DNA of 64,000 bases from Phycisphaerae bacterium (GTDB lineage Bacteria; Planctomycetota; Phycisphaerae; Tepidisphaerales; Tepidisphaeraceae): contig JAICIO010000011.1 of NCBI GenBank assembly GCA_025924315.1, positions 1 through 64,000 of the forward strand, read 5' to 3'. Shown here in pieces: positions 1 through 64,000 of the stretch. Position 1 is the first letter of the stretch. Each line of letters begins with the position of its first letter. The notes under the pieces are model-generated. The model saw nothing but the letters and a program-made list of their open reading frames with translations. It was not told the DNA's origin and did not search any database. Made by a program: the position numbers and the translations under genes.

Positions 1-60
1 CGAAGCCTGTGGGAAAGTTGCCTGCTGCGAACCGTGCTCCGCCAAGCCCCCCGAACCAGA

Positions 61-369
61 TTAACCGCCTCCGCCAAACGCAAGCTCATCACGTATCTGG
101 CCGAGGCAGCGTGAGACAAAAGTGCAGAAGTCGAGGTTGACCGCCATTGACCCCGGTTGACCGCCGTTTACCGCTGTTGACCAGCGGAAGGGTTTGGCGA
201 AACGAAGCCACCGCGTTCCGGACATGTCATGGTCCCCGCTCGGGATGGGCGACGCGGTCGACAACTCAATCCGCAACCCCGCCCCAAAGTCCCATCCCGA
301 CCCCGCCCGCGCGCCAAGCGCGATGGACGCGAGAAGGATGGCTAACTCAAGAATCAGGCGGAGCGACAT
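61..369 (-). CDS. Possible small hydrophobic-start protein (doubtful)
   Basis: This 102-residue frame begins with a hydrophobic stretch (LILELAILLASIALG) that could be a signal peptide or membrane anchor. A GAGAG stretch lies upstream of its ATG. The middle of the frame is encoded by the 10-bp tandem repeat at 137-182, which gives the simple sequence AVNGGQPGSMAVN, and the C-terminus is a glycine run. I do not recognise a family. It may be a chance frame over repeated intergenic DNA. Confidence 0.2.
   Translation of the reverse strand: MSLRLILELAILLASIALGARAGSGWDFGAGLRIELSTASPIPSGDHDMSGTRWLRFAKPFRWSTAVNGGQPGSMAVNLDFCTFVSRCLGQIRDELAFGGGG
137..182. repeat. 10-bp tandem repeat, consensus TTGACCGCCA, 4.6 copies
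   Basis: The units read TTGACCGCCA, TTGACCCCGG, TTGACCGCCG, TTTACCGCTG and TTGACC, with no spacing error. The same array recurs at 34305-34350. The period is close to one helical turn of DNA. Confidence 0.85.
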
Positions 370-387
370 GCGGTACTCTCGTCTCTT

Positions 388-465
388 GTAGGGTCCGCTT
401 CAGCGGGCCGGTTACTACTTCCCGTCGAAAAGACGAATAACCGGTCCGCTGAAGCGGACCCTACA
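388..465. repeat. 78-bp imperfect palindrome (REP-like), copy 1
   Basis: The element starts TGTAGGGTCCGCTTCAGCGG and ends with the near-complement, closing on CCCTACA. A second element of exactly 78 bp with the same ends and the same CCGGTTA inner block lies at 54590-54667. It sits just past the 3' end of the leftward lipoprotein gene, so it may also act as an RNA hairpin. Confidence 0.8.
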
Positions 466-490
466 GCACAGATCCGCGCCGCCGGCTCGA

Positions 491-904
491 TCACTGTTTC
501 CCAAGCGTCAGCTCGTAGATCGGTTGGCGGCTGGCGCTCTGGCCTTTGAAGATCACGACCGTTCCGTTCTGCACCTGGGCCAGATGCTCTTCGTCGAGCC
601 TGCAGACGTTCGGCGCGAATTTGTCGACGTCGGATTCGTTGTAGCCGAAGACGTCGATGTGGCCTTTGGCGCGCAGTTCCTGTTGCTGCACGGTCGCGAC
701 GAGGGAGACGTCGTGGCGGATCGTTCCGCTGCTGCCGGGACGACTCAGTTCGACATCCGTTGGCAGGTGATAGGGCTTGTTGTCGATGAACATGACGGTG
801 CCGGGCGGACCTTCAAAGTTGATGCGCGTCGTCGAGCAGCCAACCGTCAAGAGCAGCATCGCCAGAGCGCTTAACCGTCCCAGATTCGTTTGCCAGCGAT
901 TCAT
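491..904 (-). CDS. Small predicted lipoprotein
   Basis: A 137-residue protein with a type II signal peptide and lipobox (LLTVGC, Cys at about residue 23), so it is probably anchored in a membrane facing the periplasm. The mature part contains GPPGTVMFIDNKPYHLP, reminiscent of short beta-rich PEGA-like domains, but I cannot assign a family. The longer open frame extending upstream to 1546 is arginine-rich and overlaps the porin gene, so the internal ATG at 904 is chosen. The gene starts 2 bases after the porin stop and is very likely co-transcribed with it. Confidence 0.75.
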   Translation of the reverse strand: MNRWQTNLGRLSALAMLLLTVGCSTTRINFEGPPGTVMFIDNKPYHLPTDVELSRPGSSGTIRHDVSLVATVQQQELRAKGHIDVFGYNESDVDKFAPNVCRLDEEHLAQVQNGTVVIFKGQSASRQPIYELTLGKQ

Positions 905-906
905 GA

Positions 907-2322
907 TTAAAACCTGTATTGAACGGAGAACGAGAGCCGGCCGTCGTCGCCCGATGCGCCGCCTTTGTCGTTGCGCACGCCATAGAGCAATTCGAGACCG
1001 AGCCACAGCCGCGGAGTTGGGTAGTACGCGATATTCGCGACACCGTAATGGCCGGAGTCGTACGCATCGCCGGGCTGATCGGACGAGGTATCCACCTTCA
1101 GGTAGCTGTAGCCAACCGTTGTCGCCCACTTCGAGGTCCAGAAGTGCTGGTAGGCGACGAACCCGCCCCAGATGCCGAGCGCGTCGAGGTTTCCGCTGGC
1201 GTTCACGAAGCCGTCTTCGCCGATGCCGTTCGTGTCGTTGAAGTAGTTTCCGATTCCCTGTCCGCCGGTGACTTCGAAGAGCAGGTTGTCCTGCTTGCCC
1301 TTGTCGACTTCCTGGAAGAGGTTCACGGCGCCGGTGAAGTTCACGCCCCAACCCAGCTCGCTCGTGCGCGAGCCTGAATCGGGATCGAACGTGAGATCGC
1401 GCAGGATTCCGGCGAGCTGCAGGTGCCCCCAGTCCGGCGACCATCGAACGGCGGTCGTCAGATCCGGCCAGAGCGACGTGTCGGTTCCGGGCGTCGCGAC
1501 TTCCGTTGAAAGATCCGGATTCGGGTCTTCCAGCGCGATCTGCCATTGCAGGTCATGTTCGAAGAACTGCGTGAAACGGACCATCGGCTGGCGCACCAGC
1601 ACCATGCCGTTCGGTCCCTGGTAATCAAAGATGGCGGGATAGACGGATGCGTCCATGAAGGTCGTCCAGGTTTGCCCCGCGAGGAGCTGTGATTTCTCAC
1701 CGATCTGGCCATATGCGTGACGCAGGCGGAAATCCGTTCCGTCGGGGCCAAAGAAGTCGCCTTCGACGTGCGTGATGAGCGAGCCCCAATCGGTTGGGGC
1801 GCTCGTGCGCACGAAGAGGCGCGTCTGCCGCACGCTGAAGTTGGTCTGGCCGGCGGCCTCGCCGTTGGTTGGGATGCTCGAAACGACAAAGCTGTCTTTG
1901 CTGCCGATGCGGTTCGTGTCGGTGATGGCATCAAGCTGCACAAATCCGCCGACCTGCAGCGAGATGTTCGTTCCGGGGAGGACGATCGATCCAGGGAAAT
2001 CACCTTCGGCGACGTACTTGTGCACGTCGAACGTCTCTGGCGTCGTAACCCCGCGCTGCTGCAGTGTGAGCGCCTCGCCCTGATGCGCGGCGTCGTTCAT
2101 CACCGCTTGTTTCGTCTGCGAAACGCGCCCGACTTCCTGGCGAAGGTCGGCGTTCTCCTTCTCCAGCGCGTTCATCCGCTGCTCGATCTGCGTGCGCCAT
2201 GCAGCATCATCGGTGGTGTTGGGCGTGTTCTGAGCGCTCGCAATTGGGCACACAACTGCCAGTACAGCAATTGCAATCGCGGTCGCGCCGTGCGGAGCAC
2301 CCGGTCGGGTTCCTGATCCCAT
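907..2322 (-). CDS. DcaP-like outer-membrane porin
   Basis: A 471-residue outer-membrane channel. After a signal peptide (TAIAIAVLAVVCPIASAQ) comes a coiled-coil segment (QIEQRMNALEKENADLRQEV, about residues 40-60). The rest is a beta-barrel with alternating aromatic strands, ending in the terminal phenylalanine (FSVQYRF) typical of outer-membrane proteins. The arrangement fits the DcaP trimeric porin family, known for uptake of small organic anions. ATG 2322 is chosen because GAGGGA precedes it and the signal peptide follows directly; the frame remains open to 2403. A directional GACCAAAGTCC box lies 67 bases upstream. The substrate is unknown. Confidence 0.85.
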   Translation of the reverse strand: MGSGTRPGAPHGATAIAIAVLAVVCPIASAQNTPNTTDDAAWRTQIEQRMNALEKENADLRQEVGRVSQTKQAVMNDAAHQGEALTLQQRGVTTPETFDVHKYVAEGDFPGSIVLPGTNISLQVGGFVQLDAITDTNRIGSKDSFVVSSIPTNGEAAGQTNFSVRQTRLFVRTSAPTDWGSLITHVEGDFFGPDGTDFRLRHAYGQIGEKSQLLAGQTWTTFMDASVYPAIFDYQGPNGMVLVRQPMVRFTQFFEHDLQWQIALEDPNPDLSTEVATPGTDTSLWPDLTTAVRWSPDWGHLQLAGILRDLTFDPDSGSRTSELGWGVNFTGAVNLFQEVDKGKQDNLLFEVTGGQGIGNYFNDTNGIGEDGFVNASGNLDALGIWGGFVAYQHFWTSKWATTVGYSYLKVDTSSDQPGDAYDSGHYGVANIAYYPTPRLWLGLELLYGVRNDKGGASGDDGRLSFSVQYRF

Positions 2323-2389
2323 GTCTTTTCCCTCACTTAGAAGGCGAGAACTTGAGCTCATCGTTACAGCAAGGGGGTGCCACAACATC

Positions 2390-2401
2390 GGACTTTGGTC
2401 C
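2390..2401 (-). promoter_or_regulatory. DosR-like box before porin gene
   Basis: On the gene strand the site reads GGACCAAAGTCCGATG, an inverted repeat GGAC-N4-GTCC. It lies 67 bases before the porin ATG and has the same orientation as five other copies in the window. That it binds a regulator is inferred from recurrence and placement. Confidence 0.55.
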
Positions 2402-2446
2402 AATCGAGGATGTGTTATGCGTGGTTTGTGTCGGACCTGATTGAGG

Positions 2447-2830
2447 TTAAGCCGTCTCTTTGCTCACCATCGACTTCTTCAGAAGCGCCAGCAGGCTTTC
2501 CGCGTCGAACGGCTTGCGTAGAAACGCGATCGCGCCGGCCGACATCGCGCGCTCTTCCGAGCGCTCCTCGTCAAAGCCGGTGATGATGACGACGGAGAGA
2601 TTCGGGTGATCGCGCGCGACGATCTGCTGCAGATCGAATCCGCTCTTGCCCGGAAGATGCACGTCGATGATCGCGCACCCGCGGGTGTCGGATGGGACCG
2701 TGGCAAGGAAATCCTCGGCATTGGGAAACATCGCAAACGGCAGATGGGCTGACGAAAGCAGGCGCGCGATCGAGCTGCGCACGGCGGCGTCATCGTCCAC
2801 CAGGATCACCATATTTCGGTCTTTTGTCAT
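2447..2830 (-). CDS. Single-domain response regulator (CheY-like)
   Basis: A 127-residue stand-alone receiver domain without an output domain. The acidic pocket is DDD (residues 12-14), the phospho-acceptor Asp56 lies in IIDVHLPG, the conserved Thr is in IITGF and the Lys is in LRKPF. The motif order and spacing are closest to FixJ-type receivers. It overlaps the upstream transporter gene by four bases (ATGA), so the two are translationally coupled, and it ends the glycogen/phosphoketolase gene run. It may act as a phosphate relay or sink for a kinase elsewhere. Confidence 0.9.
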   Translation of the reverse strand: MTKDRNMVILVDDDAAVRSSIARLLSSAHLPFAMFPNAEDFLATVPSDTRGCAIIDVHLPGKSGFDLQQIVARDHPNLSVVIITGFDEERSEERAMSAGAIAFLRKPFDAESLLALLKKSMVSKETA

Positions 2831-3729
2831 GGCGACCTTCTGGTGAGACCGGCAGGCAGCGTTGCGAATTCGGCGCGAAGCTCATGCCGTGTCGTAGATC
2901 TGCCCCAGGCAAATGCGATCCCCGCGGCGCCGAGCGTCTGGACCAGCGCATAGGCCGTTGCGGCGCTGACGGCGGCCGTTCCAGGAAGCATTTCGATCGC
3001 GATCAGCAGCGCTACGCCCGCATTGCGCACACCGGTGACGATGGCGAGCGTCTTTCGATTGATCGGGTCGCTGCCCGCGAGAATCCATCCGGCGGCCATA
3101 CTCGCCACCAGGAGAAGGAGCATCGCGAGATAACCCGTCGCGCGGATGCGCGCGAGCGTTGGGAACTGCACGATCAGCAAAAGTACAACGAGTATGAGAT
3201 TGAGCAGCGTGCTGATCCGTGACGCGGGTCGCTCAGCGCGCGCAGCGAGCGCCGGTTTCCAATGCTTCACGCCCAGTCCAATGCACAGGGGAACAAGTTG
3301 CCCGACCGCCAGCGTCCGCAGAAGCGCGAGGAAGTTCACGTTGACGTTCTGCCCGCTACCGACGATCGGAAGGAGAAACCGTAGCAGCAGCGGCGCGAGC
3401 ACCGCCGACGACGCCGCGAGGAGAAACATCAGGCCGACCGCGGTCACGAGGTTGCCCTTCGCCATCGCCGTAAACGGCGGGGCGTACGGCGCCCCCGGGC
3501 AGACCGCGACGATGAGAAACCCGGCCGACACCAGCGGATCCGCGCCGAAGAGCAACAGCAGCGCGATCGTGAGCATCGGCACCATCGCGTAGTTCGCAAT
3601 CGCCGCGCCGATCAGCAATCGGCCGTTGCGCGCAACCGTGCCAATCTCCGCAATCGTCACGCGCAGACCGATCGTGATCATCATCTCAAAGAGCGTGATG
3701 AACGCGAGGATGTTGATGAGCCTGGCCAC
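2827..3729 (-). CDS. Bile acid:sodium symporter (BASS/SBF) family transporter
   Basis: A 300-residue integral membrane protein with about nine hydrophobic segments. The segments VAVCPGAPYAPPFTAMAKGNL and IVTGVRNAGVAL match the two conserved crossover regions of the SBF/BASS fold, which moves organic anions with sodium. The substrate cannot be read from sequence. The start is a GTG at 3729 without a clear Shine-Dalgarno site, 16 bases after the glgP stop, so it is probably translated from the same message. It overlaps the following receiver gene by ATGA. Confidence 0.8.
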   Translation of the reverse strand: MARLINILAFITLFEMMITIGLRVTIAEIGTVARNGRLLIGAAIANYAMVPMLTIALLLLFGADPLVSAGFLIVAVCPGAPYAPPFTAMAKGNLVTAVGLMFLLAASSAVLAPLLLRFLLPIVGSGQNVNVNFLALLRTLAVGQLVPLCIGLGVKHWKPALAARAERPASRISTLLNLILVVLLLIVQFPTLARIRATGYLAMLLLLVASMAAGWILAGSDPINRKTLAIVTGVRNAGVALLIAIEMLPGTAAVSAATAYALVQTLGAAGIAFAWGRSTTRHELRAEFATLPAGLTRRSP

Positions 3730-3745
3730 GTTGTTGGTCTTTGCG

Positions 3746-6256
3746 TTACACGACAGGGCACGGCCTGGCGTCCCAGATCTCCGCTGCGTACTGGGAAATC
3801 GTGCGGTCGGATGAGAATTTCCCTGAATGAGCGATGTTGAGGATCGCCTTTCGCGCCCAGGCGTGTGGATCGGCGTACAACTTCAGCAACGCCTCGTCCG
3901 CCTTCAGGTACGACTGCAGATCGGCGAGGTGCATGTAGCGATCCCCGCGGGCGAGCAGCGTTTCGTGAATCGGCACGAACGCGCCGCGCTCGTTCTGGCT
4001 GAAGTCATCACCGGCGATCTGATCGAGGGCTTTCCGCACTTCAGGATCGTTGAGGTAATGCCACTGCGGGCTGTACCAGCTTCGGCTGTCCGCAACCTCT
4101 TGCGCGCTGAGCCCGAACAGAAAGAAGTTCTCTTCGCCCGCTTCTTCCGCCATCTCGATCGTCGCGCCGTCGCGCGTGCCGATCGTCAGCGCGCCGTTCA
4201 TCATGAACTTCATGTTGCTCGTGCCGCTCGCTTCGTAGCCGGCGGTCGAGATCTGGTTCGACACGTCGCTCGCGGGAATGAGCCGCTCGGCGACGCTTAC
4301 CGAATAATCCGGCAGAAAGACGACCTTGATGCGCTCGCGCGCAACCGGATCGCCGTCAATCGTGCCCGCGAGGTTGTTGATGAACTTGATGATCACCTTC
4401 GCCAGGTGGTAAGCCGGCGCCGCTTTTCCCGCGAAGAAGAATGTTCGTGGAGGCAGATCGAGCTTTGGGTTGTCGCGCAGGCGGTTGTAAAGCACGAGAA
4501 TGCGCAGCGCGTTGAGCAGCTGCCGTTTGTATTCGTGAATGCGCTTCACCTGCGAATCAAAGATCGAATCGGGATCAACCGTCACGCCGCACGTTGAATT
4601 CAGCCACTGCGAAAAATCCTCCTTGGCCTGTCGCTTGGCGGCGAGAAACAGCTCGCGGAACGTCCGGTCGTCCGCGAGCGGCGCGAGCTGCTTCAATTGC
4701 GAAAGATCCGAAATCCAGCCAGCGCCGATCGCGTCCGTGATTGCAGTTGCGAGCGCTGGATTGCAAAGGAGCAGCCACCGCCGTGGGGTGACGCCGTTGG
4801 TTTTGTTATTGAAGCGATCAGGAAAAATCTCCGCGAAATCTTTCACCGTCACGTTGCGCAGCAGCTCTGAATGAATCACCGCGACGCCGTTGGTGCTGTG
4901 CGAACCGACAATCGCGACGTTCGCCATGCGCACTTTGCGCGTCGCGCCTTCTTCGACCAGGCTGATGCGCTCGATGCGTCCCGCGTCGCCGGGATATGCA
5001 CTGCGGACGTCGCTGATCAGCCGGCGGTTGATCTCATAAATGATCTCGAGATGCCGCGGGAGCATCAGCTCGAACCACGCGAGCGGCCATTTTTCCAGTG
5101 CCTCGGGAAGCAGCGTGTGATTCGTGTAGGCGAGCGTGCGGCGGGTGATGTCTATTGCATCGTCCCAGCCGAGGTTCGCCTCATCAAGCAGGATCCGCAT
5201 GAGCTCCGGCACGGCGAGCGACGGATGCGTGTCGTTCAGCTGGATCGCGGCCTTTTCGGGTAGCGCGTTCCAATCCCCATTGCTGCGACGGAATCGTCGA
5301 ATGAGATCCGCCAGCGAACAGGCCACGAGAAAATACTCCTGCACGAAGCGCAGGCCCTGGCCCATCGTCGTGGAGTCGTCGGGGTAGAGCACGCGCGTGA
5401 GCGACTCGGCCGTGAGCGATTCCGCGAGGGCACCGATGAAATCTCCGCCGCTGAAACGCTGGAAGTCGAACACATTCGGCGCCGCCGCGGCCCAGAGGCG
5501 GAGCGTGTTGATCGTCTTTCCGCCGTAGCCAACGATGGGACGGTCGTACGGAATGCCGATGAGCGTCGAAGGTCGCCCGGGAATCGTGCGCAGCGATCCG
5601 CCCGCCAATTCGAACGAGCAGTTGAGCTTGATTTCGACCTGCTCGTGCACGCGCTGAACTTCCCAGGGGTCCGGGCGCCTGAGCCAATTATCCGGCCGCT
5701 CGCGCTGCCAGCCGTCCTGGATCGTCTGCGTGAAAATCCCATACTCGTAGCGCAGCCCATATCCCATCGCGGGTAACTGCATCGTCGCCATGGAATCGAG
5801 AAAGCATGCCGCGAGGCGCCCGAGCCCGCCGTTGCCCAGGCCCGCGTCCGGCTCCTGTTCGAGCAGCTCGATCCACTCGAGTCCCTTGTTCTTCGCCGCG
5901 TCGCGCGCCAGCGGCTCGACCAGCAGGTTCGTCACGTTGTTCGCCAGGGACCGCCCGATCAGGAACTCCATCGAGAGGTAATAGATCCGCTTCGGATTTT
6001 CGCGGTCGTAGGTGGCTTCCGTGCGAATCCATCGCTGCGAGAGAATGTCGCGAACCGAGCGCGCAAACGCCTCGAACTTCTCCCGCGAGCCGGACTCGGC
6101 AAAGCTGCGGACGTTATCGAACAGCAGATGGCGGTCGTAGAGCGCGTTGTCGGTGCCGGCGAGAGGAACTGGGCCGCAGCCGTATTGCTTGATCAATGCC
6201 GCGACGTCAATCCCTGGAATCGCGCGAGTGGCTGGCGATGCGACAGTGGTTCCCAT
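3746..6256 (-). CDS. glgP: Glycogen/starch phosphorylase
   Basis: An 836-residue GT35 alpha-glucan phosphorylase that releases glucose-1-phosphate from glycogen using inorganic phosphate and PLP. Key features are GNGGLGRLAACFLDS near residue 140, IQLNDTHPSLAVPELMR, KRIHEYKRQLLN, and the PLP site EASGTSNMKFMMNG with the Schiff-base lysine at about residue 683. The length equals the bacterial norm. ATG 6256 has GAGGG nearby. It follows glgX by 58 bases, and a DosR-like box lies in that gap and the glgX stop region, suggesting its own inducible promoter inside the gene run. Confidence 0.97.
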   Translation of the reverse strand: MGTTVASPATRAIPGIDVAALIKQYGCGPVPLAGTDNALYDRHLLFDNVRSFAESGSREKFEAFARSVRDILSQRWIRTEATYDRENPKRIYYLSMEFLIGRSLANNVTNLLVEPLARDAAKNKGLEWIELLEQEPDAGLGNGGLGRLAACFLDSMATMQLPAMGYGLRYEYGIFTQTIQDGWQRERPDNWLRRPDPWEVQRVHEQVEIKLNCSFELAGGSLRTIPGRPSTLIGIPYDRPIVGYGGKTINTLRLWAAAAPNVFDFQRFSGGDFIGALAESLTAESLTRVLYPDDSTTMGQGLRFVQEYFLVACSLADLIRRFRRSNGDWNALPEKAAIQLNDTHPSLAVPELMRILLDEANLGWDDAIDITRRTLAYTNHTLLPEALEKWPLAWFELMLPRHLEIIYEINRRLISDVRSAYPGDAGRIERISLVEEGATRKVRMANVAIVGSHSTNGVAVIHSELLRNVTVKDFAEIFPDRFNNKTNGVTPRRWLLLCNPALATAITDAIGAGWISDLSQLKQLAPLADDRTFRELFLAAKRQAKEDFSQWLNSTCGVTVDPDSIFDSQVKRIHEYKRQLLNALRILVLYNRLRDNPKLDLPPRTFFFAGKAAPAYHLAKVIIKFINNLAGTIDGDPVARERIKVVFLPDYSVSVAERLIPASDVSNQISTAGYEASGTSNMKFMMNGALTIGTRDGATIEMAEEAGEENFFLFGLSAQEVADSRSWYSPQWHYLNDPEVRKALDQIAGDDFSQNERGAFVPIHETLLARGDRYMHLADLQSYLKADEALLKLYADPHAWARKAILNIAHSGKFSSDRTISQYAAEIWDARPCPVV

Positions 6257-6308
6257 GGCGGACCCTCGGCAAAGCGCTCACCTTAGACACCAGCACCGGC
6301 CGCGACAT

Positions 6309-6321
6309 GGGACTTTAGTCC
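6309..6321 (-). promoter_or_regulatory. DosR-like box before glgP
   Basis: The gene strand reads TTCGGACTAAAGTCCCATG, the best match in the window to the mycobacterial DosR consensus (TTSGGGACTWWAGTCCCSAA). It overlaps the last codons of glgX and ends 52 bases before the glgP ATG. Confidence 0.6.
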
Positions 6322-8513
6322 GAAGCGCGATTGCCGGATTTCCTCAGACGTTCGATATTTCCAAACAAGACGACAACCGATCGCGGCTGGACGAGGTACG
6401 TGTCAGCCGAGACCGGCACGCGTTCACGCCAGCTGACGATGTCGTTCGGGGAATCGAGGCCGGTGTCGATCCAGCGGCCCCATGGGTTTTTTGGAGCGGT
6501 GCACGACGGCGGAAGCTCGAACTCCAGTGCCTGCGGCGAGGCATTGAAGATGAGGTGGACGCACAACTTGTCCTTCTGAAGCTCGGTGGTCAACGCGAAG
6601 CATTGCGAGCAGTCGCTCCAATCCGGCTGGTCGAGCTTCGTGCCATGCCACGCCTTGGTGGCGGCGTCGATCATCTCGCCGAGCGTCGTGCGCTTCTGTT
6701 CATGCTCGATGCTGCGAAGCATGCGGCGCTCGGCGAGCAGCCGCATGAAGCGCACCAGATCCGCGTGCTTCTCAACCAGGGTCCAGTCGAACCAGTTGAA
6801 TTCGCTGTCGTGGCAATAGGCATTGTTATTGCCGAGTTGCGTGCGGCGGGCTTCATCGCCCATGAGAATCATCGGCACGCCGAGCGACAGCATTGTTACG
6901 GTGAGAAGATTCTTGCATTGTCGATTCCGCAGCTTTTCGACCTGCGGATCATCGGAAGGGCCTTCCACTCCGCAGTTCCAGCTGAAATTGTCGTTCGAAC
7001 CATCGCGGTTCTGATCGTTGTTCGCTTCGTTGTGCTTGTCGTTGTAGCTGACGAGATCGTTGAGCGTGAAGCCGTCGTGACAGGCGACGAAATTCACGCT
7101 TTGTTCCGGCTCGCGGTGTTCCTGGCGGTACATTTCGGGGCTGCCGACAAAGCGATCCGCGAAGCGCCGGTGCGACCCGGGCACCCCGCGGAAGAAATTG
7201 CGGGCGTCGTCACGAAAGCGGCCGTTCCATTCCTTCCACGTATCGCCGACGAATGAACCGACCTGATACAGCCCCGACGCATCCCACGCTTCGGCGATCA
7301 GTTTCGTGCCGGCCATCACCGGATCGGATTCGATGTCCCAAACGATCGGCGGATTAGGCAGCACGTTGCCGTCAATGTCGCGGGAGAGGATCGATGCGAG
7401 ATCGAAGCGGAACCCGTCGACGTGCATTTCCTCGACCCAATAGCGCAAGCTGTCGAGAATCATTCGCCGAACGACCGGATGATTCGCGTTGAGCGTATTT
7501 CCGCAGCCGCTGAAGTCGGCGTAACGCGATTGATCGTTTTCGAGAATGTAATACGCGCGGTTCGCGAAGCCCTTGAAGCAGAAGGTGGGCCCGTTCGCGC
7601 CGCCCTCAGACGTGTGGTTGTAGACGACGTCGAGAATGACCTCGAGCCCCGCGCGATGCAGCGCCTTGACCATGTCGCGAAACTCGTCGATCGGCCCGAG
7701 CGGATCAGTGCGCGAGCTGTACGCCGCGTGCGGCGCGAAGAACGACACCGGTTGATAGCCCCAGTAATTCACGACACCCGGCGGACAGTCCTGCGCGTCG
7801 TACGCAAAGATCGGCAGCAATTCGATCGCGGTGATGCCGAGCTGCTTGAGGTACGGGATCTTCTCGATCAGCCCCGCGAAGGTGCCGCGCTTGGCTTCGG
7901 CGACGCTGGAGCTCGGATGGCGCGTGAATCCGCGGACGTGCATCTCGTAGATGATCGTGCGCGCCGATGAGGTGCACGGCCGCTCGTCGCCTTCCCAGTC
8001 ATAGGCTCCTGAATCGACGAGAACGCTTTTCATCGCGACGGCGGTGTTGTCGCCCTCGCGCGCGCCGGCCCAGCGATCGTAGTTCTTCGTCACGACAACA
8101 CCGCGGCCGTAGGGGTCCAGCAGCAGCTTGGTTGGATCGAAGCGCAGTCCGTTGGCAGGATCGAAGGGACCCGTGACGCGATAGCCATAGATCTGGCCGG
8201 GCTGAAGATTCGGCACGAACGTGTGCCAGTAGTGATACGTTCGATTGGCGACGGGATCGATCGAGATCACGCGCGAAGGCTTGGCGTCTGCGACGTCGTC
8301 GAAGAGCAGCAAATCGACCGCGGTGGCGTTTCGCGTAAAGACGCTGAAGTTTGCGCCGCCGTCGATCGGGGTTGCGCCGATCGGAAAAGCGCGCCCGTGC
8401 GGAGAGGCATGCGGCGCCTTCGAACGCGCGACCGGGCGATCCGGTAACGGCCCACTCCGATCGCGAATCTCGCGGGTCACCGGACGCTCGGATCGCTTGA
8501 TTGGCTTGATCAT
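6315..8513 (-). CDS. glgX: Glycogen debranching enzyme (isoamylase type, GH13)
   Basis: A 732-residue GlgX/isoamylase-type enzyme that cleaves alpha-1,6 branches left after phosphorylase action. An N-terminal CBM48 region (GATPIDGGANFSVFTRNATAVDLLLFDD) precedes the GH13 barrel. The catalytic nucleophile Asp lies in VDGFRFDLAS (about 370), the acid Glu in LIAEAWD (about 408) and the third Asp in FVACHDGFTL (about 478). It overlaps the SulP stop by ATGA and has AGGAGG upstream of its ATG. The first 40 residues are basic and not part of the usual enzyme. Confidence 0.96.
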   Translation of the reverse strand: MIKPIKRSERPVTREIRDRSGPLPDRPVARSKAPHASPHGRAFPIGATPIDGGANFSVFTRNATAVDLLLFDDVADAKPSRVISIDPVANRTYHYWHTFVPNLQPGQIYGYRVTGPFDPANGLRFDPTKLLLDPYGRGVVVTKNYDRWAGAREGDNTAVAMKSVLVDSGAYDWEGDERPCTSSARTIIYEMHVRGFTRHPSSSVAEAKRGTFAGLIEKIPYLKQLGITAIELLPIFAYDAQDCPPGVVNYWGYQPVSFFAPHAAYSSRTDPLGPIDEFRDMVKALHRAGLEVILDVVYNHTSEGGANGPTFCFKGFANRAYYILENDQSRYADFSGCGNTLNANHPVVRRMILDSLRYWVEEMHVDGFRFDLASILSRDIDGNVLPNPPIVWDIESDPVMAGTKLIAEAWDASGLYQVGSFVGDTWKEWNGRFRDDARNFFRGVPGSHRRFADRFVGSPEMYRQEHREPEQSVNFVACHDGFTLNDLVSYNDKHNEANNDQNRDGSNDNFSWNCGVEGPSDDPQVEKLRNRQCKNLLTVTMLSLGVPMILMGDEARRTQLGNNNAYCHDSEFNWFDWTLVEKHADLVRFMRLLAERRMLRSIEHEQKRTTLGEMIDAATKAWHGTKLDQPDWSDCSQCFALTTELQKDKLCVHLIFNASPQALEFELPPSCTAPKNPWGRWIDTGLDSPNDIVSWRERVPVSADTYLVQPRSVVVLFGNIERLRKSGNRASD

Positions 8514-10258
8514 GTGAGAACCTCCTGCGGGACGGCGCCTGAAGGCCTCGTTGCGCTCGTGAGATTGTCGATCACATCCGCGACGGAGCTAAAGCGGTTG
8601 ATCCCGCCCAGCTTTGCATCGACGTGGGCCGCTCGGATCCGATCGCGGACGGATGAGCGCGCTTCGACCGCGTGAAGCTCGATGCCATCTGCCTTCAATT
8701 CATCCGCGAGGCCACCGAGTGCTTCGGCGCTTTGGATGTCGATTTGTGGCGCGGCGGAGAGGTCGAGCACGACGGCGCGCGGCGGGGTGGGCTGCGCGCG
8801 GACGCTATTGAGAATCGCGTCACGAACGTGATCGATGTTGAAGTAAACGAGCCCGGATTCGGGACGGAAGATCATCAGGCCGGAGATGCCCTCATTGTCC
8901 GGATGTCGATCGAGATCGGAGAACCGCCCCGTGCCTGGGATGCGACCGAGGATCGCGACGTGCGTGCGGCTGGCACGTCGGATGATTTGCACGAGCGAAA
9001 TAATCGCGCCGATGAGCACGCCGCGGAGAAGGCCGGATGTCAGCACACCGAACAGCGCCGCGAAGGCGGTGATGAATTCGGCGCGGTCGGCGTGCCAGAG
9101 GTGCTTGAGCGCATCGCCCTTGAAAAGCCCCGTGACCGCGACGAGCACGATCGCGGCGAGCACCGGCTGAGGCAGATTGCGCAGCAGATCGGTGAGGAAG
9201 ATCGAGACGAGCAGGATGACGAGCGCTGCAATGAGCCCGGAAAGCGGTGTGCGTGCGCCGGCGTTTTCGTTCACGACGGATTGAGACATCCCACCGCTGA
9301 CCGGAAATCCTTGTCCGATACCCGCAGCCAAATTCGCGGCGGCGAGGGCCAGAATCTCCTGGTTGTTGTCGAGCCGCCCACCGTACTTCGCGACGAAGGT
9401 TCGGCCGATCGCCGCGGTTTCGACGGCGCCGAGAAGGAAGCATGCGAAGGCGAGCGGGATGATCTCGTCCGCGTCGCTCCACTGCACGCGCGGCAGGCGC
9501 AACTCGGGCAGGCCTTGTGGGACGTGGCCGATGAGCTTCACTCCGCGGTTGCCGAGCCCCAGCGCGCCGGCGGCGATGATTCCGCCGATCACGACGAACA
9601 GCGCGACCGGTTTGTTCCGGAAGAAGAGCTTTCCCGCGATCAAAACCGAGAGCGCGACGAAGCCCGTAATGAGCGATGGGAAATGCGTCAGCTGCAGATG
9701 CGTAAGAAAATGTCCGAATTGTCCCCAGAATCCGCCGTGCGACCCGGCGAAGCCGAACAGTTTCGGAAGCTGCGTGCTGGCGATGAACAGGGCGACGCCG
9801 CACTTGAAGCCAACCATCACCGATTCGGAGATGAAGTTGACGATGCTTCCGGCGCCGAAGAGCCAGGCGAGAATTCCGATCACTGCGACGAGCAGTGCAC
9901 AGCACTCGGCGAGCGCGCGAAAGCGGCTCGTATCACCATGCGCGATGCCGCCGAGCGATGCGCCCAGCAAGAGCGAAATCGCCGACGTCACGGTGATGCT
10001 CGTTTGCCGTGAGCTGCAGAACAGCCAGAAAACGAGGCCGGAGAAGAGACACGCATAAAGGCCGGCTTCCGGCGGAAGGTTCGCGAGCGATGCGTCGCCC
10101 AATCCCGACGGCAGCAGATACGCCGCAAGCGTGAGCCCCGCGACAAAATCGCCGATGAGCCACGCCCGCGAATAACTCCGCAGCCACTTGGTTGCCGGCA
10201 GCCATCGTAAAGAGGCGGTCGGGGTCGGCGCGACGAAAGGGCGAGCGGATGCGGTCAT
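8510..10258 (-). CDS. SulP (SLC26) family anion transporter with STAS domain
   Basis: A 582-residue membrane permease. Ten or more hydrophobic segments (about residues 30-430) begin with the SulP signature region GDFVAGLTLAAYLLPSGLGDASLANLPPEAGLYA (shown by its key start GDFVAGLTLAAYLLP), followed by a cytoplasmic STAS domain (about 450-570; FNIDHVRDAI, VVLDLSAAPQIDIQSAEAL). Family members carry sulfate, bicarbonate, chloride or dicarboxylates; the substrate is unknown. It starts 9 bases after the glucosidase-like gene and overlaps glgX by ATGA, so it sits tightly inside the glycogen gene run. A coupled role, for example bicarbonate or organic-anion balance, is inference. Confidence 0.9.
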   Translation of the reverse strand: MTASARPFVAPTPTASLRWLPATKWLRSYSRAWLIGDFVAGLTLAAYLLPSGLGDASLANLPPEAGLYACLFSGLVFWLFCSSRQTSITVTSAISLLLGASLGGIAHGDTSRFRALAECCALLVAVIGILAWLFGAGSIVNFISESVMVGFKCGVALFIASTQLPKLFGFAGSHGGFWGQFGHFLTHLQLTHFPSLITGFVALSVLIAGKLFFRNKPVALFVVIGGIIAAGALGLGNRGVKLIGHVPQGLPELRLPRVQWSDADEIIPLAFACFLLGAVETAAIGRTFVAKYGGRLDNNQEILALAAANLAAGIGQGFPVSGGMSQSVVNENAGARTPLSGLIAALVILLVSIFLTDLLRNLPQPVLAAIVLVAVTGLFKGDALKHLWHADRAEFITAFAALFGVLTSGLLRGVLIGAIISLVQIIRRASRTHVAILGRIPGTGRFSDLDRHPDNEGISGLMIFRPESGLVYFNIDHVRDAILNSVRAQPTPPRAVVLDLSAAPQIDIQSAEALGGLADELKADGIELHAVEARSSVRDRIRAAHVDAKLGGINRFSSVADVIDNLTSATRPSGAVPQEVLT

Positions 10259-10267
10259 CGTCGTGCC

Positions 10268-13027
10268 CTAAACTCTGCCCGCCGTCTTCGAACTCTTTGC
10301 GGTCTCGACTTTCTCAACCGTGTCCTTCACCACCGTAACTTCGATCGCCGCGGCGAGCTTGCCGACGTCGATGAATTGCTTCGCGGTGCTCGTGGCGAAG
10401 ACGTGCATCGCGCGCGCGATGACGCCGGTCCAGCCGGTTTGGTGGCTGGCGCCGAGTCCCGCGCCGTTATCGCCGTGGAAATACTCGTAGAAGAGGATGA
10501 GGTCGCGCCAGTGGGGATCTTCCTGGAACTTCTTTGTCGCGCCGTACACGGGGCGATCGCCGGAGTCGTTCTTCAGGAAAATTCCCGCGAGGCGGTTCGT
10601 CAGCTCCTCGGCCACCTGATACAGGCTCATCATGTTGCCGGAGCCGGTGGGGCATTCGATCTGGAAATCGTCGCCGTAGAACGTGTAGTACTGCAGCAGC
10701 GCGCGGATGATCAGCGCGTTCACCGGCATCCAGATCGGCCCGCGCCAGTTGGAGTTTCCGCCGAACATGCCGGTGTCGGACTCGGCGGGCAAATAGCAAA
10801 CGCGATAGTCCTGCCCGTTGGACTTGAAGACGTAGGGGCACGTGTCGTGATACTTCGACAGCGCGCGGATCCCGTACGGGCTGAGGAATTCGTTTTCGTC
10901 GAGCATCCGGCTCAGCACGCGGCGAAGCTTCTTCTCGTCGAGCACGGAAGCGAGCACGCGATTGTTTTTCCCGCGCTTGTTCGGGTCATGAATGAATGCA
11001 ACCAATTCAGGGCGCGTCTGCAGAAAATCTCGCACGCGCGCACCGAGCTCCGGATATTTCTCGATCAGCTTCCCGTCGGTAACGTTGACCGCGCACAGCG
11101 GCAACAAGCCGACCATCGAGCGGACTTTCAATCGTTGCGCTTTCCCATCCGGCAGCCGCAGCACGTCGTAGAAGAATCCGTCTTCCTCGTCCCACATGCC
11201 CACATCGTTTCCGGCGTGGTACATCGATGATGCGATCCAGAGGAAGTGCTGCGCGAATTTCAAGCACATCTCGCCATAGCTCGACTTGTTCAGCGCGAGC
11301 TCCGCGGTGATCTCCATCATGTTCTGGCAGAAGATCGCCATCCATGCGGTGCCGTCGGCTTGTTCGAGATATCCGCCGGTGGGAAGGGCGGCGCTCCGGT
11401 CGAACACGCCGATGTTGTCGAGGCCAAGGAATCCGCCTTCGAAGACGTTGTTTCCGCTGCGGTCTTTGCGGTTCACCCACCAGGTGAAGTTAAGCACGAG
11501 CTTGTGGAACGAGCGCTCGAGCCATTCCAGATCGGCGCGGCCGTGGCTTTGCTGGATGCGATATAGGAACAGTGTTGACCACGCATGCACCGGCGGATTT
11601 ACGTCGCCGAAGTTCCACTCATACGCTGGAATCTGTCCGGTCGGATGCAGATACATTTCGCGGAGCATCAGGTCGAGCTGCTGCTTGGCGAATTCTTCGT
11701 CGACCATCGAGAGCGCAAGCACGTGAAACGCCAGATCCCATGCCGCGTACCAGGGATATTCCCACTTGTCCGGCATCGAGATGATGTCGGCGTTGTACAT
11801 ATGGTGCCAATGCCCGTTTCGCGGCGCCTGGCGTTTCGGATTGAACGGATCGGATCCGCGTTCGGTGAGCCATCGATCGACGTCGTAGTAGTAAAACTGC
11901 TTCGACCAGAGCATGCCGGCGAGGGCTTGGCGCATGACGTTCTTCTGATCGTCATCGAGCGCCGCGGGGATGACGACGTCGTAGAACGCGTCGGCTTCAG
12001 ATCTGCGCGCCTCGAGGGTCTTGTCGAATGAAGCTCCAAACGGCCGCGCCATCCCGAGCTCGTCGCTGAGGCGCAGACGGATCGTTTCTGACTTTCCCGC
12101 CGGCACGCGAATCGTGTAGTGCATCGACGATTTCGTGCCGATCTTGTCGGGATTCACCGCGTTCGCGCGGCCGTGGACGATGTAATCATTGATGCCGTCT
12201 TTCACGAAGCGAACGGAGTTCGGCACAGCAACTAGCTTCTGCGTGTTGGTTTCATTTTCCGTAAAGAGCAGCTCGGGTTTTCCTTCGCCATAGAGGCAAC
12301 GCGCGCCGAGATCGCTGTGCTGAGCCAGAATCGCGCCGCCGGCGAACGTCGGCGGGGTGACGGCCTGCAGCGTCGGATGCAATCCGCCGGTGCTGCCCCA
12401 AGTGTTCCGATACCAAAGCGTCGGCAACACGTGCAGCGTCGCGGCGTCAGGGCCGCGGTTGTGAACGGTGATCTCGATGAGCGTGTCTTCCGGCGAGCCT
12501 TTCGCATATTCCACGAACACGTCGAAGTATTCGTCATCGTCGAAGATTCCGGTGTCGAGCAATTCAAACTCTTGCGCGTTCCGGTCCCGCAGCCGATTCT
12601 CACGCACGATCTCGTTGTACGGATACGCCCGCTGTGGGTACTTGTACAAATACTTCATGTACGAATGCGTCGGCGTAGAATCGAGGTAGAAGTAGTATTC
12701 CTTCACGTCCTCCCCATGATTGCCCTCGCTGTTGGTGAGGCCGAAGAGGCGCTCCTTCAGAATTGGATCGTGCCCATTCCACAGCGCCAGCGAAAAGCAC
12801 AGGCGCGCGTGATCATCCGAATACCCCGCGAGACCATCTTCGCCCCAGCGATAAGCGCGCGACCGAGCATTGTCGTGCGTGAAATAGCTCCACGCGTCCC
12901 CCGATTCACTGTAATCTTCGCGCACCGTTCCCCACTGGCGCTCGCTGAGATACGGACCCCACTTCTTCCACGGCGCCGCGCCCGTGCGCGCTTCTTCGAG
13001 CCTGACATGTTCGGGGGTCTCTTTCAT
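10268..13027 (-). CDS. Large glucosidase-like protein (MGH1/GH63-like)
   Basis: A 919-residue protein of the glucosidase group related to GH63 mannosyl-oligosaccharide glucosidases. The N-terminus (ERQWGTVREDYSESGDAW, then RWGEDGLAGYSDDHARLCFS) and the (alpha/alpha)6-barrel segments (MYNADIISMPDKWEYPWYAAWDLAFH at about 460, and FGGNSNWRGPIWMPVNALI) are the hallmark regions. It probably hydrolyses glucose from an alpha-glucoside; the exact substrate is unknown. The open frame extends upstream to 13165, but ATG 13027 is preceded by AAGGA at good spacing and fits the family N-terminus. It lies between xfp (34 bases away) and sulP (9 bases away). Confidence 0.85.
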   Translation of the reverse strand: MKETPEHVRLEEARTGAAPWKKWGPYLSERQWGTVREDYSESGDAWSYFTHDNARSRAYRWGEDGLAGYSDDHARLCFSLALWNGHDPILKERLFGLTNSEGNHGEDVKEYYFYLDSTPTHSYMKYLYKYPQRAYPYNEIVRENRLRDRNAQEFELLDTGIFDDDEYFDVFVEYAKGSPEDTLIEITVHNRGPDAATLHVLPTLWYRNTWGSTGGLHPTLQAVTPPTFAGGAILAQHSDLGARCLYGEGKPELLFTENETNTQKLVAVPNSVRFVKDGINDYIVHGRANAVNPDKIGTKSSMHYTIRVPAGKSETIRLRLSDELGMARPFGASFDKTLEARRSEADAFYDVVIPAALDDDQKNVMRQALAGMLWSKQFYYYDVDRWLTERGSDPFNPKRQAPRNGHWHHMYNADIISMPDKWEYPWYAAWDLAFHVLALSMVDEEFAKQQLDLMLREMYLHPTGQIPAYEWNFGDVNPPVHAWSTLFLYRIQQSHGRADLEWLERSFHKLVLNFTWWVNRKDRSGNNVFEGGFLGLDNIGVFDRSAALPTGGYLEQADGTAWMAIFCQNMMEITAELALNKSSYGEMCLKFAQHFLWIASSMYHAGNDVGMWDEEDGFFYDVLRLPDGKAQRLKVRSMVGLLPLCAVNVTDGKLIEKYPELGARVRDFLQTRPELVAFIHDPNKRGKNNRVLASVLDEKKLRRVLSRMLDENEFLSPYGIRALSKYHDTCPYVFKSNGQDYRVCYLPAESDTGMFGGNSNWRGPIWMPVNALIIRALLQYYTFYGDDFQIECPTGSGNMMSLYQVAEELTNRLAGIFLKNDSGDRPVYGATKKFQEDPHWRDLILFYEYFHGDNGAGLGASHQTGWTGVIARAMHVFATSTAKQFIDVGKLAAAIEVTVVKDTVEKVETAKSSKTAGRV

Positions 13028-13061
13028 CGCAGTGTCCTTTGCTCTTCGCTTGATGAATTGG

Positions 13062-15476
13062 TCAGCCAGGCGCAACCCAGTTGTCGACCTCAGGCTTGTC
13101 GATGCCGAACTCGTATGCGTAGCGCTGGCATTCGATCTGCATGTTGCGCAGCTTTTCCTTCGCATGCGCGCCCGCGACTTTCAGCCGGGGGACGCGGTCG
13201 ATCACGTCGATCGCGAGGCTGAAGCGGTCGATCTGGTTTTGAATCGCCAGATCCAGCGGCGTGTTGATGTTCCCTTTTTCCTTGTACCCGCGAACGTGGA
13301 TGTTCTTGTGGTTCGTCCGCCGGTACGTCAGCCGATGAATCAACCACGGATAGCCGTGGAAGTTGAAGATCACCGGCTTGTCGCAGGTGAAGAGGCTGTC
13401 GAAATCTTTATCCGTCAGGCCATGCGGATGCTCGGTCGATGGGGTGAGCTTGAACAGATCGACCACGTTGACGAAGCGTATTTTCAGATCGGGGAAGTTC
13501 TCGCGCAGCAACACCGTCGCCGCCAGCGCTTCTTTCGTCGGAATATCACCCGCACAGGCCATCACCACGTCCGGTTCGACCCCTTCGTCATTGCTCGCCT
13601 TGCGCCAGATGCCCAGTCCCTTCGTGCAATGCGCGATCGCCTCGTCCATGTTCATGTACTGCAGATGCTTCTGCTTATCGGAGACGATCACATTGATGTA
13701 GTTGGTGCTCCTCAGGCAATGATTCGCGACGGGGAGCAGCGAGTTCACGTCCGGTGGAAGATAGATGCGACACACATCCGGGCTTTTGTTGCACACGATA
13801 TCGAGGAAGCCTGGATCCTGGTGTGTGAACCCGTTGTGATCCTGCCGCCATACGGTCGAGGTGATCAGCAGATTGAGCGACGAGATCGGCGCGCGCCACG
13901 GCAGCTCGTTGCAGATCTGCAGCCACTTCGCGTGCATGTTGAACATTGAATCGATGACATGCGCGAATGCTTCGTACGTCGAGAAGAAGCCGTGGCGGCC
14001 GGTGAGCAGGTACGATTCGAGCCAGCCTTCGAGTGTGTGCTCGGAGAGCATTTCCATGATTCGGCCATCGGGCGCGAGCTCTCCGCCATCCGCATCCTCC
14101 GGCAAATAATCCGCGAGCCAGACCTTCTTGCTCGCTTCGTACACCGCCTGAAGACGGTTGGACGCGAGCTCATCCGGGCATAGGACGCGGAAGTTGGTCG
14201 GATTCAGCTTGATGATGTCGCGGAGAAATTGGCCGAGCGGGAAGGTGTTCTCGGCCGAGACTTTCCCGGGCTTCTCCAGCTTAATCGCATAGCTGCGGAA
14301 ATCCGGCAGCCGCAGCGCCTTGCGAATCAACCCGCCGTTGCCGTGCGGATTGGAGCCCATTCGCCGCGTGCCTTTGGGCGCGAGCGCGCGCAGCTCTTCG
14401 ATCAACCTTCCGCTGTGATCAAACAGCTCTTCCGGCTTGTAACTGCGCAGCCAATTATCGAGCAGCTTCATGTGCGCCGCGTTGCCGTGCAGTCCCGACA
14501 GCGGCACTTGATGCGAGCGCCAAAACCCTTCGACCTTGTGCCCATCCACTTCCTTCGGTCCGGTCCAACCCTTCGGCGTGCGCAGCACGATCATCGGCCA
14601 CCGCGGACGCGACGGCTTCGCGCTTTTGCGCGCGTCGTCCTGCACACGCCGAATTTCGACGACGCATGCTTCGATCGTCGCCGCCATCTTCTGATGCATG
14701 GCGAGCGGCTCGTCGCCTTCGACAAAGTACGGCGTCCATCCGTACCCCTTCAGCAGGTTCTCCAGCTCTTCGTGACTGATGCGCGACAGCAGCGTGGGAT
14801 TCGCGATCTTGTAGCCGTTGAGGTTCAGGATCGGCAGCACCGCGCCGTCTCGAACGGGATTGAGGAACTTGTTCGAATGCCACGAGGTGGCGAGCGGGCC
14901 GGTCTCGCTCTCGCCGTCGCCAACGACGACCGCGACCAGCAGATCCGGGTTATCGAACGCGGCGCCGAACGCGTGCGACAGGCTGTATCCCAGCTCGCCA
15001 CCTTCATGAATCGATCCCGGCGTTTCCGGCGTGCAATGGCTTCCGACTCCGCCGGGGAAACTGAATTCCTTGAAGAACTCTCGCATTCCATCGAGGTCTT
15101 CACTCTTGTTCGGATAGATCTCCGAATACGACCCTTCGAGATACAGCGGGCCCAGCACGCCGGGCGCGCCGTGACCAGGGCCAGCGAGAAAGATCGCGTC
15201 GAGATCGTATTTGTTGATCAGCCGGTTCAGATGAATGTAACAGAAGCTCAGTGCCGGACTCGCGCCCCAATGCCCGAGCAGCCGCAGCTTCACGTGCTCT
15301 TCTTTCAGAGGCTCGCGCAGCAGCGGATTGTCGCGCAGATAAATCATCCCCGCGGCGAGATAACTGCAGGCGCGCCAATACGCATGCGTCTTGCGCAATT
15401 CATCCGCCGAAAGCGGCCCGCCCGCCGTCGCCTGATCCATTCCCGAAACGCGCAAATCGTTCAAAATCGAAGTCAT
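13062..15476 (-). CDS. xfp: Phosphoketolase (xylulose-5-P/fructose-6-P)
   Basis: An 804-residue TPP enzyme that splits xylulose-5-P or fructose-6-P with phosphate into acetyl-phosphate plus a C3 or C4 sugar phosphate. Diagnostic stretches are [46 protein letters not shown] and the TPP motif [15 protein letters not shown]. The length matches bacterial Xfp. ATG 15476 is chosen over the longer frame because GAGGA stands just upstream and the protein then starts as family members do. It is the first gene of the glycogen run, preceded by a DosR-like box, so glycogen carbon could feed acetyl-P and substrate-level ATP. Confidence 0.96.
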
Positions 15477-15563
15477 GGCAAGGTCCTCGTCATCGACCAA
15501 AGCGCGCAACCGCACGCGCCGGCCGTGGTTCGGCACCGTACCGCTTCGCACATCCCTTCAAAT

Positions 15564-15575
15564 GGGACTTTGGTC
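15564..15575 (-). promoter_or_regulatory. DosR-like box before xfp
   Basis: The gene strand reads GACCAAAGTCCCATT, ending 87 bases before the xfp ATG. The left arm is one base weaker than in other copies (GTAC-GACC). A half-match, CGCTTTGGTCGATG, occurs nearer the start codon at about 15490-15503. Confidence 0.5.
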
Positions 15576-15683
15576 GTACGCGTTTTCCCGTCCGCCGCGC
15601 GCCGCACCTGTGCGGCCTGGCCGCGCGAGCCCATCGCGATAGAATGCTTGAAATTCATCTGCCCATTCTCTCGGGGAGGACTC

Positions 15684-16109
15684 GTGCGAACCCTGCCGAC
15701 CAAATGCTCAGACGATGAAATCCGCAACCTCGTGATCGAGTGGTGGGAGCTGATCGCCGCCGGGAAATACAAAGAGGCTTTGGAAATGTTCGCGCACAAG
15801 GACGACGGCGGAATCGTCTGGACGCCGGAAACCCTCAAGGAAGGCATCGCCACCGGCTGTTCAATGGAGCCGCCGCGCGCAAAGCCCTTAAGTCTGCGCA
15901 AGCAGAAAGATTTTGACCGGATCTTCAAAGCGATGAACGTCGATCGCGAACACCTCTTCGGCCTCGATCCGAAGAAATACATCGGTATGGTTCATTTCGA
16001 GTACCTGCCGATGAAGCCGTACATCGGCGCGCTCACCGCACGATTTGCGATTTTGAAAGTCGGGCGAAATCAGCTCACACTGGAGTTTCACGACGCGCAC
16101 GTTATGTGA
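15684..16109 (+). CDS. Small cytoplasmic protein of unknown function
   Basis: A 141-residue protein whose reading frame continues far upstream over xfp, but that part is shadow. The real start is the GTG at 15684, with GGGGAGGA four bases before it. The beginning (IRNLVIEWWELIAAGKYKEALEMF) resembles the first helices of NTF2/SnoaL-like folds, but the rest (KKYIGMVHFEYLPMKPYIGALTARF) is not something I can assign. It is divergent from xfp across a 207-base gap and 13 bases before the next gene, so the two are probably co-transcribed. Confidence 0.7.
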   Translation: MRTLPTKCSDDEIRNLVIEWWELIAAGKYKEALEMFAHKDDGGIVWTPETLKEGIATGCSMEPPRAKPLSLRKQKDFDRIFKAMNVDREHLFGLDPKKYIGMVHFEYLPMKPYIGALTARFAILKVGRNQLTLEFHDAHVM

Positions 16110-16122
16110 TTGGAGTGAACCC

Positions 16123-16734
16123 ATGATCCGAATGCTCTTCAACCGCCTCTCGCTCGTTTCGCTGGTTCTCTGCTTGGCCACGATCGTTTTGTGGGCGCGA
16201 AGCTATCCGCGGCGGGACGTTGTTGTTTTCCGGTACGCCAGCGGCAGCGCAAGCAGAGAATGCGCGATCGGAACCAATCGCGGGCTGCTCGCGGTGTCGA
16301 TCTTCACGGTGCCCGATTCCGAGCGCGCCACCGTCGAGCACCTGACCGGCGAACATCTCGACAAGAGCCTCTTTTACTACGTGCGCGGCGAACCGACCCG
16401 CGGCCCCGAGCCGTCGCGCTGGTGGAACAGCCTGGGCTTCGCCGCAGAAACGAGCCGTCTGATCACGGGCTTCCGCACCAGTTCCACGATCGTGTTCGTG
16501 CCGATGTGGCTGCTTGTGCTTGTCACACTCGCCGCGCCAAGCGCCCAATGCATCCGCCATGTCCGCCGCCGCAGACAAGGCCGCTGCGCCGTATGCGGCT
16601 ACGACCTCCGCGCCTCCCCCGACCGCTGCCCCGAATGCGGCGCGATCCCACTCCGCCGCTTCCTGCTCGAGCTATGGCGGCCTTTTTCCACCGCGAGGCT
16701 CGCGCGGAACGCGATCGAGCATCGCGTTGGCTAA
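16123..16734 (+). CDS. Membrane protein with C-terminal GYDLR zinc ribbon
   Basis: A 203-residue protein with two membrane segments (about 8-25 and 122-138) and a short cytoplasmic tail. The tail bears a zinc ribbon with Cys155-x2-Cys158 and Cys169-x2-Cys172 (GRCAVCGYDLRASPDRCPECG, shown by its cysteines). This module occurs in many copies in Phycisphaerae-type planctomycetes and has no established function. The ATG has GGAG 8 bases upstream. A second protein of the same architecture is encoded at 33526-34146, with little similarity outside the membrane and ribbon parts. Confidence 0.85.
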   Translation: MIRMLFNRLSLVSLVLCLATIVLWARSYPRRDVVVFRYASGSASRECAIGTNRGLLAVSIFTVPDSERATVEHLTGEHLDKSLFYYVRGEPTRGPEPSRWWNSLGFAAETSRLITGFRTSSTIVFVPMWLLVLVTLAAPSAQCIRHVRRRRQGRCAVCGYDLRASPDRCPECGAIPLRRFLLELWRPFSTARLARNAIEHRVG

Positions 16735-16797
16735 TCTTCCGGCAGGTCAATCATTGACGGATCGTCCTAATGCGATCCCCAAGGTCCAGCAAAAAAC

Positions 16798-16839
16798 AAA
16801 GGGTCCTGTCCCCTTTAATTAAAGGGGACAGGACCCTTT
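16798..16839. repeat. 42-bp perfect palindrome
   Basis: The left half reads AAAGGGTCCTGTCCCCTTTA and the right half is its exact complement around a central TTAA. It lies in the 215-base gap between two convergent genes, so it could terminate transcription from either side. Its perfection and GGGGACAGGACCC core suggest a mobile REP/MITE-like unit; no partner copy is in this window. Confidence 0.8.
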
Positions 16840-16949
16840 AATTTGATCGCAGCAGTCGTGAAGCTCGGCATAGAAGGTGGCCGGCGCGCAAAAGGCGGCG
16901 TCCTAGGCGCGATGTGACGGCGGCGGGAACGAGTCGGGGCACGCGCGAT

Positions 16950-18203
16950 TTAATCCCAGATGAGACGCGCTGCCGGCGGCTGCGCGACGGTTGTGCCGGC
17001 GGCGGCGGCGGTGGCGTCGAGGGCGCGCAGCTCGTCGCGGAGCGCGGCGTGACGCGATTCGGGAATCGTTTCGAGCAGCTTCAGCACCATCAGGCGCAGG
17101 CGGTTCAGGATGCGCGGAGTCGTCGCGCCGTACAGGCGGATCTCCTCGCAGGCGGTCGAGACAAATTGTTCCCACTTTGGCGTGGGGAAGAGAAGGCGCA
17201 CCGTGCCGGACGCGTCGGCCTGCCGGCCTGAATGAATCTTTCTTCCCGCGACGGTGCGCAGCAGTCGCTGCAGCTGGTCGATGCCGAGCACCGCGGTGGT
17301 GGGGTCGTTGATCGCAGGCGAAAGCGCTTTGTTGGCGATATCGACGATGTTGCGAAACGCCAGCGTCGCGTCCTGCTCGAACGTGCGCTCGGCGCCAACG
17401 AGAATCATCCCTGCGAGCGGGCGAACGTCGATTGCTCGCTCGCAATGAATCTTGAACAGCGCCTCCTCGCGCGAAACGAAATTGCCGACGTGCGGGACAA
17501 GCTCGATCACCGCGTCCTGCTCCGTTGCGAAGTCGACGAGGCCCTGCGCGTCGAACGCGAGCAGCACGCCGGAGGTTCCGACATGCGGGACGAGGGTCAC
17601 CTTCCCGTTATTCGAAGGCAGTGTACGCGGTTCGCGCTCGATCTCATCGGCGTCGTACGCGTCGGGGTAGACCTCGAAGATCACCCGCCGGCCCGACTCC
17701 GCGAGCCGCGTGAGCACGAAGGCTGGCCGCAGGCCCATTCCAACCGCCATCACGAAGTAGACGAAAAACACGACGCTCGCGACGTTCGCGACAATCGTGA
17801 CCGCCAGCGCGATTTGCGGAACGAAGTCCGGGCGCATGCGACCGATTACCGCGATCGAGAGGGTGTAGGAAAAGAGAAACATGCTCAGCGCGATTCGAAT
17901 CAGCGGATTGCGAAATGTCGGCAGGATAATGCGCGGGGTAAGGGCGGCGCTGGCGAGCTGCACGACCAGAAGGAGCGTCGATGCGACCAGCACCAGAAAC
18001 GTCAGCATCGCACCGATGAATGCGCCGAGCAGCGCCTGAGCGCCGTCGGGCGTGAAAGTAAACACCTTCCAATGCAGCGCCTGATCGCATTCGCGCAGCA
18101 AGCGTCCAACGACGATGGCGAGAATGATGGTGGCCGCCGGCGCGATCCACAGGCTGTTGCGGAGGAACTCCCGAAACCGCGAACGTCGCCGCCAGTTGGT
18201 CAT
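16950..18203 (-). CDS. DUF2254 family membrane protein
   Basis: A 417-residue protein with four membrane segments in its first 170 residues (from LWIAPAATIILAIVVGRLL to VVFFVYFVMAVGMGL), followed by a soluble domain. The segments ANKALSPAINDPTTAVLGIDQL and HSGRQADASGTVRL are hallmarks of the DUF2254 family, whose role is unknown. It is the last gene of the RND/ppk2 run and starts 21 bases after the preceding small gene. The alanine-rich C-terminal tail is variable. Confidence 0.9.
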   Translation of the reverse strand: MTNWRRRSRFREFLRNSLWIAPAATIILAIVVGRLLRECDQALHWKVFTFTPDGAQALLGAFIGAMLTFLVLVASTLLLVVQLASAALTPRIILPTFRNPLIRIALSMFLFSYTLSIAVIGRMRPDFVPQIALAVTIVANVASVVFFVYFVMAVGMGLRPAFVLTRLAESGRRVIFEVYPDAYDADEIEREPRTLPSNNGKVTLVPHVGTSGVLLAFDAQGLVDFATEQDAVIELVPHVGNFVSREEALFKIHCERAIDVRPLAGMILVGAERTFEQDATLAFRNIVDIANKALSPAINDPTTAVLGIDQLQRLLRTVAGRKIHSGRQADASGTVRLLFPTPKWEQFVSTACEEIRLYGATTPRILNRLRLMVLKLLETIPESRHAALRDELRALDATAAAAGTTVAQPPAARLIWD

Positions 18204-18224
18204 GACACCAAGTCCAAAGCACCG

Positions 18225-18446
18225 TTACGCCGGCATTTGACCCTGCGATTGCGATTGCAAAAACGACGAGATCGCGCTCTCGCAGATCTCGACCTCTTTC
18301 TCGGCCGAGCGCAACGTCGCCGCGGCGTCGGTTCGTTGCTTGGCGTCCATCTGCTCCAGATCCTTGAACTTCGCGCGGGCCTCCGCGAAGGCATTGTTGG
18401 CATTGTGAAGTCGCTGCATCAGATCGTCGGGAATGCAAGATGACAT
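18225..18446 (-). CDS. Small helical protein of unknown function
   Basis: A 73-residue, highly charged and helix-prone protein (LHNANNAFAEARAKFKDLEQM, then RSAEKEVEICESAIS). It has AGGAGGTG immediately before the ATG, which makes it a real gene despite its size. It sits between ppk2 (27 bases) and the DUF2254 gene (21 bases) on the same strand. No known family is recognised; a coiled-coil partner or regulator is possible. Confidence 0.7.
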   Translation of the reverse strand: MSSCIPDDLMQRLHNANNAFAEARAKFKDLEQMDAKQRTDAAATLRSAEKEVEICESAISSFLQSQSQGQMPA

Positions 18447-18473
18447 GAGACACCTCCTGCGGCACGAGCCGCG

Positions 18474-19298
18474 TCAGTATTTCTCTGCAATGAATTTGTG
18501 CTTCATCAGCGGTGTTTGATCGTCATAACTGTTTTTCATCGAGCGCTTCGGCAGCTTGATCTTCTCCCGCGGGAGCTGTTTGTAGTCGATGAGGCTGAGG
18601 AAATGCCGGATGATATTCAGGCGGGCGCGTTTCTTGTCGTCCGATCGAACAAGATGCCACGGCGCGTGCTTCGTATCAGTTGCCTTGAGCATCATGTCGC
18701 GTGCTCGCGAATAATCGTACCATCGGCTGCGCGACGGCAGGTCCATCGGGCTGAGCTTCCACTGCCGCAGCGGGTCGGTGATGCGCGCTTCGAATCGCTT
18801 CTTCTGTTCTTTGTCACTTACTTCAAGCCAGTATTTCACCAGCTTGATGCCGGAATCGGTGATGTACTTTTCCGCCGCAGGGCAATTGTCGAGAAAGCGC
18901 TTGTGCTGTTTCGGATTGCAGAAGCCCATCACGTATTCGACGCCCGCGCGGTTGTACCAACTGCGATCGAAGATCACGACCTCGCCGGCGGCCGGGAAGT
19001 GGGCCATGTAGCGCTGCATATACATCTGCGTCTTCTCGCGATCCGATGGGGCGGGCAGGGCGACAACGCGAAAGACGCGCGGGCTGACGCGCTCGGTGAG
19101 CGCGCGGATCGTTCCGCCTTTCCCCGCGCCGTCGCGGCCCTCGAACAGGATCATCACGCGCATGCCGTTGTGCTTCACCCAATCCTGCAGTTTGCAGAGC
19201 TCCGCCTGGAGGCGGCGCAGCTCTTTGCTGTACGCCTTCTCCTTCATCTTCCCGTTGCCGTTACCGTTGCTTTTGTCTTTGCCGTTTTTCTTACTCAT
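18474..19298 (-). CDS. ppk2: Polyphosphate kinase 2
   Basis: A 274-residue PPK2-family kinase that transfers phosphate between polyphosphate and nucleotides. It has Walker A GRDGAGKGG (residues 54-62), the lid-region motif PRVFRVVALPAPSDREKTQ, and Walker B VVIFDRSWYNRAGVE (about 115-130). A lysine/glycine/asparagine-rich tail precedes the domain. One-domain length fits class I enzymes, which regenerate GTP or ATP from polyP. It begins one base after the outer-membrane factor gene ends, so it is part of the RND operon. Confidence 0.95.
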   Translation of the reverse strand: MSKKNGKDKSNGNGNGKMKEKAYSKELRRLQAELCKLQDWVKHNGMRVMILFEGRDGAGKGGTIRALTERVSPRVFRVVALPAPSDREKTQMYMQRYMAHFPAAGEVVIFDRSWYNRAGVEYVMGFCNPKQHKRFLDNCPAAEKYITDSGIKLVKYWLEVSDKEQKKRFEARITDPLRQWKLSPMDLPSRSRWYDYSRARDMMLKATDTKHAPWHLVRSDDKKRARLNIIRHFLSLIDYKQLPREKIKLPKRSMKNSYDDQTPLMKHKFIAEKY

Positions 19299-19299
19299 G

Positions 19300-20922
19300 T
19301 CAGTGCCCGCTTGCTGGATATGGGTCGGTCGGCAGCGCGCCCTTCGGCCGCTGGAACAACATCAAGTCCTTCTGCATCTCGTAATCGGAGCTGATGATGT
19401 TGCCCCAATTGGTGCGATGCCGCATGCGCTCGATGATTTCAGGCGCGACCAGCTCATGCCCCTTGCGCAGCTCCCATCCGCCGCCCAGGGCCTTGTTCAG
19501 CGCGATGACGGCCGACGCTTCGTTGATCTGCGCGACCGCGAGCGCGTCCTGCTGCTGAACGAGGAACTGCGTCGCATTGAGCACGCGAATGAAATCCGCG
19601 CCGCCGGCTTTGTACTGCGTGCTCGAAAGTTGGACCGACCGAAGGCCGGCGGTCACGCTGTCCTGGAGATATCGCTCCTGCTCGCGTGTGCGGATAAAGG
19701 CGTTCACCGCGTCGGCGACTTCCTGCTGCGCCTGCAGCACCGTGTTCTGATACTGCACGAGCAATTCTTCGAAGCGCGCATCCTGCACGCGGACGCCGGT
19801 CTCGAGCCGGCCGTAATTGAAGATGTCCCAGGTTGCGCCGGTGCCGCCCCGATAGGCAAAGCTCGAACTGTTGAACAGATCGCCCGGATTTTCCGCGAGA
19901 TAACCAACACTCCCGAAAAGCTGGAAGTGCGGCAGCAAATCCGCGGTGGCGACGCCGATCTGCGCGCACTGCGCCGCGGCCAAACCTTCGGCGCGTCGCA
20001 CGTCTGGCCGGCGACGAAGCAATTCCGCGGGAATGCCGATCGCGATGCTGTCCGGTGGTCGCGGAATCGGTTGCTCTGTCGAACCCATCAGATCGTTCAA
20101 CCGTTGCGGTGGGATGCCGAGCAAAGTACAGAGTTGCAGCTCGGTCGTGCGCCGCGCTTGCTGGAGTGAAGGAACGAGAGCCTGCGTATTCGTCAGCTGT
20201 GAGCGCGCCTGCTGCACGTCGAGCTCCGTCGTTCCGCCGGCTTTAAAGCGCACGTTCGCGATGCCGAGCGAGTCCTGTTGAACCTGCACGTTCTGCTGCG
20301 CCAGGCGGATGCGCTCATCGATTCCGCGCAGGTTGACGTACGCCGTTGCGACGTCGGCTGTGAGGGTTACGAGCGCGTCGTCGTAATTCATCACCGACGC
20401 GTAAAGGCTCGCGTCGGCCGACTCAATCCCGCGGCGGAACTTGCCCCAGACGTCCAGCTCCCAGTTCACATCAAACGTCGCGGAGGTCGCATCGAAGTAC
20501 GGATTGCCGGTAATGAATGGGGAATTGCGGCTCAGTCCAACTTTCTGATAACTCGCATTAATCGACTGCATCTGTGGAAAGAATTGTCCCACCGCGATGC
20601 CTCGAATCGCGCGAGCTTCGATGACGCGCAGCCCCGCAATCTGCAGCGTCAGATTCTGCTTGTAGGCGGTGCGAATGAGTTGATCGAGCACGGGATCGTT
20701 GAACGAATCCCACCATTGCGTTTGCTCCGATCGCTCGGCCGCCTGCGTCGCGGCGGTCGTCTCGTTGGTCGTCGGCGCTGTGGTGGGCAGCTCGATCCAA
20801 TCGGAAGCGACCGGCGCCGGCGGGGTCTTGTAGTTCGGACCGACCATGCAACCGGTGAGAAGCAAAGCGGCGACAACAGCAACGACGAACAGATGTTGAA
20901 CACGACTGTTGTGGCTTCTCAT
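19300..20922 (-). CDS. TolC-like outer-membrane factor (NodT family lipoprotein)
   Basis: A 540-residue outer-membrane channel of the OprM/NodT type. The signal peptide ends in the lipobox LLLTGC, followed by MVGPNYKTPPAP, the family entry sequence. Two OEP repeats follow (e.g. GGTTELDVQQARSQLTNTQA and YKAGGADFIRVLNATQFLV), forming the TolC barrel-tunnel. It follows the RND pump by 38 bases and completes the tripartite exporter. Confidence 0.95.
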   Translation of the reverse strand: MRSHNSRVQHLFVVAVVAALLLTGCMVGPNYKTPPAPVASDWIELPTTAPTTNETTAATQAAERSEQTQWWDSFNDPVLDQLIRTAYKQNLTLQIAGLRVIEARAIRGIAVGQFFPQMQSINASYQKVGLSRNSPFITGNPYFDATSATFDVNWELDVWGKFRRGIESADASLYASVMNYDDALVTLTADVATAYVNLRGIDERIRLAQQNVQVQQDSLGIANVRFKAGGTTELDVQQARSQLTNTQALVPSLQQARRTTELQLCTLLGIPPQRLNDLMGSTEQPIPRPPDSIAIGIPAELLRRRPDVRRAEGLAAAQCAQIGVATADLLPHFQLFGSVGYLAENPGDLFNSSSFAYRGGTGATWDIFNYGRLETGVRVQDARFEELLVQYQNTVLQAQQEVADAVNAFIRTREQERYLQDSVTAGLRSVQLSSTQYKAGGADFIRVLNATQFLVQQQDALAVAQINEASAVIALNKALGGGWELRKGHELVAPEIIERMRHRTNWGNIISSDYEMQKDLMLFQRPKGALPTDPYPASGH

Positions 20923-20960
20923 GTTGTACTGGCCCTTTTGGTGGTTCCGGTCCTTCTTTG

Positions 20961-23900
20961 TTAATGAACGGGTTGCAGCGGCGGCACCTCGGCGTGCTCC
21001 GGCGCCGGGAAATGGTTCTCTGCCGGCGGGTGCGGCTTCGCGTGCTTGAATGGTTTGTTCCCGGTGATCCAGCGAATCGACAGATAAAACGCCGGCGTGA
21101 GGAAGATGCCGAAGAGCGTCACGCCGAGCATGCCCCAGAACACCGCGGTGCCGAGCGTGCGGCGCATTTCCGCGCCCGCGCCTTTGGCGAGCATCAGCGG
21201 CACCACGCCAAGGATGAACGCGAAGCTCGTCATCATGATCGGACGCAAGCGCAGCTTCGACGCCTTGTAGGCCGCGTCGTACGGCCTCAGGTGCTCAAAC
21301 TCTTCCGTCTGCTTCGCGAATTCGATGATGAGCACCGCGTTTTTACACGCGAGGCCCACCAGCACGATGAACCCGATCTGCGTGAAGATGTCGTTGTCGA
21401 GATGATGGGCCCACACGCCGAAAAGCGCGCACATAATGCTCATCGGCACGATCAGGATGATGCCCAGCGGCAGCCCCCAGCTTTCATATTCGGCCGAGTG
21501 CGTGAGGAAGACGAACAGCAGGCAAAGCGGGAAGATGTAGACGGCGGTGTTGCCTTCGAGCTTTTGCAGGAAGGCGAGCTCCGTCCACTCATGCGTCATC
21601 GTGCTGGGAAGTTCCTGCATCGACAGCTGATCGATCGCGTTGATCGCCTGCGCGCTGCTGACGCCGGGCCTCGGCGCGCCATTCACCGCCGCCGACGGAT
21701 AAAGGTTGTAGCGCGTGATCATCAGCGGCCCGGTCGTTTCGCGGATCGTCGCGAGCGTGCCGAGCGGAACCATCTCGCCGGCGCCGGTGCGGACCTGCAG
21801 GCGCTCGATCTGCTTCGGCTCGATGCGGAAGGGCGAAAGCGCTTGCAGGTTCACCTGCCACGTGCGGCCGAATTCGTTGAAGTCGTTGACGTAATATCCG
21901 CCGAGATAAACCTGAAGCGCGTTGAAGACGTCGCTGAGCTGGATGCCCATGCGCTTGCATTTCACGCGATCGATGTCGGCGTACAGTTGGGGAGTTTGCG
22001 CGCGGAACTGCGTGAAAATCCCCGCGATCTGTGGCAGCGTTTTCGCCTTGTCGACCAGATTGTCCGTCTGCCCCTGCAGTGCCGGAAGTCCAGCACTTCC
22101 GCGGTCTTCGATCATCACCTTGAATCCGCCGGCGTTGCCGATGCCGTCCACCGGCGGAGGACCGAGGATGCCGATCGCCGCTTCTTCAATTTCCTTGTTC
22201 ATCTGCACGGCGAGGGTCTTTTGAATGGCGGTGCCGTACAGCTCCGGCGTTTCGCGTTTCTCAAACTCATCGAGCGTGACGAACATCGTGCCGAGGTTCG
22301 AGCCGTTGGCGTTGAGGATGAACGACTGGCCGGAGATCGTGACGGTGTGCGCCACGCCCTTGGTGTGGAGCGCGATCTGCTCCGCCTTCTTCACCGCCTC
22401 CTGAGTGCGCTGCAGCGACGCCGAGTCCGGCAGCTGTAAATTCGCAAGTAGATAACCCTTGTCCTGCGCAGGGATGAAACCGACCGGCACTTTCGTGAAG
22501 CCCCAATACGTGAGGAACAGGAATCCGAAGTAAATCAGCATGCAGATCGCGGCGCCTTTCAGGCACCAGGTGACCGCGTTGCCATACAGTTCAGTCGTGA
22601 TGTGGAATGCCTTATTGAATCCTTTGAAGAACCAGCCGAAGAACAGATTGATGAGCTTCGTGAAGATGTCCTTCTTCGCCGTATGTGGCTTGAGCAAAAT
22701 GGCCGCGAGCGCTGGGCTGAGCGTGAGTGAGTTGAACGCGGAGATCAGGGTAGACGTCGCGATGGTTAATGCGAACTGGCGATAGAACTGACCGGTGATG
22801 CCCGAGACGAACGCGGTTGGAATGAACACGGCGCTCAGGCCAAACGCGATCGCGATGACAGCGACCGTCACTTCCTCCATCGTCTTATAGGCGGCGTCGC
22901 GCGGCGACAGGCCGTGCTCGATCCAGCGCTCCACGTTCTCAACGACGACGATCGCGTCATCGACGACAATGCCGATGGCGAGCACCAATCCGAAGAGAGA
23001 CAAGTTATTCAGCGAGAACCCGAGCACCGCCATCACCGCGAACGTGCCGATGAGCGAGACCGGCACCGCGATCAGCGGAATCAGCGTCGTGCGCCAGTTC
23101 TGCAGGAAGATCATCACGACCAGCGCGACGAGGATGAATGCTTCGAAGAGCGTGTGGATGACGGTCTTGATTGATTCGCGCGTAAACGGCGTGGTGTCGT
23201 AGACGATGGCGTAGTCGATGCCTGGCGGAAAGCGCTTCTTCAGCTCGTCCATCTTCGCGCGAATTCGATCCGCGGTCGCGAGGGCGTTGGAGCCGGGCAA
23301 TTGGAAAATCGCAAGGCCTGCGGACGATCTGCCGTCGAGCGTACAGGTCTGGTCCTGTGCTTTCGCGCCAAGCTCAACTGTCGCGACGTCGCGCAGGAAG
23401 GTAATGCGGCCGTCTTCAGATCGCTTCAGGATGATTTGTCGAAACTGGTCGGGATCGGTCAATCGGCCGAGCGTGCTCATCGTGTATTGAAAATCGATTC
23501 CCTTCGGCACGGGCGGCTGGCCAATCTGCCCCGCGGCCACCTGCACGTTCTGTTCCTTCAGCGCGTTGATGACGTCGGTTGCCGTCATCTGGCGGGACGC
23601 AAGCTTGTCCGGGTCCAGCCACATGCGCATCGAGTAGTCCTGCTGGCCGAACATGTTCACGTCGCCGACGCCTTCGAGCCGCGCCAGTTCGTCCTTCACC
23701 TGGATCGTCGCGTAGTTGCTGACGTACAGCTGATCGCGGCTGCTGTCGGGCGAGTAGAGGTTGACCAGCAGCAGGATGTTCGGCGACTTCTTTTTCGTCG
23801 TGACGCCGGTGGATTTCACCATGTCCGGCAGGGTGGGCATCGCGATCGACACGCGGTTCTGCACGAGCACCTGCGCCATGTCGAGGTTCGTGCCGAGCTT

Positions 23901-24185
23901 GAAGGTGACGGTGAGGTTGTAGCTGCCGTCGTTGGCGCTATTCGACGACATGTACAGCATGTTCTCGACGCCGTTCACCTGCTGCTCGATCGGCGCGGCG
24001 ACGGTGTCGGCGACGACGCGCGCGTTGGCGCCGGGATACGTCGCGGTGACTTGCACCGTCGGCGGTGCGATTTCCGGATACTGCGCGATCGGCAGCACGA
24101 GAATCGCAACGCCACCGGCGACGACCATCACGATCGACAGAACCGCGGAGAAGATGGGGCGATCGATGAAAAAACGTGCGAACAT
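20961..24185 (-). CDS. RND efflux pump, HAE1 (AcrB-like) subunit
   Basis: A 1074-residue inner-membrane proton-driven pump. It has the start MFARFFIDRPIFSAVLSIVM, twelve membrane helices and two large periplasmic loops. The proton-relay residues are present: the Asp-Asp pair in AIGIVVDDAIVVVENVE (helix 4) and Lys in GLACKNAVLIIEFAK (helix 10). The length and N-terminus match AcrB/MexB rather than metal (CusA) pumps. It lies 33 bases after the adaptor gene. Substrates cannot be told from sequence. Confidence 0.96.
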   Translation of the reverse strand: MFARFFIDRPIFSAVLSIVMVVAGGVAILVLPIAQYPEIAPPTVQVTATYPGANARVVADTVAAPIEQQVNGVENMLYMSSNSANDGSYNLTVTFKLGTNLDMAQVLVQNRVSIAMPTLPDMVKSTGVTTKKKSPNILLLVNLYSPDSSRDQLYVSNYATIQVKDELARLEGVGDVNMFGQQDYSMRMWLDPDKLASRQMTATDVINALKEQNVQVAAGQIGQPPVPKGIDFQYTMSTLGRLTDPDQFRQIILKRSEDGRITFLRDVATVELGAKAQDQTCTLDGRSSAGLAIFQLPGSNALATADRIRAKMDELKKRFPPGIDYAIVYDTTPFTRESIKTVIHTLFEAFILVALVVMIFLQNWRTTLIPLIAVPVSLIGTFAVMAVLGFSLNNLSLFGLVLAIGIVVDDAIVVVENVERWIEHGLSPRDAAYKTMEEVTVAVIAIAFGLSAVFIPTAFVSGITGQFYRQFALTIATSTLISAFNSLTLSPALAAILLKPHTAKKDIFTKLINLFFGWFFKGFNKAFHITTELYGNAVTWCLKGAAICMLIYFGFLFLTYWGFTKVPVGFIPAQDKGYLLANLQLPDSASLQRTQEAVKKAEQIALHTKGVAHTVTISGQSFILNANGSNLGTMFVTLDEFEKRETPELYGTAIQKTLAVQMNKEIEEAAIGILGPPPVDGIGNAGGFKVMIEDRGSAGLPALQGQTDNLVDKAKTLPQIAGIFTQFRAQTPQLYADIDRVKCKRMGIQLSDVFNALQVYLGGYYVNDFNEFGRTWQVNLQALSPFRIEPKQIERLQVRTGAGEMVPLGTLATIRETTGPLMITRYNLYPSAAVNGAPRPGVSSAQAINAIDQLSMQELPSTMTHEWTELAFLQKLEGNTAVYIFPLCLLFVFLTHSAEYESWGLPLGIILIVPMSIMCALFGVWAHHLDNDIFTQIGFIVLVGLACKNAVLIIEFAKQTEEFEHLRPYDAAYKASKLRLRPIMMTSFAFILGVVPLMLAKGAGAEMRRTLGTAVFWGMLGVTLFGIFLTPAFYLSIRWITGNKPFKHAKPHPPAENHFPAPEHAEVPPLQPVH

Positions 24186-24218
24186 GGGAGGCCCTTCGTG
24201 CGTTCCGAACGTTGGTTG

Positions 24219-25406
24219 TCATCCGCCGAGCGCGACCGATTGCGTGGTGGCCGGCGCGGTCGTCGATGTGATCGATTTCTTCTGCGGATTGACCGTCGCG
24301 CCGGGTCGCGTGCGCAACAGTCCATCGGTGATGAACCATTCGTCGGGTTTCAGGCCGCTCTTCACCACGCGCATGCGGCCTTGCTGCGAGCCGGTTTCGA
24401 TCGGACGCAGCTCGACGACGTTCTTGTCGTTCACCACGAGCACATACTTCTGCCCCTGGTCGACGCCGATCGAGCGCTCCGGCACGAGCACCGCCTGATA
24501 TGCAGCGCCATCCGGCACACGCACGCGGCTGAAGAAACCGGGTGTGATCATGCGATTCGCGTTCGGCAATTCGCCGCGCACTTTGATCGTGCCGGTGGCT
24601 GGATCGACCTGGCTGTCCACGAAATCGATCGTGCCGGCGGAACTGAATTTCCCCGTGTCCCCCCGCGCCAGCTGCAGCGGAAGGTTGATCTTGCGCGAGC
24701 CTGGCTGTTCGCCGCGCTCGATCGAGCGCGAGAGGAAGCGCTGCACCGTCGGCTCATCGACGTAGAAGTAGACATAGATCGGATCGGACTGCACGATCGA
24801 CGCGAGCAGCGTGTTACCATCCGATCCGACGAGGTTGCCGACATCCACGCGGCTCTTGTCGATGCGGCCGGCAAGCGGCGCGTAGATCTTCGTGTAGTTG
24901 AGGTTGATCTGCGCCTGCTCGATCGAGGCCTTGGCGGCGGCGACTTCCGCGGTCGCGGTGTTCACGCTCGCTTGGGCCTGGATCACCTCGAGCTTGCTCG
25001 CCGCATTCCCGGCGGCCATTTCCTTTTTGATGTTCAAATCCGCCTGCGCCTTGGCCAGCCGTGCTTCGGCGCCCTGCTGATTCGCTTTCGCGCTGTCGAC
25101 TTCCGCCTGGAAGATGTCCGGCTCGATCTCGAAGAGCAGGTCGCCTACCTTCACCATCGCGCCTTCGGTGAAGTCGATCTTCTTCAAGAAACCTTTGACC
25201 CGCGCGCGAACATCGACGGTCGCATACGCCGCCGTATTTCCCGAGAACTCGACGAAGTCCGTCACCTGCTGCTGAATCGGCTGCGCAACGCTGACATCCG
25301 TCGGCGGAACAACCGTCGCCTCCGCCTGCTTCTCGCACCCGCTAACGAGCGCCAGCCCCGCCAACATCATCCCGCCAATGACGACAAGAGGAATTCGCGT
25401 AACCAT
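24219..25406 (-). CDS. RND efflux adaptor (membrane fusion protein)
   Basis: A 395-residue periplasmic adaptor with a lipoprotein signal (LVSGC). It has a lipoyl/barrel-sandwich domain (VDVRARVKGFLKKIDFTEGAMVKVGDLLFEIEPD), an alpha-hairpin (about 95-165), the second lipoyl half (NYTKIYAPLAGRIDKSRVDVGNLV), and beta-barrel and membrane-proximal domains. It fits AcrA/MexA. ATG 25406 is preferred because it puts the signal peptide at the N-terminus; the frame is open to 25439 and no strong ribosome site is seen. A tandem DosR-like box lies 38 bases upstream, the only promoter candidate for the six-gene run. Confidence 0.93.
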   Translation of the reverse strand: MVTRIPLVVIGGMMLAGLALVSGCEKQAEATVVPPTDVSVAQPIQQQVTDFVEFSGNTAAYATVDVRARVKGFLKKIDFTEGAMVKVGDLLFEIEPDIFQAEVDSAKANQQGAEARLAKAQADLNIKKEMAAGNAASKLEVIQAQASVNTATAEVAAAKASIEQAQINLNYTKIYAPLAGRIDKSRVDVGNLVGSDGNTLLASIVQSDPIYVYFYVDEPTVQRFLSRSIERGEQPGSRKINLPLQLARGDTGKFSSAGTIDFVDSQVDPATGTIKVRGELPNANRMITPGFFSRVRVPDGAAYQAVLVPERSIGVDQGQKYVLVVNDKNVVELRPIETGSQQGRMRVVKSGLKPDEWFITDGLLRTRPGATVNPQKKSITSTTAPATTQSVALGG

Positions 25407-25444
25407 GCCCCGGACGCTACCGACCCGCCGGGCGGGCATGCATC

Positions 25445-25467
25445 GGACTAAGGTCTGACTAAGGTTT
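25445..25467 (-). promoter_or_regulatory. Tandem DosR-like box before RND operon
   Basis: The proximal copy reads GACCTTAGTCCGATG on the gene strand. An adjacent second copy (GGACTAAGGTCT then GACTAAGGTTT on the plus strand) makes a direct repeat 11-12 bases apart. It ends 38 bases before the adaptor ATG. Confidence 0.5.
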
Positions 25468-25506
25468 CTGTCCTACCTGTAGGCGATCTTCGCTGACCCC
25501 GCACCG

Positions 25507-25527
25507 GACGGCGTCGACGACGCCGTC
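25507..25527. repeat. Short perfect hairpin (GACGGCGTC / GACGCCGTC)
   Basis: Two 9-base arms are separated by GAC in the gap between the RND promoter region and the methyltransferase remnant. There is no T-run on either side, so it is more likely a dispersed palindrome than a terminator. Confidence 0.5.
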
Positions 25528-25584
25528 TACAGAGGGCGAGCCCGCTCGTTTGCCGATCCCCGCGAGAGCGATTAACTTTGCGGC

Positions 25585-25839
25585 ATGGGGAAACGAATTC
25601 GTACGGGGAAGGGCAACACGGCCGAATCGATCGACGCAAACCCAAAACCCGGTAAGCCCTCGTCCCTGTTCGACACACGCGTCATCTACTGCGGTGACCT
25701 CGAACAACTCGCCAAGCTGCCGGAACACTGCATCGATTTGGTCTACATCGATCCTGTCTGTGAGGAGATCGAACAATCCTTCAATTCGAACCGCAACTAC
25801 GAAGTCTTCTGGGGCGAGACCAAGGAAAGACGGCACCGC
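25585..25839 (+). pseudogene. DNA methyltransferase remnant, N-terminal part
   Basis: From ATG 25585 the frame gives the N-terminus of a site-specific DNA methyltransferase: FDTRVIYCGDLEQLAKLPEH, then DLVYIDP and FNSNRNYEVFWGETKERR. In intact relatives the catalytic motif reads YIDPPFNSNRNY. Here it is split by about seven extra residues (VCEEIEQ) between DP and FNSN, so the active site is broken. After ETKERR the similarity stops. The frame runs on without similarity to 25968, over the opposite-strand HEPN-like gene. The C-terminal domain of the same protein type reappears at 26569-26874. Confidence 0.8.
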
Positions 25840-25851
25840 CTGCGCCCAGTC

Positions 25852-25859
25852 GAACACGA
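25852..25859. repeat. Direct repeat GAACACGA, left copy
   Basis: The same eight bases occur at 26573-26580. The two copies bracket the HEPN-like gene at the points where the methyltransferase coding sequence breaks off and resumes. They could be a target duplication or recombination site, or a coincidence given the short length. Confidence 0.35.
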
Positions 25860-25869
25860 GAGGGGGCAC

Positions 25870-26506
25870 TCATTGGCTATACCACCGGTTCAGCAGTTTG
25901 GCGTATGCTCGGATCGCACGTTCGAAATTTGCATCCCCCGGTTTGAGCAGAAGATCCCCGCGGTTTAGGATTATGTTCTCTGACTCATGGTCTAGGTGGA
26001 TCGACGCCCACCGTTCAGTTGCATCATCCGCAATTTCGGCATCATTGGGGACACCGTGCAAATAGATGCGGGTTGCCTCGTGAAATAGGGCGACGACATC
26101 CACAAAATCCTCAACCTGCTCACGGCTTGGGAGGTGAAACTCATGTTCGATCAGGTTGCGAGCGCGATTTAGCTTCGTAAGAACACGGGGCGCGATGACG
26201 CCCAATTGGGATATTTGCTCGAGCTTCCTCGGGACACTCCAGCGATTGCTTCGAGCAGTCTTGAAAAGGCAGAAAGCAATCAATATCGCGTCCACTCGAG
26301 CATCAAGTGACCGCTTGGCATTCGACAGAGCATTTACCGGTCCGCGCGGAGGGGGGTCCTTGAGATCCGGCCTCCGCAAACGCCAGATATTCTCGCGGCG
26401 AAACCGGAAATGGTACGGGCACGTTCGAATACTGGTGTGAATCGAAACGTGCGGCGTCGCTCTCGAACACGGCTAGGATTTCATCGATTTGGGATACCCG
26501 AACCAT
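25870..26506 (-). pseudogene. HEPN-like protein gene with a frameshift in a C6 run
   Basis: Translation from ATG 26506 (GGGAGG six bases upstream) gives MVRVSQIDEILAVFESDAAR and continues to the homopolymer at 26351-26356 (six G on the plus strand). It then runs into a stop at 26303. Removing one base of the run joins it to the frame ending at 25870 and yields one protein of about 211 residues. The C-terminal half contains LNRARNLIEHEFHLPSREQV; RNLIEH matches the R-x4-H motif of HEPN ribonucleases found in toxin and abortive-infection systems. Base composition is less GC-rich than in neighbours. Family placement is tentative; the frameshift could be real, phase-variable or a sequencing error. 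Confidence 0.55.
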
Positions 26507-26568
26507 ACGACCCTCCCTCACTTGGCATCCACCCGTAGCTTCAGAAGCGCAATTCTAGGCTCCAGTCC

Positions 26569-26874
26569 GCCAGAACACGAACGAGACGCACCGAAGCGCA
26601 CGCCAAGGCAAAGAAGGGCGAGACCGATCACATGTGGGCCGAGGATTGGTTCCCGATCCAGGTGAAGCAGATGGACAAAGTCGGCCGCCCGGACATCGAT
26701 CAATTCGCGCACGCCATGGATCGCGAGAATCGCCAGCGTGGTTTCTTCGTCGCCTTCGATTTCAGCGAAGACGCGCACCGCGAGTGTGTGCGATATCAAA
26801 AGCAAACGGGACGGATCATCAAGCTGTTGACCGTGCAGGAGATTCTGGACGAGGAGCATGTGCAGAAGATGTAA
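26569..26874 (+). pseudogene. DNA methyltransferase remnant, C-terminal REase-like domain
   Basis: In frame, this segment reads KGETDHMWAEDWFPIQVKQM, DKVGRPDIDQFAHAMDRENR, GFFVAFDFSEDAHRECVRYQ and TGRIIKLLTVQEILDEE. This is the restriction-endonuclease-like domain that ends the same class of DNA methyltransferase whose start lies at 25585. No start codon with a ribosome site precedes it. The middle of the protein (target recognition and the remaining catalytic motifs) is missing. Confidence 0.75.
26573..26580. repeat. Direct repeat GAACACGA, right copy
   Basis: Partner of 25852-25859, at the right border of the segment that replaces the middle of the methyltransferase gene. Confidence 0.35.
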
Positions 26875-27259
26875 GAACAGAAAAAGTGACATCCAGAGGA
26901 TTTGCGGCTCGACACGTCGTTGCAGTCGCACAGGTCCCACTGTGCTGGACCAATTCGGAGCGTCTGGAGGCACCGGCCTACTTGAGGCTGGGACACAACC
27001 CTACTACTGGTTACCCACTCAATTTGGCGCGCGTACCCAGGTCTTTCCTATTGAATTTATGCTTGTAGGGGTTCCACTGATAAGGTACCATCTCGCCTCG
27101 TAATGCGGCATCATCGGGGGTGCCGCGGGCGACGGACCGAATCGGGTGCCACCATCGGTCCGTTTTCTTTTTCCCGAGCCGGGCACGCGACGCCGAAATC
27201 TGGATTTCCGCTTTTTTCCTGCTTTGCCGATCGATTGTGAGTGATTAGCTTTACCCGCC
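26875..27259. other. Gene-free stretch after the methyltransferase remnant
   Basis: No frame here has a ribosome site or a recognisable product. The left two thirds is of lower GC content than the surroundings and looks like degenerated or imported DNA. The only clear element is the terminator hairpin at 27132-27172. Confidence 0.5.
27132..27172 (+). terminator. Rho-independent terminator
   Basis: A stem ACGGACCGA / TCGGTCCGT with a 14-base loop is followed by TTTCTTTTT on the plus strand. No intact gene now reads into it. It may have ended the original methyltransferase transcript and survived its decay. Confidence 0.75.
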
Positions 27260-27502
27260 ATGGCGAAGCGGGATCGTGTAGCCAAGGCCGCGGCCGAAGA
27301 CGTCGCCCACGCCGCCATGCGGACTCACGATGTTAAGCGCAAGTACGCCGAGCTGATTAAGCGATTCAAGCAGATCCAAACGCGCTTCGAGAACGCCAAG
27401 ACCGAGCACGAGCGCAAGGCCGCACTTGCCGCGATGCAAAAGCTCAGCGACGAGACGCATGCGCTGCTCAGCAATCGCCCCGCGCGCTTCACCGGCGCTT
27501 AG
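27260..27502 (+). CDS. Small charged helical protein, paralog 1
   Basis: An 80-residue protein with core KRFKQIQTRFENAKTEHERK followed by AALAAMQKLSDETHALL. The same pattern recurs in the 61-residue product at 30760-30945 (ERFKRIQAKFKNARTNGERQ, LAEMQKLSDETTALL), about 3.3 kb away. The two define a small family unknown to me. It is followed after 37 bases by the ROK kinase gene, with which it may be co-transcribed. Confidence 0.65.
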   Translation: MAKRDRVAKAAAEDVAHAAMRTHDVKRKYAELIKRFKQIQTRFENAKTEHERKAALAAMQKLSDETHALLSNRPARFTGA

Positions 27503-27539
27503 CACCTTTAGCTTCTGGCCCGGCTTTGCAAAACAACTC

Positions 27540-28247
27540 GTGAAGATTCTCGTCATCGATATCGGCGGAACGAACGTCAAGATGCTCGTCATGGGCAAGG
27601 ACGAGCCGCGAAAATTCCCATCAGGGCCGGAACTCACCCCGCAGCGCTTAGTCGAGGGCGTTCTCGCGGCGACGCACGATTGGGACTACGACATGATCTC
27701 GATCGGTTTCCCCGGGCCGATCCTCTGCGGACAAGCGATCATGGAGCCGAACAACCTCGGCACCGGCTGGATCGGCTTTGATTTCGAAGCCGCCTTCCAG
27801 AAACCCGTTCGCGTGATCAACGATGCCGCGATGCAGGCGCTCGGAAGTTACAACGGTGGGAAGATGCTCTTCATCGGACTCGGCACCGGTGTCGGCGCCA
27901 CCGTGATCCTCGACGGAGCGATCGACGCGCTGGAGATCGGCCGATTCCGTTACCGCAAAAGAACTTTGGAAGAGTACCTCGGCAACCGCGGCCGCAAGCG
28001 CCTCGGGAACAAAAAGTGGCGCTGGCATGTGAACCACGTCGTCGAACGAATGATCGCCGCCATCAAGCCCGACGACACCGTCATCGGTGGCGGCAACGTC
28101 AAGCACCTTCCCGAACTTCCTCCCGGCACCCGCGCGGGCAGCAACGCGAATGCCTTCCTCGGCGGCTTCCGCCTCTGGCAGGGAGAAGTCGCCGAGGCGC
28201 ATGGCCACACCGCGCCCGAACATCGATCTGCCGCTCCGCGCGAGTAA
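27540..28247 (+). CDS. ROK-family sugar kinase (possible polyphosphate glucokinase)
   Basis: A 235-residue ASKHA-fold kinase. Phosphate-1 motif DIGGTNVK (about 7-14), SIGFPGP, NDAAMQALG with the catalytic Asp, and phosphate-2 motif GLGTGVGATVI are present. The zinc-binding CxCGxxGC motif of classical ROK proteins is absent, as in short PpgK-type enzymes. In view of two polyphosphate kinases in the window, polyP-dependent glucose phosphorylation is plausible but inferred. The start is a GTG at 27540, because the frame upstream overlaps the small gene. No strong ribosome site is seen. The C-terminus is poorly conserved and charged. Confidence 0.75.
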   Translation: MKILVIDIGGTNVKMLVMGKDEPRKFPSGPELTPQRLVEGVLAATHDWDYDMISIGFPGPILCGQAIMEPNNLGTGWIGFDFEAAFQKPVRVINDAAMQALGSYNGGKMLFIGLGTGVGATVILDGAIDALEIGRFRYRKRTLEEYLGNRGRKRLGNKKWRWHVNHVVERMIAAIKPDDTVIGGGNVKHLPELPPGTRAGSNANAFLGGFRLWQGEVAEAHGHTAPEHRSAAPRE

Positions 28248-28302
28248 GGCCATTCCTCGACGATTGACCGCCCCCGGATTTCAGGGGACACTGTTCGGTG
28301 CG

Positions 28303-28674
28303 ATGTGGCGCACCTATTGGATCTGGCTGCTGATCGTTGCCTTCGCGGTTTACCCTGCACTGTGTGCGTGCCGGTCAATGACGCGTCCCGCCAGCGCCAA
28401 AACGGTCGCGCACGCCTGTTGCAGGCACGACGCCGATTCCTCTCCGAAACGCCCGCATGACACGAAGGATTGCCCCTATTGCGCCGCGGGGCAACATATC
28501 GGCGTTATTGAGAAGAATCCGGCGGCGCCGCTTGCGCCGGATTTCGCGCATCTCGCGCCCGTCCATTTCGCATGTGATGAGCAACTCATCGCGCCGGCAT
28601 CTTTCGATGTCTTCTCGCCGCCCTTGCTTCCCGCCTCCACACTTCTTCGGCTGCACTGCGCGCTTGTGACGTGA
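28303..28674 (+). CDS. Cys/His-rich small exported protein (copper cluster)
   Basis: A 123-residue protein with a hydrophobic N-terminus (YWIWLLIVAFAVYPALCAC) and metal-ligand pairs CAC, CCRHD and CPYCAAGQHI. The arrangement recalls DUF2946-like proteins found near copper-resistance genes. ATG 28303 is taken because it puts the signal segment first. It stands 59 bases before the Met/His-rich outer-membrane protein gene and is probably in the same transcript. Metal binding is inferred from residues only. Confidence 0.6.
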   Translation: MWRTYWIWLLIVAFAVYPALCACRSMTRPASAKTVAHACCRHDADSSPKRPHDTKDCPYCAAGQHIGVIEKNPAAPLAPDFAHLAPVHFACDEQLIAPASFDVFSPPLLPASTLLRLHCALVT

Positions 28675-28733
28675 TCGTCATTCTCCGTTACGTCACAGCC
28701 GACTCCGTTTCTTAAAGTACTGAAGGGATTCCC

Positions 28734-30092
28734 ATGCAGCTTTCTCTTCGCGCGCCGCGTATCGCGGCCGCCGCTCTGGTTCTCGGCGCGCTTGTTCCGC
28801 ACGCTTTTGCGCAAAACCATGACATGCACGACATGAAGGACATGGGCGACATGAAAGACATGTCCGACATGCCCGGAATGTCTCACGACGCGCACGAGAT
28901 GAATTCCATGCCGGGCCTCATGTTCGACTCGATGTCTCTCGAATCCTCCGGCACGTCCTGGCAACCACAATCGACACCGATGGTTTATCCCATGATCCAC
29001 ATCATGTCCGGCCGGTGGATGTGGATGCTCCATGGCAACGCGTACCTCATCTATGACCAGGCCGGCACCGGCGGGAACGAACGCGACTCCAGCAAGACGT
29101 TCAGCACCAACATGGCAATGGTCATGGGCCGCCGCGAGCTGGGCCCCGGCGTGCTCGGGGTGCGCGCGATGCTCTCGCTCGAACCCGCCACAATCGGGCG
29201 CAGCGGGTATCCTTTGCTGTTTCAAACTGGCGAGACCGCGAATGGGCACGATCCGCTCGTCGATCGGCAGCATCCACACGATTTGTTCATGGAGCTCGCC
29301 GCCAGCTATTCGCTGCAAGTCAACGACACCGATCGCGCGTTCGTCTACCTCGGCCTGCCCGGCGAGCCGGCGCTCGGCCCCGCAACGTTCATGCATCGCT
29401 TCAGCGGCATGGACAATCCCGAGGCGCCCATCACGCATCACTGGCTCGACTCGACGCACATTACCTTCGGCGTCGCCACCGTCGGCTACTCGTGGCAGGA
29501 CAAGCTCAAGCTCGAAGGATCGGTCTTCACCGGACGCGAGCCGGATCAATCGCGCTGGGACATCGAAACGCCGAAGATGGATTCGCAATCCGTCCGACTC
29601 ACGTACAACCCGACCGACGACTGGTCCTTCCAGGTCAGCTACGGGCACATCAACAGCCCCGAGCAACTCGAGCCCGACGTCGACCAGAACCGCATCACTG
29701 CATCGGCGACGTACAACTATCGCTTCGGCGCCAATGAGCGCAACAATTGGCAGACGACGTTCGCATGGGGGCGCGACATGAACGATCCGGGCAACGAACT
29801 CGATGCGTTCCTGCTCGAATCCGCCGTCGTCTTTAATCACACGCACACGATCTTCACCCGATTCGAAAACGTGCAGAAAGACGAGCTGTTCGAAGCGCCC
29901 GAGCCGCGCGCGGGCGATATCTTTCGCGTCAACAAGCTTTCGCTCGGCTACATCTACGATTTCCCGGTGACGCACGGCGTGCAGTTCGGTCTCGGCGCGC
30001 TGGGCAGTATCCACTTCATCCCCAGCGACATGGAAGACGTGTACGGGCACAACCCCACCTCCTGCATGCTCTTCGGACGTGTGAAGTGGTGA
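28734..30092 (+). CDS. Met/His-rich outer-membrane protein, probable copper homeostasis
   Basis: A 452-residue secreted protein. The signal peptide (AALVLGALVPHAFAQ) is followed by a methionine/histidine/aspartate repeat zone (HDMHDMKDMGDMKDMSDM, residues about 28-55) typical of periplasmic Cu(I)/Ag(I)-binding regions. The remainder is beta-rich with alternating aromatic residues and ends in FGRVKW, consistent with an outer-membrane barrel. AAGGGA precedes the ATG. The function (copper binding or export) rests on the repeat zone and the neighbouring YHS lipoprotein. Confidence 0.75.
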   Translation: MQLSLRAPRIAAAALVLGALVPHAFAQNHDMHDMKDMGDMKDMSDMPGMSHDAHEMNSMPGLMFDSMSLESSGTSWQPQSTPMVYPMIHIMSGRWMWMLHGNAYLIYDQAGTGGNERDSSKTFSTNMAMVMGRRELGPGVLGVRAMLSLEPATIGRSGYPLLFQTGETANGHDPLVDRQHPHDLFMELAASYSLQVNDTDRAFVYLGLPGEPALGPATFMHRFSGMDNPEAPITHHWLDSTHITFGVATVGYSWQDKLKLEGSVFTGREPDQSRWDIETPKMDSQSVRLTYNPTDDWSFQVSYGHINSPEQLEPDVDQNRITASATYNYRFGANERNNWQTTFAWGRDMNDPGNELDAFLLESAVVFNHTHTIFTRFENVQKDELFEAPEPRAGDIFRVNKLSLGYIYDFPVTHGVQFGLGALGSIHFIPSDMEDVYGHNPTSCMLFGRVKW

Positions 30093-30208
30093 CGCCGCTA
30101 TGACAACGATTCACTTAACCCGATTCGGCCGGCTTCGATCGCGACGACGGATGAGCGTTTCATCCGCGCACGCGATAACCGGACCCGCCGACCACAGGAG
30201 TTCTATTC

Positions 30209-30538
30209 ATGAACCGGATTCTGATTCTGTCGTTTGCCGCACTCACGATCTCGATCGCCGGATGCAAGTCGCATTCGGACGACATGAACGGCACGCATGA
30301 CATGCACACGGGAACAAGCAGTTCCATGTCGCATGCGCAGGACGCCTCCGCCACCGACCTGCACAACACCGTCTGCCCGGTGAGCGGCGAAGCCGTGGGC
30401 AAGTCCAAGCTGACGGAGGTCTACAATGGCAAGGTGTATCACTTCTGCTGCGAAGATTGCCCGGACAAGTTCAAAGCCAACCCTGACAAGTACGCCAGCG
30501 AAGTGGCCGCCAACCCGGCGAAGTACGGCGTGAAGTGA
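30209..30538 (+). CDS. YHS-domain lipoprotein
   Basis: A 109-residue lipoprotein with lipobox SIAGC, a Met/His stretch (DDMNGTHDMHTGTSSSMSH), then a YHS domain: CPVSGEAVGKSK and YNGKVYHFCCEDCPDKF, with the metal-ligand cysteines. YHS domains bind copper and related metals in transport systems. AGGAG lies 7 bases before the ATG. It follows the Met-rich barrel gene by 116 bases; a small hairpin (GGATGA/TCATCC, 30148-30164) lies between. Confidence 0.88.
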   Translation: MNRILILSFAALTISIAGCKSHSDDMNGTHDMHTGTSSSMSHAQDASATDLHNTVCPVSGEAVGKSKLTEVYNGKVYHFCCEDCPDKFKANPDKYASEVAANPAKYGVK

Positions 30539-30561
30539 TCGCAAGCAGCCGCAAAGCTCTC

Positions 30562-30599
30562 GTAGGGTGGGGTTCACCTCGCGGTGAACCCACCCTACA
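30562..30599. repeat. 38-bp palindrome with GTAGGGTG ... CACCCTAC ends
   Basis: The arms GTAGGGTGGGGTTCACC and GGTGAACCCACCCTAC pair around CTCGC with one bulge. The ends match those of the 78-bp palindromes at 388 and 54590. It lies 23 bases after the YHS gene stop and could end that transcript. Confidence 0.7.
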
Positions 30600-30759
30600 G
30601 GAAGAAACGAAGAACGTGGCGTCCTCAAATTCTTGCTGAATTTTCAATGTATACCGTCGTTCTCGCGCCTTTTACCCGTGGATTGCTTGGAAGCACTTCG
30701 CCAACGTGGCCCGTTCCAGGGGAAAACCCCAAGTCCGCCAGACGGGAAGGCGAGGCGAC

Positions 30760-30945
30760 ATGCTGACCGACAATACTCAACGAGAGCATGAGGAACTGCT
30801 CGAGCGGTTTAAGCGCATACAAGCAAAGTTCAAGAACGCGAGGACGAACGGCGAGCGGCAAACCGCACTCGCCGAAATGCAAAAGCTCAGCGATGAAACA
30901 ACGGCCTTGCTGCGCGCCCGATTCACCGAACCCGCGCAGGCCTAG
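30760..30945 (+). CDS. Small charged helical protein, paralog 2
   Basis: A 61-residue protein with the core ERFKRIQAKFKNARTNGERQ and LAEMQKLSDETTALL, the same as the product of 27260-27502 but with a different N-terminus. ATG 30760 has GGGAAGGCGAGG just upstream. It stands alone between a palindrome and a response-regulator gene. Function is unknown. Confidence 0.65.
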   Translation: MLTDNTQREHEELLERFKRIQAKFKNARTNGERQTALAEMQKLSDETTALLRARFTEPAQA

Positions 30946-31093
30946 CGCGCGTTTGCATGAGTAGCTTTTTTGGCATGGGGAATTCCACTCGCGCTGCCCA
31001 GCGCCGAGACCTCATCCCCGGCATGCGGATTCTGTCTGACGCATCAATTTCCGCGCTTGCACGTGAGCTCCGCGCCGGTATGGTTCGTCCTCT

Positions 31094-31477
31094 ATGGCGA
31101 ATTTGTTGATCGTCGACGACACGGCTGATTCCCGCGAAGTGCTCGCGAAATTTCTCGCGCACGCCGGACATGAGGTCGAACAGGCGCCGAACGGCCGCGA
31201 GGCGCTGCGGAGCATCCTCAATCGCACGCCCGATCTGGTCATCCTCGACCTGCTGATGCCGGAGATGGACGGGCCGTCGCTGCTCGAGATTCTTCGCTCG
31301 TATCTGCGGTTGCAGTCGCTGCCGGTGATCGTATGGACCGCATATCCCGACAGCCCGGTCGCTCACCGCGCGACGCGGCAGGGGATTCTCGCGCTTTTTC
31401 AGAAGGGGAAGACCAGCTTCGCCGAGATCAACCAGCTTGTCAGCGATTTGTTTCCGCCCTCTCGGGATCAGAATTGA
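31094..31477 (+). CDS. Single-domain response regulator
   Basis: A 127-residue receiver domain: acidic pair DD (8-9), phospho-acceptor Asp52 in VILDLLMPEMDG, Thr in VWTAYP, and Lys in LFQKGK. There is no output domain. Tyr/Phe-region residues are non-standard (LALFQKGK), so the switch face may differ. No clear ribosome site is present. It lies 88 bases before a LecA-like secreted protein gene. Confidence 0.88.
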   Translation: MANLLIVDDTADSREVLAKFLAHAGHEVEQAPNGREALRSILNRTPDLVILDLLMPEMDGPSLLEILRSYLRLQSLPVIVWTAYPDSPVAHRATRQGILALFQKGKTSFAEINQLVSDLFPPSRDQN

Positions 31478-31565
31478 TCGTCCGCGGGTGCGGCCTGTGC
31501 CACGAGTGCTTGCGATCAGGAATAGCGGCCCGGACAATGCTTCCATTCATCGAGGGAGGCTGCCG

Positions 31566-32222
31566 ATGTTCGAATCACTTTGCAAGCGGGCATTTCCGTT
31601 GATCTGCGTCGTCGCGATCGTCGCGAGCGCGGCTGCGCCGAGCGCAACGAAGCAGCCCGCCACCAAAGCAACCGCCGCGCCCATTGACGTGCGTTCGCTC
31701 AGCGACGCGAAAGCGAAATACGAAGCTGCCCGGCGCAGCGCAACCGCCCAATACTTGCGCGAACTGCAGGAATTGAAGCGACGATTTCTTAAGGCCGAAA
31801 ACCTCGACGAAGCAAACGCTGTCCAGCAAGCCATCACTGAAGTCGAGCGCACGTCGGACGAGAGGACCGCGAGCGAATCGCGGCCTCACCGATTTGTCGT
31901 CAAGGCAAAGGATGACTGGCAGCAAACGCTCCCGGTGAAGAAAGGCGACGTGCTGGACATCAAGGCCACGGGGGAGTGGTGCATCAACGACCAGATGCGC
32001 AGCCAAACGACATATCAACCCGACGGATTGCGCGCCGACGGTACGGCGGAGGTACACGGGCAGTGGGCGATTCTGATGGCGAGAATCGGTTTTAAGATTT
32101 ATCTCGTTGGCAAAGAGTGCAGGATCACCGTGCCGCAGGATGGCGTGCTGGAGTTCCGCTCAAACGATTTCAACCCGACAGACAACGACGGTTCCCTCGC
32201 CGTCTCCGTGGTGCAGAATTAG
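31566..32222 (+). CDS. Secreted protein with LecA/PA-IL-like domain
   Basis: A 218-residue exported protein. A signal peptide (AFPLICVVAIVASAAA) is followed by a helical stretch (about 45-100; YLRELQELKRRFLKAENLDEA) found before such domains in planctomycetes. A beta-sandwich then follows with KAKDDWQQTLPVKKGDVLDIKATGEW (about 115-140; shown by its key start KAKDDWQQTLPVKKGD) and ILMARIGFKIYLVG. This resembles the galactose-binding LecA fold. GGGAGG sits ahead of the ATG. Calcium and sugar ligands cannot be confirmed by eye. Confidence 0.7.
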   Translation: MFESLCKRAFPLICVVAIVASAAAPSATKQPATKATAAPIDVRSLSDAKAKYEAARRSATAQYLRELQELKRRFLKAENLDEANAVQQAITEVERTSDERTASESRPHRFVVKAKDDWQQTLPVKKGDVLDIKATGEWCINDQMRSQTTYQPDGLRADGTAEVHGQWAILMARIGFKIYLVGKECRITVPQDGVLEFRSNDFNPTDNDGSLAVSVVQN

Positions 32223-32266
32223 TCGCCACGCGTGCGCCTTCGGGGACCGCGCGATTAGGAGCGCGA

Positions 32267-32737
32267 TCAGATCCGTGCATCCTCTGGCCTTGAGCCCGCG
32301 GCGCGGCGCTCTTCGAACTCGCGCATCATCTCATCGACTGTCTTCGCCCGCTTCGGCGCGGTCGCGGCGCCTGGCTCGTCCTTCGAAATCGTCACGTGCT
32401 GGATGAACTTTGCGCCGATCGCGAAGATCTCGTCCGCCAGGCGCTGACAGCGGACGACTTCGCAGATGATTCCTTTCATCTGTTCGGCCACGACCTTACT
32501 GCCGAAACAAAGCGTGAAGCGTTTCCCGATGGGCCACGCCTCGTGTTGCACAATTCCAACCCCAGCCTGCGAAAGATCGCGCACCGCGACCGGGGCAAAT
32601 GTGCCGTCGTCCAGTCGGATAAGTCCCTTCCCGCTGACACCCACTCGCGGCTTCGCTCGCTTTTCGTTGGCGCGCTTTTGATCCGTGCGCAACGACTCGA
32701 CAATCGCCTGGAATGTTTCCGCGGATACGAGCATCAT
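32267..32737 (-). CDS. PilZ-domain protein
   Basis: A 156-residue cytoplasmic protein with a PilZ core: the RxxxR-type motif RAKPR (about 27-31), then DLSQAGVGI (D-x-S-x2-G, about 54-62) and the closing strand FAIGAKFIQ. These residues bind c-di-GMP in the family. A charged tail follows (KTVDEMMREFEERRAAGSRP). It is convergent with the LecA-like gene and divergent from a receiver gene, sharing a 201-base control region. Confidence 0.82.
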   Translation of the reverse strand: MMLVSAETFQAIVESLRTDQKRANEKRAKPRVGVSGKGLIRLDDGTFAPVAVRDLSQAGVGIVQHEAWPIGKRFTLCFGSKVVAEQMKGIICEVVRCQRLADEIFAIGAKFIQHVTISKDEPGAATAPKRAKTVDEMMREFEERRAAGSRPEDARI

Positions 32738-32840
32738 CGCAACCTCCCGGGCAAAAGAGACCTCGCCGCGAACGCCGGCACTCGGAGGTACCTACGTTCG
32801 CGGATCCCGCATGGCGGTAACCCGCTTATCGACGGAAACA

Positions 32841-32870
32841 TGCGACACATATAAGTTGTCGCATGCGACA
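32841..32870. promoter_or_regulatory. Candidate operator: three TGCGACA half-sites
   Basis: The segment contains TGCGACA, a 9-base gap, then the perfect palindrome TGTCGCATGCGACA. It lies between the divergent PilZ gene (start 32737) and receiver gene (start 32939). No known regulator is matched. Confidence 0.4.
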
Positions 32871-32938
32871 TTATTGCGGGGCGCGAACCGGCCCATTTTG
32901 TCGGCGTATCTCCATCAATCTTTTCGGGATGGACACCG

Positions 32939-33361
32939 ATGATTCTGCTGATCGAAGATCACCAGCCGACGGCACTCGCGCTCCAGCGGTTGCTACGCAT
33001 CGCGGGATATCAGTCGACCATCGTCACAACCCTCGCCGCCGCGCGTGCAGTGATGGCACTTCCTAACCATCTCCAGTTGATCATCAGCGACGTGCACCTG
33101 CCGGACGGAAACGCCATCGACCTCATTCGCGAGCGAAAGAATAAATCCTGCCCCGCGATCGCGGTCACCGGCTCCCTTCACACCCGTGACGAAATCGATC
33201 AATGCCTCTCAGCCGGCTTCGCTCTTTGTCTACGCAAGCCGATCGAGTTTGATGAATTGGTCCGCGCGATCAAGCGCGTCCACCAGATCGACGATCTTGC
33301 CCCGGATAGCGCGGCGAAAAATGGCGACCCCCAACAACCCTCCCGCCCGGCCGCGCGGTAA
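32939..33361 (+). CDS. Single-domain response regulator
   Basis: A 140-residue receiver: ED at 6-7, phospho-acceptor Asp51 in LIISDVHLPDG, Thr in AVTGS, and Lys in CLRKPIEF. The C-terminal 25 residues are a disordered proline/alanine tail. GGATGGA precedes the ATG. It is the third stand-alone receiver in the window and has no kinase gene adjacent. Confidence 0.88.
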   Translation: MILLIEDHQPTALALQRLLRIAGYQSTIVTTLAAARAVMALPNHLQLIISDVHLPDGNAIDLIRERKNKSCPAIAVTGSLHTRDEIDQCLSAGFALCLRKPIEFDELVRAIKRVHQIDDLAPDSAAKNGDPQQPSRPAAR

Positions 33362-33433
33362 GCGATGTCCGCTTTTCCTTCCTTCGCCCGTTAACTGGTA
33401 GCCGCGTGCCGGCGTTGGTCTATGTTTGTCGAT

Positions 33434-33468
33434 GGGGTCGCCGACCCCGTTCCCGCCAAAGCGGGGTC
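33434..33468 (+). promoter_or_regulatory. Mutually exclusive hairpins upstream of the GYDLR gene
   Basis: The order GGGGTCG, CGACCCCG, CGGGGTC lets the middle arm pair with either neighbour (33434-33448 or 33443-33468). It lies 57 bases before the gene at 33526. An attenuator-like switch is possible, but it could equally be a dispersed palindrome. Confidence 0.3.
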
Positions 33469-33525
33469 AGTGGTCCCGCCTGCAGAGCGCGTCGTCCAGT
33501 GAAAGCACATTTGTTGGGGAACCGC

Positions 33526-34146
33526 ATGAAGCGATGGGCTGTCGTCACGAGCATCATCATCGCTATCGGCGGGATGCTTCTGGGAGGAGGAGCGTGGCGG
33601 CGGAGTCATCGAACAGTCGATTGGATTTCGATCGGCGACACGCACTTGCTTGATCGCGGGCTACTCGTCTGGAGCGCTGACGGTGCGGTCGCGATATCGC
33701 TCACTCGGCCATCGTCCGATCCTTCAACGACATTCCATCACTCGTTTGCGTTCGATCCGGACGATCACGCGTGGCGCGTCCAACGATCCACGTACTCCGC
33801 TTTCGAGCTGTTTGGCTTCGCGAGCTTCAGCCTGTCACGCGTGCCCGCCAAATACAACGGCGGCCCCACCAGCGTTCGCGAAACTTTACTGATGCCCTAT
33901 TGGTTGCTTTGTGCATTGTTTCCGATCGTCGCGGGCATACCGCTGGGAACGAGATATCTACGCCGGCGGCTTCGCATGAGTCGCGGACGGTGCGCGGGGT
34001 GCGGCTATGACCTGAGGGGCTCGCCGTCGAGCGCTTGTCCAGAATGTGGGACCCCGCAGCCACCTGTTGGACATTCTCCGGATGCCGCGAAAAACCTGCT
34101 AAATTCCGCAGATTTTCGCGGACGCGGGGGCGCGGCGGTGGTATGA
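33526..34146 (+). CDS. Membrane protein with C-terminal GYDLR zinc ribbon
   Basis: A 206-residue protein with an N-terminal membrane segment (WAVVTSIIIAIGGMLLGGG) and a second at about 122-142. A zinc ribbon follows, with Cys156-x2-Cys159 and Cys171-x2-Cys174 around GYDLRGSPSSA. It has the same architecture as the protein at 16123. The extracytoplasmic part is a short beta-rich region (WISIGDTHLLDRGLLVWSAD). ATG 33526 follows GGGGA; the open frame upstream contains hairpin DNA. The tail after the ribbon is repetitive and probably unstructured. Confidence 0.82.
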   Translation: MKRWAVVTSIIIAIGGMLLGGGAWRRSHRTVDWISIGDTHLLDRGLLVWSADGAVAISLTRPSSDPSTTFHHSFAFDPDDHAWRVQRSTYSAFELFGFASFSLSRVPAKYNGGPTSVRETLLMPYWLLCALFPIVAGIPLGTRYLRRRLRMSRGRCAGCGYDLRGSPSSACPECGTPQPPVGHSPDAAKNLLNSADFRGRGGAAVV

Positions 34147-34156
34147 AGATGGGGTG

Positions 34157-34178
34157 TCGCGAGCCCGGTCGCTCGCGA
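34157..34178 (+). terminator. Hairpin after the GYDLR gene, possible terminator
   Basis: TCGCGAGC and GCTCGCGA pair across CCGGTC, 10 bases after the stop. No T-run follows, so rho-independent termination is uncertain. Confidence 0.4.
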
Positions 34179-34304
34179 TGGTCTGTTGAGATGTCCAACA
34201 ATTCGAAGGGGTGATGGGGGTGGGAAATCGAAATGCGACCGATTCAAATCCTGCACCGTTCGCACCAACCGGCTCAGCAAACCCGCACGCGGTTGCTGCA
34301 GTGG

Positions 34305-34350
34305 TTGACGCCCATTTACCGCCATTGACCGGGGTTGACCGCCATTTACC
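34305..34350. repeat. 10-bp tandem repeat, consensus TTGACCGCCA, second locus
   Basis: The units are TTGACGCCCA, TTTACCGCCA, TTGACCGGGG, TTGACCGCCA and TTTACC, in perfect 10-base register and the same length (46 bp) as the array at 137-182. Confidence 0.85.
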
Positions 34351-34365
34351 AAATCGGGAAAAATC

Positions 34366-34678
34366 AAAAACGAACCCACCACGGTTTGATAGGCGAGCCC
34401 GCCGCGAGCGATTGAGCTCACCTCGTGTTCCAATTCCTTCCGACGTGAAAAATGCAAAACGAACCCACCGCGGTTGATGCGGGATCGCGGAGCGCCTGTT
34501 GCGTGAATGGGTTAGGTCGAAGGGGAAGTCGATTCAGGGAACAACACGAGCGTTCGCAAATGTTCAGAAACGTTCCAATCTGTTCCGCGAACGTTCCACC
34601 GCGGCGTGGTCGGCCCTTTTGAGCTGACCACGCCACGCACGAAAGGAGGGAGAAATCTAAAACGAAGCCAACGCCGAT
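34366..34678. repeat. Interspersed AAAACGAACCCACC repeat, three copies
   Basis: Copies at 34366-34390, 34456-34475 and 34659-34678 share AAAACGAA(C/G)CCA(A/C)C followed by a CG-rich tail. A fourth copy is at 199-217, beside the other TTGACC array. Confidence 0.6.
34551..34597. repeat. 10-bp phased array of (C/T)GTTC
   Basis: The units are CGTTCGCAAA, TGTTCAGAAA, CGTTCCAATC and TGTTCCGCGA, then ACGTTCC. The pentamer recurs every 10 bases, on one face of the helix, while the other five bases vary. Confidence 0.7.
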
Positions 34679-35329
34679 TCACATCGCCCAGGCGTTGCCG
34701 GCGGCTTGGGCGTTTTCGGCTTGCTCCAGTGCGCCGGCGGCGCGGACGAGGTCGGCGACGGATTCGACGTCCATTTTTTCCATCACCCGCGCGCGATGGA
34801 TCTTCACGGTCTTTTCGTGAATGCCCAGCTCGGCGCCGATCTGCTTGTTGAGCATGCCGGCGACGACCCCTTCAAACACGTCGCGTTCGCGCGGCGTGAG
34901 GCTCGCGAAGTGCACGCGAAGGTCCGCCAGCGCAAGGCTTTCATCGAGGTAGCGCGCGTCGATGTTGATGGCGCGCACGACCGCGGCGAGGAGTTTCTCC
35001 GGATCGAATGGCTTGGGGAGGAAATCGATGGCGCCTGCCTTCATCGCCGCGACGCTCATCGGCACATCGCCGTGGCCGGTGAGGAAAATGATCGGCACGC
35101 GTACGCCGCGCGCCAGCAGCGATCGCTGGAACTGCAGCCCGTCGACGCCCGGCATGCGCACGTCGAGGACCAGGCAACAGGGTTCCGATGGCCGGCCGTG
35201 CGCGAGCAGCTGCTGCGCATCGGAGAAGGTCCGGACGTCGTATCCGACCGATCGCATCAGCCGCTTGAGCGCGTTGCGAACGGATTCATCGTCGTCCACC
35301 ACCATTACCAGCCGAGGTGTAGTTGACAT
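34679..35329 (-). CDS. FixJ/NarL-type response regulator
   Basis: A 216-residue DNA-binding regulator. The receiver domain has DDD at 11-13, Asp56 in LVLDVRMPG, FLTGHGDVP and Lys106 in LPKPF. The LuxR-type helix-turn-helix is at about 145-205 (LTPRERDVFEGVVAGMLNKQ, GIHEKTVKIHRARVMEKM). The closest family is FixJ. ATG 35329 is inside the 3' end of the kinase gene (44-base overlap), so the two are translationally coupled. It is the only full-length two-component activator with a LuxR HTH in the window, and a candidate to bind the recurrent GACCAAAGTCC boxes; that link is inference. Confidence 0.92.
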   Translation of the reverse strand: MSTTPRLVMVVDDDESVRNALKRLMRSVGYDVRTFSDAQQLLAHGRPSEPCCLVLDVRMPGVDGLQFQRSLLARGVRVPIIFLTGHGDVPMSVAAMKAGAIDFLPKPFDPEKLLAAVVRAINIDARYLDESLALADLRVHFASLTPRERDVFEGVVAGMLNKQIGAELGIHEKTVKIHRARVMEKMDVESVADLVRAAGALEQAENAQAAGNAWAM

Positions 35330-36650
35330 CGTGGGTCTCCCTTTCGGTCGGCAGCACAAACGTGAAACAGGCGCCACGAATGGTTTCCGGTTCTGCCCAC
35401 AACCTTCCACCGTGCGTCTCGACGATCGTCTTGGAGATCGCCAATCCCATCCCTAATCCCTGTAGCTTGGATGTGTAAAACGGCTCGAAGACGCGGCGCA
35501 CATCTTGCGCCGACAACCCAGTCCCATTATCTCGAACACTGAGTCGAACATGCTTTCGCTCGGAATCAAACGACGTATCGATCCGCACCCAGCCTTTTTC
35601 CTCGCGGCCGGCTGGAATCGCATCGATTCCGTTCACGATGAGGTTCACCAGCACCTGCTGCAGTTGCACCGCGTCGCACATGAGCTTCGGAATGCCGGAG
35701 CCGAGCACCGGCAGCACCTCGATGCGGCGAAGCGTGGCGTATCGCTCGACGAGCGGAAGCGATTCCGTCACCAGCTCGTTGATGTCGTGCAGGGTGAAGG
35801 CAACGGAATGCCGGCGAAGCATCGCGTTGGTGCGTCCGATGATCTCGCTCGAACGCTTCCCGTCGCGAATGATGTCCTTGATGGCGGCGACGGCTTGCTC
35901 GAGATCCACTGGCGGGCCGGAGAGGAATCCGAGCGCCGCCTGTGCGTTGCTGACGATCGCGCACAGCGGCTGGTTCACTTCGTGCGCGATCGAGCTGGCG
36001 AGCTGGCCCATCGTCGAGACGCGCGCGAGATGTTCGAGCTGTACTTCGGTGCGCTTGAGCTGCTCGTCCTTTCGTTTGCGCGCGACGGCATTGGCGAAGA
36101 TCTCGCCGGCTTGTTTGAGATAGGGGATCAGATCGTCGGGCCACTGCCGTTCGACGTTCGAGCAGACGCCGAGCACACAGACGGGAATTCCACCAACGGA
36201 AAAAGGCAGTGTGATGATGGCGCGAATCCCGCTGTTGCGCGTGAGCTCGCGCTCTTGCTTCGCGTCGTTGGGGAGATCGGTCCGCGGATTCAGACAGACG
36301 GTGCGACCTTCGCGCAGCACCTTCGCGAGCCACGGCATCTCCTGATCGAGCAGCGCCTGCGGCATCGGACGGAACCCGCGCGCGGCGTAAGAATGCGTGA
36401 TGTGCAAGCGATCCTGCTCATCGACCACCGCGAGCGAGGAGCGCTGCACGCCGAGCGTTTCGACGAGCTGTCGCAGACCATCGATGATGCGCTGGTCAAA
36501 TTGATCGGAAGGCGCGGTGATGAACATCGACGACAGCGTCGCGAGCATGTCGCGATAGCGTCGCGCGTCGCGTGCGGTGAGACGGTGCTTGGGCTGCGTA
36601 GAAAGGATTGCGCGCCGCACCACCTTGCGTGGTTTGGTCAGTTTGTTCAT
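35286..36650 (-). CDS. GAF-domain sensor histidine kinase (FixL-like transmitter)
   Basis: A 454-residue soluble kinase without membrane segments. It has a GAF domain at about 35-195, a coiled linker, a HisKA domain with phospho-acceptor His223 in LASSIAHEVNQPLCAIVSNA (FixL-type), and HATPase_c with N box NLIVNGIDAI, DNGTGL and GMGLAI. Soluble GAF kinases often sense gases, redox state or small ligands (DosS and DosT are GAF kinases), but the ligand is not visible here. It is encoded just before and overlapping its FixJ-like partner. The 268-base upstream gap is AT-rich and holds no DosR-like box. Confidence 0.93.
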   Translation of the reverse strand: MNKLTKPRKVVRRAILSTQPKHRLTARDARRYRDMLATLSSMFITAPSDQFDQRIIDGLRQLVETLGVQRSSLAVVDEQDRLHITHSYAARGFRPMPQALLDQEMPWLAKVLREGRTVCLNPRTDLPNDAKQERELTRNSGIRAIITLPFSVGGIPVCVLGVCSNVERQWPDDLIPYLKQAGEIFANAVARKRKDEQLKRTEVQLEHLARVSTMGQLASSIAHEVNQPLCAIVSNAQAALGFLSGPPVDLEQAVAAIKDIIRDGKRSSEIIGRTNAMLRRHSVAFTLHDINELVTESLPLVERYATLRRIEVLPVLGSGIPKLMCDAVQLQQVLVNLIVNGIDAIPAGREEKGWVRIDTSFDSERKHVRLSVRDNGTGLSAQDVRRVFEPFYTSKLQGLGMGLAISKTIVETHGGRLWAEPETIRGACFTFVLPTERETHDVNYTSAGNGGGRR

Positions 36651-36918
36651 GCCCGACGCCCTGACTTGTTTCTCACCCGCCCGAACTGTCCATTGTGGCG
36701 CGCAAGAGCATGCGCAATCAAGAAAATTGCAAACTCGTAACTATTCTTATTCTTCAATTTAAGACTTCATCCGATGGAATGCGGCAAAATCCTGAGCTAT
36801 GCAATGATCGAAATGTATAACCTCGTGATGACACAGCACCGCTGCGTCTGTATGCAAAGCCCCTCCGAACAAAGTGGTAAATCAATTGTAGTATATACAA
36901 TCACATGAAGCTGGCGGT

Positions 36919-38124
36919 TCACTGAGTTGGGGCTTCCGTCAGCCACGAGTTGGGATCGGCGCCCATCTTTTCGCCGAGATCGGCAAGCTTGTTCATCGTC
37001 TCTTTAATAAAGGTGCCGGTCTTCGGTGGACGCCAATCGTCGGGAACCGCGACATAACGAATCTCGATGTCTGCATGCCGCTTCAATCGCGCGACTTCAC
37101 ATTGAAGGAAAAGCTGCCGCATTGAATTGAGCGAGCTCGATCGCGCGGACACTTCGACCGAGCGCATGATGATGTCGTACCACCGCGGCTTCACAACCAT
37201 CGGCGGGGGACGAAGCTGGTTGTTGAAGATGATCCAGTAGCGCATCTTTGGTATCGGCGTGTCGGGATAAAGCTTCTGCCAGACGGCTGGGATGCGACGC
37301 TCTTCGGGAACGCGTCCGCCGAAGAGAACGTTGGCGGTGACAGCGCCGTCGACGAACATCGCACCATCAATCTCGCGATAGGGAAAGGCGCCGGGGATTC
37401 CCGACGACGCGAGAAGAATGTTGTGGAAGCGGTCGTAGTCGCTCGTCTCCACCGCGCGGCGCGCTTCGGGAACGAGATAAAAGACACACGGGCTGCCATC
37501 GTCGAGGTTGCTCGTGTTGACGAAGAGCAATCGGCCATCTTCGTCCGGTGTCTGCGCGATGCGCTTGATGAGGTCCGGCGTGACGTTCTCGCGCAGCTCG
37601 CGCTCGAGTCCAGGCACCTCCGCGAAGGAAAGATTCGAGGGAAGGAAGTAAAGCGGCCAGCGCTCCTTCACCCAGTCCTTTCTCGGATTGCGATAGAGCT
37701 GAACCACGCGCTCGTCCGCCTCTGCATCTCCAAGAAATGCGAATGGCGCGATCAGCGCGCCGGTGCTCACGCCGGTCACCACATCGAACTGCGGGCGCGC
37801 CAGCGGATTGCTTTTGGGAATGGTGCTCCAACCCTTAAGGAACCCCGCGCCGAACGAGCCGATGTCGCCACCGCCGGTGACGATGAGATAATCAATGACG
37901 GGTGGTTCGGAAGCGCGGCCCGCCTTGTAGTCATCCAGATGTGCCTTGATGCGGCGGCACAGTGCCGAATAGCGGTCTTTCGTCAGCGCCGCGTAAACAT
38001 CCTGATACTCCGCGCGGCGCTCCAGAAGTTCCGCTTCCGTTTTAGTCTTGCGTGTCGTTCCGCATCCCGCGAGTGCGACCACGAAAAGCAAGATAAGCGT
38101 TTCACAGAAGTGGCGATTGTGCAT
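36919..38124 (-). CDS. Patatin-like phospholipase, lipoprotein
   Basis: A 401-residue lipid-anchored hydrolase. Signal and lipobox (VVALAGC) are followed by a patatin fold with oxyanion loop GGGDIGSFGAG (about 85-95), nucleophile Ser in GVSTGAL (about 119) and the catalytic Asp in VDGAV (about 255). Such enzymes cleave acyl esters of phospholipids. Its location, in the outer envelope facing the periplasm, is inferred from the lipobox. It is divergent from the DUF3300 gene across 86 bases, which contain a box oriented toward DUF3300. Confidence 0.88.
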   Translation of the reverse strand: MHNRHFCETLILLFVVALAGCGTTRKTKTEAELLERRAEYQDVYAALTKDRYSALCRRIKAHLDDYKAGRASEPPVIDYLIVTGGGDIGSFGAGFLKGWSTIPKSNPLARPQFDVVTGVSTGALIAPFAFLGDAEADERVVQLYRNPRKDWVKERWPLYFLPSNLSFAEVPGLERELRENVTPDLIKRIAQTPDEDGRLLFVNTSNLDDGSPCVFYLVPEARRAVETSDYDRFHNILLASSGIPGAFPYREIDGAMFVDGAVTANVLFGGRVPEERRIPAVWQKLYPDTPIPKMRYWIIFNNQLRPPPMVVKPRWYDIIMRSVEVSARSSSLNSMRQLFLQCEVARLKRHADIEIRYVAVPDDWRPPKTGTFIKETMNKLADLGEKMGADPNSWLTEAPTQ

Positions 38125-38163
38125 GCCCGGGAGCTTATCGTGACGTGCTCTCGCTCCGTGTTA

Positions 38164-38174
38164 GACCAAAGTCC
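38164..38174 (+). promoter_or_regulatory. DosR-like box before DUF3300 gene
   Basis: The plus strand reads TTAGACCAAAGTCCGATG, ending 36 bases before the DUF3300 ATG, in the standard orientation. It also lies 39 bases upstream of the divergent patatin-like gene, in the opposite orientation. Confidence 0.55.
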
Positions 38175-38210
38175 GATGCTCTCAGCGGTTGCGGATGACA
38201 CCATCCGGCC

Positions 38211-39707
38211 ATGCTTCGCTCTCGACTGATCCTCATTGCATTGGTGGCCCCGGCGCTGTGGACGGCGAACGTGACGGCGCAGCAACCGAAGTACACCTAC
38301 AACGGTCAGCCGCAAACCAGCGCCACGGCGCCCGCGACGACCAATGCGTCTGACAAGAAGCTCACGGAAGCGGAGATCAGCGCTATCGTCGCCCCGATCG
38401 CTCTTTATCCCGATCCGCTCATCTCGCAGATTTTCATGGCCTCGACGTACCCGCTCGAGGTCGTGCAGGCGGACCGGTGGGTCAAGGCGAACAAAGGACT
38501 GAAGGACAAGGCCCTGACCGATGCGCTGGAGAAGCAGGAGTGGGACGCGAGCGTAAAGTCGCTGGTGAACTTCCCCGACGTGCTGTCGGCGATGAACGAC
38601 AAGCTCGATCTGACGATCAAGCTCGGCGACGCGTTCATCGCGCAACAGGCGGATGTGATGACCGCCGTGCAGAAGCTGCGGGCCAAGGCGCAGGCGCAGG
38701 GGAATCTCAAGTCGAACGAGCAGCAGAAGGTGACGGTGGAAGCGGCGCCGGCGCCGACGACGACCGTCACCAACGCGCAGCAAACGGTGGTGGTCGAGCA
38801 ACCGCCAGCGCAGACGCAGGTCATCAAGATCGAGCCGACCAATCCGCAGACGATCTACGTGCCGAGCTACAGTCCACAGGTCGTGTACGGTGGTTGGCCG
38901 TACCCGGCATATCCGCCGTACTACTACTATCCGCCGGCGCCGTCGTACGGATCGAACCTCGTGTCGTTCGGGCTCGGCGTGGCGGCGGGCGCGGCGTGGG
39001 GCTATGCCTGGGGGACCTGCAACTGGGGCGGCAACGACGTTGATATCGACGTCGATCGCAACACGAACATCAATAACAACATCGATCGCTCGAAGTATCG
39101 CGAGAACAATCGGCAAACCAACCGCCAAACGAATCGAGGAGCCGGCGCCGGCAATGGCAGCAGAAGCAGCTTCCAGCACAATCCGGCGCACCGTGGAGGC
39201 GTTCCGTATCGCGATTCGGCCAGCGCGCAGCGCTTTGGTGGCGCGAATACACAAGCGGCTGCCGCGCGCGACAGCTACCGCGGCCGCGCCGACGCCGGAC
39301 GAAGCGAGCTTTCGCGCGGCGGAAGCGCCGGAACCTACGGCGGCGGCGCGAACCGCACCGCAGGCGCCGGGGCGAACCGAACGGCCGGCGGGGGACTCAA
39401 CAGCGTCGGCGGCGCCAGTGGAAGCCGGTCGGGCAGCTATGCGGGCGGGGCCAGCGGGGCGCGAACGAGCGGATCTTCCAGCTTCGGCTCCGGCGGCGGA
39501 ACGCGCAGCGGATCATTCGACGGCGTGAGCAGTGGCGGAAGCGGCGCCCGCGCCAGCAGTTCTCGAGGCCAAGCCAGCCGATCAAGCTCGAACTACTCGC
39601 GCTCCGCGCCAGCACGCAGCGCGCCCTCGCGCAGCGCGCCCTCACGCTCCAGTGGCGGAGGTTCCCGCGGCGGTGGCGGAGGCGGACGAGGTGGCGGGCG
39701 TCGATGA
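38211..39707 (+). CDS. DUF3300 secreted protein
   Basis: A 498-residue exported protein. After a signal peptide (LVAPALWTANVTA) comes the DUF3300 domain (about 45-280): EISAIVAPIALYPDPLISQI, ASTYPLEVVQADRW, and NPQTIYVPSYSPQVVYGG. The C-terminal 190 residues are low complexity, rich in Gly, Ser, Arg and Asn (SRSGSYAGGASGARTSGSSS), ending in a glycine/arginine tail. The family is of unknown function and commonly lies next to DUF2950, as here (22 bases to the next start). A DosR-like box lies 36 bases upstream. Confidence 0.9.
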   Translation: MLRSRLILIALVAPALWTANVTAQQPKYTYNGQPQTSATAPATTNASDKKLTEAEISAIVAPIALYPDPLISQIFMASTYPLEVVQADRWVKANKGLKDKALTDALEKQEWDASVKSLVNFPDVLSAMNDKLDLTIKLGDAFIAQQADVMTAVQKLRAKAQAQGNLKSNEQQKVTVEAAPAPTTTVTNAQQTVVVEQPPAQTQVIKIEPTNPQTIYVPSYSPQVVYGGWPYPAYPPYYYYPPAPSYGSNLVSFGLGVAAGAAWGYAWGTCNWGGNDVDIDVDRNTNINNNIDRSKYRENNRQTNRQTNRGAGAGNGSRSSFQHNPAHRGGVPYRDSASAQRFGGANTQAAAARDSYRGRADAGRSELSRGGSAGTYGGGANRTAGAGANRTAGGGLNSVGGASGSRSGSYAGGASGARTSGSSSFGSGGGTRSGSFDGVSSGGSGARASSSRGQASRSSSNYSRSAPARSAPSRSAPSRSSGGGSRGGGGGGRGGGRR

Positions 39708-39729
39708 GCGGTTTCTTTGAGTGTGCCTT

Positions 39730-40755
39730 ATGAATACGAATCAACGAATCCGATTCGCGACGTACCTCTTCGCGGGCGCGACCGTCGCGATCACCATCAT
39801 CTTTGGGTGCACGCATCAGAGCAACAACGGCTCGCAACCGTCCCAGGAGCAGTTGTTTAATTCTCCAGACGACGCGGTATCGCAGATCCTTACCGCTGTG
39901 CGGGCACATGATCGAGCGACGGTTCAGAAAATCCTCGGTCCCGATGGCGATCAGGTGCTCTCGTCCGGCGATGAAGTGCTCGACCAGATCAATCGCGAAA
40001 AGTTCCTCGCGGCCTACGACCAGAAGCATTCGCTTTCGCAAAATGCGGATGGGAGCTACACGCTCGTCGTCGGCGACACCGATTGGCCGATGCCGATCCC
40101 GATCGTGAAGGACGACGCAAGCGGAAAGTGGTACTTCGACACGATCGCGGGGAAGGATGAGATCCTCAACCGCCGGATCGGACGGAACGAGCTCGACGTT
40201 ATCCAGGTGTGTCATGCGATCGTCGACGCTCAACGTGAATACGCCGAGCGCGACCCGCAGGGATTAGGGTTGCCTGTTTACGCCGATCGCATCATCAGCG
40301 ATCCCGGACAGCGCAACGGCTTGTACTGGGAAACGAAAGACGGCGAGGAGGAAAGCCCGCTCGGTCCGCTCGTCGCGGGCGCGGTCCAGCAGGGCTACGG
40401 CTCGCGCAAATCCGCAGACGAGCCGCCCAAACCGTATCACGGTTACTACTACCGCCTCCTGAAAGAGCAGGGTCCCAGCGCGCCCGACGGCGCTCGGAAT
40501 TACGTCGTGAACGGAAAACTCCTCGCCGGATTCGCGGTGGTCGCTTACCCGGCGCAGTACGGCAACTCCGGCATCATGACTTTCATCGTCAACCAGGATG
40601 ACGTGGTCTACCAGCGTGACTTCGGCGACGACACCGAGGCGACCGCGTCAAAGATGACCGCATTCGATCCCGAGCCGCAGTGGAAGCGTGTCGAAGAGTC
40701 AACGATTGCGCCATCAGACCAAAGTCCAATGACGGCTCCCACCGCATCGCGATAA
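39730..40755 (+). CDS. DUF2950 lipoprotein-like protein
   Basis: A 341-residue protein with an N-terminal membrane/signal segment (FATYLFAGATVAITIIFGC, possible lipobox Cys). The DUF2950 domain follows: FNSPDDAVSQILTAVRAHD, GKWYFDTIAGKDEILNRRIG, and YHGYYYRLLKEQGPSAPDGA. A GTG nine bases upstream would add three residues; ATG 39730 is taken. It pairs with the preceding DUF3300 gene, an association seen in many Gram-negative genomes. The last codons contain the box that faces the next gene. Confidence 0.9.
   Translation: MNTNQRIRFATYLFAGATVAITIIFGCTHQSNNGSQPSQEQLFNSPDDAVSQILTAVRAHDRATVQKILGPDGDQVLSSGDEVLDQINREKFLAAYDQKHSLSQNADGSYTLVVGDTDWPMPIPIVKDDASGKWYFDTIAGKDEILNRRIGRNELDVIQVCHAIVDAQREYAERDPQGLGLPVYADRIISDPGQRNGLYWETKDGEEESPLGPLVAGAVQQGYGSRKSADEPPKPYHGYYYRLLKEQGPSAPDGARNYVVNGKLLAGFAVVAYPAQYGNSGIMTFIVNQDDVVYQRDFGDDTEATASKMTAFDPEPQWKRVEESTIAPSDQSPMTAPTASR
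40717..40727 (+). promoter_or_regulatory. DosR-like box before glycine-zipper lipoprotein gene
   Basis: The plus strand reads TCAGACCAAAGTCCAATG, inside the 3' end of the DUF2950 gene and 51 bases before the next ATG (40779), in the standard orientation. Confidence 0.5.
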
Positions 40756-40778
40756 ACAAAAGCGACGACATCATCGCC

Positions 40779-41540
40779 ATGACAATCATCAACTTGATTC
40801 GAAAGATTGCCCCCCGTCGAATGCTGATTGCGTTCAGTAGCATTGCATTAATCGCACCCGGCTGCAACAACGCCGGGCAGGGCGCCATGAGCGGCGCGGG
40901 TATTGGCGCGCTGTCGGGTTTGGCGATTGGTTCGATGACCGGCGGCGCCGGCACGGGCGCGGCGATCGGCGCGATCGCCGGAGGCGTCGGCGGGGCGGTC
41001 ATCGGCGATCAAAACCGTCGCAAGGATGAAGCTGCCGCCAAGAACATGACGCCGGCGACAAAACCCACCGCCAACCCGCAGTATTCGACGGGTTACGCTC
41101 TGGGCAATCTCGTCGGCACATGGAACGTTCGCGAAATGCTCGCCAGCAACGGGAAGACAACCGCCGAAGGCACCGCCAACATCACCGCGGAGAAGAACTA
41201 CTTCATCCGCATGGAACTGCGGTTTCCCGACCCGAAAACAGGGCAGGTGGCTGAGGGCACCAGCGTGATCAGCCAGACCGGCGGACGCGGGCTCGAGATG
41301 ACCAACTCCTTCTCGACGATGCCGCAGGTCCGGCACTTCAAAGGCGAGATGGATCCGACCGGAACGGTCCTCAGCTTCACTGAAGCTCAGCCGTCGTCGT
41401 CGGCGGCCGTACGAAAAATCATCCTGCGCGTTCCGGGTCGAACCGGATTCTCCGCCGACGTGTGGGAAGGATCGACGCGCATCGAGAGCTATTCATTTAC
41501 GCCCGCGAGCGCCGCCGCGTCAGCTGCCCCCGCTCATTGA
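40779..41540 (+). CDS. Glycine-zipper lipoprotein
   Basis: A 253-residue lipoprotein. Lipobox IALIAPGC is followed by a glycine-zipper region (GAGIGALSGLAIGSMTGGAG, about 35-75) like those of SlyB/YMGG-type outer-membrane proteins. A beta-rich domain then follows (LVGTWNVREMLASNGKTTAE; LRFPDPKTGQVAEGTS). ATG 40779 is chosen since it places the signal peptide at the start; the frame remains open to 40680 within DUF2950. The role is unknown, presumably envelope integrity. Confidence 0.75.
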   Translation: MTIINLIRKIAPRRMLIAFSSIALIAPGCNNAGQGAMSGAGIGALSGLAIGSMTGGAGTGAAIGAIAGGVGGAVIGDQNRRKDEAAAKNMTPATKPTANPQYSTGYALGNLVGTWNVREMLASNGKTTAEGTANITAEKNYFIRMELRFPDPKTGQVAEGTSVISQTGGRGLEMTNSFSTMPQVRHFKGEMDPTGTVLSFTEAQPSSSAAVRKIILRVPGRTGFSADVWEGSTRIESYSFTPASAAASAAPAH

Positions 41541-41566
41541 ATATGAAACAGAGGAAAGGAAGATTC

Positions 41567-41998
41567 ATGCTTCGCTCAACTCATCGCCGGCCTCTCGTTC
41601 CGCTCATCGCACTCACGGTGCTTGTGCTGACGGTTCTCGATCTCGGCTGCGCGTCGTCCGAGGTGGTGTCGTCGAAGGGCCCGCGCCCGCCGACGGATCC
41701 GGCCTACGTCGCGATCTATCAGAAGGAGCCGAAGAAATACGAACGTCTCGGCCAAGTGAGCCAGGTCGTTACGCCCGACATGAAGTGGGACGAGAAAGGC
41801 GATTCGACGGCCGGCTTCGAAAAGCTGAAAGCGCTCGCCGCCGAGAAGGGCGCGAACGGCCTTCTCCTGAAGCTTCCCGAGGGGACGTACGCGTACCTCG
41901 TGCTCGCCGGCTACAAGGGGAGTTATTACCAGGTCCCGGTTAAAGCCGGCGAACCGAAAACTGTGATGGGCGAAGCGATCTACGTCATCGAGCAGTAG
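41567..41998 (+). CDS. Small lipoprotein of unknown function
   Basis: A 143-residue lipoprotein: hydrophobic segment PLVPLIALTVLVLTVLDLGC with a lipobox-like LDLGC. The mature domain has YERLGQVSQVVTPDMKWDEK and LKALAAEKGANGLLLKLPEG, a pattern like DUF4156/RcsF-type small lipoproteins. ATG 41567 is preferred over 41543, because AGGAAAGGAAG lies right in front of it. It lies in a run of five envelope protein genes. Confidence 0.7.
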   Translation: MLRSTHRRPLVPLIALTVLVLTVLDLGCASSEVVSSKGPRPPTDPAYVAIYQKEPKKYERLGQVSQVVTPDMKWDEKGDSTAGFEKLKALAAEKGANGLLLKLPEGTYAYLVLAGYKGSYYQVPVKAGEPKTVMGEAIYVIEQ

Positions 41999-42062
41999 TT
42001 GCTCGGTCCCGCCCGTTCGCAGCGAAGGATCGGATCAACATCTCACCCAAGGCGGAGCTCTT

Positions 42063-43562
42063 ATGCTCAACCACTCAAATCATCGAAGCGGCCGCGTTCT
42101 CGCGCTCGTCGCGTTTCTCGTGGCGTCGTTTGTCGCGGGTCGTTCGCTTGCGGATTTCAAGACACTCGGCCAGCGACTCCCCGCGGGATGCAATGTCGTC
42201 GTCGCGGTCAATGTGGCCAAGCTGCTCGACAGCCCTTATGCCAAGCAGCACCAGTGGGCGGAGAACATGGCCGAGAAATGGCAGACGCGCCCACTGATGG
42301 TTCCGCCTGGCGTATCGGAAGTGCTGATGGGCGCGGACCTCGACGAAAAGACGCTCGATCCCAACTGGCAGGTCTGCCTCATGGACATGGCGCAGATGCC
42401 TTCGCTCGACTCGCTCGCCCAGGCGCACCACGGATACATCGATCGCGTGTGGGACAAGAACGCGATCGCGTCGCCACAGAATGTGTACTTCATCCAGTTC
42501 GACGACAAGACGCTCGCCAGCGCCACGCCCGCCAGTCGCCAGACCATCGCCAAGTGGATTCGGCAACCGGTTGCATCGGATGGAAATCTGAAGTCGAGCT
42601 ATCTCAAAACTGTGATCATGGGACTGCGCGAGGATACGGGGGTGACGATGGCGCTCGATCTCGAGGGCGCGATCGCGGTTCCGCGCGCCCGCGCATTCCT
42701 CGATCTCAGCGACGCGCCTGAGCTCAAGGGCAAGGACCTTGACGCCATCGCCCGCATGTTCGGGCAGCTCAATGGGATCGCGCTGAACATCTCGGTGGAC
42801 CAGGACATCACCGCGAAGGCAATGGCCAGTTTCGATTCGGACACCGCGGTGCTCGCTCCGGTGGCCAAGCCTCTCACCATTGAAATCCTGAAGCATTGCG
42901 GCATGCGCCTTCCGGATGTCGACGACTGGAAGTTCTCAGCCTCCGGCAAGACGGTCGCGATGGAAGGAAAGCTGTCGGAAGACAGCCTTCGCATGTTGCT
43001 CAGCCTGGTGCAGTCGCCGATTCCGGCGCCGGTCGGCACGCAGAGCATGGCGAATGGGAATCAAGGCTCCAATGCCGCGCCCCTTGATCCGGGCGTCGCT
43101 TCGCAGCGCTATTACAAATTCATCTGTCAGATCCTCGATAACCTCAGCGCGAAGTCATCTCTTTCGGAAACCTCGACCTGGTTCAAGAACTCGGCGCGAC
43201 GCATCGAACAGGCGCCGATCATGAACGTTGATCCAGACTTGGTAAATTGGGGCGCGACCGTCACGCAGAAGCTGAAAGAAGTCGCTGCGGTCGCTGCGGT
43301 CGGTTACACGACGACCACCGCGCGCAATGCCGGGCTGCAGACATCGGCGGTCGATAACGGCTCCTACTACTACGACGCGAACGGGGAGTTCAAATCGAAA
43401 GTCGGCGCCGAAGCCGAGGCGAATCGCCAGCAGCGTAGGCAAGCGTCCCAGGAGCAGAAAGCTCAGGCGCAGCAGCAAGGCCTGCAGGTTCTGGCCGATA
43501 TCCCCGCGTCCCGCGCCAAAATCCGTGTTGAAATGACCAACAAGTACAAGATGGAGTTTTGA
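42063..43562 (+). CDS. Large exported protein of unknown function
   Basis: A 499-residue protein with a signal peptide (VLALVAFLVASFVAGRSLA). The mature protein begins with DFKTLGQRLPAGCNVVVAVN, a pattern seen in planctomycete proteins that look like DUF3352-type folds. It ends with a glutamine/alanine-rich coiled segment (NRQQRRQASQEQKAQAQQQG, about 450-475) and a short basic tail. CGGAG precedes the ATG. I cannot give it a function. It probably belongs to the same transcript as the following lipoprotein (26-base gap). Confidence 0.75.
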   Translation: MLNHSNHRSGRVLALVAFLVASFVAGRSLADFKTLGQRLPAGCNVVVAVNVAKLLDSPYAKQHQWAENMAEKWQTRPLMVPPGVSEVLMGADLDEKTLDPNWQVCLMDMAQMPSLDSLAQAHHGYIDRVWDKNAIASPQNVYFIQFDDKTLASATPASRQTIAKWIRQPVASDGNLKSSYLKTVIMGLREDTGVTMALDLEGAIAVPRARAFLDLSDAPELKGKDLDAIARMFGQLNGIALNISVDQDITAKAMASFDSDTAVLAPVAKPLTIEILKHCGMRLPDVDDWKFSASGKTVAMEGKLSEDSLRMLLSLVQSPIPAPVGTQSMANGNQGSNAAPLDPGVASQRYYKFICQILDNLSAKSSLSETSTWFKNSARRIEQAPIMNVDPDLVNWGATVTQKLKEVAAVAAVGYTTTTARNAGLQTSAVDNGSYYYDANGEFKSKVGAEAEANRQQRRQASQEQKAQAQQQGLQVLADIPASRAKIRVEMTNKYKMEF

Positions 43563-43588
43563 GAACACCTTCCAGCAGGAGCGAACTC

Positions 43589-43891
43589 ATGAAACGTCGA
43601 AGCGCCGCATTGCTCATCGGCTTCTCGCTGTTCGTGGGCGGATGCGCAACCGAAATCCCCGCGAAGATGCAGGTCACCGATGTGTCGAGCGGTAAGACGT
43701 ACACGACCTATGAGCCATGGGGCAAAGTCGACAAGGGCATCGGATACAAGTTCACCGATATCGACACCGGGAAGCAGATCACGCTGACCAACTACGAGCT
43801 GAAGCAGGTCGAGAGCAAGAAGAGCGTGCCGGGTGACAGTCCCGAAGCGACGGCCTACAAGCAGGCGCAGTCGCGCACCGGCATGGACTAG
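43589..43891 (+). CDS. Small lipoprotein
   Basis: A 100-residue lipoprotein with lipobox FVGGC. The mature part resembles short beta-rich domains (VTDVSSGKTYTTYEPWGKVD, FTDIDTGKQITLTNYELKQV). ATG 43589 is selected by GCAGGAG 8 bases upstream; the frame is open to 43559, overlapping the previous gene. The family is unknown. Confidence 0.7.
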   Translation: MKRRSAALLIGFSLFVGGCATEIPAKMQVTDVSSGKTYTTYEPWGKVDKGIGYKFTDIDTGKQITLTNYELKQVESKKSVPGDSPEATAYKQAQSRTGMD

Positions 43892-43915
43892 CGTCGGGTA
43901 ATCCGTCCAGCCGGA

Positions 43916-45316
43916 ATGACCAAGGTATCGATCACATCAACCGACAGCTTCGCTGCACGTGCGCAACGCAGCGAAGCGAAGCGCGTGGCCCTTTGGCTTG
44001 CGGTGCTGGTCGGGATGGCGCTGATCACAATCGTGCGGCGATTGCTCGGCGGCCTCGTCATGCGCTCCGACGGTCTGTTCTTTCCTTACCTGTCGGCGCT
44101 TCTCGTCGGAATTGCCGGGCAGATCGTCCTGCTGACGTTTCTCCGCAAAGCGATCCGCGGGGCGTTTCTGCTGCCCGCGTGGCTTCCGTCGTTGACCGCG
44201 TTCTTCGATCTCGGGATCGTCACCGCCGTGCTTGCCACCGCGGCATTTCGATCGCCGCGCGGACCGATCCCGGCGCTTTCCGCGCCGCCGATGCTGCTGC
44301 TTCCGCTGGTCATCCTGATGTCCGTGCTGAAGCTGCGACCGCGGCTCACTCTCGCGGTTGGCCTGGCGGCGACGCTTGTTCATGCGCTGCTCGCCGCTCG
44401 CGCCATCGAGGTGACCAGCTCGCTCCTGGAAGCATATCCCGTCTACTTTGCGTACGCAGGGATCCTTCTCCTCACCTCGCTCATCGCGATGGTCGTATCG
44501 AACGAGGTGAAGACGCATGTGCGCGAAGCCGCCGACGAAGCAGTCGGCCACGAGCGCGCTCAGCAGCAGGTGACGAACATGCGTCACGACCTCGAGATCG
44601 CGCGGCAGATCCAGATCGGCTTGTTGCCGAAGCAGTCTCCGAAGCTGCCCGGCTTCGACATCGCCGCGATGAATCGCCCGGCCGATCAGACCGGCGGGGA
44701 CTATTATGACTGGCAACAGCTCCCCGACGGTCGCCTCGCGGTCGCGCTCGCCGATGTGACCGGCCACGGCATCGGCCCCGCCATGGTCATGGCTGTTTGT
44801 CGCGCCTACGCAAGATCTACCGCGCCGACCACGTCCGACCCCGCAGAGCTGCTCACGCGCCTGAATGAGCTGATCCACGAGGATCTTCCGGCCGATCGCT
44901 TCATCACCTTCGTCGTCGCGGTCCTCGATGCTGACGGCACAACGCATCTTCAATCCGCCGGGCACGGGCCGACGCTGCTTTATCGCGCGAACGATCGATC
45001 GGTAGAGCAGTTCGGCGGCGATGGAATGCCTCTGGGCATCAGTCCCGTCGAGACGTACGGCCCCACGACCACGTTTCAACTCGCGGAAGGCGATGTCCTC
45101 GTGATGCTCACCGACGGCTTCTTCGAAGCGTCCCGCGCCAGCGATGGGCAACTCTTCGGCATCGCTCGTCTCTGCGATTCCCTTCGCGAACGCGCAAGCT
45201 GCACAGCCGAAACCATGCTTCATGATATCGACGAAACGGTTCGACAATTCTCCGCCGGCACGCCTCAGCTCGACGACATGACCGCGATTGTCATCAAACG
45301 AATCACCGCGGGCTGA
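43916..45316 (+). CDS. Membrane-bound SpoIIE/RsbU-type PP2C phosphatase
   Basis: A 466-residue protein with about six membrane helices (residues 25-200), a short coiled region (AADEAVGHERAQQQVTNMRH) and a PP2C-like phosphatase domain (about 225-462). Motifs are EIARQIQIGLLPKQSPKLPG, GGDYYD, LADVTGHGIGPAMVMA, HGPTLL and LVMLTDGFFEA, with the Asp ligands for the metal ions. Such enzymes dephosphorylate STAS anti-sigma antagonists. A STAS gene is only 600 bases away on the other strand, but its usual phospho-serine is missing. Confidence 0.93.
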   Translation: MTKVSITSTDSFAARAQRSEAKRVALWLAVLVGMALITIVRRLLGGLVMRSDGLFFPYLSALLVGIAGQIVLLTFLRKAIRGAFLLPAWLPSLTAFFDLGIVTAVLATAAFRSPRGPIPALSAPPMLLLPLVILMSVLKLRPRLTLAVGLAATLVHALLAARAIEVTSSLLEAYPVYFAYAGILLLTSLIAMVVSNEVKTHVREAADEAVGHERAQQQVTNMRHDLEIARQIQIGLLPKQSPKLPGFDIAAMNRPADQTGGDYYDWQQLPDGRLAVALADVTGHGIGPAMVMAVCRAYARSTAPTTSDPAELLTRLNELIHEDLPADRFITFVVAVLDADGTTHLQSAGHGPTLLYRANDRSVEQFGGDGMPLGISPVETYGPTTTFQLAEGDVLVMLTDGFFEASRASDGQLFGIARLCDSLRERASCTAETMLHDIDETVRQFSAGTPQLDDMTAIVIKRITAG

Positions 45317-45334
45317 ACGCGGCGAAGCGATGGC

Positions 45335-45937
45335 TCATGCATCCAGAACGATCGGCTCGAGAATCGTGCGCAGCGCCTGTCGAGCGCGGTGAAGGCGGGT
45401 TTTTACGTTGGCTTGCGTACAGCCGAGAATCGCCGCCGTCTCATCCGTGTCGCGCTGCTCGATGTCGCGAAGCACGAGCACCGTGCGATACGACTCTGGG
45501 AGAAGCTCGATCGACTCGCGGACCTTCGCGGCCATCTCACTCTCTGAGGCTTGCGCGAGCGGATCGTTGGGCCATCGCCGTGGATGTGAAACGTGATGGC
45601 CGGTGCGATCGAATTGCGGCAGCGTTTCTTCGATGGCAACGGTGCGCGAGCGCTTCGCCGATCGAATCTTCATCAGGCAACAATTCACCAGGATCCGATA
45701 AAGCCACGTCCATAGCCGGGCATTGCTTTCGAAGTTGCCGATGTTGTGAAACGCGGAGATGAACGCCTCCTGCACCGCGTCCTCGCAATCCTCCGCAGAG
45801 AGAAACCGCCGCGCGACGGAGAGCATTCGACCGGCGTATGTGCGAACGAGCTTTTCAAACGCCTGGTCGTCTCCCGATTGCAGCGCGTGTACGAACTGCG
45901 CTTCTTCCGGAGTGGAATCGTGGACTGAAGTCGTCAC
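45335..45937 (-). CDS. ECF-type RNA polymerase sigma factor
   Basis: A 200-residue sigma-70 family protein with only regions 2 and 4. Region 2 is FEKLVRTYAGRMLSVARRFL with EDAVQEAFISAFHNIGNF; region 4 is LPESYRTVLVLRDIEQRDTD with GCTQANVKTRLHRARQAL. The start is taken as GTG 45937, which overlaps the STAS stop as GTGA and has AAGGAG upstream. An ATG at 45982 would add 15 residues and overlap more of the STAS gene. It is convergent with the phosphatase gene, 18 bases apart. No anti-sigma factor gene adjoins it. Confidence 0.92.
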   Translation of the reverse strand: MTTSVHDSTPEEAQFVHALQSGDDQAFEKLVRTYAGRMLSVARRFLSAEDCEDAVQEAFISAFHNIGNFESNARLWTWLYRILVNCCLMKIRSAKRSRTVAIEETLPQFDRTGHHVSHPRRWPNDPLAQASESEMAAKVRESIELLPESYRTVLVLRDIEQRDTDETAAILGCTQANVKTRLHRARQALRTILEPIVLDA

Positions 45938-46200
45938 GATGTGCGACTCCTTTCCAGGAGTTCCGAAATAAAGCCAGAACATCGGCTGAGCGTGATGCCG
46001 TCGTCGAGCAGATCGTGCAGTAGCTGTGCGCCCGCGCGATCGGCGAAATGAACGTCGCAAAGATCCAGACGCACCGGAAGATTTCGCGATCGCGCCGCCG
46101 CGATTGCGTCACGCGTTTCCTGCGTCCACGGCTCGAGGAGTTTTCCTTCGAGCTTAAGCACGATGGCGTCGGAGCCAATGGTTTCAGAGATTCGCAGCAC
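45934..46200 (-). CDS. Stand-alone STAS-domain protein
   Basis: An 88-residue STAS domain of the anti-sigma-antagonist type: AIVLKLEGKLLEPWTQETRD, RLDLCDVHFADRAGAQLLHD. In SpoIIAA-like proteins the phosphorylated serine sits in D-S-S-G; here the tetrad is D-R-A-G, so it cannot be phosphorylated there. The start is a GTG at 46200. It precedes and overlaps the ECF sigma gene, implying a joint role. Confidence 0.85.
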   Translation of the reverse strand: MLRISETIGSDAIVLKLEGKLLEPWTQETRDAIAAARSRNLPVRLDLCDVHFADRAGAQLLHDLLDDGITLSRCSGFISELLERSRTS

Positions 46201-46306
46201 GCCAGACGATAAAGCGACGCGTGTGCCGCGGTGGATCGGACTCTGCCGAATCGGTGCAAGCGGATTGCGACGCGGGAGTTATGAATTCTGAAGAACCGCA
46301 GTTCGC

Positions 46307-46328
46307 GGCCACGATCGATCTCGTGGCC
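46307..46328. repeat. Hairpin GGCCACGA / TCGTGGCC
   Basis: Perfect 8-base arms around TCGATC, 19 bases after the activator gene stop on the minus strand. Further TTCGTGGC/TCTCGTGGC fragments follow up to 46363. It lacks a T-run, so terminator function is uncertain. Confidence 0.45.
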
Positions 46329-46347
46329 ACGAAATCTCGTGGCTGGG

Positions 46348-48261
46348 CTACGAAGGTTCGTGGCGATGATCTCTTGAAATGCCCAGCTTCTTCATTCGGC
46401 TCCGCAGCGTGTTCGGATGCAGATCGAGCAGCTTTGCGGCGCCACGCGCGCCTTCGATGACCCAATCGGTTTGACGAAGTATTTCGAGGATGTGGTTACG
46501 CTGCACGGATTCGAGACCAGTTTGATTCTCTGGAGTTGCCGCCAAGGGCGCGACGGGTGCCGGGCTCGCCGCGAATGTGGACGGATCAATCTGCAGCGTC
46601 TCGCCGCTGCTCAGGATTACCGCCCGCTCGAGCACGTTCTCCAACTCGCGAACGTTGCCGGGCCAGTGATACTGGCTCAGCAGCTGCATCGACTCGCCCG
46701 ACACGCCCGTGATTCGCTTGCCGATCCGCATTGCGAATTTATCGACCAGGAATTTCACGAGCAGCGGCAGATCTTCGCGGCGCTCGCGCAGCGGCGGAAG
46801 GTGCAGCGGAAAAACGCTCAGGCGGTAATACAAGTCTTCGCGAAATGTGCCGTCGCGCACGGCGCGCGCCAGATTCCGATTCGTCGCGGCGATGATGCGG
46901 ACGTCGGCCTTGATCGGCACATTTCCGCCGACGCGTTCGAATTCGCGCTCCTGTAGCACGCGCAGCAGCTTCACCTGCACGTCGAGCGGGATTTCGCCGA
47001 TCTCGTCCAGGAAGATCGTTCCGCCCGAGGCCAGCTCGAATCGTCCGATCCGGCGAGTGATCGCGCCGCTGAACGCGCCGCGCTCGTGGCCGAATAATTC
47101 CGATTCAACCAGACCGGTCGGCAGGGCGGCGCAGTTCACCTTGATCAGCGGTTTGTCGCGCCGCGCGCTCGCCGAATGAATGGCCCGCGCGAACAGTTCC
47201 TTTCCGGTTCCAGTTTCGCCGGTGATCAGCACCGACGCGTCCGTCGGCGCCACCTGCCGCACGTTGTCGAGCACCGACACGAGCGGCCGACTCATGCCGA
47301 CGATCTCTTCAAAGTTGTGAACCGATTTGATCTCTTCCTGCAGGTAGAGATTCTGCTGCTGCAGCCGCGATTGTTCCTGCTCCATCAGCACGCGTTGGGT
47401 GATGTCGATGAGCATCGTGCGCGCGTGCTTGCCGTCCGGCTCGGGCTTGGAGAACCATTGCACCCAGACCGGCTTTCCGTCGTCTTTGCGGCGAAGCTCG
47501 AGCTCGATGCCCGAAACTTCTTTTCCCTGCTTCATCGCCGCCAGCGTTTCGTCGAATCGCAGTCGATTTTCCTTTGTCAGCGCGAGCAATTCTTTTCCGA
47601 TCGTTTGCCCAACCTCGTCTTCGCGAATGCCGAGCAGCTTGCACGCGGCGCGGTTGGCGCGAATGAAATGCGATTCGAGATCTTCGTAGATGTACGCGAT
47701 GGGCGCCTGGTCGTAGAGATCGCGGTAACGCTGCTCGCTGTCGCGCAATTGCGCCTCGGCGCGAAGGCGTTGCAGCTCGGCCGCGGCGCGCGACGCGAAG
47801 ATGTGGAACAAATACATCCGCCGATCTTCCGGCGGCATCGGGCGCTCGTCGAACACGGCGAGATGTCCCAGCACGCGGCCGTCCCCGTCCTTCAGCGGCA
47901 CGCCGAGATAACTTTCGATTCCCATTTTCGCGAGCGCCTTGTCGCGTGGAAAAAGCCGCGCGGTGCCTTGCGGGTGATGGCACAGCTTGCCGCCGACCAC
48001 GTCCTCGCACGGCGTACCCGCCAGGTTCCACTCGATGTTTTCATGAATGCGATCGCGATACCAGTAACCAAGTGTGCGCACGCGCGTCGGCGCACCCGCG
48101 AATTCCGCGACGAACGCATAATGCACGTCCATCGCCGCCGCGAGGTGCTGCACGAGCGATTTGAAGAATGCGTCGCCGGTGCTCTGCGCCGTCCCCTCGA
48201 CGATCGCGCGCAGTGCAGCCATTTCAGACGCCGCCGATTGTGACTCGCCCGACAAAGCCAT
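46348..48261 (-). CDS. NtrC-family sigma-54 activator (GAF-PAS-AAA-HTH)
   Basis: A 637-residue enhancer-binding protein. It has a GAF domain (about 20-170; [39 protein letters not shown]), a PAS domain (about 185-300), a coiled linker and an AAA+ domain (about 330-560). Walker A is GETGTGKE and Walker B is [11 protein letters not shown]. The sigma-54 contact loop reads GAFSGA instead of GAFTGA. A Fis-type HTH ends the protein ([20 protein letters not shown]). It is cytoplasmic, FhlA-like in layout. ATG 48261 is provisional, since the frame is open to 48369 and no good ribosome site is visible. Confidence 0.93.
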
Positions 48262-48344
48262 GAGGAAGTTTGATTTTACCACGGCAAACACATTGAGCGA
48301 GGCCGAAGCGTTACTCGCCGCCCGTTGCGTGCATCCAACCGGTG

Positions 48345-49127
48345 ATGCGAAACCCACTTTTAATCGCACTTTTCTTTGTCACGATAAGCAGTGGCGTGCT
48401 CGCGGCCGAGCCGGCCACGCGTCCGGTTGTGCTCGTCGAGCTGTTCACATCCGAAGGCTGCTCGAGCTGCCCGCCCGCGGACGCGCTTCTCGCGAAGCTC
48501 GCCAAGGCGAACGCGATCGACGGCGCCGAGATTGTTCCGCTCGCCTTTCATGTCGATTACTGGAACGACCTGGGTTGGAGCGACCCGTATTCATCGAGCG
48601 AATTCACGCAGCGGCAGCGCGACTACGCCAACTTTTTTCATACAACGCAAATCTACACGCCGCAGATGATCGTCGATGGAGCGGCGGAGTTCGTCGGCAG
48701 CAATGCGAAAAGGGCGCGCGACGAGATCCTCGCCGCCGCGAAGCATGCGAAAAGCTCGATCGATCTTCACGTGACGCAGTCCGATCAGATGCTGCACTGC
48801 ACGGTGGCCATCAAAGATCTGCCATCCGATCGGCAAGCCAAATCGGAGGTGGAGCTGGCGATCACGGAAGATGATTTGGAATCCGATGTTGCCCACGGGG
48901 AGAATGCGGGGCGAAAGCTCACACATTTTGGTGTGGTGCGGTCGCTGCTGTCGATTGGCACGATTTCGAATAGCGAAAACGGGTTCAGCCGCACCTTCGA
49001 TGTGAAACTCGATCCGAAATGGCAGCGCGCCAAACTGAAACTGACCGTGTTCGTTCAACAATCCAAGCTAGGGGCGGTGAACGCGGTAAAGTCGGTGCGG
49101 GTCGGGGAGATTTCCGCTGTCCGGTGA
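48345..49127 (+). CDS. DUF1223 exported thioredoxin-like protein
   Basis: A 260-residue protein with a signal peptide (LLIALFFVTISSGVLAAEPA) and the DUF1223 domain: VVLVELFTSEGCSSCPPADA (CxxC pair), PLAFHVDYWNDLGWSDPYSS, and YTPQMIVDG. The fold is thioredoxin-like; the role is unknown. ATG 48345 is used; a GTG three bases earlier is also possible. It is divergent from the NtrC-type gene (83 bases), so it is a natural target candidate, though no -24/-12 promoter is seen. Confidence 0.88.
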   Translation: MRNPLLIALFFVTISSGVLAAEPATRPVVLVELFTSEGCSSCPPADALLAKLAKANAIDGAEIVPLAFHVDYWNDLGWSDPYSSSEFTQRQRDYANFFHTTQIYTPQMIVDGAAEFVGSNAKRARDEILAAAKHAKSSIDLHVTQSDQMLHCTVAIKDLPSDRQAKSEVELAITEDDLESDVAHGENAGRKLTHFGVVRSLLSIGTISNSENGFSRTFDVKLDPKWQRAKLKLTVFVQQSKLGAVNAVKSVRVGEISAVR

Positions 49128-49200
49128 ATCCCTGAAACCAGCGCTTACGCTGCGGCATCGAAATCTTATGATGAATCAAGTCCCGCACTCAAGGTGATGC

Positions 49201-49449
49201 GTGAGCTGCAAAGATGTCGCCGATTTTTTGATGGAATACCTCGACGGCACGCTTCCGCGCGCGCAGCGCGTGATGTTCAAGCTGCACATCATCGTCTGCC
49301 GCGATTGCCGGCGTTACATCGATAGCTATAAAAAGACCGTCGAACTCGCCCGGGATGCGGGCGGCGCCGTAGCGCTGGAGGATCCGCCCGAGGCGCTGGT
49401 GCGCGCGATCTTAAAGTCGCGACCTTCGCATCGCGCGAACGATCAGTGA
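49201..49449 (+). CDS. Zinc-finger (zf-HC2) anti-sigma-like protein
   Basis: An 82-residue protein with the ZAS/zf-HC2 signature: Cys3 and then H-x3-C-x2-C (HIIVCRDC, about 28-35). This is the zinc site of anti-ECF factors. There is no membrane segment, so it would act in the cytoplasm. The start is a GTG with AAGGTG upstream. No ECF sigma gene is adjacent; the nearest one in the window is at 45335-45937 on the other strand. The SDR gene follows after 11 bases. Confidence 0.85.
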   Translation: MSCKDVADFLMEYLDGTLPRAQRVMFKLHIIVCRDCRRYIDSYKKTVELARDAGGAVALEDPPEALVRAILKSRPSHRANDQ

Positions 49450-49460
49450 AGGATTGAGCC

Positions 49461-50168
49461 ATGAAACTCGATTACACCGATCGTCACGTGGTAGTGACCG
49501 GCGGAACGGGCGCGCTCGGGGCAGCGGTGGTTGAGATGCTCGTTGAATCGGGCGCGACAGTTCATATCCCCGCTCATCGCGCGCCGGATCCCGCCAAATT
49601 TCCGCTCTCGCGGCAGGAGCGCGTGAAAATCGTTCCTTCGGTGGATCTCGCCGACGAAGCGCACGTCGCGAAGTTTTATGGGGACCTTCCGTCGCTGTGG
49701 GCGTCGATCCACACCGCGGGTGGATTCGCCGCGGGCGCGATTGCGGACACGACGCTTGCCGACTACCGCGCGATGATGGAGACGAACGGCGTGACGTGCT
49801 TCCTCTGCTGCCGCGAGGCGGTGCGGAAGATCCGAAGCGCCGCGAATCAAGTTGGCGGGCGGATTGTGAACGTCGCCGCGAAGCCGGCGCTAATTCCCAC
49901 CGCGGGTTTGTCCGCATATGCCGCGAGCAAGGCGGTCGTCGCGAACCTCACACTCAGTCTCTCCGAAGAGCTCGCGCGCGAGCGCATCTGGGCGAACGCG
50001 GTGATCCCATCGATTATGGACACGCCCGCGAATCGCGCCGCGATGCCGAAGGCGGATTTCACAAAGTGGCCGACCGTCAGCGATGTCGCCGCGACGATCT
50101 GCTTCTTGGCGTCGCCGCAGAACACCTCCACCCGCGGTGCGCTCGTTCCCGTTTACGGTCAAAGCTAG
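49461..50168 (+). CDS. Short-chain dehydrogenase/reductase family protein
   Basis: A 235-residue Rossmann protein with NAD(P)-binding motif TGGTGALG (14-21), HTAGGF in place of NNAG, and active-site YAASK (about 153-157). The serine normally 13 residues before the tyrosine is an alanine here (NVAAKPALIPTAGLSAYAAS), so its catalysis may be altered or rely on another residue. The substrate is unknown. It probably shares a transcript with the preceding zinc-finger gene. Confidence 0.88.
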   Translation: MKLDYTDRHVVVTGGTGALGAAVVEMLVESGATVHIPAHRAPDPAKFPLSRQERVKIVPSVDLADEAHVAKFYGDLPSLWASIHTAGGFAAGAIADTTLADYRAMMETNGVTCFLCCREAVRKIRSAANQVGGRIVNVAAKPALIPTAGLSAYAASKAVVANLTLSLSEELARERIWANAVIPSIMDTPANRAAMPKADFTKWPTVSDVAATICFLASPQNTSTRGALVPVYGQS

Positions 50169-50198
50169 CCCGCCGTCGTGAAGACGATCCGAATCATA

Positions 50199-50276
50199 AT
50201 CCGCAGATTGCGCAGATTTTCGCAGATTAGATCGATCTCTTCTTCTGAATCTGCGCAATCTGCGAAATCTGCGGAT
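50199..50276. repeat. Inverted repeat of CGCAGATT units
   Basis: The left arm ATCCGCAGATTGCGCAGATT and the right arm AATCTGCGAAATCTGCGGAT are near-complements around about 30 bases. Each arm is itself a tandem of CGCAGATT. It lies 31 bases after the SDR stop and may act as a terminator; the repeat unit is typical of dispersed planctomycete intergenic DNA. Confidence 0.65.
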
Positions 50277-50389
50277 CACTTCTTCGCGTGTTGCTGTAGC
50301 AGGGTGACATCGAGTGACACACCGGAGCCTCCTCGAACTCCCTCGAAAAGCATGTTACAACCTTAGCCCTTAGCCGGAGGTCCGTGTTC

Positions 50390-51361
50390 ATGAGTCTTCG
50401 TTGGCGGATACAGCAGCTTGGTGTCGCGGGTTGTAGTAAATTTCTGCACGCCAGCGGGATGTTCAAGAGTTTCTATGCGCCGTGGCGACATCACTTCGAT
50501 GACTTCCAAAAGCGCGGGCTGCATGTGCTGCCGGTGCACTACTACAGCCCGGTTCCCGACACGCGCGAGTTGAAGCCGGAACTATGGCAGACGCATTCGG
50601 AAATGGTGGGGGTGCAGATCGATGAAGACAAGGCGAAGGCGCTGCTGCGCGAGTTCTCGAGTTTGTACGGGAAAGAATTCAACGCGTTTCCCGCGGAGGC
50701 GTCGCCGGATCGGAAGCACTATTACCGAAACAATCCCGCGTTTCAGCTTCCGGACGCGGCGGTGCTGCACTCGTTTATCAGAAAGCTTCGTCCAAAGCGG
50801 ATGATCGAGATCGGATCGGGGAACAGTACGCTCGTCGCGGTCGCGGCGCTGCAGGCGAATCGGCGCGACGATCCCGCGTATCAATGCGACTTCACCGCGA
50901 TCGAGCCTTATCCGCCGGAGTATCTGAACGGCGTGGAGGGCTCGCCGAAGATTCTGCGATCGTTCCTGCAGGACGTGCCGCTAACGCTCTTCGAATCGCT
51001 GGGCACGAACGACATTTTGTTCATCGATTCGACGCACGTCCTGCGCACCGGCAGCGACGTGCAGCGCGAATACCTCGAGATCCTGCCTCGCATCCGGTCA
51101 GGCGTGGTCGTTCACATTCACGACATCTTCCTGCCGGCGGAGTATCCGCGCGACTGGATCATGAAGTCGCGGTTCTTCTGGAACGAACAGTATCTGCTGC
51201 AGGCGTTTCTGGCGTTCAATCGTGATTTCGAAGTGGTCTGGCCGGCGCACCTGATGTTCCTCAAGCATCCGGCGGAGTTCAAAGCCGCGTTTCAAGATTA
51301 CGCGCCTGAAAAAGTGGATCCTACCACAGCGCCCGCGAGCTGGTGGATGCGGCGGGTGTAA
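50390..51361 (+). CDS. SAM-dependent class I methyltransferase-like protein
   Basis: A 323-residue protein. The Rossmann core has motif I RMIEIGSGNSTLVAVAAL (about 140-157), acidic motif AIEPYPPEYL, and DILFIDSTHVLRTGSD with VVVHIHDIFLP, fitting the Methyltransf_24 group. Substrate unknown; similar genes lie in polysaccharide and lipid modification clusters. ATG 50390 is 9 bases after GGAGG; a GTG at 50384 is closer than usual to the ribosome site. It is followed by a palindrome. Confidence 0.85.
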   Translation: MSLRWRIQQLGVAGCSKFLHASGMFKSFYAPWRHHFDDFQKRGLHVLPVHYYSPVPDTRELKPELWQTHSEMVGVQIDEDKAKALLREFSSLYGKEFNAFPAEASPDRKHYYRNNPAFQLPDAAVLHSFIRKLRPKRMIEIGSGNSTLVAVAALQANRRDDPAYQCDFTAIEPYPPEYLNGVEGSPKILRSFLQDVPLTLFESLGTNDILFIDSTHVLRTGSDVQREYLEILPRIRSGVVVHIHDIFLPAEYPRDWIMKSRFFWNEQYLLQAFLAFNRDFEVVWPAHLMFLKHPAEFKAAFQDYAPEKVDPTTAPASWWMRRV

Positions 51362-51384
51362 CCGTTGACGATGGTAATTGCCGA

Positions 51385-51463
51385 GTCATTCTGAGCGCAG
51401 CGAAGAATCTCGGGATCGATCGCCGCGCTCCAACCCGAGATTCTTCGCTCCGCTCAGAATGAC
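51385..51463. repeat. 79-bp palindrome with GTCATTCTGAGC ... GCTCAGAATGAC ends
   Basis: The arms GTCATTCTGAGCGCAGCGAA (and on to GAATCTCGGG) and their near-complement close around about 20 bases. This type of inverted repeat is widespread in unrelated bacterial genomes. It lies 23 bases after the methyltransferase-like gene and may terminate it. Confidence 0.8.
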
Positions 51464-51656
51464 ATGGGGCGCTCGTGGGTGGTGGGGGCGAGTCGCATCC
51501 AATTCACTCGTGCGTTTGTCAACCGCGGCCGCTATCAGTTTTGCCTTCACATTTCTTCTCGGACGTGAAGATCGACGGTCTGCGCCGTGCGCGCCGTGCG
51601 CGCCATGCACAGCGGCGTAGAAAGACTGCATTTCAGCGCTAAAGCTGCCTCAGTGA

Positions 51657-54506
51657 ATGCTCAAACGGCTCGATTCGAGCAGTATGAGCATTGAAACACA
51701 CAACATTATCAACCAGGCCGTGCTGGAGACGCTTGAGGGTCGTCAGCTGTACTCGACCGTCTCGCTCCATCAGGGCATTCTTACTGTGTCCGGTAATTCG
51801 CTCACCCCGAACTCGTTGTCGGTCCACATGAATGAGGCCGGCACCGAGATCTGGGGCGTTGCCAATGACAAGACCGGACAGGCCGTTCAACTGTCGCAGG
51901 TCCGCTACATCAAGATCTACGGCGGCGAGATGAGCGACTCGGTCAACGTTGACTCGCGCATCACCGTTCCGGTTTATGTTCAGACCGGCAATGGTGACGA
52001 CTCGATTACCGCTGGCGCCGGCGCCGACACGATCGTGGCTGGCAATGGCAACGATTCGATCAACGGCGGCGCGGGTGGCGACCTGGTCGATGCCGGCAAT
52101 GGCCGCGACTCGGTCGACGGCGGCACCGGCAACGACATCATCGCCGGCGGTGGTGGCACTGACATCGTCAGCGGCGCCAAGGGCAACGACCGCATCTACG
52201 CGCAGAGCGGTGACGACAAGGTCAACGGCAACGCGGGCAACGATTACATCAACGCCGGCGTTGGCCTCGACAGCCTCAACGGCTGCACCGGTCGCGATAC
52301 GCTCGTCGGCGGCAACGACGACTATTTCTGGGGCGGCACGGTGATCGGCGGAAAGATTGCGTCGACGCCTCCGGGAAGCTCTTCTTCGGGCACTGGAACG
52401 TCCAACAATAACGGCGGAGGCAATACTGGCGGAGTGGGTTCCGATCCGACCCCGACTCCCACGCCGCAGCCGACTCCCGATCCGACACCGACGCCTGATC
52501 CGACTCCGACGCCGACGCCAGATCCGACGCCGACGCCTGATCCGACTCCGACGCCGACCCCGGATCCGGTCCCGACGCCGACCCCCACTCCGCAGCCGGT
52601 TGTTCCTCCGACGGCGTCGAGCTTCACGCTCATCAATGCCGATACGGATCAACCGATTTCGGGTTACGAGAACATGACCGCGGGTCAGACGATCGATCTG
52701 ACGACGCTTCCGACCACGCACTTGAACATCCGCGCCAACTACGACAGCGGGTTCGACGGCAGCGTGATCTTCAAGCTCGACGGCGTAAACTACGCCGCCG
52801 AAAATACGGCCCCGTGGTCGATGGCGCACGATCTCAACGGCAACTATTACGCCTGGACGCCCAGCGTCGGCGCGCACACGCTGATCGCGACCGCGTACAG
52901 CGACAAGAACGGCGGCGGCACTTCGGGCGCGGACGCGACGGTCACGTTCAACGTGATCAAGTCGGTGCAGAATCCGACTCCGACTCCGACTCCGACTCCG
53001 ACTCCGACGCCGACGCCGACTCCGACTCCCACGCCGACTCCTACACCGACGCCTACACCGGCTCCCGGCACGGGCACCGGTGGGACCCAAAGCGGCGTTG
53101 CTCCGCTCGCGGTCATCCACGCGATGCAGACCAACATCCAGTCGGGCCACTCGATTCACGTCAATGCGCTCAGCAGCGACGTGAAGAGCGGCACGATCCT
53201 GACCGCGCAGTTCAACTGGGACTTCGGCGACGCGGGATCGAAATACAACACGCTCAAGGGTTTCAACGCTGCCCACATTTACGATAAGGCGGGCACGTAC
53301 ACGATCACCCTGACGATCACCAACCAGGACGGCAAGAGCACGACCGCCACCATGAAGGTGAATGTCGCCGCCAGCAGCCGACGCGTGATCTACGTGAGCG
53401 ACAGCGGTTCGGATACGAACAGCGGTCTCTCGCAGAGCTCAGCGGTGCGCACGTACGCCAAGGCCATGTCGATGATCAGCGACAACACCGAAGTGCTCTT
53501 CGAGCGCGGCGGGAAGTTCGATGTCTCGGCCGGCATCAGCGTCGCGAATCGCACGAACGTGGTGATCGGTGCTTACGGCCTGGGCAATCGTCCGGTCCTG
53601 AACTGGACGGGCGCGAAGAGCGGCTATCCGAACTTCATCAACTGCAACGGAAGCACGCGCGATCTGACGGTCGAGAACCTGACGTTCGACTCAATCTACA
53701 CGACCGGCGGGCAGAGCGGCATGCCGTGCTGTCTCTCGGCCATGGGCACGAACATCGTGTTCCGCGGAAACCAGCTGCTCAACATTAAGTACGGTGTGAA
53801 CAGCAACGGCGATCCGACCGGCATGATGGGCGTGGACAACATCGCGCCGCTCACGACCGGCATGCGCGGCTACATGTTCTGGATCAACGGAACCGATCAT
53901 GTGTATCTCGGCAACTACGTCGCCAACTCGGTCAACGAGCACTGCATGCGCGCGACCGGCGACTCGGCGAGAATCCTGATCGCGTACAACGACTTGACCA
54001 ACATGGAGCTGAGCTCGACGGATATCGTGAAGGGAACGCTCTCGCTGCAGAAGACGAATTACGTCTACGTGTACGACAACAAGTGCACCGGTGGCGACGT
54101 CGCCTACGGCCCGCTCGCGGTGGATGTCACCGACGCGGCCGCCCGGGCGAACTATTGCGTGATCGAAGACAACGTTGTGAGCGACGCGGGCATTAATGTC
54201 TACCACGGCGCTCAGCACGTGATGATCCGCAACAACGAGGTCGATCGTCCGAAGGGCGCCCCCATGCACGTCGACGGCTACAGCACAACCTATAGCCGCG
54301 GCGTGGTGGACTGCACGCTCCTGAACAACCACGGTCTGCAGTATTCGAATACCAGCGGATTCGTGGTGATCGGCGGATCGGTCTCCGGCCTCACGCAGAC
54401 GAGCAACGGCTACGTAACGTCGATGCCGCAAGCGTCAGCCGGCATGACGATCGTTGCCGACGATGCCTCAGATCTGTATCTCACGACGATGCGCCAAGCG
54501 GCGTAA
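51657..54506 (+). CDS. Giant secreted surface protein: RTX repeats, PKD, beta-helix
   Basis: A 949-residue exported protein. The N-terminus has LETLEGRQLYS, the planctomycete secreted-protein motif. It is followed by RTX-type calcium-binding nonapeptides (about 111-221; GNGDDSITAGAGADTIVAGN), a Pro-Thr linker (263-314), an Ig-like domain (about 318-437), and a second, nearly pure Pro-Thr linker (438-468). A PKD domain (about 478-577; FNWDFGDAG, AGTYTITLTITN) and a right-handed beta-helix (about 580-949; NRTNVVIGAYGLGNRPVLNW) complete it. The beta-helix suggests a polysaccharide lyase or adhesin. The start could be 51657 or 51684; neither has a clear ribosome site. Confidence 0.88.
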   Translation: MLKRLDSSSMSIETHNIINQAVLETLEGRQLYSTVSLHQGILTVSGNSLTPNSLSVHMNEAGTEIWGVANDKTGQAVQLSQVRYIKIYGGEMSDSVNVDSRITVPVYVQTGNGDDSITAGAGADTIVAGNGNDSINGGAGGDLVDAGNGRDSVDGGTGNDIIAGGGGTDIVSGAKGNDRIYAQSGDDKVNGNAGNDYINAGVGLDSLNGCTGRDTLVGGNDDYFWGGTVIGGKIASTPPGSSSSGTGTSNNNGGGNTGGVGSDPTPTPTPQPTPDPTPTPDPTPTPTPDPTPTPDPTPTPTPDPVPTPTPTPQPVVPPTASSFTLINADTDQPISGYENMTAGQTIDLTTLPTTHLNIRANYDSGFDGSVIFKLDGVNYAAENTAPWSMAHDLNGNYYAWTPSVGAHTLIATAYSDKNGGGTSGADATVTFNVIKSVQNPTPTPTPTPTPTPTPTPTPTPTPTPTPTPAPGTGTGGTQSGVAPLAVIHAMQTNIQSGHSIHVNALSSDVKSGTILTAQFNWDFGDAGSKYNTLKGFNAAHIYDKAGTYTITLTITNQDGKSTTATMKVNVAASSRRVIYVSDSGSDTNSGLSQSSAVRTYAKAMSMISDNTEVLFERGGKFDVSAGISVANRTNVVIGAYGLGNRPVLNWTGAKSGYPNFINCNGSTRDLTVENLTFDSIYTTGGQSGMPCCLSAMGTNIVFRGNQLLNIKYGVNSNGDPTGMMGVDNIAPLTTGMRGYMFWINGTDHVYLGNYVANSVNEHCMRATGDSARILIAYNDLTNMELSSTDIVKGTLSLQKTNYVYVYDNKCTGGDVAYGPLAVDVTDAAARANYCVIEDNVVSDAGINVYHGAQHVMIRNNEVDRPKGAPMHVDGYSTTYSRGVVDCTLLNNHGLQYSNTSGFVVIGGSVSGLTQTSNGYVTSMPQASAGMTIVADDASDLYLTTMRQAA
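52447..52600 (+). repeat. Coding Pro-Thr/Pro-Asp repeat, linker 1
   Basis: Degenerate six-base units (CCGACG, CCGACT, CCTGAT and similar) encode PTPTPDPTPTPDP-type sequence between the RTX and Ig-like domains. Confidence 0.85.
52973..53060 (+). repeat. Coding Pro-Thr repeat, linker 2
   Basis: About fourteen six-base units (CCGACT/CCGACG/CCTACA) encode a near-perfect PT tract before the PKD domain. The low complexity makes it prone to length change. Confidence 0.85.
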
Positions 54507-54530
54507 TCGGTTCCGTGGGACTGCTCATAG

Positions 54531-54567
54531 ACGATGTCCGCGTACCTGGTGCGCGGACATCGTTTTT
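54531..54567 (+). terminator. Rho-independent terminator of the surface-protein gene
   Basis: The stem ACGATGTCCGCG / CGCGGACATCGT with a 9-base loop is followed by TTTT, 24 bases after the stop. Confidence 0.9.
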
Positions 54568-54589
54568 CTTTGCGCACTCCGTAAAGTTT

Positions 54590-54667
54590 TGTAGGGTGCG
54601 CTTCAGCGCACCGGTTATTTCGTGTGTGCGCAAAACGAATAACCGGCGCGCTGAAGCGCACCCTACA
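54590..54667. repeat. 78-bp imperfect palindrome (REP-like), copy 2
   Basis: It begins TGTAGGGTGCGCTTCAGCGC, contains CCGGTTATT, and ends with the near-complement and CCCTACA. It is the same length and plan as the element at 388-465. It sits just past the ppx stop on the minus strand. Confidence 0.8.
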
Positions 54668-54671
54668 AAGC

Positions 54672-56267
54672 CTAACTCAATTGCCGGAAGGTGACGGGTC
54701 TACCGAACACGCGCTCGAAGAGCGCCGAGCGAGTCGCCGCGGACCAGAGCTCGAGTTCTGCGTCACCTGGCGCATCGACGAGCACTTCGATGCCGTCATC
54801 GCGAATGCGGCACGCGACGTCGCGAACGACGGAGCAGTTCGTTCGATCCAGACCATCCGCCAGTCGAAGAAGGGCGGCGCCGACTCTCACCGTTTTCCGT
54901 AGCCGCTTCGGAAGGACGGCGTAACTCGGATGCGACATCGACGGAAACGCTTTGCGGTGATACCGCGCGATGTTCGCGATCGTGCGCACCTCGCTTTTCT
55001 TGAACGGATGCAGATCGCCATGCAGCAAAAGATACATGCTGTGCTTGTGGTGTTTTTCGCGGCCGATGAGCGAGCCGATGTCATGCAGCAGCGCGCCATA
55101 TTCAATCAGCTCGCGATCTTGACGGCCCAGGCCGTGCAGGCTTTTGAGTTGATCAAAGAGCCGCACGCACAGCGACGCGACCTGCTCGCCATGCGCGCGA
55201 TTCCAGTGGCACCTTCGCCCGAGATCGACGATCGATCGCCGCCGCGGGTTCGTCACCTGCCGACGAATTTCCAATTCCGGCCGATGCTTCGAAAGATAAT
55301 CAAAGAGGATGCCTTCGCGAAGTGCCGAGCGGCACAGTTCGAGATGATCGAGATTCAATCGACGGAACACTTCTTGAACGAGAAGGGCGGCCGCGAGAAT
55401 CTGATCGCGCCGCTTATCGTCGAGCCCCCGCATTGCGGCGCGATCTTCCGAGCGGCTTTCGATCAGAACATTCAACAGCTTCTCCAATGCCGATCGCTTC
55501 AACACCGGCGGCTCGTCTCCGCCGCCGTTGTCCTGCGCCGCGCACATCGCGACGAGGTTTTCCATCGCGCCGCTCGTGCCGATCATCCTCACCGGCTTCA
55601 GTTTCTGCACATCGTGCATGACCGCGCTGACCTCCGCGTCGTAATGCGCCATCAGCGCCTTGAGCTCTTTGCCTTCAACCGGATCCGATTTCACAAACCG
55701 CGCCGTCATGCGCGCCGCGCCGAGTTTTCGACTCTCGAGCAGCGTCGCCTTCTCGGCGTCGGCGACGATGAACTCCGCACTTCCGCCGCCGAGATCCACG
55801 ATCAGATGCGGCCGTGCCCCCAGATTCATCGCATGCCGCACGCCGAGATAAATCAGCCGCGCCTCTTCCTTCGCCGAGACCACCCGCACGTGAATCCCGA
55901 GATTGCGCCGGATGCGATCGATGAACTGCCCGCCGTTCTTCGCCTCACGCACCGCGCTTGTCGCCACCGCGACGATCTCTTCGCATTGCCAGCGCTTCGC
56001 CTCGGTGACGAAACGCTGCAGCGTGAGAAACGCCCGCTGCGTCGATTCGGTCGTCAATCGATGCGATGGAAACGAGCTGCGCCCGAGTCCCACCATTTCC
56101 CGCGCGCGCCACAGCACGGTCAATCCGCCCGCGCCGTCCACCTGCGCGATGATCATGTGAATGCTGTTCGACCCGACATCCACCGCCGCCAGGCGCATCT
56201 CATCCGCGGGCGAATCCGTCAGCACTCGGGTTTTCTTTTGTCGGATGGAGGCCGAAGCGCGGGCCAT
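54672..56267 (-). CDS. ppx: Exopolyphosphatase (Ppx/GppA) with HD-type domain
   Basis: A 531-residue enzyme that removes terminal phosphates from polyphosphate (or pppGpp). The actin-like fold has AAVDVGSNSIHMIIAQVDG (about 25-43), ATSAVREAKNGGQFIDRIRR, EEARLIYLGVRHAM and DLGGGSAEF. A C-terminal HD-like domain (about 350-500) has HGEQVASLCVRLFDQL, GALLHDIGSLIG and RYHRKAFPS. The length fits full two-domain Ppx. ATG 56267 follows GGAG; 24 bases of frame extend further upstream. It is the last of three leftward polyP-related genes. Confidence 0.93.
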   Translation of the reverse strand: MARASASIRQKKTRVLTDSPADEMRLAAVDVGSNSIHMIIAQVDGAGGLTVLWRAREMVGLGRSSFPSHRLTTESTQRAFLTLQRFVTEAKRWQCEEIVAVATSAVREAKNGGQFIDRIRRNLGIHVRVVSAKEEARLIYLGVRHAMNLGARPHLIVDLGGGSAEFIVADAEKATLLESRKLGAARMTARFVKSDPVEGKELKALMAHYDAEVSAVMHDVQKLKPVRMIGTSGAMENLVAMCAAQDNGGGDEPPVLKRSALEKLLNVLIESRSEDRAAMRGLDDKRRDQILAAALLVQEVFRRLNLDHLELCRSALREGILFDYLSKHRPELEIRRQVTNPRRRSIVDLGRRCHWNRAHGEQVASLCVRLFDQLKSLHGLGRQDRELIEYGALLHDIGSLIGREKHHKHSMYLLLHGDLHPFKKSEVRTIANIARYHRKAFPSMSHPSYAVLPKRLRKTVRVGAALLRLADGLDRTNCSVVRDVACRIRDDGIEVLVDAPGDAELELWSAATRSALFERVFGRPVTFRQLS

Positions 56268-56341
56268 TCTTGCTCCAGTTCGGATGCGCAAACTTTATTC
56301 GGTTCTCGTTAATTCCGGATTGGTCAAACGTGATGAACGCG

Positions 56342-56848
56342 CTAAGGATTTACAGAAGCGGAGGCCGAAAGCTCCGGCAAACAGGCCCTTAATCGCGATG
56401 TCGACAGCAATTGCACGATGCGCCATTCGCCGTCCGATCCACGCGTCAAATGCAGCACGCTTGGCTTATCCAGATCGACGAGGCTCGCTCCCGCGCGGCC
56501 GCACACCAGCTTTGAAGCCAGCCGCGTGAGAAACGGATCGTGCCCGACGAGGATCACATCCTGCCGCAAATCCTTCAGAAACTTCGCGATCGGTTTCACC
56601 GGATCGTCCGGCAGCAATGCGTCGCGCACGAGACACGCGTTCGTCAATCCCAGAGCGCTCGCGATTGGCGCCGCCGTCTGCGCCGCCCGTGGCTTTGGGC
56701 TGTGCCAGATTTCCGTCGCGGTCAATTGCAAGCTTGCCATCAACTTCGCGAGGCGCTCCGCCTCCTGCTGGCCCGCTTCGGTGAGCTTCCGCTCCGGATC
56801 GACTTCCTTGTCCGCGGCCTCGGCGTGTCGAACGAGGTACAGGTTCAT
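56342..56848 (-). CDS. sixA: Phosphohistidine phosphatase SixA-like
   Basis: A 168-residue histidine-phosphatase-fold protein with catalytic VRHAEA (His at about 8), the second half IWHSPKPRAAQTA, and VGHDPF with the second His. Short SixA proteins remove phosphate from phosphohistidines. It overlaps the CHAD gene by ATGA (56845-56848), a pairing that recurs in other bacteria near polyP genes. The C-terminus (LPELSASASVNP) is variable. Confidence 0.9.
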   Translation of the reverse strand: MNLYLVRHAEAADKEVDPERKLTEAGQQEAERLAKLMASLQLTATEIWHSPKPRAAQTAAPIASALGLTNACLVRDALLPDDPVKPIAKFLKDLRQDVILVGHDPFLTRLASKLVCGRAGASLVDLDKPSVLHLTRGSDGEWRIVQLLSTSRLRACLPELSASASVNP

Positions 56849-57828
56849 GAGTTCACCGTCGCCCCGCGAACGATTGGAAACGTCGTTACTTTGATCGCCG
56901 GCTCTTCCTTAGCCGCGAGATCGAGATGCTTCAGTATTTCCGCTTGAATCTCACCGCCGCCGCTCTTCCACAATTTCGCGAATTTGTTCAGCTGCGTTTC
57001 GCTGTCTCGCCAGCATCGATTCGCCAGCATCAGCACATCGCCGTAAAGCGACGGATCGTGAAGAGGAAGTTCCGTATCGAGCGCGGCCCGCAGCACCTCT
57101 TCGCCCAGCACGACGTAATCGTGCCAAAGACCGAGGGCCTCCTGCAGCTTTTTAAACGCTTTGAACAGTGGGGCAGGGATGTCAAACCCCGCGGGCACGG
57201 CCATCTCCATTGTGTAGCGCAATACCTTTCCGTCGATCCGCAGCGCATGAACGTCGTCATGCTGCTGCGACGGATCGGTCGTTCGAAGCTCCGCGAGGTG
57301 ATTCGCACGTTGAACAAATGACTCAAGTCGTTTTGGTACGATTCGCTTCACAAGCGAACCGCTCGCCTGTGCCGCGCCGCGAAGCTCCTGCTCCATCGCC
57401 CACCACGCGCCCAGGTCTTTGAGCACCTCGTTCACCGGTGCCTTGCGCGCCGCCTTGCGCTCCAATTCTTTCCGCCTCGTTTCAAGCAACTTCAAAAACC
57501 AATCGGCGGCGGGCGCGAGCTTCGCGCTGCGCTTGTACGATTCGAGATGCCCGGCCATTACCTGACTGTCGCGTAGCGGACCTAGCGCCCGCCGAAGCTT
57601 CTTGAGCACACCCGCGAAATCTTCGAGGGTCTCTTGGGGAAGAATCGGCTGCAGCAGATCCACCGCCGCTTTCAACCGGCGCGTCGTCACGCGCGCATGA
57701 TGAATTGCGGTCGAATCGGAAGCTCGCAGCGCCTTGGGCGCAAGCCGACGAAGCTCTTCCACCCACGAATCGAGAAACGTCGCGAGATTTGGCGCAGCCG
57801 TGCGCTTGGTCGGCATAAGCTCATCCAT
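56845..57828 (-). CDS. CHAD-domain polyphosphate-binding protein
   Basis: A 327-residue all-helical protein with the CHAD pattern of conserved histidines and basic residues: STAIHHARVTTRRLKAAVDL and LRRALGPLRDSQVMAGHLES, then HALRIDGKVLRYTMEMA and ALGLWHDYVVLGEEVL. CHAD domains bind polyphosphate on their basic face. The start at 57828 (MDELMPTKR) or 57816 (MPTKR) is uncertain; the frame remains open to 57864. It is transcribed divergently from ppk1 across a 174-base gap. Confidence 0.88.
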   Translation of the reverse strand: MDELMPTKRTAAPNLATFLDSWVEELRRLAPKALRASDSTAIHHARVTTRRLKAAVDLLQPILPQETLEDFAGVLKKLRRALGPLRDSQVMAGHLESYKRSAKLAPAADWFLKLLETRRKELERKAARKAPVNEVLKDLGAWWAMEQELRGAAQASGSLVKRIVPKRLESFVQRANHLAELRTTDPSQQHDDVHALRIDGKVLRYTMEMAVPAGFDIPAPLFKAFKKLQEALGLWHDYVVLGEEVLRAALDTELPLHDPSLYGDVLMLANRCWRDSETQLNKFAKLWKSGGGEIQAEILKHLDLAAKEEPAIKVTTFPIVRGATVNS

Positions 57829-57906
57829 TAGATCGATGCACCCGCTCGAACACCACTCGTGCACGCTCGTTCAACAATTTTCCCCCATTTCCACGCCAAT
57901 TATTCA

Positions 57907-57920
57907 GACTTTGTTAAGTC
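57907..57920. promoter_or_regulatory. Candidate operator between CHAD gene and ppk1
   Basis: GACTT-TGTT-AAGTC is a short perfect inverted repeat in the divergent intergenic region. It has a different spacing from the GACCAAAGTCC boxes and is probably unrelated to them. Confidence 0.25.
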
Positions 57921-58002
57921 CTCGCCCGCCCAGCTTGACACTCTTAGCATTCAATAGCAGGATCAACTATAGCTCGCTGGCGTCTTTGGAAATGATGATG
58001 TA

Positions 58003-60144
58003 GTGCCTCCCTCAACCCCGACCAATTCTTCAGAAGTTTCCGTCGCCGAGCTCCAGGAAGAGCTGGTGCCGGGCGAATTCATCAATCGAGACCTGAGCTG
58101 GTTGCAGTTCAACCGCCGCGTGCTGCACGAGGCGATGGATTCTCGCACGCCACTGCTCGAACGCGTTCGATTCTACAATATCTTCAACACAAATCTCGAC
58201 GAGTTTTTCATGAAACGCGTCGGAGCCCTCGGCGGGCTCCTCGACAGCAAGCCGACTTCGCCCACGCGCGACGGACTGATGCCCGAGCAGCAGCTCAAGC
58301 TGGTTCGTGACGAGGTCATGAATCTCCTCGAACAGCAGGCGAACTGCTTTCGGCAGCAGATCCGCCCCGCCTTGCGCGAAAACGGGATCGAGTTCGTCGA
58401 GTGGGCGAATCTGACCGACGCAGAGCGCGCCGAGGCCGAACATTACTTCCGCGCTACGGTCTTCCCCATCCTGACCCCGCTCGCGGTCGATCCCGGACAT
58501 CCATTCCCATTTATCTCAAACCTTTCCGTTTCGCTCGCGGTGATCCTGCAGCATCCGGAGCGATCGGAAAATCTCTTCGCCCGCATCAAGATCCCCGAGA
58601 TGCTGCCGAGTTGGATCCGCCTCAAGTCCGGCGAGAGCGCCGACCGCATTCGTTTCCTCAGCCTGTATGACCTGATCCGCAACAATCTCGACGACCTCTT
58701 CCTCGACATGCGCATCGTCGACGTGACTTTCTTTCGGGTCACGCGCAGCGCCGAGCCCGAAGTCGAAGACGAGGATGAGCCGGAGGACCTTCGCCAATCC
58801 GTCGAAGAGGAACTGCGGCAGCGGCGTTTCGCGCCGGTTGTGCGCGTCGAGCATGACGCGGATTTTCACCCCGAGATCCGCGCGCTGCTCATCGAAGAGA
58901 TGAAATTGATGCCGTATGACTTCTACGAGGTTCCGCTCGGCCTGAAATTCACCGATCTCAGTCCGGTCGTGGACCTCAAGATTCCAAAATTGTCCTACGC
59001 GCCGTGGGTGCCGTGCGTGCCGGTTGCTCTCGCAGATGCGGATGCTGACATTTTCAATACGATCCGCGCCGGCGATCTGCTGGTGCATCATCCCTATGAG
59101 AGCTTTCACGCCAGCGTCGAGCGCTTCGTCACCGCCGCCGCGAACGATCCGAAAGTCCTCGCGATCAAGATGACGCTCTATCGCACGGGCGATGAAAGCC
59201 CCTTCATTCGCACATTGATCCGCGCCGCCGAGGCGGGCAAACAAGTCGTGTGTCTCGTCGAGCTCAAAGCACGCTTCGACGAACAGCGCAACATCACGCT
59301 CACGCGCGCCCTCGAAAAGGCCGGCGTGCACGTCGTGTATGGCCTCGTTGATCTCAAGACGCACTCGAAGGTCACGCTCGTTGTGCGCCAGGACGCCGAC
59401 GGCATCCGGTGTTATGCGCACATCGGCACAGGCAACTACCACGCGATCACCGCGCGACTTTACACGGACCTCGGCCTCTTCACGACCGATCCCGACATCA
59501 CCGGCGATCTTGTTGAACTCTTCCACTACCTCACCGGTCGCTCGATCAAGAAGGATTACCGCAAGCTGCTCGTCGCGCCCGTGAACATGCGGCGGCAATT
59601 CATGGAGTTGATCGATCGCGAGATCGCCCACGCCAAAGCCGGCCGCCCCGCGCGCATCATCGCCAAGATGAACAGCCTCGAAGACCGCAAGATGATCGCC
59701 AAGCTCTACGAGGCCTCATCCGCCGGCGTGAACATCGACCTCATCGTCCGTGGGCTGTGCTGCATCAAGCCGGGCGTGCCCGGAAAATCCGAACGCATCC
59801 ATGTCGTCTCGGTCATCGGCCGATTCCTCGAGCACTCGCGCATCTTCTACTTCCAGAACGGCGCCGCCGATCCGCTCGACGGCGCGATGTATATCGGTTC
59901 GACCGACTGGATGTATCGCAATCTGATGGGCCGCGTCGAAGTGGTCGTCCCCATCGAGGCGCGACCACTCCGCGAACGCTGCTGGGAAATTTTGCAAATC
60001 CTGTTGCGCGATCATCGCCAGGCCTGGGATCTGAAACCCGACGGCACGTATATTCAGCGCACGCCGCTGAATCCCGAAGACGTCGGCACACACCAGACGT
60101 TGATGGACCTCACCCGCCAACGCTGCGGCAACGTCGTGGGATGA
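58003..60144 (+). CDS. ppk1: Polyphosphate kinase 1
   Basis: A 713-residue enzyme that makes polyphosphate from ATP. The domains follow in the usual order. The N domain starts FINRDLSWLQFNRRVLHEAM. The head domain has EFFMKRVGALGGL, the ligand region is IKMTLYRTGDESPFIRTLIR, the phospho-histidine lies in DLKTHSKVTLVVR, and HIGTGNYH follows. The C-terminal domain contains MNSLEDRKMIAKLYEASSAG and YIGSTDWMYRNL. The length matches the family. The start is a GTG at 58003 with a weak ribosome site; an alternative downstream start would cut into the conserved N domain. Confidence 0.96.
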   Translation: MPPSTPTNSSEVSVAELQEELVPGEFINRDLSWLQFNRRVLHEAMDSRTPLLERVRFYNIFNTNLDEFFMKRVGALGGLLDSKPTSPTRDGLMPEQQLKLVRDEVMNLLEQQANCFRQQIRPALRENGIEFVEWANLTDAERAEAEHYFRATVFPILTPLAVDPGHPFPFISNLSVSLAVILQHPERSENLFARIKIPEMLPSWIRLKSGESADRIRFLSLYDLIRNNLDDLFLDMRIVDVTFFRVTRSAEPEVEDEDEPEDLRQSVEEELRQRRFAPVVRVEHDADFHPEIRALLIEEMKLMPYDFYEVPLGLKFTDLSPVVDLKIPKLSYAPWVPCVPVALADADADIFNTIRAGDLLVHHPYESFHASVERFVTAAANDPKVLAIKMTLYRTGDESPFIRTLIRAAEAGKQVVCLVELKARFDEQRNITLTRALEKAGVHVVYGLVDLKTHSKVTLVVRQDADGIRCYAHIGTGNYHAITARLYTDLGLFTTDPDITGDLVELFHYLTGRSIKKDYRKLLVAPVNMRRQFMELIDREIAHAKAGRPARIIAKMNSLEDRKMIAKLYEASSAGVNIDLIVRGLCCIKPGVPGKSERIHVVSVIGRFLEHSRIFYFQNGAADPLDGAMYIGSTDWMYRNLMGRVEVVVPIEARPLRERCWEILQILLRDHRQAWDLKPDGTYIQRTPLNPEDVGTHQTLMDLTRQRCGNVVG

Positions 60145-60176
60145 TGGTATAACTTGCACGGGTGGCGGGAGAACTT

Positions 60177-63100
60177 GTGCAGGGCCCGAAAACAATCTTG
60201 GAACTGTTGAGGTCGTCCGCGGAGGTGCGCCCCGATGCAGTCGCCCTGCGCTCGACGGGCGGAAAATCGCTCACATATCAGCAATTGCTCCGTTGCTTGG
60301 ATTCGTTCCGCGCGCAGTTGCAGGCCGAAGGTGTAAAGCGCGGCGATCGCGTCGCGATCGTTTTGCCGAACGGAATCGACGCGGCGATCGCCTTTCTCGG
60401 CGTCGCATCGACCGCGACCGCTGCGCCGCTCAATCCGCTCTATCGCCCGAACGAATTCGAGTTTTATCTGGATGATCTACGGCCCAAGGCGGTGATCGTC
60501 GCGGATCCCGAGCACGTCGTCGTCCCTCGCGCCCTAGCTCGACAGATCGCGATCGTCTCAGATCCAATCGATGCCCAAGCTGCTTCGCATGATCACGACC
60601 TGCCGCAGCCGGACGACGTCGCGTTGCTCCTGCACACCTCCGGCACGACCTCGCGGCCGAAGATCGTGCCGCTTTCGCAGGCGAACCTTTGCGCGTCGGC
60701 GCGGAACATCAGCGACTGGCTCAAGCTCACGCCGGATGACTGCTGCCTGAACATCATGCCGCTTTTTCACATCCACGGCCTCATCGCCGCGCTGCTCTCA
60801 TCCCTGCGCGCCGGCGGCAGCGTGGTGTGTTGCCCCGGTTTCATCTCGACCGAATTCTTCGGGTGGCTCGAACGATATCAGCCGACGTGGTACACCGCCG
60901 TGCCGACGATGCATCAGGCGATTCTCGCGCGGCCGGAGGCGGCGAACTTCGATCGCGCGCAGTCGCGGCTTCGATTCATTCGATCGTGTTCCTCGCCGCT
61001 TCCGCCCGTCGTCGCGCACGGACTCGAAGAGCGCTTTGGTGTATCGGTGATCGAAGCCTACGGCATGACCGAGGCGTCGCATCAGATGTCCAGCAACCCG
61101 CTCCCGCCGGCGGAGAGAAAGTTCGGCTCCGTCGGCCTGCCCGCGGGGCCGGAGGTCGCGATCATGAACGACCGCGGCGAGCTGCTCCCGCGCGGTCAGT
61201 CCGGCGAAGTCGTCATCCACGGCGAAAATGTCACACGCGGGTACGAAGCAAACCCGCAGGCGAATGCGGAAGCCTTCACCAACGGCTGGTTCCACACTGG
61301 CGACGTTGGCCACTTCGATCACGACGGCTACCTGCACCTTTCGGGCCGAATCAAAGAGATCATCAACCGCGGCGGAGAAAAAATTTCGCCGCGCGAGGTG
61401 GATGAGCTGCTCCTTCAACATCCCGCGGTCGCCGAAGCGCTCACCTTCGCATGGCCCGATCCGCGCGTGGGCGAAGAAGTCGCCGCGGTCGTCGTGCTTC
61501 GACCAAGCGCGCAGACAACCGAAGCCGAACTGACCACTTTTGCCGCGGGAAAACTCGCGGAATTCAAAGTTCCGCGACGCATTTTGATTCGCGACGCGAT
61601 CCCAAAAGGCCCGACCGGCAAACCGCAGCGCATCGGTCTCGCAAAACGTTTGGGCCTTAATGGCGAAGCACCGAAACCTAAGCCGGTGCACGTCGAGCCG
61701 ATAACCGAGACGGAAAAAAACGTCGCCGCAATCTGGCGATCGGTCCTGAAGCTCGATTCGATCTCGACGGGCGCCCGTTTCTTTGATGTTGGCGGAGATT
61801 CGATCCTCGCCACGCAGGTCGTCGCGCGCGTCCAGGAACAAATCGGTCGCGATGTGCCGCTGGTGCTGCTCTTCCAATCGCCGACGATCGCCGAAATGGC
61901 CTGTGCGATCGACGCGAATGTTACCAATCTCGAACGGAGTCCGACTTCTTCGGACAAGGGTGAAGCGGTTCGCGCCTCGTTCGCCCAGCGCCGCCTCTGG
62001 TTCCTCAACCAACTTCACCCACGATCGCTCGCTTACAGCAATGCCCACGCGATTCACCTGACCGGCCGGCTGAGCGCCGAAAACGTGTGCGAGGGTCTGC
62101 AGAACGTCGTCGATCGTCACGACGCGTTGCGAAGCCACTTCGCGCATCGCGACGGAACTCCGATCATTCACGTCGCCGGGTCGATGCAAGTTGCACTGCC
62201 TTTCGTCGATCTCACGAATTTCGGCGGCGATCGCGAAGCCGAAGTGCGGCGGCTGAGCATCGAAACCGCTCGCGAATCCTTCGACCTCTCGACCGGTCCA
62301 CTCGCGCGATTTCGTCTGTTGACGCTGAGCGATGTCGATCATGTACTCGTCTACGTCGTCCATCACATCGTATCGGACCGCTGGTCGCTGCGACTGTTCG
62401 TTCGCGAACTGCTTCAGTCGCTCGGCGGGGAACCGAAAACCGAATCGAGCCCGTCTTGCTATTTCGACTACGCCTCCGAACAAAGCGCTAAGACTGCTGC
62501 GTTTGCCGCGCAGATCGACTACTGGCACAACGAACTTTCACCGCTGCCAGCTCCGTTCGAATTGAATTCTGATCATCCGCGCCCCGCGGTGCAGAGCACT
62601 CGCGGCTCCGTGCATCGAATTCGAGTGCCGCGTGAGCTGACGCAACCCCTCGCCGCCTTCGCGCAATCGCGAGGTGCTACGCTCTTCACCGTGACGCTCG
62701 CCGCGTTTGAGGTGTTCCTTTTCCGATACACGGGCCAGGAAGATGCGGTTCTTGGCACCGCTGTCGCGACGCGCAATCGAGTCGCACTCGAATCGATGAT
62801 CGGCTTATTCGTGAACGTTCTGCCGGTTCGATCCCGCATTCGCGGCGAGATGTCCTTCCGCGAAATCGTCGATGCCGCGCGCAGCACAATGCTGGGCGTG
62901 ATGACACATCAGGATCTGCCATTTGATCAACTGGTTGACGCGGTTCGCGCGCCGCGGGATCCGAGCCGCGCGCCGCTGTTTCAGGTGCTGTTCAACTATT
63001 ACAACCTTCCCGCGCCGCCGATGAACGCGAACGGCATCAGCGCGACAGTCCAGGACATCGATCTCGGAACCTCGCGCTTCGATCTGACGCTGACAATCAC

Positions 63101-64000
63101 CCCCAGCCCAGATGAATTCACCTCCGCGTTTGAATACTGCAGCGATTTGTTCGAGCCGGGGACAATCGAGCGAATGAGCGAGAACTTCCTCACGCTCGTC
63201 GAATCCATCGTCCGGTCACCGGACTCGGCCGCGAGTGAATTGCCGATACTCTCGGCGCGCCGACGGGATGAACTCCTGTTTGAGTGGAATCACCACGCGA
63301 TCGACGCACCGCCCGATCGCGCCGTTCACGAGATGTTCGAGGATCAGGCTCGCCGCACTCCCGACGCGATGGCGCTAATCGTCGGAAACGAGCGGCTGAC
63401 ATACGCGGAGCTGAATCGTCGCGTCAATCAGTTTGCCCATCATTTGCGGGCGATTGGCGTGGGACCTGAATCGCGCGTCGGCATTTGTCTCGCGCGGACA
63501 TCTCATCTCATCATCGCGATACTGGGTGTGCTCAAGAGCGGCGGGGCGTATGTGCCGCTCGATCCGGAATATCCCGCGCAACGCCTCGCGTTCATGCTGG
63601 AGGATTCGAAAGCCGCCGTCCTCGTCACGCAGGAATCGCTGCTTGGATCCGTGTCGTTTCAGGGGAAGGTAATTTGTGTCGAGCGTGACGCCGCCGCGAT
63701 CGCGCGCGAGCCGATCGATGATCCGCCGCGTGTTTCGCAGCCGAATCATCTGGCCTACGTCATCTACACGTCGGGTTCGACCGGCCGTCCGAAGGGTGTC
63801 GCGATCGAACACCGCGCGCCGGCGTCACTGGCGCGGTGGGCAAAAGATTATTTCTCCGATCGCGAAACGCGCGCGATGCTCGGCGTCGCGTCGGTCTGCT
63901 TTGACCTGTCGGTGTTTGAGATCTTTCTTTCGCTCACCCGCGGCGGCGCGCTTATCTTCGCAACCGGCGCTCTACAACTTGCCGATTGTCCCGCGGCCGA
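60177..64000 (+). CDS. Non-ribosomal peptide synthetase, 5' part (A-PCP-C-A...)
   Basis: An open frame from GTG 60177 (GGGAG upstream) runs to the window edge without a stop. Domain 1 (about 60180-61690) is an AMP-binding enzyme with LLLHTSGTTSRPKIVPLSQA, YGMTEASHQMSSNP and TGDVGHFDHDGYLHLSGRIK; it looks like an acyl-CoA-ligase or oxalyl-CoA-synthetase-type unit rather than a classical amino-acid A domain. A carrier domain follows with the pantetheine serine in FDVGGDSIL (codon 61800). The condensation domain has HHIVSDRW (62361-62384). A second adenylation domain begins at about 63320 (core YTSGSTGRPKG) and is cut off. The product may be an acylated peptide; the starter acid is unknown. Confidence 0.9.
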   Translation, partial: MQGPKTILELLRSSAEVRPDAVALRSTGGKSLTYQQLLRCLDSFRAQLQAEGVKRGDRVAIVLPNGIDAAIAFLGVASTATAAPLNPLYRPNEFEFYLDDLRPKAVIVADPEHVVVPRALARQIAIVSDPIDAQAASHDHDLPQPDDVALLLHTSGTTSRPKIVPLSQANLCASARNISDWLKLTPDDCCLNIMPLFHIHGLIAALLSSLRAGGSVVCCPGFISTEFFGWLERYQPTWYTAVPTMHQAILARPEAANFDRAQSRLRFIRSCSSPLPPVVAHGLEERFGVSVIEAYGMTEASHQMSSNPLPPAERKFGSVGLPAGPEVAIMNDRGELLPRGQSGEVVIHGENVTRGYEANPQANAEAFTNGWFHTGDVGHFDHDGYLHLSGRIKEIINRGGEKISPREVDELLLQHPAVAEALTFAWPDPRVGEEVAAVVVLRPSAQTTEAELTTFAAGKLAEFKVPRRILIRDAIPKGPTGKPQRIGLAKRLGLNGEAPKPKPVHVEPITETEKNVAAIWRSVLKLDSISTGARFFDVGGDSILATQVVARVQEQIGRDVPLVLLFQSPTIAEMACAIDANVTNLERSPTSSDKGEAVRASFAQRRLWFLNQLHPRSLAYSNAHAIHLTGRLSAENVCEGLQNVVDRHDALRSHFAHRDGTPIIHVAGSMQVALPFVDLTNFGGDREAEVRRLSIETARESFDLSTGPLARFRLLTLSDVDHVLVYVVHHIVSDRWSLRLFVRELLQSLGGEPKTESSPSCYFDYASEQSAKTAAFAAQIDYWHNELSPLPAPFELNSDHPRPAVQSTRGSVHRIRVPRELTQPLAAFAQSRGATLFTVTLAAFEVFLFRYTGQEDAVLGTAVATRNRVALESMIGLFVNVLPVRSRIRGEMSFREIVDAARSTMLGVMTHQDLPFDQLVDAVRAPRDPSRAPLFQVLFNYYNLPAPPMNANGISATVQDIDLGTSRFDLTLTITPSPDEFTSAFEYCSDLFEPGTIERMSENFLTLVESIVRSPDSAASELPILSARRRDELLFEWNHHAIDAPPDRAVHEMFEDQARRTPDAMALIVGNERLTYAELNRRVNQFAHHLRAIGVGPESRVGICLARTSHLIIAILGVLKSGGAYVPLDPEYPAQRLAFMLEDSKAAVLVTQESLLGSVSFQGKVICVERDAAAIAREPIDDPPRVSQPNHLAYVIYTSGSTGRPKGVAIEHRAPASLARWAKDYFSDRETRAMLGVASVCFDLSVFEIFLSLTRGGALIFATGALQLADCPAA

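Follow-up and report, generated by a model that had tools for sequence, protein, structure and literature searches.

We conclude that this planctomycete locus appears, from comparison of its sequence with those of its relatives, to hold a dedicated cascade that leads from sigma-54 to an ECF sigma factor and includes an unusual STAS partner. The reading that we consider rather probable is that control of production supplants the adjacent ZAS-type anti-sigma factor of related loci, and that a nonphosphorylated STAS partner would act on the sigma factor. The locus lies in a stretch of 64,000 nucleotides, here called the window, on contig 11 of a Phycisphaerae genome of 6.57 Mb in 262 contigs; in the genome collection, the named genomes most closely related to it are planctomycete MAGs.

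The sigma gene (45335..45937, minus strand) encodes a 200-residue ECF factor with regions 2 and 4 only (Sigma70_r2, 6.8e-15; Sigma70_r4_2, 3.4e-15; TIGR02937, 93.3 bits against a cut-off of 42.9). Upstream of it on the same strand, and also starting with GTG, a gene for an 88-residue STAS-only protein occupies 45934..46200. The two reading frames share the bases GTGA, in which TGA is the STAS stop and GTG the sigma start, exactly as a preliminary description of this DNA had proposed. Pfam scored the STAS protein under its curated cut-offs (STAS_2, 19 of 29.2 bits; STAS, 15.5 of 22.6 bits). Nevertheless, an AlphaFold2 model of the 88 residues, made with a three-row alignment, has a mean pLDDT of 89, and its best Foldseek matches in the PDB are SpoIIAA, RsbV, and TM1442 (1thn, 1th8, 6m36, 1vc1); it is closest to SpoIIAA and RsbV as found in anti-sigma complexes. 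As modeled, the window protein is a member of the STAS fold of the SpoIIAA/RsbV kind.

Textbook STAS proteins are anti-anti-sigma factors that work on kinases via a phosphoserine. The window protein was described as lacking this residue, and its translation indeed reads D54-R55-A56-G57 at the signature tetrad. We find that the absence is family wide. In an alignment of the 17 STAS proteins encoded beside orthologous sigma genes, tetrad position 2 (window residue 55) is serine in three and A, R, P, L, H, G, or E in the remainder. There is thus no conserved serine or threonine in the D-S-x-G loop: the window has arginine, and 14 of 17 have no serine at the phosphosite. One possible objection, that the serine is merely shifted, failed, because the next position (window residue 56) is serine in one of the 17 proteins, and position 2 or 3 in just four. 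Serine-phosphate switching at the tetrad therefore cannot be the common mechanism of this family. Another STAS protein of the window's genome (L017) has a loop of the usual type, D-S-G-G.

The same gene pair was sought in relatives, as had been suggested. Sigma searches covered 61 genomes, 298 genomes of the class, and 384 of the phylum, and genes in relatives were found from open reading frames and home-made profiles. After removal of two distant sigma loci (L059 and L060) and same-place duplicates (L068, L069, L083, L098, and L107), and with nine short copies swapped for longer ones, 99 orthologous sigma loci remained, all in Planctomycetota. A gene for a zinc anti-sigma factor (ZAS, zf-HC2) lies directly downstream in 77 of these and a STAS gene directly upstream in 17, one of them as a fusion; five have neither and none has both. 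An adjacent ZAS gene is therefore found in 0/17 STAS loci, the window included, versus 77/82 of the other sigma loci. A STAS protein scan of the genome collection led to two planctomycete loci, L020 and L021, in each of which the STAS gene immediately precedes the orthologous ECF sigma gene. A STAS profile, whose source and searched sets overlap, found the protein in at least 4 of 392 phylum genomes, an undercount, as at most 13 candidates were scored per genome. A plasmid search with one relative's STAS protein returned no match.

The two kinds of sigma factor occur as separate paralogues in seven genomes (G454, G475, G502, G533, G535, G587, and G635). The sigma tree is poorly resolved, and the STAS type needs at least four to five label changes on the best trees. 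An AU test on 16 of the 17 rows, with L065, L151, and L167 set aside as outgroup or long rows, did not reject a single clade of STAS sigmas (p 0.49). The 17 sequences may thus share one origin. Tree-aware pairing gave one pair on supported branches and four on all branches. The mutual exclusion of STAS and adjacent ZAS is striking, yet it may reflect few independent events, since the tree is poorly resolved and one clade is not rejected. We also looked for residues that tell STAS-type from ZAS-type sigma factors. Most of those found fall within the variable stretch that links regions 2 and 4, and we draw no inference from them, because a separate lineage would give the same picture.

The coupling of the two genes is conserved. 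In 14 of the 16 unfused loci the two frames can overlap by four bases (ATGA, GTGA, or TTGA), implying that the GTGA of the window is not a chance arrangement. The exceptions are L065, with an overlap of one base, and L021, with a gap of ten; in L020, an alternative ATG lies 11 bases further on. In the remaining locus (L063/L066, G062:C217), STAS and ECF sigma form a single reading frame of 307 residues with no stop between them. Its STAS tetrad is D-S-P-G. The fusion is a single case, it was not found in the other two genomes of its order, and, with its reading frame close to where the contig ends, it might be the product of an assembly slip. The conserved overlap, the mutual exclusion with adjacent ZAS, and this one natural fusion are compatible with direct binding of STAS to the sigma factor, one of the options named in the preliminary description.

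The same features bear on whether the STAS protein is a cotranscribed passenger that makes no regulatory contact with the sigma factor and has its role elsewhere, for example with a transporter. Free-standing STAS proteins do serve transporters too, and MlaB complexes are among the Foldseek matches of the model. However, the conserved four-base overlap, the lack of an adjacent ZAS gene, and the STAS-sigma fusion all speak against a passenger, which we think improbable.

Directly upstream of STAS lies a gene for a sigma-54-dependent activator (46348..48261, minus strand), with GAF and PAS_4 domains, an AAA+ domain carrying the GAFSGA motif (Sigma54_activat, 3.7e-72), and a Fis-type helix-turn-helix (HTH_8). 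Its start codon is uncertain, the reading frame being open to 48369. An activator gene of this family is present within 2 kb in 16 of the 17 STAS loci, upstream on the same strand in 15 and, in the fusion locus, downstream instead. In every one of the 16 activators, the Walker A motif is intact and either GAFSGA or GAFTGA is present. The exception is L020, in which no activator gene was found in 12.2 kb, and which keeps the promoter and both palindromes described below. The window's genome also encodes rpoN (E 2.8e-60). Apart from the activator, no clearly recurrent flanking gene was seen at STAS loci. In one relative, at L055, the activator gene is immediately preceded by what appears by eye to be a gene for a large RND-type efflux pump (7454-10846, minus strand).

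A candidate -24/-12 promoter of the form GG-N10-GC, CGGCACACGCGTCGCT, was recognized by its sigma-54 sequence score at 46213..46228 on the minus strand (shuffle p 0.004). The score weights and the consensus, TGGCACG-N4-TTGCW, were used unfitted. Sites scoring at least 18.7 precede STAS in 16/17 loci, compared with 4/82 sigma loci that have no STAS gene (Mann-Whitney p 6e-10). Shuffling each locus separately gave p <= 0.02 in 15 of the 17; L129 has a score of 17.7 and a shuffle p of 0.13. The predicted transcript start in the window is about 2 nt ahead of the STAS start codon. With the promoter so near the gene, a nearly leaderless STAS transcript is predicted in the window (46200-46228) and likewise in L052, where the predicted leader is again a few nucleotides; in most other loci it is roughly 15-40 nt.

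Upstream of the promoter lie candidate binding sites for the activator. The first, recognized by its sequence pattern, is the palindrome CCACGAGATTTCGTGG (46327..46342, minus strand), which is the sole perfect CCACGANNNNTCGTGG in the 6.57-Mb genome. A second, CCACGAACCTTCGTAG (46348..46363, minus strand), is 21 bp from it and lies across the activator gene's 3' end. A third, CCACGAGATCGATCGTGG (46309..46326, minus strand), has a six-base spacer and is peculiar to the window. Palindromes of the form YCACGANNNNTCGTRR, with at most one mismatch per half, are present 19-21 bp apart in 13 of the 17 STAS loci, and the promoter-proximal member of the pair ends 98-111 bp ahead of the -24 box. L129 has three in a row, ending 85, 105, and 125 bp ahead of that box. 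Of 18 chosen genomes, nine carry the exact tandem motif, at one place in each and always at the STAS locus, with no match for a backwards control; among the 298 genomes of the class, it was found in eight, again at one place each and at the STAS locus, and the backwards control matched one. A single palindrome with one mismatch is at the level of its control (25 genome places versus 24), which leaves the perfect and the tandem forms as the informative ones. The palindrome count in the window alone, with two mismatches allowed, was not above chance. In three of the palindrome-less loci (L127, L130, and L131) the activator's helix-turn-helix motif reads PPSTLRSR rather than HPNTLRSR, as would be predicted were the recognition helix to change along with its site. 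The contig of the fourth such locus, L066, stops about 55 nt upstream.

The conserved anatomy of these loci suggests how the system might work. The GAF-PAS activator would bind the tandem palindromes, about 100-130 bp before the -24/-12 promoter, and via sigma-54 would turn on a two-gene operon, producing STAS and ECF sigma in coupled amounts. Such control of production would stand in for the adjacent ZAS that other orthologues of the sigma factor carry. Having lost its phosphoserine, the STAS protein would most likely be a phosphorylation-independent partner of the sigma factor, as the overlap, the exclusivity, and the one fusion suggest; it may hold, stabilize, or tune sigma, or relay a second signal. 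A plain inhibitor without release is hard to square with coupled production and with the fusion. A stricter form of the proposal is that direct, phosphorylation-free binding of STAS, as a separate or a fused partner, to the ECF sigma replaces the anti-sigma/anti-anti-sigma pair, with the single-target sigma-54 activator as the input. We regard this form as a serious possibility, with a little less than an even chance of being right.

The preliminary description had stated that no anti-sigma gene is adjacent. This holds as far as adjacency goes, but a displaced candidate exists about 3.3 kb upstream of the sigma gene and on the opposite strand: a gene for an 82-residue ZAS-type protein (49201..49449, plus strand; zf-HC2, 2.9e-9) that adjoins no sigma gene. 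It comes after a gene that by eye looks DUF1223-like (48342-49127), and the group formed by the two (48342-49449, plus strand) diverges from the activator gene. The main rival to our reading is built on this protein: STAS could be an anti-anti-sigma factor of a new kind, binding the displaced ZAS without phosphorylation, so that a sigma factor produced along with its own neutralizer of ZAS would be free at once. No other match in its genome reaches E <= 0.01, and the protein shares 46-49% identity with the ZAS partners of STAS-less sigma orthologues; ZAS relatives lie within 3.3 kb in four STAS loci (the window, L020, L021, and L127); and the STAS model resembles SpoIIAA and RsbV as they are seen with anti-sigma factors. 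In the other 13 of the 17 STAS loci, however, no ZAS gene was found in the fetched stretch, and the fusion indicates sigma as the partner. Moreover, the partners of SpoIIAA and RsbV are, to our knowledge, GHKL kinases and not zinc-finger anti-sigma factors. Overall, we consider antagonism between STAS and ZAS unlikely.

Canonical partner switching, in which an RsbW-like kinase and a SpoIIE-type phosphatase would act on some other residue of STAS, such as S75, has candidate components. A genome-wide search for the kinase, as had been recommended, gave three strong kinase-domain matches (E 8e-25 to 1e-22) on other contigs, so that a kinase is available in principle. A gene for a SpoIIE-type PP2C phosphatase (43916..45316, plus strand; E 3.6e-45) is convergent with the sigma gene. 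Residue 75, which emerged when a conserved alternative phosphosite was looked for, is S or T in 17/17 STAS proteins. Against this, no kinase gene is adjacent, and none of the 15 RsbW-like matches in the genome is on the window's contig. The RsbW-like match of L001 makes up the C terminus of a response-regulator protein and so is not a simple RsbW. Serines that open a helix often have a structural role. The phosphatase, which had been linked with the STAS-sigma pair, is adjacent in only 2/17 STAS loci, and those two proteins are only distantly similar (E 1e-11); we therefore rejected it as a member of the conserved unit, and it is probably a bystander, a chance neighbor. Partner switching of the canonical kind seems to us very improbable here.

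The combination that we favor, a sigma-54-driven operon whose STAS product acts on its ECF sigma, can be set beside several known systems. RsbV and SpoIIAA share with the window protein the STAS-only fold, being its closest solved structures, and a gene near a sigma gene; they differ in that 14 of our 17 proteins have no serine at the phosphosite, that no RsbW-like gene is adjacent in the window, and that the sigma factor here is of the ECF type, not of the SigB or SigF type. ECF-ZAS (zf-HC2) pairs are the arrangement of 77 of the 99 orthologues, whereas the STAS lineage, without adjacent ZAS, has the upstream STAS gene and predicted sigma-54 control. We know of no STAS partner in HrpL systems. 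Sigma-54 activators drive an ECF gene in the HrpRS-RpoN-HrpL cascade of Pseudomonas syringae and the HrpS-HrpL cascade of Pantoea (PMC5263251, PMC8103513), and the likeness is that an ECF sigma gene is, here by prediction, under sigma-54 polymerase and a dedicated enhancer-binding protein. Unlike in HrpL cascades, the activator here has GAF and PAS domains, the hosts are Planctomycetota, and the sigma lineage otherwise comes with an adjacent ZAS. The btr locus of Bordetella, with its ECF sigma BtrS, is similar in combining a STAS protein with a SpoIIE-type phosphatase; according to a review, BtrU, BtrV, and BtrW govern secretion by a mechanism given as unknown (PMC7498569). It differs from the window in its kinase, BtrW, since the window has no linked kinase gene and its phosphatase is not conserved. 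ECF41 and ECF56 sigma factors carry a fused regulatory domain, SnoaL_2 (PMC8103513, PMC7730460). The L063 fusion likewise attaches a non-anti-sigma domain to an ECF sigma, but that domain is STAS, is N-terminal to the sigma part, and in 16/17 loci is encoded as a coupled protein of its own.

Titles and abstracts of the papers listed contained no comparable STAS-ECF operon or fusion, with ECF classification work incompletely covered. In the searchable text of a review of STAS-only proteins (PMC8256260), the terms ECF and extracytoplasmic had no match. That of a 2025 survey of sigma-54 regulons that includes Planctomycetota (PMC12316311) gave none for ECF or STAS, and extracytoplasmic occurred once, in the reference list. 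If our reading is true, a serine-less STAS lineage, coupled to and once fused with an ECF sigma, acts on the sigma factor itself, and such direct action would be another way of controlling ECF sigma factors. Planctomycetota, which have many ECF sigma factors with few known inputs, would gain a predicted sigma-54 cascade of one activator and one target.

Finally, one of the sigma loci, L166 (G103:C17:58500-68500; sigma gene at 4359-4925, minus strand), has neither STAS nor ZAS and yet carries a near-perfect -24/-12 site, TTGGCACGGCGGTTGCA. This implies that sigma-54 control may accompany loss of ZAS even without STAS, and L166 could represent a third type of locus governed by sigma-54. Upstream, a tandem CGCGAAATGTC[A/G]CG repeat was seen by eye, which differs from the palindromes of the STAS loci.
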